From NCBI GenBank assembly GCA_013368315.1, contig JAACJM010000024.1:372001-436000 (forward strand): a DNA stretch of 64,000 bases. The letters are read 5' to 3'. The notes beneath the pieces are model-generated. The model had not been told where the DNA came from, ran no database searches, and saw only the letters and a list, made by a program, of their open reading frames with translations. This DNA comes from Tetrapyrgos nigripes (lineage: Eukaryota; Basidiomycota; Agaricomycetes; Agaricales; Campanellaceae). This document shows positions 1 to 64,000 of this stretch, in pieces (position 1 is the stretch's first letter; every line of letters begins with the position of its first letter). Made by a program: the position numbers and the translations under genes.

Positions 1-8
1 TTTTGCAG

Positions 9-961
9 TCATTTAAATCGGAGACGCTATGCTCAGAATGATGACACGCTGTACGTCGCGCCGGAAGATGAACGGACGGATTATGTATGTGACATTTCCT
101 TTTATTCGCACAGAAGAGTTGCTGATGTGAATACCAGTCACAACCACCGATGGCAAATTGGTATAGCGGTATTCTGAAGTAAGTCTCCTTTGCCATCTGC
201 GAGGACGATTCCTAATATCAATGGCGTGGTTTTGCAGCACCGGCAAACGAAGATATGGACACCCAGCTCTGAACGGTGTACTCCCAGAACCTTGGCTACC
301 TCTTAAGAAAGGCCAAACCCTCCGTAACAACCTGGAACGTGGCGAACCAACATCCCGAAATACCAACGACTCGGGTCAAGCCGTCGTCCTCACTCTCCGA
401 AAACGACCCAGTGTTGTCCGACGATCCCGTATACCATCACTGTCAGGTGCAAGCTCAAATAACACTTCATATATGAACGGTACAGGAGGGAATGCCAACA
501 CCTCTACCAACCCCTGGGAAGACGTTGAGTCTCGTTCGCCTGTTCGTGCATCATCAGGTTCAAGATTAGCGCATCGTCTAAGCTTCGATCATGCTACGGG
601 AGTGATCATGTTACCAGAAGACGGCGGATGGTTGGCGGATGAAGATGAGATGGATAGTGATGAAGAAGAGGTAGAACAAGATGTACATGGGGACGAAAAT
701 GGAGCTGCTGCGAATGGTGGTGCGAGGCCCGGGTTAGCGAGAAGTTCGACGGAGCCTGTGGTTTCTGGAGGTGCGCCTAGCTCGGTGACTTCAGCGTCAG
801 TGGGTACGACAACGACGGATGATGAGAGGACGACGCCGATTCAGACGCCTTCTGCCAGTCCAGCTAGGATGTCAAGGTATGGGACGTATTTCCATCATCC
901 TGAGAGAAGGAGGATGGCCATCCCAGGTGCTTTCCCGACAGGGAGAAACACGACGCAGTGA
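9..961 (+). CDS. C-terminal part of a probable CSC1/OSCA-type (DUF221) membrane channel
   Basis: This is the 3' end of a gene that runs off the left edge. Three exons can be read: 9-84, 138-178 and 238-961. Each is bounded by GT-AG introns (gtatgt, gtaagt; ttgcag), and the frame is open across the joins. The joined protein contains a Tyr/His/Pro/Trp-rich segment (YGHPALNGVLPEPWLP), then a long Ser/Thr-rich, acidic, low-complexity tail ending HHPERRRMAIPGAF. The HPAL..LPEPWLP pattern resembles the extracellular tail of fungal CSC1/Phm7-like calcium-permeable stress-gated channels, which would place it in the plasma membrane. The transmembrane core lies outside the window, so the assignment rests on one short motif and is tentative. 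The tail itself is disordered and not diagnostic. Confidence 0.45.
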
Positions 962-1200
962 ATCTGATTGTATGATTGGTTGGTGGACAAGCTTCATTGT
1001 TGTCATTTTTGTTTTCTTGTCATTTGATGATCCGCATATTCTTGAATAGTCACTAGTAACTTAAGGAGGAAGATACCCTTCATGCAGATACGCTCATTCA
1101 TTTACAGCATCGTATATTCTTGTGTAATAACTACATACAGATACATTTTTATGCTTGCAACTAGGACTCATTTCAGTTGTACAAGAACTTCCAATAGAGT

Positions 1201-2268
1201 TTAGATATACATCCCTCCCTCACCAAATGTAGAAGCCTTTGCTGAAGAGGTTGGAGGATGGCTATTCTTTGGTGTATGCCAGGCAGCAGCTTCTCCATCT
1301 GAAATGGATTCCCCAACCGCGGCGAAAAGAATATTTTGAGCAGTATTCATAAAGCTTTCCGACCACTGGTACTCGTCTTCTGATAGATGAGAGAAATCAG
1401 AGGATTTGAGAGTCTTTGGGGGTGGTGTTGGGATTTTTGGGAAAGGAAGGAGGAAAAGAGTCCCTTTCAACGACTGAGAAGGGTCACTAGCTATCAAGGA
1501 CATGAGAGCTGCAGAGGTATTTGAGTGGATCATATTGGGAGGAGAGAATGGTTGGGCGGTTGATTTCTGAAGAAGGTACGCTTGTCAGGCACGGACGGAA
1601 TGATAAATCCAACAAGTGCTCACCGATGTAGAGTCAGCAGGAGCGGTCGACAGATATCGGATTGGTGCGTCTTGCTGAGCGATTGGTTCAGGAGAGATAT
1701 ATGTTGGTGACGAGTACACATCTAGGAGCGAGACGCTGAAGGATCCATCAGGGAAATTCGAACAGTCTGCAAGATAATTAAAACATACCTATTTGGCTTC
1801 AACTCGTTAAGAATGAACTCGGCATAGTCATGTATGTAGTTCAAAGGAAGCCGCGTAAATGTCTCCGAGACAATGACTGTAGACTTGGACCATGATGGTG
1901 CAAAGACTAGTCCTACCTAAACGATAGTAGAAGTTGGTACCGGTTCATAGGACGCGTCATTGCAAGTACCTGGATTTTATTGACGTAAATTGACCCAGCC
2001 TGTTCGCCAAGTTTGATTCCTTTTGCCCAATATTTCCCAGCATCTCCAGATGCAAAGATTAGAGGACGATCCTTTGGGATGGAACCAGCGAGCTTGATCT
2101 CGGGAGTCGTTACCGGCTCGCTCTCCGCCGTCTTTGGTTCAAGAGGGTTGTATTCGTCTTCTTCGTCTGATTCGACTGCATATCGAGGAGGAACGGTATC
2201 TGCGAGAGGATCAATGTCCTACAGAAATTAAGCCAAGTTTTGTGGAGCCTAGTAGATTTACAGACCAT
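1201..2268 (-). CDS. Proteasome assembly chaperone 1-like protein
   Basis: Five exons on the minus strand (2268-2266, 2218-1970, 1916-1789, 1735-1624, 1566-1201) join with no frame break to 285 residues. The start ATG forms the whole coding part of exon 1, giving MDIDPLADTVPPRYAVESDE. The middle (SGDAGKYWAKGIKLGEQAG, then VSLLDVYSSPTYI) and the PNMIHSNTSAALMSL segment near residue 178 resemble the layout of PSMG1/PAC1, a chaperone that pairs with PAC2 to nucleate the 20S proteasome alpha ring. The length matches that family (about 285 residues). The alternative is an uncharacterised conserved fungal protein, because sequence conservation of PAC1 is low. The gene is divergent from the myosin light chain gene, with 125 bp between the two start codons. 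Confidence 0.55.
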
Positions 2269-2393
2269 AGCTTTTTGAGGTTGTAGTGATCGTGGTACAG
2301 GTGCTGGAGCGGCTAACAAAGGCAAATATCCCAACTCCTTTCTTCCATTTCTTTCACGATCCTCTAACGCTAGACCACTATGGTACGTTCTTC
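2269..2393. promoter_or_regulatory. Shared divergent promoter between the PAC1-like and myosin light chain genes
   Basis: Only 125 bp separate the minus-strand ATG (2268) from the plus-strand ATG (2394), so the two genes must share a compact bidirectional promoter or overlapping 5' UTRs. No clear TATA box was seen. Confidence 0.5.
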
Positions 2394-3087
2394 ATGGCAT
2401 CCCAGAAGGCTCGCACTGACTGTATATCTCAGAGCGACAACGCAGGTTAGACATCTAGGTTAATCTCGCGAGACTTTGCGATCTGATTATTTTACAGAAT
2501 ACAAAGAGGCTTTCGCGCTTTTCGATAAGAAGGGAACAGGTTCTATACCCAGGGAAATGCTCGGAGAGCTGCTGCGAGCTCTTGGACAGAACCCAACGCA
2601 AGCCGAGGTCACAGAGTTGGTAGGATCGGCACCTCGAGAAAGTGTGTATCATGCATCTAGTTCTTTGACTACATCGCGTACTGACCACTACATTAGTCGA
2701 CTACAAGACATTCTTGACGATTCTTAACCGTCCAGATGGCTTCAAACCTGCCGGTACACCTGGTCAGTACACATCGGATTATATCTCGGTTTGAGGCACT
2801 AACGACGCGCCTTATTTGGTTACAGAGGAGTTTATCCGTGGTTTCCAAGTGTTTGACAAGGAAGGAAATGGATTCATTGGGGCTGGTGAACTCAGATATG
2901 TTCTGACACAATTGGGAGAGAAGATGACTGACGAGGAGGTGGACGAACTCATGAAAGGGGTACAGATTGGCGCGTGCGTATCCGCCGGTTGATTCTGTTT
3001 TATCACTGTTGAGCTGACACGCTCTTTCTTTCTAGTGACGGAAACGTGAACTATGAATCTTTTGTCCGCACTATTCTCAGCCAGTAA
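2394..3087 (+). CDS. cdc4: Essential myosin light chain, Cdc4/Mlc1 type (EF-hand protein)
   Basis: Five exons (2394-2445, 2498-2641, 2697-2762, 2826-2973, 3036-3087) join to 153 residues. The protein begins [13 protein letters not shown] and continues [17 protein letters not shown] and [14 protein letters not shown]. The latter is the hallmark of Cdc4/Mlc1-type essential light chains rather than of calmodulin. A second EF-hand pair follows ([20 protein letters not shown], then [16 protein letters not shown] at the C-terminus). The family binds IQ motifs of type II and V myosins and IQGAP and is needed for actomyosin-ring assembly and cytokinesis. The first loop ([12 protein letters not shown]) lacks several calcium ligands, as usual in light chains. 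The length agrees with the family (140-155 residues). Exon 1 was chosen because its ATG reads in frame into the conserved EYKEAF start. Confidence 0.9.
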
Positions 3088-3601
3088 ACCTTTTGCATGT
3101 ATCCTTCCCACTCGTGATGTTGTATCATATCATATTTTTCTGTAAAAACCGCGTTGAAAGCTTGAAATACCTTCCTGTCCTTGTGCATTGTGTCTGCACG
3201 CTTGCGTTCCGCTAATGGCTCGGTCAAATCTTAGTCATTAGCAGGACCAAAAGATTAACCCAGCGATGTTCTCGCGTAATGATACCATGCTGTGACTACC
3301 GAGACTCGGCCTGCTGCTTGAGAGGTTTCATTTTAACCAGTCAAAGGCATTCCATTTTCATGTGCTCTACAATGCACTTCATTTAACGCGGTAACCTTCA
3401 AAGTGCATGATTTCGTTCATTTTTTCTACCTCTCTGAGTATCTACATTCTAGCATGCTTTGATAGATTATGACAAGAATAGATGTTCTTCGTCGTACCCA
3501 AGAGCTGTAGTGATCCTTTAGGTCGCTTCATAAAGAGTCTCTAAAAGAACACTCACCGTTGTAACTTGTGAACGCGCAGGATACCAATCCAGCTCCACCA
3601 G
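3088..3601. other. Intergenic region, tail-to-tail
   Basis: This lies between the 3' end of the myosin light chain gene and the 3' end of a convergent F-box gene. It should hold both 3' UTRs. No coding pattern or repeat was seen. Confidence 0.5.
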
Positions 3602-5164
3602 CTATCGCACACGCTCCATCACATCATGGGCTGACAGCACTTCATCATAGACGTCCACGTCTAGCTTTAAGCTGAATGAGCTCAGAGACGTGACTCTGCC
3701 TGCTTGGAATCCAATGACACGACTTTCCAGCATGTTAGCGATGGGCTTGAGGAGCGCGAGCTCTTCAACTCCTTCGCCTTCAGACCACGAGCGTGGTAGA
3801 AAGACGCTAAGCGTAGAAAGGGAAGGAAGGAGTGGCCGAGCTGTGCTATTGGGATCAACTGGGAGATGCCGGAGGAAACAATCATCTGACATGGCATCGT
3901 CTTCAAACATTTCAACATCAAGCTGAGTTATGCTAGGGGTACTTCGCAGTACATCGAGCAATTCACCTTGATGAGGTCGCACGTATTTCATGGAAAGCCT
4001 TTGTAAACGATGGTTGGAACGGGACAGCATGGACGTAAGAGGTGCCAGCCTCAACAGATCGTACATGGTATCGTTTCCTTCAAGATCAAGGGCTTCCAAG
4101 CGAGGCAGGTGTAAATGTTTGAGGAGATCAAGATCGTCGGACTCCACAAGAGTGCTCAAACACAAACGGGAGATCTCAGACTGGAGGTAGCCGCCAGTGA
4201 TTGACAGAGTGGCCATGGAACTGGTTTGGAATTGGCCGTTCCATTGCAAGTCAAGCCTCAGCCTGTGCAGGTATTGAAGGTTCGAGCAAAGACTCGATGA
4301 CAGCACCTCCAAGTCCAGCGGTCGACAGATCACAGTTGTCAAAGAATCGATAGTAGAAGAAGCTAGGCCGAGCTCTACAAGGGCGACGTCAACGCCAGTT
4401 CCAGCATCAAGCCGTCGCAGGTTCGTAGCTGATTTGAGGACCTTGGAGAGCCCGTGGTAGTGTTCTCTGCGTAACGAACCCTTGATTTTCAATGAGTCGA
4501 GTCTCCCCAAAGACAGTACACAAACGCGTTCATTGAGCCACGAGAAGCACCCGGAACCCCACAACTGAGCAGATCTCCATTGAGCTGAGCAGCCAAGCAC
4601 CATCTCGAAGACGAGGCGTGTATTTTGCCTGTCCCTGTAATAAAAGAAGCAGCTGACATCCACAGTCAGTGGCATTTTCTTCACTACAGATAAGTGATGG
4701 GTTAAAATATGAACGTGCGCGCTAGAAATTTCGACGTCGAGATCTAGCATAATCGTGGGCCAGGCGTGTGGGGCGACTTGTCTCCAGAGAGAACACGTAT
4801 GGGACAGAGCGGTGAACGGTGCATAGACTCCATGGTTGCCTCTATCTGCTTCATGCTTGTCGTGACAGTAAAGAGCGAAAATCTTCTCCAACACCTCCAC
4901 GGGAAGTCGACGTATAGGATTAAGTAGGGAACGTTTCCTCTCCAAAGACGCCGCGGCGAGATTTCTCTGCTTCTCCAATACGTGTACCCGGTCCATGAGC
5001 AGTCGTATCTCCTCGTCATAGGCAGTGACCTGCTGATGCAAGGACTCTACGGAATCAAGGAGGCGGCCAGCGCCTGCTTTGGACAACGCATTCCAGCTAC
5101 GCAGCTGACGGGTATTCAGATCGAAGTCTTCGTCGATAAACATGATGATATCGTCGTTCAACAT
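3602..5164 (-). CDS. F-box/LRR-like protein (array copy 1)
   Basis: This is a single open exon of 520 residues. An N-terminal coiled coil (about residues 30-85, ending LEKQRNLAAASLERKRSLL) is followed by an F-box-like segment, IRRLPVEVLEKIFALYCHD, and then HTCSLWRQVAPHAWPTIMLD. A long leucine-rich C-terminal region follows. This coil plus F-box plus degenerate LRR layout is typical of the hugely expanded agaricomycete F-box family, whose members are predicted SCF ubiquitin-ligase substrate adaptors. The target is unknown. The copy is intact. It is the paralogue of the interrupted copy at 9175-10725, and the F-box-coding stretch of the two is nearly identical at DNA level. The start MLNDDIIMFIDEDFDL is supported by the parallel start in copy 2. 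Confidence 0.85.
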   Translation of the reverse strand: MLNDDIIMFIDEDFDLNTRQLRSWNALSKAGAGRLLDSVESLHQQVTAYDEEIRLLMDRVHVLEKQRNLAAASLERKRSLLNPIRRLPVEVLEKIFALYCHDKHEADRGNHGVYAPFTALSHTCSLWRQVAPHAWPTIMLDLDVEISSAHVHILTHHLSVVKKMPLTVDVSCFFYYRDRQNTRLVFEMVLGCSAQWRSAQLWGSGCFSWLNERVCVLSLGRLDSLKIKGSLRREHYHGLSKVLKSATNLRRLDAGTGVDVALVELGLASSTIDSLTTVICRPLDLEVLSSSLCSNLQYLHRLRLDLQWNGQFQTSSMATLSITGGYLQSEISRLCLSTLVESDDLDLLKHLHLPRLEALDLEGNDTMYDLLRLAPLTSMLSRSNHRLQRLSMKYVRPHQGELLDVLRSTPSITQLDVEMFEDDAMSDDCFLRHLPVDPNSTARPLLPSLSTLSVFLPRSWSEGEGVEELALLKPIANMLESRVIGFQAGRVTSLSSFSLKLDVDVYDEVLSAHDVMERVR

Positions 5165-5749
5165 GGTTCTACAGCTCTCTATAGCAGCTGGAGGCGAATT
5201 GGCTTCGAATTTCTGGTACTATTGTGAACTTGTGATAGTACTTCTTTGAGTTAAACAAGGAGAGAAAAGAGAACCAAGAGATTCCTTACAATTTTTGAGG
5301 GACACAGAATGATTCCCCACCAGGTTGAGCCTGACTAGGCCTGGCTAGTAGCAATATCGCAGTCCGAGATGGTGGTCCAGGTGTAGATTGGTCGTGTGTG
5401 GCCCCGGTGTGGGAAAAGTTACACCTGTCATTTTGTGGAGTCTTTTTTATTATGCTCTCCTCTGTTGACTGCGTGCAACTTGTTGGAGGCTACCTATCCC
5501 GTATGGAGAGCACGAGCTTCTCTTGAGTCTTGTTTACGAGGTACTTTTTGCACTTCGGTCCCTCTAAGTCCAGATTTGCTCACAGCTGATTGAAGAGACC
5601 CTTGTGAAACTGAACGACATCATTATCCTATCACAGGAGGAGGAGGAGGAAAGGAAAATTGTGCTGTGTCCTCTCAGTATGGTCAGGATAGTATCCGGTT
5701 ATGATAAGCGCGCCAATTTACTACTTTTTGAAAGTTGAATTGCATGCTA
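5165..5749. other. Intergenic region upstream of F-box copy 1
   Basis: It holds the 5' flank of the minus-strand F-box gene and runs to the left end of the first MITE-like element. A short purine run (gaggaggaggagg) occurs near 5637-5650. No gene was seen. Confidence 0.4.
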
Positions 5750-6002
5750 CACACCCAGCAGTAACCAATATTCCGTGGCCAGAAGTTAATTAGGAAACAT
5801 CAAATCTCTGGCGCTCGAAAACGGATTCGAAAACTTTAAATTTCCGAAGCCTCGGCAAGCGATCCGATTGGCTCGGATCCGCTTCCGATAAATTTCTGAA
5901 GCACGAAAACCTTTCGTTTCCAAATGAGTTTCCTGGTCCCTCGAAAACTTGACCTTTCCGAACTAACTTTTGGCCAATGAATATTGGTTAGTGCTGGGTG
6001 TG
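5750..6002. mobile_element. MITE-like element, copy 1 (253 bp)
   Basis: Terminal inverted repeats start CACACCCAGCA on both ends and extend inward imperfectly for about 45 bp. A CTA triplet flanks both ends (5747-5749 and 6003-6005), consistent with a short target duplication. The interior has no ORF and shares long stretches with the element at 6172-6405, for example cctcggcaagcgatccgatt. It is non-autonomous; the mobilising transposase is not in this window. Confidence 0.8.
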
Positions 6003-6171
6003 CTATTGAGTAGAAACCAGGTAGGGACGGCTCCAGTCCGAACATACGGATGCTACCCGTTTCAGAAGCAAGAACTTGGAGAGGTTAAGACTTGTTCGTG
6101 AGTTTCTTTTTCTGATCGACTTTCTAAACTTTGCGTGCTCGTCGCACCGTCTGTATAGAGGTAGTAAGCTA

Positions 6172-6405
6172 CACACCCAGCAGTAAGTAATTTTCACTGG
6201 TCGAAAGTTAGGTAAGAAACATGGTGCTCGAAAACTTTAAAAATTCTCGAGGCCTCGGCAAGCGATCCGATTGGCTCGGATCCGCTTCCGATAAATTTCT
6301 GAAGCACGAAAACCTTGAGTTTCCAAGAGAGTTTCCTCGTCCCTCGAAAACTTGACCTTTCCGAGCTAACTTTCGACCAGGGAAAATTACTTACTGCTGG
6401 GTGTG
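6172..6405. mobile_element. MITE-like element, copy 2 (234 bp)
   Basis: It belongs to the same family as 5750-6002. The terminal inverted repeat is about 40 bp with one mismatch and begins CACACCCAGCAGTAAGTAAT. AGCTA occurs directly outside both ends (6167-6171 and 6406-6410), a likely 5-bp target duplication. There is no coding capacity. The near-perfect inverted repeat suggests a younger insertion than copy 1. Confidence 0.85.
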
Positions 6406-6788
6406 AGCTAGCTGATCTTATACTGCCTCTGACGGCGATTCGGCTATATACCTTTCTTTCACTATTTGACTACCAGTCGGTCAGTACTACTCACGATTTT
6501 CTCCGTGGATTGTATGCTGAAAAAACCAATAGAATCCAATACCCCTGTATCTGAACGAACAGGTCCGAGCTGCGTCCGAGCTGCTTCACAGTTTGCTAAT
6601 CGGATAATCGGATACTTCAAAGCTTCCAATTCCTATACCCCGTCCTCTCAGTCAGAATAGCGAACAAAATTGATTCGCCTGTGCTGAGAGTAAGCCAAAT
6701 TACCTACAGCCCAATTATCCTTGACCTCATCTCACACAATGGCAGAAACTCAAGGCTACAAGCCCTTTCGAAGCATCTCAGTATACAG
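6406..6788. other. Intergenic region
   Basis: This is a non-coding stretch between the second MITE-like element and the first 130-bp direct repeat. No gene was seen. Confidence 0.4.
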
Positions 6789-6918
6789 TATTCTGTAAAG
6801 GATTAGGTCAGCCTGCGATGAGACCCAACCTCCAACTGGACCAAAAGGCCACAATATTCGGTACGTGTGAATACCGTCGCAGGCTCTATATATGGAGTAA
6901 GGGACGTGACCCTTACAT
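6789..6918. repeat. 130-bp direct repeat, copy 1
   Basis: The sequence from tattctgtaaagg to cccttacat recurs base for base at 7116-7245. It contains a 20-bp near-palindrome with GTAAGGG/CCCTTAC half-sites around ACGTGA (6897-6916), and a TATTC...GAATA dyad around ggtacgtgt. Confidence 0.9.
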
Positions 6919-7115
6919 TACCTCCCCTTCGAGGCAATCTCCTTTCTGGGTTCCTCAGGCCCAGATCGGTGTCCTTATATAGAAGACCCCGAATCGTTTC
7001 AGGTTTCCCACGCCTGTCCCGATCCTCAGCCACTGGTTCCGTGAAGGGCGAAATCCCAAGGCCCTATGAAAAGGGGAGTTCCTCGAGGATCGAACCAGTG
7101 ACCGTTTGTACCGAA

Positions 7116-7245
7116 TATTCTGTAAAGGATTAGGTCAGCCTGCGATGAGACCCAACCTCCAACTGGACCAAAAGGCCACAATATTCGGTACGTGTGAATA
7201 CCGTCGCAGGCTCTATATATGGAGTAAGGGACGTGACCCTTACAT
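7116..7245. repeat. 130-bp direct repeat, copy 2, in the FMO-A promoter
   Basis: It is identical to 6789-6918 and separated from it by 197 bp. This copy ends 12 bp before the TATA element of FMO-A, so its palindrome (7224-7243) sits in the core promoter position of that gene. Confidence 0.9.
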
Positions 7246-7257
7246 ATTCGAGATGGG

Positions 7258-7267
7258 TATATATAAA
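7258..7267 (+). promoter_or_regulatory. TATA element of FMO-A
   Basis: TATATATAAA lies 56 bp upstream of the FMO-A ATG. FMO-B and FMO-C have comparable elements at similar distances. Confidence 0.55.
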
Positions 7268-7313
7268 CATCAAATCCCCCTCGATTAGCCGCCATCAAGT
7301 AGACTGCGAGCAG

Positions 7314-8839
7314 ATGTTACAACCACCACCAACTCAAGCAAGAATCCTCATCGTTGGTGCAGGACCAACGGGATTGGCCACCGCCGTGTCTCTCATCAAG
7401 CATAGAATTGCCGTTCACGATATAGTCGTTGTTGATAGTGCCCTCAGCGGGCAGAATTCTTCGAGGGCTGTTGTCATACATGCAGCTACTCTAGAGGTGT
7501 GTTATTACGCGTCTTGATCATTTCCCCACATCGTTGACCCGGTGAAATATTTCCAGGCTCTCGAATCCATTGGATGCCGCACCAAACTTGACGCTACCGG
7601 TATACATATGCAAGGAATCCGTATACAAGATGGGAATGGGTCGCCCTTCCTGGTCAACGATTTCACTTCTCTCCATCCTTGCACCAAATTTCCCTATGCA
7701 TGCATGATCAGCCAGGCTCACACCGAAATCGAATTAAACAAAGAGTTAGAAGCGTTGGGTGGTCATGTTTTCAGGCCTTTGAAGGCAATTGGGATGAAGC
7801 CCGTCGGAAATGGTTTGCAAGTTTCCTTTGAAACTGGTCAGACTATCACGGCACAGTATGTCATTGCTGCAGATGGTGCTCGCTCTGTGGTACGGTCTAT
7901 TTGTGTTCGTTCATAACCTCACATTTTGATGTCCGGTAGATCCGCTCAGTCGCCGGTATCGGTTTCCTCGACCCAGAAGGCCTCGAAAAGGACAAGTCCG
8001 TCGACCCAAGAACATCCCAAATGATTTTGGCAGATGTTTCCTTCGATTCCAGTCTCGATCACGTATTTCCCGTTGATCACTACACTGGTAACTTCTCCAT
8101 CTGCCCTGATGGTCTATTCCTCTTGGCTCCTCTCGCACACCCCAAGGTCCAGTCAACCCTTTACGGCGCCTCCGAGCCAATTTATCGGATTGGCTTTTCC
8201 GTTCCGCTGAGGAAAGGCGAAGCACCCTCTCAACCTGGGTTGGAGGTGCTTCAGGAATATGTTGATGGACAGGGACCACCGATCATTTCCTCGGACCCTT
8301 CAAGAAATCCTACTAATAAGCCTGTGCATTTGAAGAAAGTATATTGGTCGACGAGATTTAGGACGCATTCCGCGATTGCGGATACGTTCTTTAAAAGGAT
8401 ACATGGGGACACAGAACAGGAGAATGGAGGAATTGTCATGCTTGTTGGGGATGCTGCTCATATCCACTCACCGGTAAGATTTGCGGCCTCTGCGTAAAGA
8501 CTCTAGTACTCACTTGGCCACTTGCAGATGGGTGGTCAAGGAATGAACCTCGGACTTCGTGATGCCGTCGGTCTTGGAGCTGTCGTAGCCAAACACATTC
8601 AGTCTCTAACAGGGCCGGATGCGAACACCAACAGCAATCTTGAATTGCTACAAGGCTTTGCTAAAGAGAGACACGGACGGGCATCAAGGCAGATTGCTAT
8701 GACGAAGAGATTTGCCTGGTTTGTGGGTTCGTTGATGAATCCGTGGTCGATACAGTATTGGGTCCTGTATGTTATGGGGAAGATTCCATTCTTCAAGAAG
8801 AAGTTGGTCTGGCAGTTGAGTGGGCTCGGGAACAGGTGA
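7314..8839 (+). CDS. FAD-dependent monooxygenase FMO-A (aromatic hydroxylase type)
   Basis: Four exons (7314-7496, 7557-7889, 7940-8473, 8528-8839), all phase 0, give 453 residues. The N-terminus has the Rossmann GxGxxG fingerprint (ILIVGAGPTGLATA), the centre has the DG motif (VIAADGARSV), and residues near 345 have the GD motif with the FAD-ribityl signature (GDAAHIHSP then MGGQGMNLGLRDAVG). These define class A flavoprotein hydroxylases (FAD_binding_3; phenol/pentachlorophenol-hydroxylase-like), which use NADPH, O2 and FAD to hydroxylate aromatic or polyketide substrates. The protein lacks the C-terminal thioredoxin-like domain of 600-residue phenol hydroxylases. A hydrophobic stretch near the C-terminus (SIQYWVLYVMGKIPFF) may associate with membrane. 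The substrate is unknown. It is the first of three paralogues in this array. Confidence 0.88.
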
Positions 8840-9174
8840 AAACGCACTGTCCATGCGTTCATGGCATTACGACTGTATCATTGATTTCTGTGCCCTTATT
8901 GGACTGTGTCTTGACATATAACTATCAGCATGGTTTTCATAGAGTATGATATACGTACACAACCAGAGATACAAGATAAACAACCTTCCTTTTGTTGTAG
9001 AGACAAACTCTGGGATACATCAAATGTCTAAGGAACCAACTGGTCGTCCATCGCCTTTGGCTTCATTCAAATCCTTCTACAAGGTGGCGACCCCATCGTT
9101 ATCAAAAGCTCCGGTCCTGAATGTCGAGACATTGTCCCCAAGAGTACCAATCCCTGCGGAAGCTCTAGCCGAGG
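8840..9174. other. Intergenic region between FMO-A and F-box copy 2
   Basis: Tail-to-tail spacer that should hold both 3' UTRs. No gene was seen. Confidence 0.4.
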
Positions 9175-10725
9175 CTAGTCTGCCATGGCGGCAAGACGTT
9201 CCAGCACATCGGGGGCAGAGAGCACTTCTTCGTGGCCAAGCTTCAAGCTGAAGAAGCTCAAAGAGACCACCCTGCCTGCTTTGAACCCAGTGAGACGGCT
9301 TTCCAGCATGTTAGCGATGGCCTTGAGAAGGGTGAATTGTCCGTAGCCGAAATAGCGTAGCAGAGAAACTTCAAGGGTCGATAGGGAAGGAAGGAGTGGG
9401 CGAGTGATGCTTTTGGGATCAACCAGAAGAAGTCGAAGGAAGCAGTCGTCTGACATGGCATCGTCTTCAGACATGTCGACATCAAGGTGGGTTATGCTAG
9501 AGCTTCTTCGCAATATCTGAAGCAATTCACCTTGATGCGGTCGCACGTCTTTCAGGGAAAGCCTTTGTAAAGGAGGATTGGATCGGGACAGCATGGAAAC
9601 AAGAGGTGCCAGCTTTAATGGTTCTTTCAAGTCTACGTCTGTATTTCCCTTAACATCAAGAGTCTCTAAACGGGGAAGCTGCAGATGTTTGAAGAGATCG
9701 AGATCGTCGGGTTCCATAAGAGTATGCAAATGCAAATGAGAAAGACCGGACTGGAGGCAGTTAATTGGTTGATCTGTGAAAGGGTTTGGGAAGCTAGGCT
9801 CCCACTGAAAGTCCAGATGAAGGCGTTGGAGGTTCAAGCAGGAGCTCGATGACACCATCTCCAAGTCAAGCAGTTGATAGAGCGGGATCTTTAAGACGGT
9901 GACAGTGGAAACGGTCCGGGGTGGGCAGATTTCTGCAAGGGCAACCCCATCACAAGTATCTGCTTCAAGCTGTCGCAAGTTGGTAGCGTACTTGAGAATC
10001 ACAGAGAGCTCGCGGCATTCTTGTACTCCGGGTAACCAAGCTTGGAATGTCAATGAGTCAAGCCTCCCCAAAGACAGCCTGCGTTCCCGTTCATTGAGCC
10101 ACGAGAAGCACCCGGATCCAATCAGCTGAGCAGACCTCCATTGAGCTGAGCAGCCAAGCACCATCTCGAAGACGAGGCGTGCATTTTGCCTGTCTTTGTG
10201 GTAGTCGAAGCAGCGGACATCCACAGTCAGTGGCATTTTCTTCACCACAGATAAGTGATGGGTTAAAATATGAACGTGCGCGCTAGTAATTTCGACGTCG
10301 AGATCTAGCATAATTGTGAGCCAGGCGTGTGGTGCGACTTGTCTCCAGAGAGAACACGTATGGGACAGAGCGGTGAACGGTGCATAGACTCCATGGTTGC
10401 CTCTATCTGCTTCATGCTTGTCGTGACAGTAAAGAGCGAAAATCTTCTCCAACAACTCCACAGGCATCTTGCGTATATTCCCAAGCAGGGAACGTTTCCT
10501 CTCCAAAGACGCCGCGGCGAGATTTCTCTGCTCTTCTAATACATGCTCCCGGTTCTCCAACGTTCGTAGCTGTTCATCGTAAGAGTTGATCTGCTGTTGT
10601 AAGGACTCTATGGATGCAAGGAGGTGGTCGCAATCTGCTTCGGATAGTGTAACTCAGCTACGCAGTTGACGGGTATTGAGATCGAAGTCTTCGTCGACAA
10701 ACGTGGGGATATCATCATTTGACAT
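9175..10725 (-). pseudogene. F-box/LRR-like protein (array copy 2), interrupted by an early stop codon
   Basis: The reading frame parallels copy 1 (3602-5164). It starts MSNDDIPTFVDEDFDLNTRQ at 10725 and runs to 9175. Codon 24 is TGA (10656-10654), where copy 1 has TGG (RSW). After that stop the frame is fully open for 493 codons through the coil, the F-box (IRKMPVELLEKIFALYCHD) and the LRR-like region. It is therefore either a recent pseudogene with one nonsense change or a gene reinitiating at the next in-frame ATG (10560), which would give a 461-residue protein missing part of the coiled coil but keeping the F-box. Most of the body shows ordinary divergence from copy 1, but the F-box region is nearly identical. 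Confidence 0.8.
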
Positions 10726-11325
10726 GTTTTGAATCAGGAATGAGATATGATAGGCAGGAATCCGGCGTTGAAGCTTGAAGTTCTGTCGCGATGTTGAATG
10801 AAAGACAAAAGAATAAAGGTGTTCCTCATATTTCTGTACAAGAGAAGTAAGCACTGAGTGATTCCCTGTCAGCCTATAAAGTTCTGATAATTCTGGCTGG
10901 CAGTGTCCTGCCTTGTAGAAGAGGTAGCGGTGGTGGTGCAAGTTGAAGCAGTTCAATGGGACGGTGGGAAAACAGTCTTATCTGTTCTCTATAGTAATAC
11001 TATTAGTACTTTCGACGACCATCCCAGGACTCGCTCATGATGGAAAGAAGTTGAGGTGCGCACCGACTACACTCCGAAAAAGCTTACTGCTAACTCACTG
11101 CGCTTACTCAGGATTTTCGGGTCCCACCCGCCTCGAAGATCAGGATACCTTGGACCACACGGAGCGCGCACAATTTCTACAGGAGCGCCGTGGGCATCAA
11201 ATGCTGATTTGATGACCACCCCGACGGCACATAAGACACGAGACAACTTCTCGATGCTTGTTCAACGTCATTTAACCTGGAGTCTAATCCCTCAACAGTG
11301 GTCACAATCAGCAGAAGCTATTGGA
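10726..11325. other. Divergent intergenic region between F-box copy 2 and FMO-B
   Basis: It contains the upstream regions of both genes. The 130-bp repeat seen upstream of FMO-A is absent. No gene was seen. Confidence 0.4.
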
Positions 11326-11333
11326 TATATAAG
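11326..11333 (+). promoter_or_regulatory. TATA element of FMO-B
   Basis: TATATAAG lies 60 bp upstream of the ATG, matching the placement in FMO-A. Confidence 0.5.
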
Positions 11334-11385
11334 ATATGCTGCTGGATAACCTCTCACATCCCACCTAGCCTCCCCCGAAACCAAA

Positions 11386-12949
11386 ATGTCTCAACAACCA
11401 CCAACTGAAGCAAAGGTGCTCATTGTGGGTGCAGGCCCTTCAGGTCTGACCACTGCAATTGCTTTGCTCAAGAATGGTATCCCACTGCAAGATATTGTCA
11501 TTGTTGATAGTGTCCTGAGCGAAGAGCATAGTTCGAGAGCTGTAGTCGTACACGCGGCTACTCTCGAGGTATGTGCTTTTCAGTTTGTAATGTCCTGCTT
11601 GAATGTTAACTCTATCACGCGTGTAGGCTCTCGACTCTCTCGACTCTCTTGGATGCGCAGAAGAGCTTATCTCAGTTGGCATTCTTCAGCAACGACTCCA
11701 TGTACAAGATGGAAATGGGTCGCTTTTCGTGCTCAACGATTTCACAAAACTACAACCCTATACTAAATTCCCGTTTGCCTGTGTAATCAGCCAGGCTCAC
11801 ACGGAAATGGTCTTGCATAAAGCTCTGGAAGCACTAGGTGGCCATGTTTTCAGGCCTCTGACGGCAGTAGGGATGAAGCCTGTTGGGAACGGTCTGGAGA
11901 TCACATTTGAAAGTGGTCAAGTCATCACGGCTCGATATGTCATCGCTGCAGACGGTGCCCGTTCCGTGGTATGCATATCCGTCCATTTTAGTATCTTCTA
12001 CAGCTCTCTGATATTACTATCTTGTCTACATAGATTCGCTCAATCTCAGGAATCAAATATAAGGACCCCCAAGGTCTCGAGAAGGACCGGTCCGTCGACG
12101 CAAGAACATCCCAAATGATTCTGGCCGACGTCTCATTCCAAACCAACCTCGATGATGTGTTGCCTATCAACCCGTACACCGGTCGTTTCACCATCGGCCC
12201 GGACGGATTTTTCCTCATTGTCCCTCTGGCCCATCCCAAAAGCAATTCAACTCTCTATGGGACTTCGGAGCCGGTCTACCGAATTGGATTTTCCATCCCT
12301 CTAGCTAAAGGCGAAGCACCCTCTCGTCCTGGGCTAGAAGTTCTTCAAAAATTCGTAGACACACAGGGGCCAAAGTTTATTTCGTCAGATTTCTCGAGGA
12401 ATCCTAATAAACCCGTGCATTTGAAGAAGGTTTATTGGTCGACGAGGTTCAGGACGCATTCTGCAATAGCAGACACGTTCTTCAAGAGGATTCGTGGTGA
12501 GACAAAGGAAGAAAATGGAGGGATTGTGATGCTTGTCGGGGATGCTGCACACATTCATTCGCCGGTAAGGTTCACCCTTGTCTTCTGCGGAACTTGGATA
12601 GTATGTGCTGACATGACTGCTCTCTGACTGTGACAATGGTCTTCAGGTCGGCGGTCAAGGAATGAATCTCGGAATTCGTGACGCCGTTGGTCTCGGAGTT
12701 GTTGTAGCGAAACACATCCAGTCAGCGGACGCGACTATTGACACCAATCTCCAGATCCTGCAAGACTTCGCCGAGAATAGACACGACAAGGCGTCAAACC
12801 AGATTGCTATGACGAAAAGATTTGCCTGGTTTGTGGGCTCGTTGATGAATCCATGGTCCTTACAGTATTGGGGTGTGTATCTACTCGCAAGACTTCCGTT
12901 CCTCAAGGACAAGTTGGTTTGGCAGTTGAGTGGTCTTGGGAATCCATAA
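11386..12949 (+). CDS. FAD-dependent monooxygenase FMO-B
   Basis: Four phase-0 exons (11386-11568, 11627-11968, 12034-12564, 12647-12949) give 452 residues. Intron positions are identical to FMO-A and FMO-C. It carries VLIVGAGPSGLTTA, the DG motif YVIAADGARSV, and GDAAHIHSP joined to VGGQGMNLGIRDAVG, so it is a class A flavin hydroxylase like its neighbours. Exon 2 is 9 nt longer than in the paralogues because of a small tandem duplication, giving ALDSLDSLGC where FMO-A has ALESIGC. The C-terminus is three residues shorter in the hydroxylase tail. No stop or frameshift is present and splice sites are canonical, so it should be functional. The substrate is unknown, and the tandem arrangement suggests related or sequential oxidations. 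Confidence 0.87.
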
Positions 12950-13282
12950 ATAGGACTCAATCAAGATGATTATTACAAGATCATTTCTGTCGTCTCCGGG
13001 AGTGTTGTCGATATACATTTTCAATTCTGTGTGCCTGGACGGATCAACGCCACTTCACTTCGCTTATACATAGACCGCACAGACCTGGAAGTTCGGACAA
13101 ATCTGACGGTTGTTGTACTGACTACCCCTATACGAACTTTCGACGGCTAAACGAGATGTGTTCGTCTAAACTTAAGGTAAGATGGATTACAAGAACCCCT
13201 CAAACGGATAGTGCATTGTCAGCCATCCGGACAGAACGGGATACTATACGCTCAAACATCCCTCTCGTTGCCTGAGGCCCAG

Positions 13283-13290
13283 TATATAGA
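13283..13290 (+). promoter_or_regulatory. TATA element of FMO-C
   Basis: TATATAGA lies 80 bp upstream of the ATG, with a second AT stretch (gtatatattt) directly after it. Confidence 0.45.
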
Positions 13291-13362
13291 GTATATATTT
13301 GAATCTGACCATCCAAAAAGATCCTCACTCTTCTCTGCTACTGCAGCTATTCCTATAATCCG

Positions 13363-14891
13363 ATGTCTCAACCACCACCCACTCATGCAAAAATACTCGT
13401 AGTCGGTGCAGGACCATGTGGTCTGACCACTGCTATTTCCTTAATCAAGAATGGAATCCCCATTCAGGACATTACCGTTGTTGATGGTGCTCTTCACGGA
13501 CAGAACACTTCGAGGGCTATGGTATTACATGCAGCTACTATGGAGGTACGTCGTATTGGCGCTATTCCCGATTACGTCGTTCAAAGCTCGTACTTTCTCC
13601 AGGCCCTTGAGTCCATTGGATGCGTGGACAACATCAATCTCTCCAGTATCCATATGCAAGGAATGCGTGTGCAAGACGGAAAGGGATCGCCTCTACTCAT
13701 CGGCGATCTTACCTCATTGCAACCATACACTAAATACGCATACTCGTGCAACATCAGCCAGGCTCATGTCGAAATTGAGTTGCACAAAGAGTTCGAACGA
13801 CTAGGCGGCCATGTCTTCAGACCTCTGAAAGCAATAGGGATGAAGCCACTTCAGAGTGGTTTACAAGTGACCTTTGAGAGTGGTGAAGTCATCACTGCGA
13901 AATATGTAGTTGCTGCAGACGGTTCTCGTTCTGTGGTATGTTTACTTCATACTCATAACCATTCTGTTCAAGGTCTCACATTCTCTTCCCAGATCCGTTC
14001 TGTCTCTGGAATTTCCTTTGCTGACCCAGACGGTATTGAGAAAGACAAAACCATCGACCCGAGAACATCTCAAATCGTTTTAGCAGACGTCTCTTTCGAT
14101 ACCAGCCTGGAACATGTATTCCCTACCGACCCTTATCTCGGCACCTTCTCCATCTCCAAAGACGGTCTCTTTCTCACTTCTCCTTTGGCACACCCTCAAG
14201 CCAAATCAGTCATCTACGGTGCCACGGACCCAATCTTCCGCATTGGGCTTTCTATTCCTCTAGATCAAGGAGAAGCGCCCTCTCATCCTGGGATAGAAGT
14301 GCTTCAGAGATACATAGACGAGCGGGGACCGATGGTCATTTCGTCTAATCCCTCGAGAAATCCCAACAAGCCTGTGCATCTGAAAGAGGTCTACTGGTCC
14401 TCGAGATTTAGGACGCATTCTGCCATTGCAGACACGTTGTTTAAGAGGATACATGGGGATACAGAGGAAGGGAGTGGAGGGATCGTGATGCTTGTCGGGG
14501 ACGCTGCTCATATTCATTCACCGGTGAGATTTGACCGTCTTTCCAGAGCGAGAATTTTAGCACTGACATTTTGTTGCAGATTGGTGGCCAAGGAATGAAC
14601 CTCGGGATCCGAGACGCCGTGGGCCTAGGAGCTGTTATAGCGAAACACATCCAGTCAACAACGAATGCGAACGCAACTGTTGATACCGACCTTCAAATGT
14701 TGCAAGACTTTGCCAAAGAGAGATACGAAAAGGCGTCGAGGCAGATCGCTATGACGAAGAGATTTGTCTGGTTTGTAGTTTTGTTGATGAATCCATGGTC
14801 TATACAGTATTGGGTTCTGTACATGTTAGGAAGTATTCCGTTCTTCAAGAGGTTGTTGATTTGGCAGTTGAGCGGACTTGGGAATAGGTAA
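13363..14891 (+). CDS. FAD-dependent monooxygenase FMO-C
   Basis: Four phase-0 exons (13363-13545, 13603-13935, 13993-14523, 14580-14891) give 452 residues. Motifs are ILVVGAGPCGLTTA, YVVAADGSRSV, and GDAAHIHSP with IGGQGMNLGIRDAVG. Introns 1 and 2 are each exactly 57 nt and contain no in-frame stop, so the unspliced DNA stays open from 13363 to 14598. The spliced product is chosen because the removed stretches have no counterpart in FMO-A or FMO-B and have good donor, branch and acceptor signals. The gene is only about 410 bp downstream of FMO-B in the same direction, and the pair probably arose by tandem duplication. Confidence 0.88.
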
Positions 14892-15030
14892 AAAGGAAGA
14901 GAACAGACATGACAATTAAGAGTGGACTACTGATATCTACCGTCACTTCAGATATTTATAATACGTTATAACATGCTTTAATGGGTACCATGACTAGAAC
15001 TAATAGACAATTCTCGGTGTTGGAACAAGC

Positions 15031-15130
15031 CTACAAAGTCAGTGAGGCAACTCTGCCTGCTTTGAGCCCAACGACACGATTTTCCAACATGTCTCGTACC
15101 AGCTTCAGCAAAGAGTGCTTGTCCAACGAT
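15031..15130 (-). pseudogene. Relic of an F-box/LRR gene 3' end
   Basis: The minus-strand reading LLKLVRDMLENRVVGLKAGR followed by VASLTL matches the C-terminal part of the array F-box proteins (LLKPIANMLESRVIGFQAGR in copy 1). Nothing recognisable extends further upstream, so only about 100 bp of a third copy remains. Its position after FMO-C continues the FMO/F-box alternation of the array. Confidence 0.7.
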
Positions 15131-15250
15131 TCGGAGTCGGCGTGGAAGAGATAATTCGAAGGTGGAAAGGGATGGAAGCAGAGGTTGACAGAGTTTTCAA
15201 AAAAATGTGATGCGACGTATATGCAAAAGCAAGAAATATGTACAGCACTG

Positions 15251-16779
15251 TTATTTGCCGTGCCCAAATCCCAATTTTGAACCCGACATCCTCAGACTAC
15301 CGTTGCGTTTATATTCGTCGCAACAACGACACACTCCTTCCAATGATGTATACATCCCAGCATATCCTAATCCACCTTTTTCTGGGGATAGCCTCGCACG
15401 CGAGTCGTCAACAAGGGCATGTAACAACGCCAAGTGAAAAGTAGATGGTTGTAAATTTAGCAGGTTACCTGCTAGTCCGGGTAACATCCTACCGATAAAT
15501 GACAGCAGGGGTGCCTTGGACGAGCGCAACAGATGTCTTGCGAGGTAGTATCTCTCGACCAAATGTGAGACCATCAACAAGGCAGTCGGTGACAGTGATG
15601 TATAGGTGAACTTGCCATCGTTGAAATGCTTGAGGGCAGCGTAGATATCAGTCCACCTCGGGGCCTGCCCTGGGTCCGTCACTGTAAACGCTTGTCCACC
15701 AATGTCAGGGTTTTTGCCGTCCTGTATGAATTCTATCAAACGCTGCTCGTAGCATAGATGCGCTTGAGAACAATTCTCCACGTATAACATGTTTTGGACC
15801 ATGTTCCCAAAAAAAGTAGGCGTTCCTTGCTCTTGAATGAAATATTCGAATAAGTCTGCGGCTGGGCCATAGATTGCGCTTCCTGGACGAAGGGTGCCCG
15901 TATGCATAGCCTTTCCTGTCGACCCAATTCTCTTATCAGCCTCTTTGACCAGCTTCTCGCCCTCCAATTTCGTGTAAGAATAGACCGTCATGAACTCCTC
16001 GACTCTCTTCGGCAGGACCGAGTCATCACTGACGACTTGGACAAATCGCGCAGGTTCCTTCTCCCAAGGCCACAACAACAAACGGGACGCGTGCTGCGCA
16101 ACAGAGGTAGAAGACGTAGAGATGAGGACACTTGCACCCACGGCGAGGGCAGCATCTATGACATTGCGTGTACCGTCAATATTGACTTTGGCGGATAACG
16201 GGACGAGGGAAGGATGTCTTTCGTAGAAACGGATGATGGCGGCGGTGTGGAAGACAGTGATTTCGGATGCAGGCTGATCATGGCCGACCTTAGGCCAAGG
16301 TGCGCTGAAAGCAGCCTTGACCTGTTCAGCGTCGGTCAGGTCGACAGGAAAGAAAGCGACTTCACTGGCTGGGCCAGAGGTAAAGTCGCGTCGATTAGAG
16401 GGACGTATGTCAATGTTACGGATGTACTTTGGTGACTCTCCACGTTCGAGGAGATGTCTGATGATCCATCCTCCGAGAAATCCAGACTAAAATGCATTGT
16501 TAGTCTGCTATCTAAATTTAAGAACTGGAAACGCACGCCTCCCGTCACAATGTATCGTCTACCGGTCTTCAAGGGAAGGTGATCCTGCAAAGAAACTGGG
16601 GAGCTCGAGAGTTTCTGGGAAACTTGCTCGAAATCTTTGGTTGTCCATCTCTTCGGTGAGATATCTTGTACTCTCGAGGTGACTTGCGTCAGCGCTCTGT
16701 CATTGGTGCGTAGGTATATCAACCAGAGTGCTACAAGTACACCAACAGCAAGCAGAGGAGTTAAATTTTCATGAAGCAT
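15251..16779 (-). CDS. 3-beta-hydroxysteroid dehydrogenase/sterol-4-carboxylate dehydrogenase-like protein
   Basis: Two exons (16779-16537 and 16486-15251) join to 492 residues. An N-terminal membrane anchor (LTPLLAVGVLVALWLIYL) precedes the NAD(P)-binding motif, split by the intron as VTGG|SGFLGGWIIRHLLERGE. The short-chain-dehydrogenase active-site pair appears as YSYTKLEGEKLVKEAD, and RPGSAIYGP and the downstream NMVQNMLYVENCSQAH segment are typical of the 3Beta_HSD/Erg26 family. Members oxidise 3-beta-hydroxy groups on sterols and related lipids at the ER. Its position next to three flavin hydroxylases raises the possibility of a small metabolic cluster, but canonical Erg26 is a housekeeping enzyme of about 350 residues and this protein is longer. 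A specialised extended SDR is an alternative. Confidence 0.8.
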
Positions 16780-17050
16780 GGTGCCAAGTGACTAGTGACC
16801 GCGTACGTTTGCATCATTGGGCATGACACCAGGCTAACTCCGAGCTCGAGACGTGGGGAAGAAAAAACAAATGAAGTTGGGTACGCAACACAGCCACGAA
16901 AACGGTTGCAAGTTGCATTCGCAGCCATCTTGATATGTAGTTTACACATAGCTCGAGTACATAAATTTCAGCTATCCGGCCACTTCCCAGACGCTGTCGC
17001 TGTCGCTGTCGTACCAGACTGTCCAACTCAGCACTACTTCCCCGAGAATC

Positions 17051-18669
17051 TTACAAAACCAAAACACGTAGGCCCGCCTCGGCCTTGAAATCTCCTAGAG
17101 ACTCCTCCCAGTCCAGCTTTTCCGAGTCCCGGCCCTCTTCACCCGTGAGAGGACTGACAGTGACGCAACTCAAACTGTCAATGCCCATGTTGGTCCTGGA
17201 GCGAAGCATGCAAACGAAAGCTGATGTAGGGAATGAACATGAAAAAAACCGCATGTCAAGCTCCTTCAAACGAGGAAGTAATTATAATACAGATGTTGAT
17301 TCCGTGAGATTGACGGTGAGAGAGTCTAAAAAATGGGTAGTGAAGGGAGACTTGACTATCTCCTGCAGATCGGCCGCGTCGCAGTTATGAATTGTTAAAA
17401 CGGCGAGCGACTGAAGCTGTTGGAGGAGAGCAATGACTTCGGTGTCCTCAACCAACAGCAAGTTTTCCAGACAGAGCGAAATTAGGTTGCACTGCGAACG
17501 CTCCAGGAAAGATATGATGGAATCGTGTTCTGAACTAAATGAGAAGCTTTCGGAATCAAGGCACTTATTTGGTGTACCGGACACCTTGAGATGCGTGAGG
17601 AGCGGTAGTGTGAGGTTATCGAAAAAAACCCAAAGCTCCGGATTATTATAGTCGATGGTTATGGACAAGGATTCTAGATGGTTGTGTACGACCTTGGGAT
17701 AGTGGTTCGCTTTGTACTCATTATTTCTATTATCAGCAAAGGTGGCATGGCGAGCCCGCCAGGCCAAATTCAGATACACCAAGGCGATGGGTGTTATGCA
17801 TCGATGAAGAGTCACTCGTGACTCCATGGAAAGACAAGGGACTCGGAGGGCACGGAGTTATTCCGACGGTGCATGTCGTGAATGGTGACATCCGTAAGGA
17901 GAGGAGCATACTCGAAAGCATCACAGGCTTTCTGGCCGCGATAACGAGTGGGAAGCCTCCATATGTCGAGGTGTTTGAGTAGTGGAAGTTTGTTTCTGAC
18001 AGGCAAGTTCTTCTCGTTCAGCAGAAGTGCTTCACCCACGGAGATGGATATCGATTGCCATCGTGAAGAATGTGCACTGAGAGTTCTGAGGGCGTCTTGC
18101 TGGGGTTCGTCGTCAACTTTGCCGTCGAAAGGAAACTCCGTGATGATAGTGAGAGGATGATTTTGCGAAAGCTTGAGATGCAACTCCAGCATAGGCTTCA
18201 TCGTGTCCCCATACCAACAAACCTAATCACTGTTACAGAAATCGAGGTCCAGGGAAGACCACAGAGACGGAGTCGTATGGGCTAGCTCGCGCGATCCAGC
18301 ACAGATCTGAGACAAACGGACAGCTGGAGAGTCCATTTTATCTTCGGCCTCCAGGCATTTAATGCAGCAAAAGGCAAAGATGTTCAACGATATCTCGGGC
18401 GGTAAAGATCTAATGGGTGCCAGAAGGGAACGGGATTCCACGACTCAACGAAGAGCCACCTGCTGTTTGTCTCGTAGCGCGGCGATAGTCTCTTCTGTCG
18501 TGAGGCCGCCTATGTCCACATCATATTTCTGAACCTCATGTTGTGCCTCGACGAGACACCGCAAAACATACTCCGCATCCGCTGAGAACGTTCCAAAGTT
18601 GCTGCGTAGCAATTCAGGAATATCCAGGACCGCCGAAGGTAACATGGGATCGAGAGGAACCAGCTGCAA
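17051..18669 (-). pseudogene. Decayed F-box/LRR gene
   Basis: The minus strand can be followed from MQLVPLDPMLPSAVLDIPEL (start 18669), a typical agaricomycete F-box N-terminus, through the F-box (APIRSLPPEISLNIFAFCC) to LPRLKELDMRFF near the C-terminus. The frame is interrupted by TGA at 18447-18445 (after QVALR), TAG at 18225-18223 (after FCNSD), a frameshift close to 17815-17825, and TAA at 17284-17282 (after TSVL). Three of the four are consistent with single C-to-T changes in Arg or Gln codons. The C-terminal motif DSEKLDWEESLGDF recurs in degraded form in the relic at 33840-34330. It was once an SCF-adaptor-like gene, now certainly non-functional as a full protein. Confidence 0.8.
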
Positions 18670-19652
18670 TTTCCAGCCAAAGACGTGGAATTATTGAAAG
18701 AAAGTCTACATACAATAAATCAAATTCCCAAACTTGTTCCTCTCTATCGTTCCAAATCGGCGAGGCGCAGAATTAAGAGAGAGTATGAGGTCTTCTTTTC
18801 CCTTCGTTTGGAGACGTCGATGGGTAGAATAGGATGAAGGAAGTACCAAGTCGCATTGTATTTAAGGTGGTGCTGCACAACGTGCACTGTTAGACATCTT
18901 GTTCAAGTTTATGAGTCATGTTCGGTCACAGTCGGTCTTTGATGATTGATCAGGGCGCGGTCCCAGTCGAAAAATTCAGATGTGATCAAGTTCAATGACA
19001 AGTGGTGATGGCAGTTTGAGGATAGGATAGGAGGAGCCGGCACTACGGACCCATAAGGTGAGTCGAAATTGATGGGCAGCCGGATCACGAGCGAATTCCC
19101 CTTTCTCTCTCTAGCCTTCTCAACGTTGGGGCTACAGCCTTGCCTCGCTCTCTTTACATCTCTGATGAGTTGATTCTGGAGGCCTGCCTGAGCTTTCTTT
19201 CAGCCAACGAATACTTTTTTACCGGTCATACGGAAACGAGGCTGCTGTTGGGCTGCTTTTTTGACGGCGTTCTGCTTCCGGCGTATCAGCTCTTGATCCT
19301 AGCCCGGGTAATACACCCCTCCTCCTCCTGGCAAACCAAGCTTTACTAGTAATAATGCACCAAGTTCGTTCCATTTTCTCTTGGTTGCGTCAGAATGATC
19401 TGACATGACATCAGGTCTCTAGAGTCACTCCATGCCTCCTCCTTCCAGATGCTACACAGACAACTAGTGAGTGGATAAGTTATGTTCTGTCTTCTACGTA
19501 TCTAAATCCTCATTTTATAATATTCTATAATAACTGTATAACATCATTAACATAGATACTTTTCTGTTTAGCTCGCTTACTCTTCAAAGACATCAAGTCG
19601 CACTTGGAAATGAAGTAGTTCCAGGATACCGAAAGCGGGAACAGAAGAGAAA
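18670..19652. other. Intergenic region
   Basis: It contains an AT-rich stretch (about 19500-19560). Scattered short ORFs have no coding character. No gene or repeat was recognised. Confidence 0.4.
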
Positions 19653-21375
19653 TTAGAGAGCAGGAGTAGTGGGAGTAGGAAAAGCCACTGGGAATGCAGA
19701 AGGCAGAAATGGATTGGAGCTGGGATTCGGAAGACTGACGCTGGGGAAAGGGAAAGGATTTGAGAAACTGGGGAATGGAAGGCCGAAGATCGATGCTGAT
19801 GGTGTTGGGAAGGTAAGAGGATTTCTGCCACCATTCCCGTTCCCTCCGCCGAAGATGTTTTGTGTACCATTTTCGAATCCTTGAAGTATGTTCTGTGTGA
19901 TCAATCGCCTTTCAGAACCGATCCAAGAAGGAAAAAAAAAATCGAAAAATTAAGAGAAAACCGAGGTTCCTACTCACATCAAGATCGGTCTGAGTAAAAG
20001 GACACGGTACTGTCATACTCGTCTTCGAACCCGAGCCCGAACTCGAAACCTTTATCCCCAGTACGTGTAATTTGATCTGCGCCTCCATGCTGATAGTTAA
20101 TCCAGTCTGATTTCTCAAGTCTCCACATCTATGCAACAAGTCATCGATAATTTCGAGGTTTTGTTGGGTGTCGAAGGAGAGATGGAGGGAGAAGGGCAAG
20201 GTGAAGTTAGTGACGGCGTTGCGTTGGATGGTTATGGCTGAGGAGGAGCCTGGGGAGGGCAGGGTGCCGTTGCCGATGAGGAATTGGGTGTCATTGCTCG
20301 TGGAGGTCGAGTCGTTCAATTCCAGAGGGTAGGAAAGCTGTTGAAGGTGTTTCATCGTGAGACGTGAGTTGTGCGTTCGGGGATGAATAGTTGAAGTATA
20401 CTGACAATCACGTTTACTTCATTCAGAATTGCAGAGACGTAGTTGGGATTTTGGATTCTGTTCGAGGTGCAAGGAGTCGGATAGTGTAAAGAAGCCCGGA
20501 GAGGTATGAGCAAATTTTTCTTGCTCTGTGTGGAAGGGTCGGACTTACGAGACCTGTATAGCAAGCGGAATGGTGACACCAGTTGCGTTCACATTGGCCT
20601 ACGAAGTGGGTCACAAGAAGAATAGGCGCATTGTGAGCGTTCGGACGATAATTCTTCAGAACTGAGCTCACCTGACTAAATGGATCAAGCCCTATTTCTG
20701 CAACTGTAATTGAAGGAGGTCGAAGCCACTGTTTTGATGAAGAAACGCGAAGGGCAGACGGGACGGGACTTTTATCAGTGCCAATGTTGCCAAGAATACC
20801 ATACAATGATTTGGACAAAGAGGTAAGAAAAGGATTTTACTCACCAAGAGAAGGGCCATAAATATACTGATTCCAATGTAGATGGAGACGAGTTGACAGA
20901 AACAGCTGTATCTTGATATCAAGCCAAATGTGGATCCCTTCGTCATGTTGAAGCGCGTTATATCAAGATTTAGCACACAAGTCACTATGCAAGGACGCAA
21001 CGCACTCACCCTGGTCCATAATCCTTCATGTTGGCGTTGTCGATATTGCTGGACCGATTCGGAGGGGAGCCTGAAGAGATCGAGAATAATTTCGTTGCAA
21101 CGCGTTTGAGGGATAGATATTCTACTAGAACGACGAAAAGCAAGCGTCACTCACCTCCCCTTCTCGACATCAACATCACGCTTTTCCGCACTCTCCACAT
21201 TGCCAACTACTGGTACCACTTCTGCGGCAGATTGCGAACCCTGGGTCTCTTTGGAGGAGTAGTTATGTTGGTCAACGAGGGTGTTTGCAGACGTTGATGG
21301 CCACTGTGGCTCCAGATGGACATTATTCGTATCGTTCAGGTGCGGGACGGACTCGGTGGGAGAATTTGAGGCCAT
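19653..21375 (-). CDS. Single-pass membrane protein with LEA-2/NHL-like extracytoplasmic domain
   Basis: Eight exons (21375-21155, 21070-21010, 20937-20845, 20728-20672, 20598-20549, 20457-20406, 20337-19978, 19892-19653) give 377 residues in continuous frame. The N-terminus is hydrophilic (MASNSPTESVPHLND). A membrane span follows near residues 108-125 (LVSIYIGISIFMALLL), then RPPSITVAEIGLDPF, ANVNATGVTIPLAIQVS, a beta-rich domain (FTLPFSLHLSFD), and SMTVPCPFTQTDLD. The tail is Pro/Phe/Asn-rich. The layout of a cytoplasmic head, one span and a beta-sandwich with NATGVTIP-like strands resembles fungal DUF3712/LEA-2-type membrane proteins thought to act at vacuole or plasma membrane. Function is unknown. 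Exon boundaries were chosen from splice consensus; the acceptor of exon 4 was the only one that kept the frame. Confidence 0.5.
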
Positions 21376-22951
21376 GGAAGTGGAAGTGGATAGGCTGTCA
21401 GGCTCCTGGATCGTTTGCGAGGTTTATACAGTGGATTTACCAGACCAAATTGACGGTCATCAATCTTTGACTAACAGGGAATCGAGCACCCTTCCGTTAG
21501 TCTCGTCCAATGCGCCTCTGATCCAAATAGTAGCTGGTTGGAGGATATGGGACGCGGGGGGTACTCTTGCACGAGGACTTGCAGCTAAGTATAAATATCA
21601 ATTTATTATCAAGGGCTAACTCAGAATCCAGGCACGCGATCTGCACGGCAGTTGAAACAATGTAAGTATCATGCATGTTTGAAGCTACATACAGAGTCAC
21701 AGACCTTGCACGAAATTTGCGGGCACGTCCAAGAGGCCTCTCTAGCCTGCTCTGGGGCTCCACAACAACTCTACAGTGCGCTTTACATACAGGACGCTCA
21801 AGCTAATCACTCCAACGGTGTATTTTTGGTGCATTTCTGTTACTACGATCACGTCCGCCCGGTTGTGGCTGAATCCTCGACATCGCCATTGACAGCGCCC
21901 CTTTTGTACACATCACCGCAGCGTTGCGGACGCTGACAGGCTGACCTCATACATAGACAAGTAGGTCCGAGTTTGGGCGCTGTGCACTCTTCTCATCCTT
22001 CTAGTGTTCTGTACCCTGAAGATCAAAGCAGTCGCTCTCGATGACTCGGATGTACTTCGATGTGAATGGGAAATTGGGAATCGCAGCCACAATCTTTGCA
22101 GGGTGATGATCATCATTCTTGAATGATCCACGGATATCTGCAAATACAGACAAGTTTTCCTTCCACTGTGTCTTCTCGGATACCAACGGTCTCAAACAGT
22201 CTGGACAGCTAGCTTAATGGACAGGGACGAAGAGTGTGGAAGGTACATATGACGGTTGCAAGGTCCGCCTAACCTCCGCCTAAGCTCCGCCAGTAACCAA
22301 TCTGAGTGTCTTGTTCCTGGGAATGATTTTGACCTGGGATACAACGACGGTGACCTTACAATTGCCCGGCTACCTTCTCGACCCATTGGTTCTCCAACGG
22401 TCGAACTCATGATAGTGTTCATGTGAACGATGCCCGAACGATGCCCACGTCTTCGAAGATCTTTCTCGGATTTGCAGGTCTCAAGCGTTTCACTGCATTG
22501 ACAGTCTGTCCATACATAGCACCTGGAAATCCGAAATGGGCGTTCGTAGCCACAACGGGAGCTTAGCTAGCCTTAGCTCCGGTTTCGCAAGGGCTAGGCA
22601 GATGCTGGCAGATGGCTATCTTTTATAGCCTCCGTACATCTTTTCTTCGTCCTTGGTCGTGCTGTACTTACTTTCTCCTCGTTTCTGGAAGTGTACATGC
22701 TTGTTCATTTGTAGTTTTTCGGACAGTATAACCACTGCCTACACAGCTTGACTCCAATACTTGTACAATGTCGGTATAATGGCTAAAATGGGTTTACGTT
22801 AGAAATAATACTATTCATGGAGTGGATATCACGAATCAAATATGAATGACAGCTCTTATATGTATGAAGCCATGTGTGCATTTGGTTTTGGAAGCCTGTG
22901 AACTTGTCAACCGAAGGACTCTCCTTCCACTTTGCTATTCCTACATATGTT
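21376..22951. other. Intergenic region, 1.6 kb
   Basis: Several short ORFs on both strands lack splice-supported extension or recognisable domains. It may contain promoters of the two flanking divergent genes. Nothing could be named. Confidence 0.35.
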
Positions 22952-25950
22952 ATGTCCCTCGGTCTTTTCCCCTTCATTGTCCTCCTTTTACTACTGCTGA
23001 ATCACCGGGTGGGTGCAGAAGAGACAAGTTTAGGCCAGGTACGCTTTTTGTCTTACTTACTACTTACTTCGTAAGGGTAAGGTACAAGCGCTGGGGCTGA
23101 CATTGCTTGCTGTTGTGCTGTAGGGAGTCCACAACGACTTGATCGTACGTAGATTTTAGATTATGGATTTGGCGCCAGTTGCTTATCCTAACACCCGACT
23201 CTTCCGTACCCTCTCGTTGGAACTTTAGGGAAATAATGTTGGAGAAATGATGTCTATGGCTGACTGCAAAAGAAAACACGTCGAAACGTTTTTTCTTAGG
23301 AGAACAAGATCCAGAGGTGCGTAGGTTATAAAATTTGACGAGGAACAACGTTGATGATCGCGCTTTGTTTGTTTATGCAGTTACATTTCCATTCTTATCA
23401 TCGTCTTCTGCGAGTACTGCTGCTGTTCCTGACTCCAATTCTAAACACTATTGTTATTGGTACGTGAAAAAGGTCCATCTGTGATTTATGCCATCATCCA
23501 ACATCATTGTTTCCAGTAGCAACGATTGTACGTTGACCAGTGGAAGTAGAAGGACAAGTTTTGCGGGTAACTGGGTCAATGAGTGGAAACGGAGGAGTAT
23601 GGCATCAGAGACCAATTTCCGGAGCCTCGTATTCGGTGTGTTCTCTCCCAACACACGGCTCAATCCAGTTCTGAGAGCTCGTACTTCTAGCCCGACAAGA
23701 CGACCAAGACAACCCTGACACCCAAGGAGATGACAAACCTTGGTCGGCACTTCAGCTCATCACACCGGTTATCGTTGGCATAGTGGTTGCGGCCATCATG
23801 CTAACGCTCTTTGTGCTTTACCGAAGGGGTAAATTCACATTCGCGTCTGTCAAAGACATACCAAGCAAAGTCGGAGGATTCTTCGTCAAAGGGTTCGGAG
23901 CGCGCAAGGTTCGCAAAGCGCAGAGGAATCAATCTTGGGTTATTGATCGTGAGGCTATGGAATTGGATTCTTCCCCTCCTCCGTCTTCGTCGTCGTCCCG
24001 GCGTCCCGGTAGTGGTGGTCATGTCCGGTTGACTTCATCCACATCTCCGTCGGATGTGTCCAACCATCTCGACTTTCCCTTTGCCAAGCCATCGAAGTCG
24101 GGTAAATCGATATGGGTCATCCCAGGGAAGAAATTATGGCAAAACTCCACCCTGGTTCAGAAGACTCGTCGTGTCATGCTCAGGATCCCCCTCCCCTGGA
24201 AGGATTCTATCAAACCCGTTAAACCCATAACCCGAGGTCGACGTTTCGAAATAGATGGATCGAATAAAAGTACGCGGACGAATTCCACTTTGACAAATTT
24301 CAGAAAGGCAGGGTTTAGGACGAGTGGTGTACCGAGTCAGACAACAGAGTCGAGTGGGCCGTCGACTGGCTTTGCGTTCACGGATATACACGAGCCGATT
24401 TATGAGGAGGATGAGTTTTCTGATTCGAGTAGTGATTTGGGGCTTGGGCTTGGGATGAGGAATGCACCGGTTGATTTTAGGGAGGATGATGAGACGGAGA
24501 ATTTGATTTCGCCGTCGTTTGATGCTGAGCGGGATGTGATGGTTATTTCTGGGTCCAGTAGGTCATATTTCAGTGTGGAATCTGGGACTGCAGGAACTTG
24601 GGCGAGTTCAAATCAGGTGATTCCTTCTTCCTATGGTCCTGGATCAGAGACGTATAGATCGGTATGTTGTTCTTGTTGATAATGATGATTTGGTGGCTCA
24701 TTCTTTTTTCCGTTTCTCCTTTCTAATTTTACGCAGAATCAGTCACCAGAGCGCACAACAGCACCACCACTATCCTTGACCCCTGCTGGCCGACTACCCC
24801 CTGCTCCCAAATATCCAGCGCCTGTCCCAGTCCCGCCCCCATCAGTACCATCCTCATCATCACCACGTTCTCAACTCCACCGGTTGCAAAAGCCGTCCAT
24901 TGAAAGCATCATACAACAGCCGTTGGTCAACTTACCTCCAGTTACTAAGCCAGATCCTCGTCAGCAGCCTGATTATTCCTCTATTCCGCCGCCGCCGCCT
25001 CTTCCACCACCTGCAGCACCTCCACCTGCACAGACGCTAATACTGCCTCCCTCGTCATTACCTCCATCGATACCTCCACCACCTCCTTTGTTACCATCTC
25101 AGCCTTCATTACCTTCCTTTGAACCCCCAACCCCACTATACACTCGACGAAATCCAAGTGAATCGAGTATTAGCCTACATGGGAATGGCCTTTACCAACC
25201 TGCTTCCCAAACTCTTTCAGTCATACCCGAAGTCAACAGCACCCGTACGACTGGCTTGGGTCTGCATCACCATCAAAGATCAGAGTCTAGTTCGACTTCG
25301 ATCTCTTCTAATAACTCCTTGAATGGTTTGATACCGCAAATATCCTCACCACCCTACCGTCCATCTCCTCTTCCACAGGAAATTATGATAGCGCGTTCGG
25401 GGACGCCGCCACCGCCGATAACGCCTAACAGTCTGTTGTTGAGTCCCGAGAGGACACCTCCAGTACCGATATCGGCACTGACACCGCCAGTTACTTCACC
25501 AAGGTCGAGACCACTTCCTTTACCAGGGAGTGTTGCTACGAATAGGAATCAGAATCAGCTTCCTCAGTCTCAGCCCCAGTCTCAACACCGACGCATCTTC
25601 TCAGCCGATGATGCTCCTAATCATCGTCAACTTCAACCGGATTCTTTCGCCGATCGAAATGCCAATCGTCTGTCGTTTAGCGATGCATATGCATACCCGA
25701 CCCCGCTTTCGCATACGTTGAATCTATCTTCGGATAATGTTAATGTGGGGAATGCGGCGATGTTGTTCCCTGGACCTGTGCGAGCAGCGGGGTATTTGCA
25801 AGGAGGGAATATGTCTTCAGAGTCGGTGTCTTTGAGAGACGGAGGTAAGCGTGGCGTTGAGCGTGAGCTGAGGAATGAGTAAGTGAGCGATATTTTTGAG
25901 GATCTGGGATGGTACTGACTGTCTGCTGCAGAGAATCATTTATTGCTTAA
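22952..25950 (+). CDS. Ser/Pro-rich single-pass membrane protein with signal peptide
   Basis: A signal peptide (MSLGLFPFIVLLLLLLNHRV, cleaved near GA-EE) is encoded by 22952-23038. Several short exons between 23124 and about 23735 could not be fully resolved. The large exon to about 24661 encodes a membrane span (ITPVIVGIVVAAIMLTLFVL) followed by a basic stretch (YRRGKF) and a long disordered cytoplasmic tail. The next exon (about 24737-25878) is very proline-rich (SIPPPPPLPPPAAPPPA), suggesting SH3/WW or profilin contacts. The frame could stop at 25880-25882, but a strong donor (gtaagt at 25879) and ctgcag acceptor extend it by a few codons (ESFIA, stop at 25950). The topology matches the Skg6/Mid2-like fungal surface-protein type. 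No enzymatic domain was recognised. Confidence 0.55.
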
Positions 25951-26103
25951 TGTATGTCCTGTTATCTTTAATTGTCGTACACTTTCCTTGCTTGCGTATG
26001 GACACAGTTTGTGTATTTGTATCATCTAGTAGTCACGACTCTGGACAATTAGTAGATTATTGACGCGTAAACAGACGGTAAACAAAAGACCTTAGACCTT
26101 TCA

Positions 26104-29100
26104 ATGACGACGACAACGTCGCCGCCAGTGAATTTCTGGCAAGTTCGTGCTGCTCGAGCAACTGCAGCAAAGTCCGACTCGTCATCGTCCACCGTGCCCT
26201 CATCATCCGCCTCGACATCCACAGCAACATCCGTCTCGACTCCTGTATCCCTTCCTCTCCCAGATGAGGCCGACCCATTCGTAGTCAAAGCAACACCAAA
26301 GAACAGACTACCACCGGCTCTTGACGACACCGAAAACTGGCCGCAGATTGGAAAGCAGGCCACACAAAACGAGCCCAAAAAGCCTGGCAATGACTCTCCG
26401 AGGAAATGTGCGTTCTCGTGTTATGTGTTGTTGTACAAAGAATTCTGACCTACTTATCGATGTCTACCTCCACAGCTGAAAAACCAAAGTCGAAATGGTT
26501 CCCAATACCCGCGCAAGAGCTTCAGGCAGCAGCTGATACCGCCAGAGCACAACGTTCTCGCCAGCCATCCAACACTTCTTCCACATCCGCCTCCATTTCA
26601 AACCCCCAATCACGCTCCCGGTCTAGGCCACAGAGTCAGACTGCGGTAACAACAAACGGCTCATCGAAAGAAAAGACGACCGTCGAAAGTACTCGTACTC
26701 GACATAGTCCGTCAGGCAGCGTTGTCGCTCATAAAGATTCCTCGGCAGCAGCCCCACAAGTAATGCAATCAAACGAATTACCCTCTACCCACCATCCTCA
26801 TCCACACCAACACCATCCTCCTCATCCAACTCCTCCACGATTCAGTGCAATGTCTCATTCTCAGCACATGCATGGACCACCGCCTCCATCATCATCCGTT
26901 GTATATCCGCCGTATTTGCACACACCATATGTAGACTCCAATTCTTCCTCGGGAGTAAATGGTGTGGTCAATGGCTCGGGCTATTACCCTCACTCGCAAC
27001 CGCCGCAACCTCACAATGCAAGTCCTCATCTATCTAGCCACGGAGTGCCACCACCGCCGTCTCTTTCACATTCACATTCACATTCACACTCTTCATCGAT
27101 GTCGGTGCCCTATTCTTATTCTATGTACGACTACTCGAGTGGCTATTCTAGTAGCCCTGCGCGCTCAATGACCGGATCAGGTGTTACGTCCGGGATGAAC
27201 TCGGGTTATCAGACGCCCTTTCACGGTGCTGGACACGCGACTCTTGGGAAGCTCGTGTTTGGAAGCATTGAAGGTCCAGTCAACGTCTCACGAAGCATGA
27301 CTGAGCGTGGGAGTACATTTAACAAAGGATTGGCCATAGGAGAAGGTGTCATCAGGAAGAAGGGCAGAAGGAGGAGCAAGGATAAAGAGAACAAGAGGGA
27401 GGAGGTCACAGAGAAGACCGAGGCTCAAAGTTCGAGTTTCAGTTCGGGTTTGAAAGGAAAGGGCAAGGAGACAGACATCATTGACCTGACGGAAGGAAAA
27501 GGTGTCGGTATGAGCGATGCCGTGAAGAAAGGTATCGAGTCGGTGGATGAACAGACGAAGAAGGAAAAACCACAGACGAGAAAATGGGTTTTTGGCACGA
27601 TGGATTCGTCCTCGGATGCCCCAGCAGCAGGTGATTCTGAAACACATAGACATGTCCATCGTGCTCAACCTTCACATCTTCAAATTCATTTACAACAATT
27701 ACCTCCCCTTACAGTTCCTGTGTTATCACCCATTCCACCTTTACCCTCAATCTTACCGACACCTTTGTCATCGGTGCCGATGCCCATACAACCTCTCCAG
27801 TCGATATCGTCATATCCTCCACCGCAGCACTACTACTACGAGAATGCATCACTTGATGATATGTCGTGGACACGGCATCAGCATCAGCAAGCTCAAATGC
27901 ATCAATATACTCACTCATCGATGATGGGTATATTTGGCGGACAGAAGTCAACAGAGCGGATATCGCAAGTAAACGGTGCGAATAACGAGTTGGGAGTGTC
28001 TCTGTCTCGTGCGGATGTTGAAGGAGACAAGACGAAGGAAGATGAAGCAGATGGTGAAGCTAGCAAACTGGATACGAGTGTTCAAAGCAACGATACCTCT
28101 GAGCTCGCGTCAAGTGTCAGCAAGGAAGAACCGGACTTGATGTCTGTTCCTCTATCGTCAACCACCGCGACGTCAAATAGTAACTTTGAAGCCCGGAATT
28201 TCGGTTATGGCTTTGGACATGCAACTGGGAGCGGGACAGCAGCGCAGGATGCTAAAGATGGTATTTCTGCTCGAGAACAGGAAAGGTTTAGAGACCAAGA
28301 GAGGGATTTTAAGCAAAGAGAAAGAGAACGAGGAGGGGAGGTGTCACCGGGACAAGGTAGTCCGAAATATTCTTCATCGAGGAATTTACCTAATGGTCCT
28401 GATGGTCCAATTTTCCCTCTGCGTGGACGAAGAGGCAGAGGTCGTGGTTTTCGTGGGGAAAGAGGTGGAAGAGGTTGGTATGCTGGTGGACGAGGAAGAT
28501 ATAATAATCAGCAACACAATTCGAGTCGAGGGCAGTATGGAGGTGGTGGATCCGGACATTATAGTCCGCATAATCCATATGCCCCACATAGCCCTGGTGG
28601 ACTCTATACACCACCCTATGGTCCTGGACAAGGACAATGGCCTAGTCAATCAGGACAGTACGGCCAATATGGGCAATATGCTCAACCTCCAGATGCATCA
28701 TTTACGCTTACACCTCCACCAGCGTTCCATCCTCTTCCATTACCTGGAGATGGTGAAGGAGGGATGTATTATAACCCGACTTATTATAACCCTCAAATAC
28801 CGCCGCCGCCTCGCCTTTCACAACCTGTAGTAAATGGACAACAACCGCATTCGCCTTCTTCTTCTTCGAGTCCTCTTGCGACTGCGCTAAATGGAGCGTC
28901 AGTGCAAAGTTCGAAGGAAAAAGAAGGTCAAGATGGACAGCAGCAGCAGCAGCACGGACGAGATCTTTCGCAAGCTCATGCCCAAGCACCCGTTCCAGCT
29001 CCGATTACTTCACTCTCATTCCCGTTAGACCCGACTAGGTATTATCTCCTCGGCCAAGTGGAGTACTATCTCAGTCCGCAGAATATGGCTCAGGACCTCT

Positions 29101-29875
29101 TTTTGAGGAAGCAGGCGAGTCTAGTCTATTTCTTGTTCATTCATTCCTAGATTGGCGGGCATTTGACTGACTTTGTGACATATATCTATCTCTATAGATG
29201 GACTCCCGTGGCTGGGTACCAATAAGCCTCATTGCATCCTTTAATCGGGTCAGGAGCCTAACGACAGATGAACGGCTTGTCAGAGAGGTTGTAGCATTAT
29301 CTAGTGTCGTCGAAGCACGAGGCGATTCCGTGCGGATGAGAGGGGATTGGGAAAGATATGTCTTACCTGGAGCACCTATCAGCAAAGTCGACAGTCGGGA
29401 GAATCTTCTTCTTGGAGTTGTACCAGATCAAAACAACTTGGTAACAGGAGCAGCAGAGTGGCCTCAGCATCAGTATGGTGCGCCGGAAATGGGATTGGGG
29501 TTGGGACTAGGACCAGGACCACAGGGGATGGGTCAAGGCCAAGGCCAAGGTCAGGGGGTGATGGGATTTGAAGGCAGTTGGTATGACGGCTATCCGTATT
29601 GGGGTAATCGAAATCAGCGGCAGCAAGAGCAACAGCAGCAACAGCAGCAACAGTTTGCGTTGGGCGCGGGGAAGGTTACTGAAGAAAGAGAGATGAATTT
29701 ACATTCTCTGCCTGTTCCTGCAGAGGGAATTGTCAATGCCAGCAGTCAAGAGGCTCATCCAGAGAAGGAAGACGTCGAGGACGAGGACGAGGAAGAAGAG
29801 GACGTCGTTTTTGTTTTGGGAGACTCGAAGGAAACGAACATGTCGGGGATGTGGTCTCCTGACCGTAGATCATGA
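26104..29875 (+). CDS. LARP1-type La-motif RNA-binding protein
   Basis: Three exons (26104-26407, 26476-29114, 29198-29875) give 1206 residues. The N-terminal part carries ENWPQIGKQ and KSKWFPIPAQEL, as in LARP1/Sro9-like proteins. A long low-complexity region follows (His-, Ser-, Pro-rich), then an RGG box (GRRGRGRGFRGERGGRGW). The La motif is YLLGQVEYYLSPQNMAQDLF continuing LRKQ|MDSRGWVPISLIASF and VRSLT. The family binds 5'-TOP or poly(A) RNA and controls mRNA stability and translation in the cytoplasm. Intron 2 splits the La motif exactly between LRKQ and MDSRG and begins with GC (CAG|gcgagt), a GC-AG intron. Glutamine runs encoded by CAG/CAA repeats occur at about 28937-28957 and 29625-29655. 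An acidic tail ends the protein. Confidence 0.85.
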
Positions 29876-31633
29876 TCTGCAAGGTCACATTTCACTTCAT
29901 TGTCTTTTCGAGTTCGATGTCTTCCCGCCCATCCGTCCGTCTTCCTGCTTCTCCTTTGCTGAGACCGTCTCCGTATCAAATGGGATCATATGTGCCCTAT
30001 GATTCTTCCCTGCCACTGCTTATTTCTCCTTGTAATTGTTCTTGTTCTTGCATGTTACCTTTGGCTTTAAATTTTGAAGACTCTGGCATCTTCATCTGTG
30101 GCCCACTGCTTTTTCTATGCTTCTGTTTTCTGTACAACTGCCACACACACTACTTGCTCCCATGGACGTCCTAATCCTCACCGCTACCCTTGCCCTCACC
30201 CAATGCTCATCATCATCATCACCTGTCGTTTTCCTCGTCACCCTTCTCCAGTCATCACGATCCCGATTTTTGAACAATTGTGATATCTCTATCTGAATTA
30301 TATCTGCTTCTCTTGTCGTAACTCTCCCGTTTTCGTTTTCATTCACGATTGCGTTCCCGTCCTCGTTTTCATTGATAATGATATCACTTGTATAAGCACC
30401 GGCTTTTTTTGATCAATCCTCACTCTCATCGTGTCTTTTCTGTCTGTCTCATATTCTCATACCTGCACATACCACCCACCACACCACACCACACCCATTC
30501 CATTCTTGACATTCATATATACACATATCTATTCATTCGCACACACCCCATTCCAACCAGACGGACACACTTATCTACACATACACATTCCGCATCATGA
30601 TGGCATAGTACATCTCTCTGTCTTTTCCCTCTGGTTCTTTGAAATCCTTCCTCTATTGGTGGTGACGTGAACGCTTCATTTTTGACCCGTTCTGTTGCTA
30701 TTCCGTCAAGGCGATATCTCCCCTCGCCTTCGGTGCAAAGTAGTATTGCACGCGTATTTTTTGCATGTTCTTGTCTGTACACGTTCTTCCTAGTGTAGCT
30801 AGATCTGTACTAGGCATAAGAATTGAGTCTCCCTGAGGGGAACGACGATATCGATGCTGTTTGGAAGACTGTCCATGAGCAGTGAGCACCATGGTCAGAG
30901 CACTAGGCAGGCTGTTTGGCGATGACCTCTAAAGAAAATAACGCGTGTCCTTTGTGCAACTTCAACTTGAAACCTCACTGGCCACTCATCATTTCAGCTC
31001 TCGTCCCAAGACCAGACCTTTTGCTTGTGCGTTTCCCAAAACCCCCAAAGCGACTCGCTCAGAATCCAGACTGATCTCTAATCCACACAAAAATCGAGAT
31101 TATAAAGGTGTTGAGCTTCTGGACGCCATTATCTTTTCTTCAAGTTCTGGTGCGCACTGATCAGTTCAGTTCAGTCTTCCGAATCCTGTCATTGATGCTG
31201 AACATCCAGGGGCTTTCAGCTTGTGATGTCCTCTGCACCGTACACCCTGCAACTGCTACGCAGTGTCTTGACGAGGCAAAAGACGACTTGTAAAGATATG
31301 AAGCGGAGATCCATGCATTGAGCACCGAAGCATCTGTCGTTCTGCTAGTAGAAAAGCGTGAGATAACCTCATCGCCGAGTTCAGTGTGGGTTCAGTGTCT
31401 TTCCCTTCTGTCACCCATTCGCCTACCGCCAGAGCTGCTGGCGCTGATACTCACTTACTCTCGCAGCAGAACTGGCTGATGAACTGGACTGTCCTGTTCT
31501 CACGTCTGTGCAGGATGATGCGAGCTGGCCCGCGCAACATCGTCTCTGTGGTGCTCTTTATACATCATGCCTAGTGAAAGGAAAGTCCAGTCCTGGACTT
31601 TGGTCCGAACCGAGCTTTACTGGACCGGACGGA
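29876..31633. other. 3' flank of the LARP gene and intergenic region
   Basis: It includes a pyrimidine-rich and CA-rich stretch (30400-30600) likely belonging to a long 3' UTR. No convincing gene was seen. Confidence 0.4.
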
Positions 31634-32012
31634 AAGTAGGTCCCATGTGTATCTCGTCGTCGTAAATGTACCCATGGGGCCACTTGAACACTCTATGCTG
31701 CAGACCCATTCTTTGGTAGCCTGCAGGCTTGGGCTTCTGGAGTGTCCAGTTGAGACTGCATACTTTACCGATCTGGATTTCTTCTTTCGCGCGTAAAATG
31801 CGTCTCGGCGTCAAGAGGTTCAGGGAACCAAGTTCGTCTGGTTTTTTTCACCTGAAATCTCTTCGTAGAATCCCCAGATGGATCCCGCGACCATCGGTGA
31901 GGTAATTCCTTCGTGTCATTGTGCTTTGCTGACCTTCTGGGTTTCCTTTTTTGAACGGTAGTTCATGCAGCTCTGGAAAGCGAACATTGTCGAATGGTGA
32001 CTCGGAGGCCAT
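31634..32012 (-). pseudogene. Fragment of a cyclase-family (kynurenine formamidase-like) gene
   Basis: The minus strand reads MASESPFDNVRFPELHELPF, KKGNPEG, then SIWGFYEEISG, then DELGSLNLLTPRRILRAKEE, GKVCSLNWTL and PHGYIYDDEIHMG. This order of motifs (LPPF...GxPxGxxWGFY, DELGTLNLLTP, VSLNWPL, DDE.H) is that of the fungal cyclase family PF04199, metal-dependent hydrolases acting on cyclic or aromatic amide substrates. The frame shifts at a run of seven A residues (near 31850), the expected intron acceptor before GSIWG lacks AG, and the sequence stops matching right after DDEIHM, where the metal-binding core of the enzyme should continue. About two-thirds of the protein is missing. It is divergent from the adjacent decarboxylase-like gene. 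Confidence 0.65.
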
Positions 32013-32247
32013 GTCGTGGAGTCCTGCCAAGGTTGCAACGCCGTTCTCAACCCAGATACTTGGGAAAAGATTTAGAATAATGGTTCTCATGACGGCAGCG
32101 TATTCTACTTATAAATTTGTCATGGGTTTTGCGCCAGTACTTCAGATTTAGAACTTCTCTCGATTGTTGCGTCGGACCGCTACTCCGTTTGGCACGAGGA
32201 TCGCACTGATTGATTTCGTCATATGTAGTCTCAACTTCGCACCCACC

Positions 32248-33062
32248 ATGTCGTCGTCTTCAGAGAGGTCCAATGAAAAGGCTCACCAGGAGTTGTATGA
32301 TGCTGGCGTGGTCTACCGGCGGAAAGTGATGGTATGTTCGCCTTACATGGAGCGTATGGGGCTGTTCTCAATGCTAGACGATTAAGGGTGATGACTATGT
32401 CGACAATCAACTTCAGAAGGTTTGATCATCACCATAGCGTAACTGTTCTACTTTTTGAGTCGTCTCACCATATACCAGGGAGTTTCAGAGTTTATGAAGC
32501 CAATGCAGCAAGTGAGTTTCGGCGTTGACATGTTAACTCTACTGTTCCTGACCTGCGTTCAGTTGACTACGGAGGTAACTATTCCCTTCTATGTTACTGT
32601 TCTCCTTTGACCTTACCCCGTTTCAGGTTGGTTGGGGTATCATTTGGACAAGGCCAGGACTTGAACTTAAGCAACGCAGTCTCATCAACATCGCTTTATT
32701 GGCTTTGCAAACTAAAGAAACCGAGGTTAGTACTTATGTACGAGCTCATGATAATCTTTCAGGTTACTTACTGGTGTTTCAGCTTGCTGCGCATGTACGG
32801 TAAGATGAGCTTTCTCAGTCTGAAGAGTAAGGATAATCAATGCCTTTCAAGTGGTGCAGTGAACAACGGCGCAACTGAAATTGAGATCAGAGAAACACTC
32901 CTTCACGCAGCCGTCTATGTACGCCTTCTCTTCTCTCGTCTCTGAGAGCTCACCAACCCTTGTGCATTCTAGTGCGGTATCCCGACTGGAATGGAAAGCT
33001 TTAGGATCGCGGAAGCTGCTTTGAAGAAACTCAAAGCTGAGGGACTACTTCCCTCTAATTGA
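32248..33062 (+). CDS. Carboxymuconolactone decarboxylase-family protein
   Basis: Eight small exons (32248-32331, 32387-32419, 32479-32511, 32563-32574, 32627-32725, 32783-32799, 32852-32918, 32973-33062) join to 144 residues. The protein has the CMD/AhpD-like order: YRRKVMGDDYV near the start, GWGIIWTRPGLELKQRSLIN, then LAAHVRGAVNNGATEIEIRE, TLLHAAVYCGIP and KKLKAEGLLPSN. This matches 4-carboxymuconolactone decarboxylase (PF02627), a 125-150-residue all-helical protein of the beta-ketoadipate route for protocatechuate breakdown, or a related small-ring decarboxylase. The exon of 12 nt (LTTE) and the exon of 17 nt are supported because all joins keep frame and family motifs. The flanking cyclase fragment also hints at aromatic catabolism. 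Confidence 0.85.
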
Positions 33063-33839
33063 TTGGACAGAAGCAAGACAGAAGGAACGCAATCTACACT
33101 GTTCGTGAGTAGGCAATCGTTAAATATAAGTGGATATCTATGAATATCGCTACATCATCCTCCCTGGCGTTCTGGAGTAGACACTTCTCAGTAGCCAGCT
33201 GACTTGATCAGGCCTGACCCTTTTCACACCAATTGGAAAGGTTCTTGAATAAGCATACCGGTCCCATAGGCTTTTATAGCGTCTGTGGGACGAGCAAATG
33301 TCTTAGAACTGACATGACTCTGACCCTACCACGCATTCCGTCTAGAAGGCATTCTCGCCTCACTAATCCTTATCATGCCATTCACAACTTGACACTCTTG
33401 CAGCAGGCTTTGTTCTGGTCGGGCTGGCTCGTGAGTCCACTACTCGTCTAATAATAGCTGCTAGCTTTGACCATTGATTAGGCTTGGATCTCTGATTGTA
33501 CGAATTGTATATTCGAAAAACCCAACTGGTGCTCATTTCGAGTCTTAGCTTACGACTTCTTCTGCGTTTCTTTGACCGTACTCAGGTTCGCTATATTCAA
33601 ATAATTTGCGTCCATCAAGTCTGACAAAGTGGCAGACTTAATGACCAGTTCGGTCAAGAGTCTATTCATGCCCAGGATGCCGTTTTTTTGCCGGATGCAG
33701 AATTGAAGAATATCACGACACTGTAGACGGCTCTCAGGTTGTCCGCTTGCATCACACCGTCCAGTCCCTGACCATAGGCGTGATGGGAGATAGAGAACTT
33801 CAAGTTGGGGCTTTCTTCATTTCATAACTGCCGGCGAAG
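33063..33839. other. Non-coding or heavily decayed region
   Basis: Short readable pieces such as AQDAVFLPDAELKNI occur but could not be linked to a family. It may be the decayed front part of the F-box relic that follows. Confidence 0.3.
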
Positions 33840-34330
33840 ACCGTAGATCATCCAACTTCGCTCGCTCTAACAAAACTACCTTTCGAGGACATCATTACTC
33901 TTCTCAAGCTGCTTCCGTCCCTCATTGTTCTGACCTTCTATGTCAAATGGCGAGACGCAGGATTCTCAGGCTGTCCAGAAATTAAACTTTCCTTCACCAG
34001 CCAATTCTTCGAGTCCCTTACCATCGACCCCATAGCGATAGCAGCTGTTTTCCTCGCTTGAAAGAGCTTGATCTGCGATTCTACAACATGTGCATTCCCT
34101 ACACCGGCATTTGCCAGCATGATTCGGCCTCGCTGGGTACCTGACGCTACGCAGACGAGCAGAATAGGCATTGATAGTACATAGCCTGACTTGCGCCACT
34201 GTCCGTCCCCCTTGGAAAAAGGATGACGAGGACTTGACGAAGCTGGACTGGGAGGAGACTTTGTGAGGCTCGAGACCACCGGGCTTATGTGTCTTGGCCT
34301 TGAAGGCTTGGGATCTAAGTTGGTAAGTTG
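33840..34330 (+). pseudogene. Relic of an F-box/LRR gene (C-terminal part)
   Basis: Across different frames the plus strand reads LTKLPFEDIITLLKLLPSLI, then FPRLKELDLRFYNMC, then DDEDLTKLDWEETL. These correspond in order to LLPRLKELDMRFF and DSEKLDWEESL in the F-box pseudogene at 17051-18669. Stops and frame changes separate them, so only a degraded 3' part of a related gene remains, in opposite orientation to the other copy. Confidence 0.55.
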
Positions 34331-34788
34331 AGCGTAGTAATGGTTGATGTTATGACTTAGGTATATCAAAGTGATCATCCTGGTACCTCGTACTAGTTGT
34401 CTTGTCATTGTATTACCACCAATATGAAAAATGAAGTGTGAAGTAAAATCAGTCCCAACGCTATCAGAAACCAGTTCAGAGAAACATAGCACCTAAAAGT
34501 CAGCGTGGATACAGTGACCGACAAAACTGATGTCACCCCCGTGACCAGATTCAATTCAAAAACTAGGGCTGCGGGAAAAAGTCCCCTCAAGTTTTTCCCC
34601 GGTTCGGAACAGGTATGTCCTCTGAAGAGGGTGTTCGGAACTGTTCGGAACTCCACGTGATCGAAAAAACGTGATTTTTCAGGCAGTGCCGCCCAAGGAC
34701 CCGCCCGGCGTCCAGCGAAGTATTTGACGACACTAGTACATTGAACAGGTGTAATATATGTATAGAGTATAATAATTAGAAGAATTGA
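34331..34788. other. Flank downstream of the hAT transposase gene
   Basis: Non-coding. It includes a G/C-rich stretch starting tagggctgcgggaaaa (34564) that could be a hAT 3' terminus, but no matching inverted copy was found in the window. Confidence 0.3.
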
Positions 34789-37324
34789 CTACACCGCAGC
34801 CAGGAACGATGAAATTCGTGCAGTAGAAAAGTCATTATCCTCGCCTGACACAGGAACATGATCCAAGGACTGGAAATGGACAGAAGGAGAAGGATCTGGG
34901 GCTGCGGAAGCCTCTCCCTCAGCAAACACTGCAAGCAAGATATCGGAATCATGGTTGATAAACTTGGCCACTGACAAAAGTGACCTGGTGTCTTTAACGA
35001 CCAAGCTCGGATCCACTGCTGGTTCCTTCTTCACATTTGATTCGTCATCTGAGAGCCAGGAATCGTCTTCAGCTTCTGGCACCTCCTCACTACCATCCAC
35101 CTTCTCTATATCTCCGGTGCGTTTTTCTGATGCTTTGCCGCTGTAGAGCTTGTGCTTGAGATGATGAAACTTCTTCAGTTTGATGGGACCCTGCGCAGCC
35201 TTTGACCTAGCCTGTAAATGTTGAGAACGATCACTGAAGAAGAACGAAAATAGGACGTACAATTTTCTCCTCCTGACGATAAAATTGATAAACCATGGTC
35301 TTACCTCCCATCGTCTCAACGGACATGCTGCTACGGTTTGCTGGCGTGAAGGCAGTAAATGTGGAACCGGTGTGCTCATCTGCCATCGAATTAACTCGTA
35401 TAGCATAAAGCTTAATTGCAACATGCTGATGAGGATTCTTGTCAGTTTCTCACAGTCTGAAAATGATTTGCAACACGTACAGGTAGAATGACTGCAGTAC
35501 CATCATTAGTGAGACAGTTCCTCCACCAAATTATGATTTCCTCTGTTGAGGCGTCGCGTGGGAAAGGGTTGTTGAAAGGATATCGTCCTCGTGAATAGGC
35601 CTTGAGCTCTGTTGAGAGAGCATTAAGGAGGTCTTGAGCACGGCCTTTCCAAACCGTAAACTCGTTTCGTTGGCCATAGCGAGCTTCATTAGCAGCAATT
35701 TCGAAAAGATATTTGAATACAAAACAGTACAGGCGTGGAAGTCGGATGCCTGTTTCTTCCAAACGAGATACAGTGTCAGGGTCGGTGGGTTCAAGAGGAT
35801 TGATGTCGGAATCCTTGAAGAGGTCTGAAGAAAGATAGCCTGAAAGAAACAATGAGCGGAGATAAAATGAAAGGTGAAATAACAACGCACCTGCATTCAA
35901 GTAAGCAGCAACAAGATATACCCTGTTGTAAAGCCTTCCTCCTGGACCAAAAAGCTGCCCCTGGCGGCGGTTCAGAATGTCCAGAATGTCGTCTTGTACT
36001 TCTTGTGGGTAACTGTTATCCGAGTCCTTGACGATCCGTTCAATTTCGAAACATGCCGCATGCCAAAAAATAAACACATCAGCGGGATTTGCATCGTTGG
36101 ATTCCAAACAGGTCAACGACTTTGCAATTGGAAGGCCTACTGAAACCAGCCGCTCAAGATCATCCTCAAATTTCCGGGCCTTGAAGCTATGGCTTGTTGG
36201 CTGAAAGTAGTCCTTATAATCCTGCAAGAAAACATATAAAAGTTAATCAAAACTAGTGTATGATGCAATGTAATACACACAAATTCAAAGTGTTGAGGTA
36301 TCTGGAAAACTTTTTGGAGAGCTGGGAGTGTCCGCTGCACTGAAAGACTTGACAGAGTAATGGTTACAAATTGTGTCTTTCCGATAGACTCGAGACTGGC
36401 TCCGGATTGCAGTTGGTGTCTGGCAGCTTTTAACAAGGATTTGGCAGCGTGAGACCTTTTGAACGTCTTGAGAGTAGAACGGACAATCTTGATGGTCTGT
36501 AAAGTACTCGTTCAGTGGGTGGTTTGCATAACAAGTGTCATAGTACTCACTTCTTCAAAGTATTTTAATTTGACAATATCCTTGTTGGTGTTATTGAGAT
36601 GATGGCAAATATCAGTATGTGAGGATACTGTTGGTGCAGTAACTGGCGAGCAAGAAGCGTATTGCCTGTGCTATCACTGCAAGTAGCGCAGAAACACTCA
36701 GGACCGATTCTCTCAATCCACTGAGATGATGTAAGCAGCGATACCAAATTGGGAAGTGCCAGCTCACCGCTTTGACCAAGCCCTTAATTCACTCTGCAGT
36801 GTGCACTTCGTCGGTCGCATATCTCACTTCCAGCAAGTAAACATGCCTCTTCATGTTTGAAACATGAATGGTGAAATATGCCTCATCACTCTTGGTGCTG
36901 CCGTCAAATGATGCCGTCAAATTATGTTCATTTGCGAGCCTTGCAAGGACGGTTCTCAAGATTGCGACTTCTTGACCTGGAAGGAAGATTTCGTCAAGTC
37001 TAGTATGTGTTGGCATCTTGTATGTTCGGTCTGCAAGGATGAAGGCACGACGGAAGGATGGAGACTTGATTTGTGTTGAAGGCAGGGCCGAGAAATGTAC
37101 AGTGAGTTCTTTGTCAATCATGGTGTGTCGTTGCTCTCGACTGAGCTTTTTAGCTTCCTCCATCCAATTTCCCATTATCGGATTGTCGGAAACTGGCTTC
37201 ACTTTCTTCTGCTTCGGCTCTTTCACACTGTCCTGGTTTCCCTCCTGCAGCTGTTCTACCACAGTTGATGGTGCCTTACAAAGGAGGATTTTGTTGGCCT
37301 TCTCTAGTCTTGTGGTTTTCCATA
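34789..37324 (-). pseudogene. hAT-superfamily (DUF659-type) transposase, 5'-truncated
   Basis: Coding pieces on the minus strand read, in order: RLEKANKILLCKAPSTVV, the DUF659 start (LTASFDGSTKSDEAYFTIHV, LLEVRYATDEVHTAEW), the second catalytic region (IERIGPECFCATCSDSTGN, LHQQYPHIL), a helical insertion domain, and the hAT C-terminal dimerisation segment (IKLYAIRVNSMADEHTGSTF, PANRSSMSVETMG), with the stop at 34789. Introns of about 50-75 nt separate them. hAT transposases move by cut and paste with 8-bp duplications. The N-terminal BED zinc finger is not present: the gene abuts the left terminus of the helicase/DUF6589 element at 37325, so it appears to have been cut there. The open frame continues by chance for about 150 bp into that element. 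Not expected to be active. Confidence 0.7.
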
Positions 37325-37358
37325 GACGCGGGCAGCGCTGCAAAATTATGACATAATC
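37325..37358 (+). repeat. Left terminal inverted repeat of the helicase/DUF6589 element
   Basis: GACGCGGGCAGCGCTG plus about 18 bp. It is the reverse complement of 43795-43828 with few mismatches. Preceded by TA. Confidence 0.8.
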
Positions 37359-37495
37359 TCGCAGGCTCCCACACCCTTTAGCCTTAATGCGGTCAACATG
37401 TCTTTTGCTTTTACCATCATCTTTTAGCTCTCCTTCTCCGTACCCAGCCCTTATTTCGCTTTCATTACCCGCCAAACTTATTCAATTTCATCAAT

Positions 37496-39681
37496 ATGCC
37501 TTCAAAGCCTTCCTGGACGGACGCCTCTGGCTTGGAAGCCCTCAAACTTGTTGTATCTCGCTGTATTCCTCAATGGCCGAATGGACTTCATGACTACCAA
37601 GTAGTACCACTCTCTCTGGTTTTGAATCAAGAACACGTACTTTTCTTTACTGGCACTGGGTCTGGGAAGGCAGCGCTTTTCATGATACCACTCATCGTGC
37701 ACCGAGAGCTTGCTCAACATCCCGAGGATTATCCTTCCTTTCCTGTCAAGAAGGATGCTGTAGCGATCGTGATTACACCCTTGAAAGGCCTAGCAAGTAG
37801 TCTTGTAAGTATATAGTTATGATAATACATATAATTTGTTCTCATCCTTTCCTGAGATCCACGATGGTGAACGTTTTGGTCTACGCGGTCTTTCGTACTG
37901 CTGCGAAACCATCACAGAATATCGAGTTCGCAAGAAGCAAGACCTTGTCAAGCTCATCTGTGCATGTCAGTCTTGGGACTTGATTTGTATCGACCCAGAA
38001 CACCTCGCAAGTCCGGAATGGCGATGCATCATGCGGAACGAAAACTTTATCAACAATCTGATCCTCTTTGCTGTTGATGAAGCGCATATGATCTGGAGGT
38101 GGTCACCCAATTTCCGCCCTGTGTTCGGTGACATTGGAGCTCTTGCTTCAGGATTTCTGCCCCACAATGTTCCCATCATCGCTCTCACTGCTACCTGTGC
38201 ACCTGGTCGAGATACAGCAGAGCTTTGCCGGTCTCTTGGACTTGTAGGCGATCATTACCATCTAATTCGGCGCTCCAATGAGCAGACCAACATGCACATT
38301 TCCCTAGAAATCATGCAACGTGTACCTGGTCACCCTAAATATAGCCAGCTTCTCGAATATGTGCGCAGCGGCTGTAAAACTGTCATTCATGTCAAAACAA
38401 TTCCCACCGCATACGCCATCTATGAATTCCTTTGGGATTATATCCCCAAAAACTCGGATCCTACCATCAGTCGACTCCGTCGTATGAGGATGTATCATGC
38501 CCTCTGTCTAGACGACTATAACAGAGAGACTTTTCATTTCATTGACTCGGATCCGGAATTGCAGATTGTTATTGCAACTGTCGGATTCAGTCTCGGCATG
38601 AACTGCATGAGGATCCTCGATAGCATCACATATGAGTTTCCAGAAGACCTTGATGACTTCGTACAACAGGGAGGAAGAGGAGGCCGGGATCCAACTGTTA
38701 AATGTCGTAGTATTGCAATGGTTTCTCCCAATACTGTAAGGGCTGCTCAGGAATTTCAAGGTAAGTAATTTCGTTCATTGACTTTTCTTTTCCTATTACT
38801 TACTTCTATTGTTAGCATCAAATCAGAATACCACCACCGTATCGAAATCAAAAAAGAAGACTGCGGAACCTATGCAAGAAAGCAAGGCACGCTTCATTGT
38901 AGAGTCCACTTGTCACACCTCGTTTATTAACGGCTGGTATGGCAATTCTGGTGACTTCTCACTTCTTGATTGCAAAGAAGCTGGCCGGGAAGTCTTTTGC
39001 AATCTCTGTACCAAGCGCTATGGTATTTCCTACATCTTTGATCCACCGTCAACCTCACCTCGTCTTTCTTGGCTTCCCCTCGTGATCCAGACCCCCTCGA
39101 AATCGAAGCAACATCGCCAATCTGCAAAGCACCTGGGAAAGAAGGAAAGGATAAGTATGCGAAAGTGGTTAGTGGACTTTCAGGAGCTTGTTTGGAGTCA
39201 GTTCGTCCCAAAAATGGCTGGTCTCTGTAACGAGCCTATTGAGAGGTTCTTTTCAGATGGCATCATCGAGGATATCCTTGACAATTTCCTCATCATTGAT
39301 TCCCTCGACTCTCTCATTACCATTCTTAACCGACACTCATGGAAGTACATGGAATTCAAATCGGAGTCACTGTTTCGCCTTCTCACATCCTTCCAAACAT
39401 TTATTCAGACAGAACGAGAGGAAGTTAGAGCTCAAAGAAGTGGAAATAAAACAAAGACCCGGAGGAAACAGTTAGTATTGGATACAGATGACGAGGAAAA
39501 CAAGGCAGAGTCAAGTGAAGGACTAGACTCGGAGATATTCAATGAAGTCCCTGAACCGTCTAATTCCACACCAGCTCAACATCCCAGACCAAAACCTCAT
39601 GCACGCGCTCCTCGCAAATCACAGCCTACAGTAGCTGATTGGTCTGCTACTTATGGGCCTACAAGACGAAAGCGTAACTAG
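37496..39681 (+). CDS. RecQ-like superfamily 2 helicase of the element
   Basis: Three exons (37496-37804, 37857-38760, 38816-39681) give 692 residues. Motifs in order: Walker A-like TGTGSGKAALFMIP (about residue 47), VITPLKGLASSL (Ia), DEAH box in LFAVDEAHMIWRWSPNFRP, motif III ALTATCAPG, the C-terminal helicase domain with IVIATVGFSLGMN, and arginine-finger motif VI QQGGRGGRDP. A cysteine-bearing tail (CNLCTKRYGIS) and a basic C-terminus follow. The domain order is that of RecQ-like helicases encoded by basidiomycete mobile elements. Walker A has Ala where Thr/Ser should follow the Lys, which would weaken magnesium/ATP binding. The gene lies just inside the left inverted repeat and converges on the DUF6589 gene, with 29 bp between their stop codons. 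A role in element replication or excision is inferred. Confidence 0.85.
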
Positions 39682-39710
39682 GTGAGAGAAATAAAATATA
39701 TTTGCTATTT

Positions 39711-42700
39711 TTATTCATAACTTTCATCTGAACTAGAATGCCTATCGGAGTCACTACCAAGTGCGTTGAATACTTCCAAATTGTTTTGACTTCCTTCATC
39801 ACTCCTATCATCGTCACAAACTTCACTTTCAAAACTGATGGGTTCTTCATCTGACTCGACTTCTTTCACAGATGAACCCGAGGTTTCGTTATTGGATTCT
39901 ACGGTACTGTTTGATCCAGACTTGTAGTCGGATGACTGAGAAGCTTGATCGGGAGTATCGGATGGGAATAAAGAATCAGCAGACTCAGGATGTGAATGTT
40001 CGTGTACTTCAATAGTGGAATAGGAATGTTGTTTCTCCTCCTCAATTGCTGCGATGAATTTTGCGTGAGAAGATGTCTTCTTAATGAATGCTTGAAGTTT
40101 CCCTTCTCGGCCTAGTCGCCTGTACCCGACACTGAGTAAATCTGTTGCGATATGTCCCGGGTATGTCCGTCCAGATCGAAACAAGTGAAGTTCGGTGGCT
40201 TTGAACTCCTTCTGTAAGACGTGAATTTCGGGTTTGCTGGAAGGAGATGTGTGAGTGTTGGATCGATGCTTGAGTCCGAGTGCTGATTCCCAAACATGGC
40301 CAGATTTTCTGAAATTGTTCACATTGGGTCCGATGATGTTGCGATAGTAGGGTGAATCAAAATCTCCTCCAGACTTGTCCACCATCTCTTGAAGGCCGTG
40401 GTTGTTGTGTTCTTGCATAATATCTCTTTCTTGCCAAGCTGCACCAAATTTGACGAGGTAATTGTTGAGGATACCTGTGCGTAGTGCAGGAGACGACTCA
40501 TACTCCAACAGACAATGAAGCTCCAGAAGATACGATACATACTGCTGATGTGTAGAGCCACAAAACATGAAGATCCATATCTATACAAACAATTAGGATT
40601 AATATCGTCTTGACATCAATATGATTTACTTACTGTAAGCTGCTGCATCACTGTTCCAACGTCACCGTCCTTGATCGCATACTTGAGGAGCAACCAAGAG
40701 CCGAACTGCATCTTGAATAGGATGGAGTTTGCGAGACTGCGATCTCCGTCGAAAGTTTCAGGATCCTTTGACTTGGAAGATTCGTCATACTGTAATTGCT
40801 CCTCTGAAGGATTCAACACAGAAGACGAAAGCCATTGATTGCCACTCTTTATCTGCAGTTCCTTCTCTTTGAGCTCAGATCGGCGACGAGTAGAAAGGAC
40901 TCGCTCATAACCACCAATTGAAGCATACATCTGAATAGTCCGACTTCCAATAGATAACAAAGTATCAAGTGTCGGTAGCTCATTCTTCTGCGAAAGCTCA
41001 TGAAAGTGTGCCTGTAGGTCATCAACGCCAAGAAGGACCCTGAATAAAAGGTGAATAATTGTTTGTATGAGTGAAGAGTTGTCCACTAACCTCCAACAAT
41101 CAAGAATTTGTGCAATCCAAATTATTTCCAGGGCACGAATGGTAGGGTAGTGGTCACACTCCTTGAGGTTAGCCGGTCGTTTGAATCCGCAGAGCTGGTA
41201 AAGCTTAGATAGCGAAGACAGATCTGTAGATGTGCGTGGACCAAAATGTTCTTGTGCGATAGCTTTGACTCCTTTGTCCTTAGTATGCCAACCGTCGACA
41301 TGGCCAATTTTGTTGCGAAGCGTAGCACGGTTGCTTTTGGGAGACGTGGGTGTGAGATATTTTTGAAGATTCAAGAATGTTGCAAATGTGGCTCCATCAC
41401 CAGAAATAGTTTCCAGTGTTGTTTCATCAGCACCTCCAGCCGTAAATCCAACCTGCTCATCAAAATCCCTAAAACATCGTGCTAAACCATGAACCTCAAC
41501 CTCTTTCTCCGAGTTGGTACCAAGTGGTTGGGTGTTGGACGTTCGATCTTCTCGTAAGCGATGAAGGGCAACAGGCGATGAGCGAAAGCATTCAGAGATG
41601 GATTTTGAGTACAACGAGAGTTCAGGAATGTGGTCAACAAGTGTTTTGACAACATATAGGGTCTGCGAGTCGTGATGATTCTGCCAATTGACATGATTCC
41701 AGAGTTTGTCGATGGTTAATTTGGAACGCGGGTTCTTGGATATGCGGGAAAGATAATCCTTAAGATCCCATGCTCCTGGTGGGCAATCTTCGAGGTCGAT
41801 TTCTGTTGCCGCTGTACCAGTCTTCATCACTGTCTTCTGAAGAAGTCTGCCCCCCTCGTGAACAGTCAGATTTCGCTGAATGTTATCAAGAACGTATGTC
41901 TTCTTTACTTCATTACGTGAGGCTTCTTCAATGGTTGAACGTTGCATGTGTTCTCGATCTTTTTCTGTCAAGCTTTCGACCAATGAACGGACAGTTGTAT
42001 CGTTCGAGGCAAGGCCCATGCGACAGAGCCATCGTTTGATATTGATGTGGACCTGGCATGAGAAAAGTTGTACCCCAAGGTGTATAGGTAGGTATCCGTT
42101 GACGAATCGATTATGACCAACAACGAGAGCGTTAATAGCAACGAAAATGCGCTGTAGAATTATCAGAACCTAAGTACTCAGCAAATAATAGTATGTATCA
42201 CTCACGATCTCAGCTGGCCTATACTTTCGCTCTACAGGAGCACCTTTTCGACGAGGATTCGCAAGGTATTGGATGAAGCCGTGTAAGAATGGCGTCCGTC
42301 GTTTGAATGTAGCAACGGCTCGGGAAGGAGTATAGGAATGAATGTCGTGCCAAGTAACTTCACCAACAGGCATACGAGCAGGCTGATCCTCAGGAAATTC
42401 TCCAGGGTCAGAGTTTGTCGTTAAGATGGAGATATCTTTGAATGCCCGAGTTGCACAGAGTTGCGCCGCAAATGATGATATTGCGGGACGTGCATAAGGA
42501 ATGTTGGCTGGATCTCCATCCAGTTGGAATTGCTTTGCACACTCGCCTTGGGGATCTGAGCTGCGGTACGATGGTTGGCCATGTGGATGATTATACATCT
42601 TCCGAATGATATGAATAGCGTTGACAGATGAATTGCCCTGAAGAAATCGACAAATGGCGTCTCGATGATATTGTTGCTGGTAGTCTTTCTCGCGTTTGAT

Positions 42701-43045
42701 GCCCTTGTGCCAGAAGAGATACTGAAGAAACTCGCCAATAGTATCAAAGTCTTCGGAGATTGCAAGGAGATGCTTGTTGACATTTTCCAACTTCTCGAGA
42801 AGCTTTTCGAGGGAAGAACGTTTCCGTTTGTGTAATCGAAGGGGAGGGTGCTCTGGAATATTCTCTTTGGACAGGATTTGCGAAGGCTTCTGAGGATCAG
42901 GTCTCGGAGATGACCCTGAATGATGAGAAGTAGCTGTTGAAGTATCTTTTGATAGAAGGAGGATAGGGCTGTCCAGCGTTGTGTTGTAAGATGGTAATGT
43001 TAAGCAGGCATGGTACGGCTTGTACACTACTAAATGCAGTGGCAA
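39711..43045 (-). CDS. DUF6589-domain protein, candidate transposase/recombinase of the element
   Basis: Four exons are clear (about 43045-42206, 42151-41091, 41039-40634, 40580-39711), with phase-0 or frame-keeping joins, for roughly 1050 residues. The N-terminal part carries IGEFLQYLFWHKGIKRE, and the centre has YLPIHLGVQLFSCQVHINIK. The core has ISGDGATFATFLNLQKYL, KIGHVDGWHTKDKGVKAIAQ, HFGPRTSTDLSSLSKL, FKRPANLKECDHYPTIRALE and IWIAQILDCWR, the recognisable DUF6589 signature. The Asp in GDG, the Asp/His in VDGWH and later acidic residues are candidate metal ligands (inference). The tail is acidic and Ser-rich. DUF6589 is multicopy in mushroom genomes and has no proven function. The true start is unclear: no in-frame ATG was found at the 5' end, so another 5' exon is likely. 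Confidence 0.75.
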
Positions 43046-43310
43046 CTACGCAACTTACCTGTGGATAAAGAGTAGCTTGTAAGGCTTGTTAGAGGCTTGT
43101 AGAGCTATGTGGGTTAAGTATGAAACTTTTTTATTAGGAGGACTATCTACAAATCCTTATATACCTTTGAGGAGGTACAAATACATGTAAACTAATACTA
43201 GTGTAACAATAAGATTCTATTGTACTTGATAGAACAATGCTGGTTTCGTACACTATTGTCGTACTACACTTATTGTCTATATAATCTTATTGTTCTATTT
43301 ATAACTACTA

Positions 43311-43690
43311 CTATTGTTCTACATAGATGTTGTTAATGGCTGCAACTGAATGCGCCAATTCAACAGGTAAAGATGGTGAAAATGATTCCACCAGTGTATC
43401 GGGAGAACCGGGATCAATGTCCATGAAATCAAGCGGACCAAGTTGGCTATCATGGGTGCAGCCCAGAGTACGAGGCACGAGAGTATCTGTAAGCGAGTTT
43501 GGACTGGTGAACATGTTTGTAGGAGTAAGAGATGTCGCATTCATGTCAAATTGTGCAGAAAGAGGGGATATGGTGACAGTGGAAGCTGGTAAAGAGATGC
43601 ATTTGTAGGAGTAACAGGTAGAGCCGGTATATCTGCGAGAGTTAGGTAATTTCTCCGCGGTTTTTTACGTTTTGACGTGTTTTCTGACAT
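43311..43690 (-). CDS. Small accessory ORF at the right end of the element
   Basis: From the ATG at 43690 the minus strand reads MSENTSKRKKPRRNYLTLAD (basic, nuclear-localisation-like) for 49 codons. A second open frame overlaps (MNATSLTPTNMFTSPNSLTD..., DIDPGSPDTLVESF) and ends at 43311. Whether an intron or a frameshift joins them is unresolved; both contain a TPTN motif. It sits directly inside the right inverted repeat in the same orientation as the DUF6589 gene, so it may be the missing 5' exon of that gene or a separate small protein. Confidence 0.4.
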
Positions 43691-43794
43691 GGCGTGTTCA
43701 ATAAGATGCTTTCCGAGTGTCAAAGAGACCAAAATGAAGCTAGAGAGCGCGTCGACGATGGCAGATGGCAAGTAAGGGGTCGTGAGAACTTAGT

Positions 43795-43828
43795 GATTAT
43801 GTCACAACTTTTCAGCGCTGCCCGCGTC
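43795..43828 (-). repeat. Right terminal inverted repeat of the helicase/DUF6589 element
   Basis: Inverted match to 37325-37358. Followed by TA. Confidence 0.8.
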
Positions 43829-43999
43829 TATTGAATTCCTCCAGACTACATATACCACACGTAAGTGGTCAGACTGGTATATCGTCAGTCTGGCTACGCG
43901 AGACTAGCTGTATGGCCCCATACGCGCCCATGCGCTCCATACGCCTGGAGAAAATACTGATGCAACAGTCATCCACCGTGATCTAGGATTCGGAACATG

Positions 44000-46600
44000 A
44001 AAGAGTCTCTCCCCTGGGTTGAGTCTTTGCGCTAGAGTTCGACGATGATGCATTGTAATAGATCTTAAGTGAAGAAAGAAGAACTGTTAAATACTGCACA
44101 GTGCAGAAATCCCCGATTCTCGTAGAGAGAGGGGGGCTTGTGGGCCGAAAATCACCAAGATAAAAATGGCTTGGTAAGTACACTTTTCTCCCGCGCCACA
44201 TACGGTTAACTCTCGGACCGGTTTGACATAAATGACTTTTGAGTTCCTTTCCAGATCCCGCCTTGTTCTAGATTCTCCTGTGTCCCTCGAAACCTTGAAT
44301 TTGTTGAGAAGAATCGGGGATTGCGTGGCACGCCCGCCACGCGTCAAGCATAGCAAAAGGTACCGTCGTACAAGAAATCAAGCTCCGGTGGCTATGTCAA
44401 ATTCTCAACATTGTCCTCCTTCGTCATGTATCCTCATTCTCTTCAGCTACAAGGCTATGCACCAATCTGACACTGAAAGTACTAGAGGCATCTCCGGGGC
44501 ACTATCCACCTACGGTGAGTATACGGGCCGTATCCTCAAGTGGTGATTGGAATTCCTATGTAGTTTCACTTTAGCCAGCGTCCTTCCAAAGGAGCTGGTA
44601 CACAATATAGGTGCTATGAATCAGCCACTTCTCTAAATATCCAACCGTCGGATGGCTTTTCAGCCTTCCAGTCATGCTGATGCTGTCAAGATCTCAAGAG
44701 CTTCTCATTGTGATGGAAAAGTCTTCTCGATCGCTACGTTTGGTTGTTTTTGGTTTCATGGAGACAACATCAAGCGACAGCAGCATCTTCTCCCGTTGCG
44801 CACACTACCACACACGTGCCAGCATAAATTTAGACGCTCCCCTTCTCCACACAACTCTACAACCCCTACAACACTACGGCAGCCACCAAAGTAACATCGG
44901 GTCCAAGGGACAAGCAACGTCAAATCGGTGTTACAGTGCAGAATCAAATTGACGCTGGAATCAGAGCACAGTCCCCAGATGGCTGTGGATAGGTTGCTTG
45001 GGTATTCAGTGTACATTAAATTCGATGACATCCCAGCGCGACTGCAGTCAAGGCTGTACAAGTCCCTGCGAGCGCCAACCCGTAGAATTAGACAATCCCG
45101 GTATCGCCCACCATCAAACGTTACATTTCCCTTTCTTTTTCCATTGCCTTTACACTGTCATACATACCCCACCCGCACGAATGCCAAACCATGTACCCCG
45201 CGAGAACATACAACAACCCACATACCTACCTATCATATTCACACTATATTCCAAGTACAACCTCACGCATATTCTACGTATATCACTCACGCACACATAT
45301 TCTCTCTTACGCGCTCTGATAGAACCACGAACGGACGAACCACGTACAGTTTTCTGATTAGATAGTCGCTACCATATGCTCTGGCACAATGGCGAATAAA
45401 CCGGGATTAAAAACAAAATATAAATAAATAAAAAGCTGTACAAGATGTGCACTATGTTTTTTCAACCTTGTCGAGTCCTGAAGGCCTGACGAGCTAACTG
45501 ACGCTCAGCAGAATAGATAAAAGAACGCAACGCCTACTTAGGATGCTTTCTGAAACAAAAGAAAGCAATGGATCGCAATGACTTCGAGGAATCTCCGAAT
45601 TGCTGGAATTTGTGAAGAACGATTTCATTCTGAAACCTTTTCATCATCTCATCAGCGATGCAGATGTCAGTATAGCTCAGGGTCCAGGTAAATGGTCGAT
45701 CATTTGCTGCAGAGACGTGGTTCTGACTTTCTCCTTTCAGAGCGCTATGCAAATATCGGAAGTCTGGCGATCGAATCAGAAGTACGAAGCTGGCCTCAGG
45801 GTGGACGCAGAAGTATGTGCCTACCATCTTCCTGATCAGTTTTATCTTATGCAAGCCTCAAGGCAACGGAGAAGAAACCAAAGACGTAGGCCAAGGAGTC
45901 GAGGGCCTTCATACGAGACCAGACGTTTGTGGCTTTGGCTCTGCCTTACTTGTTGGAATTCATTATTCGAGCAGAGGATTATTCTTCGCGTCAAGACTTG
46001 TCACCAATAGGCCAGGTCAACTTTTTCACCGGAAGTACACAAGCTAGACCGGACAACTTCTCTCATTTGCGATATGCGGAGTGTGTGTGTCAATCTTGTA
46101 TTTGGCTCCGTAGCTAGGCTACCTGCAGTCTATTGACGTCTGCGCAGAGTTGTACTCCATGGGAGATGAATGATAATGTTCCGAGTGAGTCCGGACTGTT
46201 CTTGTCTACCACTGTCTAGATGTCGACTCCTCTCAAACGGCGAAACTGGAGGAAGCCCCCTCTGTGCTCCTTTTCATACTGGCTATATGATCGTTATAGC
46301 AGTCGGCGCATATGATAGTCTATGATTATGTACTCATGTCGACTTGTCGGAAAGTGCGAGTCTTGCCTCTTCCATCCCATATCCTTATGGACCCATGGTG
46401 CCGGTCTATCCTGTCCTCTTGTTCAGCTGTAGATGGTCATGGGCCTAACACGCTTTTTTCAGTGACCTCCACTACCGAAATGATGGTAAGCACTTCTGTT
46501 CTTCTGGTCTTTCTTTGCCATCTCAAACTTTGCTGTTAATCCGATTTTTCATAGATTCACACCAGATATAAGGTTCTGGAGATCTAAAGTACCCGACGGC
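44000..46600. repeat. Dispersed 2.6-kb repeat, copy R1
   Basis: The segment aligns in order with 59110-61842 and 62530-64000 (shared landmarks include ggctcagggtccaggtaaat, atatcggaagtc and gaggccttcatacgag-type blocks). It has an extra stretch of about 400 bp (45066-45475, pyrimidine/CA-rich) absent from the others. Plus-strand pieces read as exon-like blocks (QISEVWRSNQKYEAGLRVDA, then GNGEETKDVGQGVEGLHTRP, then DVCGFGSALLVGIHY) separated by intron-like sequence, so the repeat probably derives from a duplicated protein-coding gene of unknown family. No copy is clearly intact. Confidence 0.6.
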
Positions 46601-46944
46601 GAGATATTGCAATGAACCTGGAATAAGGCAAACAACTGCTTCTCATTTCATGTTTAGGAATCGAGACGATCGTCTCTTTGATCATCATGCAACCTAGCGG
46701 AGGTCCCATCGATATCTTCAGCAACACCTCCAACATTCAAGCACTGTATTCTTCATTTACGCTCGCTGGTTCCGAAAGCGAAATGATTTTTGAGAGAGAA
46801 TGCACCACGATGACATGGAATTACAACCCGCCGCCTTTGACTCCGTCGTATTCGCATACCCATTTTCAGCCTACTTCACCTGCGACAGTCCATTTCTCTT
46901 CCAGGTTCCTCAGATCCAATTCCTTAGCAGCCGCTTCCTTGCTT

Positions 46945-47851
46945 ACGGTTGCCACCTAGGCTCATGTAGGTTTTCAAATTTCGACCGAAGGCCTTGCACG
47001 AGCCCAGGTCCGACCCATTCATTTGTTATTGAGTAATGCAGGCTATAGGAATTCGACCGAAGGCCAACAGTGAGGCCAACCCGAGGAAAGCGCTCATTGG
47101 TACTTAATTATTGAATGAATTTCTTGCTGAAGTAGCTTTGCGGGTGCGCGAGACGTTGAGCTTATTGTCGATATACCCCGATGAACATGTTGGAAGCCAT
47201 ACAGTGGCACTTAGATATGAGTACGTCAAAAAATAAGAAATGGAGGCCTCGAGTCCAGAGTCTCACTCGGAAAAAACCTGAGTCGACGTGATTCAGAGAT
47301 TCAAAACCTGACTTCTATAGAAATTTCAATGAAGAAGTTGCCCATAAAGTATCTATTGAGGTGCAGCTGGACAACGGAGGAACTTGAAAGGGAGAACGTT
47401 TGAAGTCCGTCCCAACACGAATTTCACTTCGGAATCCTTCCGAACAGCGCCGGATAAGGATCAGGAAGGTATTTTCCACACGAAGATGTACGTCAAGGGC
47501 AGAGAAACTTGAGAGAAACATAACAGAAGTTGAGCACAAGTACTTATTAATACCCTAAGTTGACCCCAAGCACCCCTCAGATCTCTCAATCTCTTTCATG
47601 CCTGCGAGAAAGCCTAGGGCAACGGTTGCATTTTACTTATACATCAATGACCTCTCAGAAAATGATATATCTTCCGGATAGCTGTGTAGCGGTCGGGAAA
47701 CTTAACCTCCAGCGGCGTCGAGCGAGCGGATCCGCAGAGGTAATTTGACAGGAAGTTCTTAAATCCAGTGAAATGAATAGCAATGGGCGCTTGCCCTCTC
47801 GACCTTGAGTCTAAGATCGAAAAACCTACATGAGCCTAGGTGGCAACCGTA
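46945..47851. mobile_element. 907-bp non-autonomous element with 31-bp inverted repeats
   Basis: Both ends begin TACGGTTGCCACCTAGGCTC and match perfectly for 31 bp in inverted orientation. The pentamer TTGCT flanks both sides (46940-46944 and 47852-47856), a clear target duplication. The interior has no transposase-like ORF. The superfamily is not certain. Confidence 0.85.
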
Positions 47852-48096
47852 TTGCTGGCTTTGACTTTTTGCCTTGTCCTTGGGAATCGGAAGATGAAGA
47901 ATAAGGAAATCTGTCCGGATAAGTGGACCGGATACCCACCGGATACCGGTCAAAACTACGGATTTTCTCCACACATATTCGGGCCAAAGCTGTGAAGCTT
48001 CACGAGGCAACATAGGTTTCTCAAGAGTCGTAACTTAAAGACCGTTTGATTTCTAGCTGGTTTACCTCGCCATCCCCCCAGCCCAAGACCAGTACC

Positions 48097-49374
48097 ATGC
48101 AAGGACCAGAAAAGGAATCCTCGTTGCCTCGTCAAAGCACTATCCATTCTGCTAATGAACCTCTCGGACAGACGCATTTTTTCGTCGGCAGCGTTGAGCC
48201 TCGTCTGTCACGAGCCTCCGTCCTTCGAACAGGAACGGACATTAACCTCGTTCATTTCGTCTATCAGTCCCAACCTGGAGCAGCATCAAGTAGTAAGTGG
48301 TTTTGGATCCCTTGTCGATATCGTGCCTTATATGCCACCCTGGTAGGTTTTCCTGGTCCAGAAGCCGGTCAAAGTAAGTAAGAGGGCTGGCCACTTTCCC
48401 AACGACGCCGACGATGTTGTATTTGCAGATTACCCTGCTCCGAATCAAGACCCGAGTTCCTTGGTTCGAGACGAGAGACCTGGTAAGTAGGTCTTCTTCC
48501 TCCGTATCGACTCGATTACCTCATGACAGATTATGACAGCGTTTCAGCGTAGAGATGCCAGCCACGAAGTGCGAGATGTGCATCTGTTCAGCAACAGCCA
48601 GCGCGCTGATGTCCGGGAAACGACATTTCGTGTCACTGACAGAAGCGAAGGAGCCATCATGTTCGAAATGCCCTCTCAACCTACTCCCGAGTTCGTTCGG
48701 GCTCTACAAGGTGCGTACTACTGATAGAATCCTTGCTACGTACTCTTTTCTTGTCGTTGGGGCTGACTGAACCTTCGTACCCAGCTGTTCTTGGACATCG
48801 TTCAGGAAATACGACGGGAACTGTTCCATCCGCTGCGCCTGCTACCGGACCTAGTCAGTCGTCTCTCAGTTCCGATGTCTTTCGCATATTAAGGGATATA
48901 TATACAAGCAGTACTCTCAATCACTGGACCAACTCAGCCGCCGTATGTTGTCACTGGACACAACGTCCCTGGGTATTATCAACCCGCTCACCTTACCCAT
49001 GGATACAGTCTCAATCATGGCGTGAACGGTCAGTCAGTCATATGCACTCTAGAGAAGCGCCACTCAGGTTAGATATACTCAGGTGCTTACCCTGGTATAA
49101 ACTATCCACCTCCACCTGCAAACTACGCACCTATGGCTAACATGAACACTTCGGATTACGGCTCTCCGACAGCAGATGGTCATCATGCTTCTCCCTTTTC
49201 GCCTCCTCCTCCACCTTATCCCCATCCTACGACTGGCCAACGTAAGTACTATCCAAAGATCTAACCACCATCTGCGGACAAATGGCTGATCTCCATCTCC
49301 TCACAGCGTGGACCTGACCATCCCAGCACTTCACACCGTTTTGGATATAGGCAATATTGAGTACTGCCTGCAGA
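48097..49374 (+). CDS. Tyr/Pro-rich protein of unknown function
   Basis: From MQGPEKESSLPRQSTIHSAN a chain of short exons can be followed by splice consensus and frame: YPAPNQDPSSLVRDERP, RRDASHEVRDVHLFSNSQ, EGAIMFEMPSQPTPEFVRAL, then GHRSGNTTGTVPSAAPATGP, ITGPTQPPYVVTGHNVPGYY, HLTHGYSLNHG and YPGINYPPPPANYAPMANM. The C-terminal half is rich in Tyr, Pro, Gly and Gln. A short block (MPxxPTPEFxxxL) is echoed in repeat copy R2 (MPDCPTPEILQVL near 61150), so the dispersed repeat may contain a paralogue. No known domain was recognised. Exon borders are approximate and the 3' end is uncertain; a hydrophobic ORF downstream (49357-49593) might belong to it. Confidence 0.4.
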
Positions 49375-50272
49375 CGTTCTATTTATTATTTTTTCGGCAT
49401 TCTGGAAAAGTGTCTTCTGCCATGGAATTCGCCGTGCTTGTCCTTGCCTTTTCTTTTCGTTTCACTGGCTATCTTAGTATCTATGGGTATCACCTTTGCT
49501 ATGGTATTTGCTTTTCTGTCTGGTGTCGCCCTAGTTGGCTATGTATTGGCATTGCTTTCCTTTCAGACCCCTACCTCTGCGAGCGCCGTTTAGTACTCGT
49601 CTTCTGTTTACTGTCAGATTGCTTTTTATTGCTATCGTCGTTCGTCATGTCGTTACATACTTTTATATATCATACGTTATACAGATTATATTCAGATGGT
49701 CTTTGTGATAGTTGTCTATATGTCCGTAGTTGCAATAATTGAACGTTGAACGTGTTCAGAGATTTCGACGCGGTGTTTTACGGTGATGAGGAAAAGTGGA
49801 AATTTTTCTTCTGCTTTGAGTTCTGCAATTGCACATCTAGTGACGAACACTGTATACAGAAGACATCGTAGAGCTCCCTGATTAAGTACATTCCCAGCGG
49901 CAAAACACAACAGAAAGGTTTAAACAAGTAATGAGCCTGAACATCCCGCGAAGGCCAGGCAAAGCAGCAGAATACATCTTCGGCGAAGATTTCTGACTCC
50001 CACTCTCTTGCGAATCCTCGGTCTCGTCTGTTGAAATACAATACCTTGGTACTTAGTATTCAGTCCATACGTTCTTGTTGCGCCATTCTCCACGGACCCG
50101 TATTTAATTTCCGGGTATTTCAGCTACTTGCAAAATATTTTCCCTCCCCCTTGATTTTGGCTAAGTCAAAACTGGGGAAAGGTGCCACTGCTTCGCATGG
50201 CAAATTACGAGGCACATTGGACAAGTAAAATGGTTTCGTATGCAGTAAAAAATTAGATAGAGCTCAATAGCT
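49375..50272. other. Intergenic region left of the MULE
   Basis: It contains a short ORF with two hydrophobic stretches (AILVSMGITFAMVFAFLSGV, 49357-49593) but no other support for a gene. Confidence 0.3.
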
Positions 50273-50327
50273 TACAGCAGTTTCGGAAAACCTTGTCTTC
50301 TGCAGTTTTTTCGAAGCCAAAAGTCGA

Positions 50328-50776
50328 TGAGCGCCACCAAGTAAGCGATGTCTCGCCTAAGTAGGCGCCGCAGGCGTCCACATGCTTAGTACCTTACATA
50401 GATTTGTATCAAGTTCCTATTACTGTACTGTAGAGGGTATTCTGAATCTGTGTACTCCGATACTTGCTTTCCATGGTCTTTCGGCACATCAGTGAAGACG
50501 TGAAAGTAAGGGCACTATGGCTCCTTGAAGAAGAATACATATCCTCTGAAATTGCCTATCTTCTCGGTGTTTCACGGCGCAGTCTCTCTCGCTGGCGCAA
50601 AAATTAGTGGATTTTGCTAGAGTACATGTACTACTGTGACTACGTCCTCGACTGTTGCCCTCGTAGTTCTTCCTCTTTTAGTTTTACCTTTGGTTGGACC
50701 TATGTAAGGCACCACTAAGCATGTGGACGCCTGCGGCGCCTACTTAGGCGAGACATCGCTTACTTGGTGGCGCTCA
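50328..50776. mobile_element. Nested 449-bp Tc1/IS630-like non-autonomous element
   Basis: Inverted repeats of about 73 bp begin TGAGCGCCACCAAGTAAGCG at both ends (50328-50401 and 50701-50776). TCGA flanks both sides. It interrupts the MULE's left inverted repeat, so it inserted after the MULE. The interior retains a short N-terminal transposase ORF but no catalytic domain. Confidence 0.82.
50473..50607 (+). CDS. Mini-ORF: N-terminal helix-turn-helix of a Tc1/IS630-type transposase
   Basis: Encodes 44 residues, MVFRHISEDVKVRALWLLEE continuing EYISSEIAYLLGVSRRSLSR and WRKN. This is the first homeodomain-like HTH found at the start of basidiomycete Tc1/IS630 DDE transposases (HIS.D.K..A..L.E, LGVSRRSLSRW). 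The stop (TAG) comes directly after the recognition helix, and no DDE region follows in the element. It could be a simple remnant or a DNA-binding repressor peptide; the latter is speculation. Confidence 0.65.
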   Translation: MVFRHISEDVKVRALWLLEEEYISSEIAYLLGVSRRSLSRWRKN

Positions 50777-51126
50777 TCGAACAAAACGCTATTCACCCAC
50801 CAAATCACTGGTCACGTGATCTGATTATGTGAGCGCCGTGCGCGCGGATTTTGTATAAGTCTACTCGTCGAGCAGCCTCCCGCCTTCCTCGACAGCACTG
50901 GGTCTATTACTAAGGTACAAATTTTTGGGCGAGGCTTCCTGTATGTATATAGAGTAAATATAACAAAAAAATTCGAGTTTCTAGCTGATAATTGTATGAC
51001 AAAGTATTGTTTACCTACACAGTCTGGACCAAATAATGCCAGCGCAATTGTTTTTTCTGCTTCTCCCGTCGTTGAATTGCTCTGCACTGAATTTTGCTCC
51101 CGCTCTCGCCGTCTTCTTTTCCCTAT

Positions 51127-54100
51127 ATGGACTCTACCGCCGCATCTCAAGACAGCACCGAGGACCTTCAATGGTGTACAGGCTGCTCAATGCGGAAGCC
51201 CCTCAGTCTCTTTAAAAAGGGTGCCAGTACTGCAAAAACTTGTGCTGGGTGTCGTGGAAGACCTAGCCAGGTCAAAAAGAAGCCAAAAATTACTTCAAAT
51301 TCCACTGGTAAGGCTATTTAAATTGTATGGTGGCATATACAACTCAAAAGCATGCTTTAGTTGATGATAATGATCCTGCCGACTCCTTGCTTGACCTTCC
51401 ACTGGTATCTTTTTCAGATTTTATACGCACAATTGAGAGTGTGCAGGGAATTCATTCCTTTGCTGCTCAAGTCAGTTTGAAAGAGGAACAGCTTGGTAAC
51501 ACTTCTCGAGCAAAAGCAGATCACATTGCCAGCTCAGTCTGGAATGCAACTGGTCTTCGTTTCATGTATGTTTCTGGTGCATCTGTTTTGTACCTACCAA
51601 CTAACTCACAAGTTTATTTTAGATATCATAAAACTTACAGCCATCGGAACACACCTTCTGCCAATGTTGTCTATCATTGTGCCCAGCAGGCTAAACGGCA
51701 GCATAAATCTACAGCATCTGCACGGGACAAAGGTCAGATGCATACATTTGACTGTAAAGGTTGGCTCAGGATTACAGTCTTTGATGATGCCAAAAGTGCA
51801 TTGGTACGACTCCAACATGAGGATGACCACATTCTGTATGATGGTTCTGATGTACCCAGTAATGTGAAAGATTATGTTGAGAAAAATTTCAAGATGTCTA
51901 CAAATGCAGTAAGTTCCTGGTATTGTCATTACTCACAAAGATTGACTTTCTTCTTCCAGTTGTGGTCAGAGATTTTGCAGAGCTATCCCAATCCTTTGTT
52001 CAAGCGTCGTTCAATTGCTTCAATTGCAGCTGATGTGCGCCGGAGCCAGTGGTGCAGAGATCCTGATGAATTGAAGTCTGCAAGGATCATTCTTGAGGAG
52101 AGCAAAGCTCATTCTCTGTGGTCTATTTGTGAAGCCAATCTGCCTACAGTTGATGGTTACAGTGGGATAGCTTTCTCGCTACCTGATGTACTTCAGAGAT
52201 TTGGTGGGACTGTGAGAGAAGTGTCATTGGATTCAGCTTGTGAGTTGCTTTTACTTTTGCTAATTTATGGCTTGGTATCCTTACTATAAACAGGGAATAC
52301 CAATGGTTCCAGGTATGAGCTCTATGCACTTCTTGGGGAGGTGTATGGCTCAGGCTGTCCATTGGGTTTTTTGCTGCTGCAATCACCACAGAAGGGTGAT
52401 GCAGGGGTCAAAGAGGATTATATTCTATGCTTTCTTGAACATTTCAAGACAAAGTATGCATTAGATCCTTTGTTCACACTTTCTGACAAGGACTTGTCTG
52501 AGATCAATGCGTTCCTCAAGGCCTTCCCCTCTTCAAAGCATCAGCTGTGCTTCTGGCACTGCTTACGTGCTGTGAAGCAACGACTCAGTATTCTTCGACG
52601 CCCACCAAAGTTCTATGATGTCACAAAGACTAGGAATGAATTTGGAGATGAGATAGATAAGAATTTCGTGCCTGTTGGGCAAGTGAATGAAGCTGACCGA
52701 GTGGTAGGTACTTTATCAATTCTATTGGCTAGAACTTATTCTTTGAGATAGGATTTCCCCATGGTAGAGCAGGCTCTGCCTCGTGTCACTGTCCGTCTTC
52801 AAGGTGTCTTGCAGAATACTGCACCTCCAAAGCCACGACTTGTCATCCGGATTAATGGTTTGACTCGAGACATCAACCCTGATTCAGAGAATCCCACTGT
52901 GGAGTCAGGTTACGAGTCTGCTGAGATACAGGACAACGATGAAGAGGACGGATATTGTCAGGATCCAGATTATTCAGCTTTATTCGACTTCAACAACACT
53001 GATGATGAATATGGACCTGACTGGATGTTTGACGAAAGTGAAAAGCCATCCAAGGACCCATTGTACGTGTTCTGTCCTGCACCACATCGCAAACAGCTAC
53101 TTCATCTTTTCACTCGTCATTTTTGTCAACATCCACTTTTTCCTGAGCGACTCGAGGAGGATGGCTGGACTGCAGACCAGATTCGCCGTAATGCAGTGAT
53201 TGAGATGTATAGGTTCTGCTACCAGCGAGGGTTGCGTGAGGTTTGGGGCTATATGTGGACATCATGGTATTCACCAAAGATGTGGAAGCTTTGGGCACGT
53301 TCAACTCAAGCCAACCTTCTATCACGCCTTCGGACCACAATGAATGTCGAGAACTTCTGGAAGCAGCTCAAACATGACAATCTCCATCACATCCTTCATC
53401 CACGACTGGATCAACTTGTTTGGATCCTAATCAACGAAGTTGTTCCTACTTATGGTGTTCGCATTCAAGAGCTCAAGATGACCATGAGGCTTGGAACATC
53501 AAGATCCCTGTCTCCATTCCAAAAATCATTCAAGAAGGACTGGAACACTCTTTCAAAACAGAAAATACCTTCACCCAACAAGTACACCACCCATATACAC
53601 ACTTGGACATGCAATTGTGGGCAACAAAAATATAATGCACATTGCCTCTGCAAGCATTTAGTCCAGGCAGTGAGTGCTCCTTTGCCTATCTTTTTCCAAC
53701 AGGTGAGTGGATTCCAAGCCTAGAATATAGTGTACTATCACTTAACTGCTGATTATATAGGTTATTCAACGTCGAGTTCATCCTTTCTATCGGCATCCAA
53801 TGCTTGTACCAAAAGGACATGAATATGGTCAATATACCAAAGTGGAGGATGGATCAATCACAGAGGGTGATGATCAGGATTGGACTGGCGATGTTTCTCA
53901 GCTTTCTGGTGGGGCTTGGAGAGAGATTGTGTCTGATGCATCACTTGGAAAGCGTCGCCACAGCTCCGCATTCAGCAATGAAGCCTCCACTCGCCCGCCA
54001 TCCCCTGAATACAATGTACCTGCTGATGTGGAGCTCACATCCGATGCATTTAGTGGTCGGTCAAGCTCACCAATTGATTATGATGGAAGTGACAATGAAC

Positions 54101-54435
54101 AAGAAGTAAGTGCTGATTAGCTCTTTCAATTGCATAATTCATAATGATCTGTATAGCTTGAGAAATATGTTGGATCAGCTGAAGACATGATTCAAAACCT
54201 TCGCCGGGCAGCTGACTTGATTGAAGCCCAGCTCCCATACAGAAACTTTCCTTGGCTCAAAGCATTGAATGATGGGAAGCTTGGAAAGGAGGCTCATCAT
54301 TTTGTGGCAGATATTGCTGGATTTGAGGATTCTCATGGAGTACGGCCTACAACATGGGCCTCTTCCAGCAGCAAAGCGGCTAAACGCGTGGAGAGGAACA
54401 CACTTGGATACCAAGTGCAAAGAATGAATGAATAG
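51127..54435 (+). CDS. MULE transposase with SWIM zinc finger
   Basis: Eight exons (51127-51307, 51361-51565, 51623-51908, 51960-52239, 52294-52703, 52752-53702, 53761-54105, 54157-54435) give 978 residues with no frame break. An N-terminal CxxC...CxxC knuckle (WCTGCSMRKPLSLF, KTCAGCRGRP) is followed by a FLYWCH/FAR1-like region with VYHCAQQAKRQHKS. The catalytic core has VSLDSAWNTNGSRYELYALL (first Asp), TLSDKDLSEINAFLKAFPSS with HQLCFWHCLRAVKQRL (second Asp and CxxH), and TTMNVENFWKQLKHDN (Glu). A SWIM finger follows (WTCNCGQQKYNAHCLCKHLV). All key residues are present, so the enzyme looks potentially active. It would bind the long inverted repeats and catalyse cut-and-paste transposition in the nucleus. 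Confidence 0.9.
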
Positions 54436-54448
54436 ATACTAAAATTAG

Positions 54449-54725
54449 AGCTAGAAACTCAATTTTTTTTGCTATATTTACTCTATATACATACAGGAAG
54501 CCTCGCCCAAAAATTTTTACCTTAGTAATAGACCCAGCGCTGTCGAGGAAGGCGGGAGGAAGGCGGGAGGCCGCTCGACGAGTACTTGTACAAAATCCGC
54601 GCGCACGGCGCTCACATAATCAAATCATGTGACCAGTGATTTTGGTGGGTGAATAGCGTTTTGTGCTCATCGACTCTTGGCTTCGAAAAAACTGCAGAAG
54701 ACAAGATTTTCCGAAACTGCTGTAA
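54449..54725 (-). repeat. Right inverted repeat of the MULE
   Basis: 277 bp, inverted match to the left repeat. It includes a small tandem duplication (gaggaaggcggg repeated, 54545-54570) not present on the left, and an extra TGAGC at the site where the left copy carries the nested element. Confidence 0.88.
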
Positions 54726-55812
54726 TGTAACGACGCCTTTAAATGACCTTGGATGGGGTGGAGGAAGCAATAGTGATTCAGAGAGCGGCTCTTGACGACT
54801 TTCGACGGTTGCTGAGGGAAGGTAAACGCGTCTGAAGCTTGTCGTGGTTGATGGGCTTGTAGTCGTCGACAGCGAAGGGAATGAATCATGACGTACTTCA
54901 ATGCGTCAGTTGAGATGGCAGTGTGCGGGCATTTCGGAGCGCTGAGGTGTAAAAGTTAGAACCCGTGAGAACCTTTGGTACTCAATTGAGGGGTCGACAT
55001 AAGTTAACTCGGCCTAAAGGGCCTCGTAACAATCACGTGAGATTTCCGCGACCTCACAAAAGTGCCGGATTTTGTTTCGCCGACAGTGATCGACTGTCAT
55101 CACTACTCTCGCGAAAGACTGGTTGCGAGTCTACGTTTTCGGCAATTGGGTCTCAGACTCTTACAAACGATGCTCTCGCTCGGCCAACGTTCTCTCAATC
55201 CTCTTCAGTGGAATATTCAACTCATTCTTCGCCAAATTGCCAAGATCTCACCCGGCCTAACGTTTCGTGTACTGATATGAGTACAATAAACTGGTCCATG
55301 TCGAAAAGAACGGGCGCTGAAAGAATGCCAGGCACTCCTTGGAGCATATAACCCTCAAAGCCGCCATTCCTCTCCATAAGGCTATCCTCATTTCAACATC
55401 ACTCAATAAAATGCCAATCTATGTCCGTGAAGATGGGTCTGAGAGCTCCTGTAAGTGCGTTCGACGTCAGCCAAAGCGCTCACAGCAACTGACTTGAGGA
55501 CCACTCACTTTCATTACATTTTTTCTCAATGATTATACCTCTTCCAATCCTGTTTCTGGCAAAGGTTCCTGGAGCAATGGATCGTCGTTGTGCACCTGGG
55601 TGCATCCGACGGAACCAGTGTAGCGAATGAAAATTCCTTGGTCCGGACACTAGCGGACACTACATACTAATTATTTCGACCCCGTCCCCATCCCGCCCAA
55701 TCCCCGCCCGCCACCACGGTAGTGGGAAATTGAACAGGGTACGAGGAAGAGGTCATTTGAACTTCGACTGCAATGGATGAGGATCCGACCGTACTCCTTT
55801 CTCTTTCCACCC
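54726..55812. other. Intergenic region right of the MULE
   Basis: No coding pattern was followed. A C-rich stretch (ccccgtccccatcccgccc) occurs near 55680-55700. Confidence 0.35.
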
Positions 55813-57779
55813 ATGTCCAACTCTCTGACTGTCAGGTACCTACACTACGAAGAACTTGGCCTCCGAAATATAGTCGTTCATATTAACGCAACTTGCAACA
55901 ACCTTCTACAGGCTATTGCTTCAGATGCATACCCCAAGCCACATAGCGCCGCGTTGACCATTTGGAGGGTGCGTGCATGTCCCCGGATCTCGGTAAGGCG
56001 CAGCTGACAGTGTCAAATAGCCACAGACACCACTTTCTGGCTTAGCTACGCCCAACGAGCTGAGAGTACGTTTCAAGACCTCCAAACCAGTGGAACAGAC
56101 TTGTACTCGTATCGATCTTACCATGCTCGTCCGTGATCTCCTGGAGTTGAAATATGAATCGCCACAAGGTGATTGCGTGCCAATTGTCTCGTTTTCGGGC
56201 AGGGTCTCTACTGCTGAAGTCTCTGAGAGTCCTGGTCTCCTTGTTTCAGGCACGCGTATTTTCCTTGTATCACTGGCTGTTTACTGATAATCTTCGTCTA
56301 GCCTTTCATCAAAGCGTGCTGAGAGTTGAGAAAGAGCGACTCGGACCTCCGCGTCCTTGTGCTTGTGCGCAGAACCAGGCCGGCAGTGACACTAATGGTC
56401 GCGATTTATCCATGGTCACTACGCCTGTCGAACTCTACCATCCCGCCTTCTTGCACTTTCTTCAAGACGTCGAGACCAATGCCCTATCGCCTTCTCCTGA
56501 AATATCAGCGGATACTGTGGCTCTTATGACGTGCATCATAGCTAACTCCAGTTCTCCAAGTCGGAAGGAGAGTACGGTGGATCAACTACTGGCGGTTCTG
56601 GGCATATCCAGGGGTTTTGTTCCGAACGGGTCAGATCCGACTCCGTCTCCTTCATCTGTCATCTTGTACCCTTCTACGTCACGCAAAGCTGCGCTTGCTG
56701 CTATCGTCATAGAAGGGTTGAAGTTTGGTTCAAGCAACGACCCTACTGCAGAGGTCTTTTAGGTGTATAAGAAGTTATGGGCTCAGCCTGAGGTAAGGAT
56801 TGGACTCGTCTGTCGGTTTGCGCTAGAATTCTGAGGATCCACTTTTCCAGAGGCGAAGATGGATGGAATCCTCGTCATCTCCTACTTTCCTCATCGCCTT
56901 CACAGGGTCCTGGCTCTGCATCTACGGCGCCATCTGGACGACTAAACCTATCATACAACGCCTGACGGATATGATGTGGATGGGAATCTCCCCGCTTCTG
57001 AACGAGAACAAACTGTCAAGAATTGCAGGCACACTCTCATCTGCCAGACAAGGCATCGATAAATTGAAGCGTTTCTATGAAGACCTGGAACTTGGCAGTC
57101 CTTCCCTAAACGACAAACATCCCCACGCTTCTATCCTTCTGTGACGACTTACCCATGCCCACGACGTCCTGGAAAGCATATCGAGTTTGAATACGTGGAG
57201 CCTATGGAGAAGGAAACGCACATATGTATGACATATAGAGCGAGGACTACCCCATCTCCATATGCCGACGAAGGTACTGCCCCTCGAGACATTATTGTCA
57301 AGTTTGTGCGGACATATAACGAAGACGCTCATCGTCTTCTAACTTCCCACGGCCTTGCGCCCGAGTTATTCTATCGCGGACCACTTTCACCAAATTCCGA
57401 ATTGTCCATGGTCGTCATGGATTACTTCCCAGGCGAAACCCTAACTTCTATCTCTTTGTCTATGGAGAACTGCGATTATCTTGGAGTGAAGAAGGCCTTG
57501 GACGTGTTGCATGAAGCAGGGTTTGTTTTCGGGGATTTGGGGCCTAATGTCCTCGTTCGGAGAGGTGGTGGCTATGAAGGAGCCATCGAAGGAGAGTCCG
57601 GAGAGGTGAAAGTAGTGCTGGTTAACTTTGCTCGGGCTGGAAGGGCTGGCATAGCGAGGTATCCGGCATTTTTGACTTCAATGATGTTGTATCCGGAAGG
57701 TGCGGGCCCGTGGAAGGAGATTAGGAAGGAGCATGATGATTGGATGTTGGAGAGTTTGAGGAGGCCGGTTGAGTGCTGA
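55813..57779 (+). pseudogene. FunK1-like kinase gene, disrupted
   Basis: Exons 55813-55968, 56021-56255, 56302-56792 and 56851 onward can be joined. Pieces read MSNSLTVRYLHYEELGLRNI, then YHPAFLHFLQDVETN, LKFGSSNDPTAEV, YKKLWAQPE, SPTFLIAFTGSWLCIYGAIW, IIQRLTDMMWMG, then RFYPSVTTY, HIEFEYVEPMEKET, the kinase-like core VMDYFPGETL and LHEAGFVFGDLGPNVLVR. This order is typical of agaricomycete kinase-like proteins related to FunK1. Two lesions are visible: TAG at 56760-56762 in place of a codon before VYKKLWAQPE, and a frameshift in a C run near 57121 between NDKHP and PRFYPS. In addition, the catalytic-loop FGD is kept but the metal-binding DFG position reads VNFARAG, with Asn for Asp. It was probably already a pseudokinase or is decaying. 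Confidence 0.7.
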
Positions 57780-59109
57780 AGTTACATGGACCTTCGTGTA
57801 CTTCGTAGATCTTTTTGTACGCTTTTTGTATGCAATCGTTGCTAGACAGGTTCAGGCTATATATTAAATTATTATTACTTTGCGTGAGTGCGGATGAACT
57901 TACGGGTCACACCACATCTATATCTTGTCTGTCTAGACACCCAGGGCAAAGCAGATGTCGGACACATCCCACACCCTCAGGGCACACTCTTTGATGTCTT
58001 CACTAATATGTTGGTTTCCCATAGCAGATTGATGACCAGAGGTAGCAGCACAACAGGAATATTGACGAGGACGTGGCAGTAAGGTCTGATTACTATAAAA
58101 AGTATACGTACGCGCTACACTGTCGCCTACTACACACGGCGTTTCTCATTATACCATATAAGGACATATCAGTATTCCCTGTCCTTCAAAATATCTCCTG
58201 GCCACCTTGCTTGATCATGAAGTCGGCCAAGCTTCCACTGATTCGGATTCGGATGATCCGGCGGTCCATTCTGCATTGTAAATACCGTATGTACTAATGC
58301 ATCTTTGCACATCATATCTTCGGAATCACAGATCCTCCGCAACGACTTTAAAATCAAACCCAATATCCGACCACCGAGGACAAGGCTGGGGAAGATATCG
58401 CCATAAGTCGCTCCTCGTCGTACATGATAAGGCTTCCTGCATAAATCATGGAGTGGAGGATACCACCGACGGTGGCACCGCGTAGGACGAGAGCCATGGC
58501 CGATGGTTCAAAAGTTTGAGTATATCCTGAAGGACGGTGAGAAGATATTTCAGAGATTCCAGTACCTGCTCATAATGATCAATGTTTTCTCCAAGGTTCG
58601 CGAGTCGACGAGGATTGAGAAGAACCCTGAACCAGGAGGAAGAGAATGATATGAAATTGTGTTTCAGAATGATATTTCGGATGAAGCCTTTGACGCTGTC
58701 ATCCTCACAGCTCTAAGAGCACGCTGTAGTGCTGAGCCCTTAACGAGACAGCGATGGGTTGTTTGGTACCTCCGTGGAGAAAAAGGAGAAGAGCCAGCGA
58801 TGGTCCCAGGAGCGAGTTATGATGGTCCGGCGGTATTGCGAGGGGAAGGGGCCAGGTTCTCTGCGCAAAGTGTTGGAGCTACGTTGAGTGATATGAACAC
58901 TGTCCTTCATGGAAGGGATGCGAATGTTCTAAGGTGTACGCGAGGACACGAATTGCCAAGGGAAATAGATCGGGACGCTGTTGAATAGATTTTAAGAGTT
59001 ATCAGAGTTGCAGCCTTGCAGAAAGCCTGGCTCGAAAAACAATGCCTTCCTCTGTCTTCGCTTCATGTTCCAAGACACAACGGCAGATCAAAATCCAGGA
59101 CCACTGTTT
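57780..59109. other. Region with possible decayed genes
   Basis: Both strands carry ORFs of up to 109 codons (for example 58659-58988 plus, and 58169-58363 minus with LVHTVFTMQNGPPDHPNPNQ). None has a recognisable domain or consistent splice extension. They may be remnants. Confidence 0.3.
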
Positions 59110-61842
59110 CACTTTATTACGCATTGCCGTCTCTCATTTGGGTTTTGAGCAGTGTTGATGTTATAGGACAGGGCCGGTTTCAAGTATAACATCGCGAGGT
59201 CCAGGTCCTTGGTAGGGTGAGGGGGTTCTAGAGACTCGGGAGCTGGAGCTGGAGCGGTAGAATGTTCGTATAGTTCGTCAACGGAGACCTTCATCCACTG
59301 TGATCTATTGCCGTAAGGAACATCATAGAGTTTCTGCCTCAGTTGTACCTCGGTTGAGTCATTGCGCTGGAGCTCGACGACGCATGACGATAAATCCTGA
59401 GTAAAGAAAGAAGAGCTGTCAAAGACTGCGGTGACAGTGTACACGGTACATGAGGTTATGGTTTGGTAAGAGTTTAGTTTGGTTTAGTGGCTATGTCATG
59501 TTGGTCCTCCTCCGTCATATAGTATATACTCATTCTCCTCAGCTCACATCCCAGGATAATCCCAGGCTAGTCCCAGGATGCTATGCAGCAATTTACGCAG
59601 AGAAGTACCAGAGGCATCTTGGGGTACTATGACCTAGGGTGAGCGTCGGTATCTGGGGTTGATCTGGCGGCGGTTGGTATCAGGTATTCCTATCATCTTT
59701 ACTAGCCATCACCGCTCCGAAGGAGCTAAATCGGTACCTAATACGCACGCACGAACGGTTTCTTAGCCTTCCAGTCCAGCTGTTGAGACCTCAAGAGCTT
59801 CCCATTGCAATAGAAGAGAGGCTTCTCCGGCGCTCCTTTTAGCTGTAAGTTTCGGTGCCATGGACACAGCATCATGTAACAGCACTTGGGTCTTCTCCCG
59901 TACTAAGTACCAGTGATATATGCGCCGGCATCAGGTTTAGATGCTCGCCTTTTCCACGCAGCTCTACAACCTCTACAACACTGCAGGAGCTAGGGAAGGA
60001 ACATTAGATCCGAGATACAGGCAACGTTAAATTGGGGTTACGGTGCAGAACAAGAGTGAACGTTGCAATCAGAGCTACCGTCCCCAGAATCCATATAGCT
60101 GTGGAAGGTCCTTGGGTATCCAGTGTACATCAACTTCGATGTTATCACGATTTGGCATGCAGAGAAGGTTTCACAAGGTGTGCGCTGGGGTGTTTCAAAC
60201 TTTCCGACGAGCTGACTGACGCTCACCAGAGTAGATCAAAGAATGCTACTGTGTTTTGGGAAGCAACGCCTCCCGAAATGAAACGACTTAGCAATCTGGA
60301 TCCCAATGACTTCGAGGAATCCGCGGAATTTTCAGAAACTTGCTGGAATATGTGATGAATGACTCTTTTGTTCTGAAACCCTTTCATCCATGCGGATGTC
60401 AGTGTGGCTCAGGGTCCAGGTAAATGGCTGATCATTTGCTGCATAGATATGGTTCTGAGTCGGACTGACTTTCTCTTTTTTAGAGCACTAACCAAATATC
60501 GGAAGTCTTGTGATCGAATCAGAAGTACGAACTTGGTCTTGGCAGGGTGGAAGCGGAAGTATGTGCCTCCCATCCTCCGGTCAGTTTTATCTTACGCAAA
60601 CCCCAGGGCAACGGAGATGAAATCAAAGACATAGGCCAAGGAGTAGAGGGCCTCCATGCGAGAGCAGGCGTTTGTGGCTTTGGCTCGGCCTTACTTGTTG
60701 GGATTCATTATATGAACAGAGGTTCATTTTTCGCGCGACGCGTCAAGACTTGTCACCAATAGGCCAGATCAATTTTTTTCACCAGAAGTACGCAAGCTAG
60801 CTCAGAGAGCTCCTATGTGTCAATCCTGTATCTGGCTCCCCCGCGGCGTACTCTCGAGTGTCCGTCCGCAAGTGACTCCCCATAGCTAGGCTACCTACAG
60901 TCTAATATCTATTGATTGTATACGCAGATTTTCAAGATGATGGCACGCCATGGGAGATGAATGATAGCGTTCCGAGTGAGTTCCGAGCTGCTCTTCAAGT
61001 CTCCCACTGTCTGGATGCTGACTCCTCTCAAACAGCGGAACTTGAGGAAGCTCCATCTACTAAAGAACAGGACGTCAAATTTTCAACAGCTCTGGAGCTC
61101 GCGTCGCCGCTATATCTTTCTATCTCATGGCCGAATGTGTAGGCGCGATCGAGATGCCAGATTGCCCTACACCTGAAATTCTGCAAGTTTTGGACTCAGG
61201 GTACTATGCACGTTTTACGAAAATACTTTTGACTTATCGTGTACTCACGTTTATTAACTCCAGTCATTCGTTCCTATCGCTCTCTCTAAGGGCAACTGTA
61301 TACTAGAGAGGCAGCACCGTGTAGGATTGTATCAGCAGAGTCGACCATCTCGTACGAAATATGTATGCGAAGCAGGCGACCAAGCACTTCCTCCCGGACT
61401 GTCGTTTCACCTGTTTCTTTTTGGCCCTGTGCTCCTTTTCATACTGACTATTGATCGCAGCAGTGGGCGCTAACTACTGACTCTGTGCTATCTTTGGAAC
61501 TCCCTTAGTTGACATTGGACAATTATGACGGAACTTCTAGCTTCACTCGAAGTTTTTGCATAATGCATATGATAGTGTATCATTATGTACTTATGTCTCA
61601 TGTTGTCGGAAATTGAGCCTCGCCCAAAAAGACGTCAGCCAAAATGTAGATGGAAGTGAGACGGGACCTAGCACGCTTTTCCAGCGACCTCCACAGTCCA
61701 CTATCGAAATGATGGTAAGTACTTCCGTTCTTCGGGTCTTTCTTTGTCATCTCAGACTTTGCGGTTAACCTGGTTTTTTGCAGTTCATACCAGATACAAA
61801 GGTCTGGGGATCTAGGATACTCAGATCATTAAGTGTTTGGTC
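59110..61842. repeat. Dispersed repeat, copy R2
   Basis: It aligns collinearly with R1 and R3. Exon-like blocks include DFQDDGTPWEMNDSVPSEFR, ADSSQTAELEEAPS, MPDCPTPEILQVLDS, and a pair of blocks (STIEMM, then PDTKVWGSRI) split by a canonical intron at about 61714-61783. A hydrophobic stretch follows (SLFNGLLFTLDFGVCVAFYC). The minus strand of 59109-59444 is also open (VFDSSSFFTQDLSSCVVELQ), and this part is echoed in R1 at about 44030-44110. Family unknown. Confidence 0.6.
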
Positions 61843-62529
61843 TCTTTTCAACGGACTGTTATTTACGTTGGACTTCGGAGTTTGTGTAGCCTTTTATTGC
61901 CTGTTTATGTATCGCGTTTGTTACAATACTGTCTTGAAGTGTTAACCTTTTTGTATAAGCAGAATATAGAAAGCCCGTGCACTAGCAAGTCTCGAGACCT
62001 TTTCAATTTGCGAGGTTGTGACACAGAGCGCAACTTCCTTTTTTGGGTGACCGGATTGCCTAACGCGGCTTTCTTTTTTTTTGTATCCCTCTTCTTTCTT
62101 GCATTCACACGCCAAGCTCACAGCTCATATTGTGGCAAGAAGACCGCATACTGTCCTGGATATAATCGTATCTCCGATAGCACTTTGGTGAGCAAACCCT
62201 TCGTTTGTGTCTCGAAAACTCGCGTTCTGAGCAGGTCACCTATTCGGCGCTCGCTGCACAGTCACATCCCATACTCAAGTCCCGGGGCCGTTCTTTTGAA
62301 GAAGAGTAGAAAGACTACACATTCATTGTGGTTCATTCGAGTCAGGACAGATTGAAACAAGTCTTAGTCTGGTAGTGCGCAATCCTTGCTTTATCTTTTC
62401 AAAACGCTGTATTCTGACACCAGCCGACTCATTTGCGTTCAGGGTCGACGAAGAAGACAATGAATATCCTGGACTTACTGCTCACCAACCTTAGCACGTA
62501 CACTGCGGATGTCCACCATGTATCTCAGT
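61843..62529. other. Spacer between repeat copies R2 and R3
   Basis: An open stretch of 172 codons overlaps it (61837-62355 plus), but its composition and lack of splice or domain support argue against a gene. Confidence 0.3.
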
Positions 62530-64000
62530 TAGTACCGTCGTACAGGCTGAAGAAGCTGGTCAGAGTTTGGTGACTATGTCAACCCTGGCACGTCGTTCTC
62601 CGTCCGTCATGTATACTCATTCTACTCGGCTCACGTCCCAGGGTGCTATCCACCAATCTGATGCAGCAAAATACTAGAGGCATCTCGAGGTACTATGACC
62701 TAGGAGTGCACCCGTATCTAGTGGCGGTTGGTAGTACCAGGTAAATATTCCTATCAGCCATCATCGTTCCGAAGGAGCTGAATCAGTACACAATAGGCAC
62801 GCACGAACGCTCTGAAGCACTCCTCCAAATGACCAGTTTCCCAGCCTTCCAGTCATGCTGTCAAAATCTCAATCCCGTCAGACCTCCCCCAGACAGACTT
62901 GATGCTACCCTCGCTTAATCAATGCCGTTGCTGACCCATCGCGACAGAGCCTGATAGAGCGCCTTCCATACAGTTGTTTTTGGTTTCCTGTGTCTTGGAT
63001 CCAACATTCCTTTCCAGGCTTCCCCGGTGCCGTAGAGGCTGTAGAGTTGTGGGGAAGGCAAGCGCCTGTTGAACCTGATGCCGGCGCCTATGTGGTAGTG
63101 TACGTAACGGGAGAAGTCCCTGTCGCATGATGCTGTTACGGTGCAGAACAAGAATGGATGCTCGAACCAGGGCTACAGTCCCTGGGCCAGATAGCTGTGG
63201 ATGGGTTCCTTGTGTAGGCAGTGTATATCAACTTTGAGATCATCGCGATTTGGCTGCAGAGAAGGCTTCACAAGGTGTGCACTGGGTCAGTGTTTCAAAC
63301 CTACCGACGAGCTGACTGATGCTCAGCAAAGTAGATCAAAGGCCACTGTGTTTAACGCAGATGTCAGTATGGCTCAGGGTCCAAGTAAATGGTTGATCAT
63401 CTGCTACATAGGCGTGGTTCTGACTTTCTCTTCCAGAGCACCACGCAAATATCGGAAGTCTTGCGACCGAATCAGAACTACGAACTTGGTCTCAGGGTCG
63501 AAGCAGAAGTCTGTGCCTCCCATCATCCGGTCAGTTTTACCTTACGCAATCGCCAGGGCAACGGAGAAGAAACCAAAGACGTGGGCCAAGGAGTAGAGGG
63601 CCTCCATACGAGTTTGTGACTTTGGCTCTGCCTTACTTGTTACGACTAAGTATGTGAACAGAGGATCATTTTCCGCGTCAATAGGCCAGGTCAACCTTTT
63701 CACCGAAAGTACACAAGCTAACCTGGAGAACTTCTTATGCGGACTGTGTGTCAGTCTTGTATTTGGCTCTCCCGGGGCATACTCCCAAGGGTCAGTCAGT
63801 GTGTCCCCGTAGCTAGGCTACCTACAGTCTATTGATTATCTACGCAGACCTTCCAATATGGTGGCACGCTATGGGAGATGAATGATAAGGTTTCGAGTCA
63901 GTCCGAGATGTTCTTGTCTATCACTGTCTCGATGCTGACTCCTCTCAAACAGCCGGACTGGAGGAAGCCTCATCTGGGCCCTGGGGACAAGACGGCACCG
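62530..64000. repeat. Dispersed repeat, copy R3 (cut by the window end)
   Basis: It is collinear with R1 and R2 and in the same orientation. Blocks include STTQISEVLRPNQNYELGLR, VEAE, then GNGEETKDVGQGVEGLHT, and FQYGGTLWEMNDKVSS. About 100 bp present in R1 and R2 before the AQGP block is deleted here. It continues past the right edge. Confidence 0.6.

Follow-up and report, generated by a model that had tools for sequence, protein, structure and literature searches.

A decayed AcademH-like transposon of Tetrapyrgos nigripes pairs a RecQ-like helicase with a DUF6589 protein, its putative DDE transposase

The element found in the window, which is the whole 64,000-nucleotide stretch of Tetrapyrgos nigripes DNA that was analysed (C24:372001-436000 of the 98.46-Mb assembly of 587 contigs that was searched), is very probably a non-functional transposon of the AcademH lineage, and in its working relatives the DUF6589 protein would serve as the DDE transposase, with a RecQ-like helicase as its accessory and with short copies moved in trans. 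DUF6589 is a large protein family of mushrooms which Pfam lists as of unknown function, and at least 54 merged loci of it occur in this genome alone. If DUF6589 is the AcademH transposase, many ‘hypothetical proteins’ of mushrooms become recognisable as mobile elements and repeat masking is improved; the practical effect on annotation would be direct, since annotations frequently record Academ copies as genes of the host (PMC6416283). The added value of the element lies in the DUF6589 assignment, which is possibly new, and in a palindrome present at one end only. Its ends, the 9-bp spacing and the short derivatives also provide a defined substrate for testing the role of a RecQ helicase in a DDE transposon.

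The extent of the element (Table 1) was set by comparison with the C22, C107 and C300 copies, all of which carry 9-bp target duplications. The sequence-only reading had put the ends at 37325 and 43828, on an inverted repeat with a perfect 16-mer, GACGCGGGCAGCGCTG. This repeat is present and is more than chance: of the 32 inverted pairs detected across the 9.5 kb searched none is longer (54 nt, 85%), and the runner-up measures 28 nt (75%). The true borders lie 20 and 78 bases further out, because the other copies stay conserved outward to TAGTCT at both ends, and the TA that had been noted on both sides of the repeat is internal to the element and not a target duplication; in other copies 9 bp are duplicated. 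TAGTCT and the subterminal repeat are common to both ends, the sequence between them differs, and the right end is about 60 bases longer than the left, palindrome included. Genome-wide and with up to 3 mismatches, an 18-base end motif gave 64 matches against 23 for its reversed control, and the composite subterminal motif GGGCAGCGCTGNNNNNTTATGACATAATC gave 70 against 0. No Rfam family scored above its threshold in window positions 37000-44300.

Table 1. Features of the element, in window coordinates
Feature	Position	Strand	Details
Whole element, AcademH-like DNA transposon	37305..43906		6602 bp including the 368-bp solo LTR; ends set against the C22, C107 and C300 copies
Left end: terminal TAGTCTTG and subterminal repeat ...GACGCGGGCAGCGCTGCAAAATTATGACATAATC	37305..37358	+	54-nt inverted arm, 85% complementary
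RecQ-like SF2 helicase gene, 692 aa	37496..39681	+	exons 37496-37804, 37857-38760, 38816-39681; Walker A GTGSGKA
DUF6589 (PF20231) gene, putative DDE transposase	39711..43690	-	exon from ATG 43690 (LTR-interrupted) to 42206, then 42151-41091, 41039-40634, 40580-39711
Solo LTR in the DUF6589 5' exon	42998..43365		bounded by TG...CA; GGTAA to its left and right
Right subterminal arm of the inverted repeat	43795..43848	-	inverted-pair search
Right-end palindrome, candidate hairpin	43841..43893		not seen at the left end; compensatory arm changes
Right terminus ...CGAGACTA, inward reading TAGTCTCG	43894..43906	-	comparison of copies

The earlier view of a DNA transposon with defined ends has held, as 14 copies with both ends were found among the loci extracted from the same genome, two of them with matching empty sites. 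With the element as nucleotide query, the genome search returned the C22 copy, which is 96-99% identical over three pieces and has lost its middle (2659 bp), and the full-length C107 copy, which is 68-69% identical; the C300 copy is also full-length. Among these loci both inner motifs occur in 18 distinct copies, and TAGTCT/AGACTA lies outside both in 14 of these, a count for which the best TAGTCT candidate was chosen where an end offered several and which omits C32, C218, C464 and C148, where both inner motifs are present and one outer TAGTCT is missing. The 9-bp target duplication is perfect in six of the 14, matches at 8 of 9 bases in three (C21, C49, C368) and at 7 of 9 in two (C157, C158), and is absent in three, namely the window copy and, with 4 of 9 each, C200 and a second C30 copy. 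Exact flank repeats were seen in 8 of 94 TAGTCT..AGACTA pairs at 86 loci, all of 9 bp and none of another length among 5-13 bp; these eight pairs represent six distinct elements (C22, C30, C66, C107, C255, C300).

For the empty sites, the joined flanks of the C22 and C300 copies were used as genome queries. The C22 flanks have uninterrupted relatives at 97% (C228, C5, C41) and 89% (C64) identity, each with a single CGTCCAACC (one base changed in C228), and the C300 flanks have uninterrupted relatives at 99% and 97% (C25, C3) with a single CGTGCAAAC at the site. Since the empty sites of both copies carry one 9-mer, this 9-mer is duplicated on insertion. A 27-nt inverted repeat (93%; L069, 210-236 and 4151-4177) surrounds the C22 insertion, and the target there is itself a dispersed repeat, perhaps another transposon.

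The 70 motif matches form 21 head-to-head pairs within 11 kb, no tail-to-tail pair and one same-strand pair. Twelve of the 21 are spaced by 378-422 bp and represent short non-autonomous copies of about 0.4 kb. The spacing on the helicase side is nearly fixed, the amino-terminal helicase match beginning 127-144 bp inside the motif at 8 loci. A 448-bp copy on C158 (L019, 1089-1536) has a right end that stops at an inner TAGTCT, with no palindrome and with 7 of 9 flank bases matching; the inner TAGTCT is perhaps able to serve as an end. At C318:37475-48942, a 10.6-kb head-to-head pair encloses DUF6589 and the helicase, and a second same-strand end lies 0.9 kb farther out, which is possibly an arrangement of nested copies.

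Of sizeable genes the element has just two, a convergent pair for the RecQ-like helicase and the DUF6589 protein; their intron positions were read from splice signals and are backed by in-frame joins and alignment to relatives. Three inward genes or ORFs had been described from the sequence, and the third, a small basic ORF, is most likely the minus-strand frame from ATG 43690, that is, the DUF6589 5' exon cut off by the LTR. The helicase matches Pfam DEAD (PF00270, E 2e-13) and NCBIfam recQ_fam (TIGR00614, E 4e-27, yet below its curated cut-off), and its closest solved structures in the PDB are RecQ, WRN and BLM. Several copies may be inactive, because three of them (window, C22 and C107) have GTGSGKA as their Walker A; the C300 copy has GTGSGKS.

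Among the matches listed, and after merging of exon matches, the genome has at least 54 DUF6589 loci and at least 67 RecQ-like helicase loci. A RecQ-like helicase lies within 5 kb of DUF6589 at at least 20 of the 54 loci (a lower bound from an exon-by-exon search with a merging gap of 1.5 kb) against 0.37 expected under an assumed uniform placement, several of the 20 being copies of one family and not independent; 18 of these 20 pairs are convergent. At the other 34 loci no helicase was found within 5 kb, at the sensitivity of the exon-by-exon search and among the matches listed. The pairing may be undercounted: in the 10 kb read at C328, a locus scored as unpaired, there are two weak matches to a helicase, one with E 0.005 and one with E 0.13, and the second keeps an intact Walker A (GTGSGKT). 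This locus (L072) carries a different DUF6589 clade at 363-3479(-), with the weak RecQ-like matches on the other strand at 5370-6819(+). A generic end search recognised no ends around the DUF6589 loci of C328 and C189, and hence the design of the element is not claimed for every DUF6589 locus. Two helicase-DUF6589 modules on C80 (5394-9614 and 72121-76341) point in opposite directions and share a gap of 556 bp, which suggests an inverted duplication.

In the Pfam scan PF20231 (E 1.6e-85) is the sole match of the window's DUF6589 protein at E <= 1, and DUF6589 is present in all 41 relatives scanned, where any further family turns up in two at most. Across these proteins Pfam detects no resemblance in sequence to any known catalytic family of transposases, and the DUF6589 profile, when run against PDB sequences, retrieved no transposase. 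The closest proteins are those of Dendrothele bispora and Marasmius (best 74%). None of the named matches listed lies outside the Agaricomycetes, in a word-based search that may miss distant relatives; the genera of all the named matches are ones we take to be Agaricomycete, and two matches (P0090, P0153) are nameless.

An RNase-H-like active site formed by conserved GDG, VDGWH and acidic positions had been suggested for DUF6589, and the fold and the GDG position are supported at the level of predicted models and conservation. On structural re-alignment of two AlphaFold models of DUF6589 relatives, the DDE transposases Hermes, P element, ISCth4 and RAG1 rank first, whereas Foldseek by itself gave no significant match and, for the second model, had the P element no higher than fourth and tenth place (E 1.7 and 3.1). 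The best structural matches, Hermes (hAT), P element and RAG1/Transib, have in common with the DUF6589 models an RNase-H fold in which a large helical insertion precedes the last acid; sequence identity in the structural alignments is 7-11%. A D/D/E set is near-invariant in a 157-row alignment; predicted fold and conservation together support DUF6589 as an RNase-H-fold DDE recombinase. The putative catalytic acids are the equivalents of D270, D431 and E726, where the GDG aspartate is likely the second acid and E726 presumably corresponds to the final acid in Hermes and in the P element, as judged from the ends of the aligned ranges rather than coordinates. The VDGWH aspartate was rejected as unlikely to be catalytic because it is not conserved, its position being E in 96, A in 29, Q in 18 and D in 1 of the 157 rows. 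A C/DxxH motif between the second D and the E marks the hAT/P/MuDR/Kolobok/Dada group (PMC9587614); in DUF6589 the H is conserved in 149 of 151, and the first position varies as just given.

A candidate new type of DNA transposon had been proposed from the sequence. This proposal falls, because the RecQ helicase, the 9-bp duplication and the fungal host match AcademH, already described as a fungal RecQ-encoding DDE element with 9-10 bp duplications in the passages on Academ of three papers (PMC10045372, PMC6416283, PMC3627910). Target duplications are given as 9 or 10 bp for AcademH and 3 or 4 bp for AcademX, and are related to a helicase versus a nuclease (PMC10045372). In fungal Academ, 1,568 of 1,938 copies have recognisable domains such as PF00270 and recQ_fam (PMC6416283), and a RecQ helicase is mentioned in Academ (PMC3627910). 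AcademH is recorded from Basidiomycota, Ascomycota and Mucoromycota (PMC10799480), and widespread putative non-autonomous MULE and Academ elements from Marasmius oreades (PMC8290104). In the present element, the perfect and partial 9-bp duplications counted above, the RecQ/DEAD-type helicase and a DDD/E transposase predicted from structural re-alignment and D/D/E conservation agree with the RecQ-type SF2 helicase, 9-bp duplication, fungal host and DDE type outlined for AcademH (original paper Kojima 2020, Mob DNA 11:15) in PMC10045372, PMC10799480, PMC6416283 and PMC3627910. On these published descriptions the element is most likely a member of AcademH; the comparison covers helicase type, duplication length, host and transposase type, and showed no difference. 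In the open-licence papers searched, the original AcademH paper not among them, no link between DUF6589 and the AcademH transposase was found in print, nor any paper on DUF6589 function under the names DUF6589 or PF20231.

Several other known systems differ from the element. AcademX does not agree with a duplication of 9 bp instead of 3-4 bp, and neither protein has a Pfam nuclease domain. The hAT and P elements make 8-bp and Transib 5-bp target duplications. Helitrons, which use an HUH replication initiator and make no target duplication, were rejected; here 9-bp duplications are present and the Pfam scan gave no Helitron domain. MuDR/MULE was set aside, as no MULE or Transposase_mut domain occurs in the window protein and the 41 relatives, and both MuDR/MULE and bacterial IS256 (the ISCth4 structure) differ from the element, which has no MULE/IS256 Pfam domain and has a helicase.

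In working copies, the DUF6589 protein would bind the ends made of TAGTCT and the subterminal repeat, excise the element (or nick it) and join it to target cuts placed 9 bp apart, and the movement would be of the cut-and-paste kind instead of replicative. The RecQ-like helicase would be an accessory, which probably opens the duplex, either at the element's ends or in the joined intermediate. Short copies of about 0.4 to 2.7 kb, without one or both genes, would spread via the same ends with enzymes supplied elsewhere.

Membership in AcademH implies that DUF6589 would be homologous to the published Academ transposase. If it were unrelated, the family would be a separate unnamed superfamily that gained its RecQ helicase and 9-bp spacing independently, in line with the absence of detectable similarity between DUF6589 and known catalytic families, its unassigned function in Pfam, and an Academ known here by description and not by sequence comparison. 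Such a double gain is improbable given that helicase, duplication length and fungal host all coincide with the AcademH description in the sources cited above, and that an AcademH transposase would have no counterpart besides DUF6589, because the element has only two sizeable genes. The many short copies too small for either gene, mobilised by enzymes from elsewhere, would also suit DUF6589 as an accessory or passenger, the recombinase being host-encoded or in another element and the helicase-DUF6589 pair being cargo; the predicted fold, the D/D/E conservation, the pairing that recurs at at least 20 of 54 loci and the lack of a third sizeable gene make this very improbable. KolobokH, another fungal DDE lineage with a RecQ helicase, is alike in outline of gene content and restricted to fungi (PMC9587614). 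It was rejected together with Kolobok and is hardly conceivable as the source of the element, as the same account gives TTAA as the Kolobok target duplication and places the KolobokH helicase downstream of the transposase domain, whereas the duplications here are 9 bp of varied sequence and the helicase has a gene of its own, which runs towards that of DUF6589 in 18 of the 20 pairs.

Within the preferred AcademH reading, the palindrome just inside the terminal 13 bases of the right end sets the two ends apart. As single-stranded DNA it folds more stably than shuffled sequence, with z -2.7 for the last 117 bases of the window copy and only -1.8 for its last 62, -4.3 for the C300 right end and -3.2 for that of C107; the left end of the window copy gave -1.1. 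In 12 right ends, which are those matching one regular expression (the C66 right end had no match and was dropped), the inner 7-bp arms occur as seven distinct pairs, and 47 of their 49 positions can base-pair. Shuffling of partners equalled this pairing 14 times in 20000 with the L035 arm set by hand, and 46 times in 20000 without that. The 12 copies are related, and conservation of a palindrome can also stem from dimeric protein binding or gene conversion. A conserved one-sided palindrome is possibly new for AcademH. Because it occurs with a RecQ helicase in the same element, a single-strand hairpin route is allowed: the two ends would be non-equivalent, one of them handled as a single strand folding into a hairpin, and helicase and hairpin would choose the end processed first. 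This route is a doubtful one.

At the window copy the flanks differ (GGCCTTCTC versus GCTGTATGG), and no target duplication is present. Its left flank is 96% identical to repeats on C11 and C73 up to exactly 37304, after which those repeats continue differently, and its right flank starts inside a different dispersed repeat, with the outward continuation ...GGCGGCC(G/A)CATG in all six copies inspected. As the flanks match different repeats, two different insertions share one element in the window, and its history would be one of ectopic recombination or misassembly. An assembly chimera of two element copies has somewhat less than an even chance: a left flank that follows one repeat to 37304, a right flank that follows another from 43907 and the lack of a shared 9-mer agree with it, and the same picture would result if two copies had recombined ectopically in the living genome. 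The question bears on the history of the window copy and not on the family. Moreover, the DUF6589 5' exon carries a solo LTR and, compared with C22, has a shifted reading frame as well, and hence the window copy cannot be autonomous.

Other repeats and genes lie in and around the element. The solo LTR is about 95% identical to dozens of places in the genome, several of which are paired about 6.7 kb apart like a full LTR retrotransposon. Window 36905-37304, in the left flank, belongs to a repeat with 96% identity on C11 and C73 and 71-75% at five further contigs or places; the ORFs 36789-37475(-) and 35442-36227(-) had no Pfam match. Likewise, window 43907-43962 is a 56-bp tail of the other dispersed repeat, which begins exactly at the right border and is 100% identical at several places. 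Elsewhere in the window, an ORF with an FAD-binding domain at 13363-14598(+) adjoins one with a 3-beta-HSD domain at 15251-16141(-).
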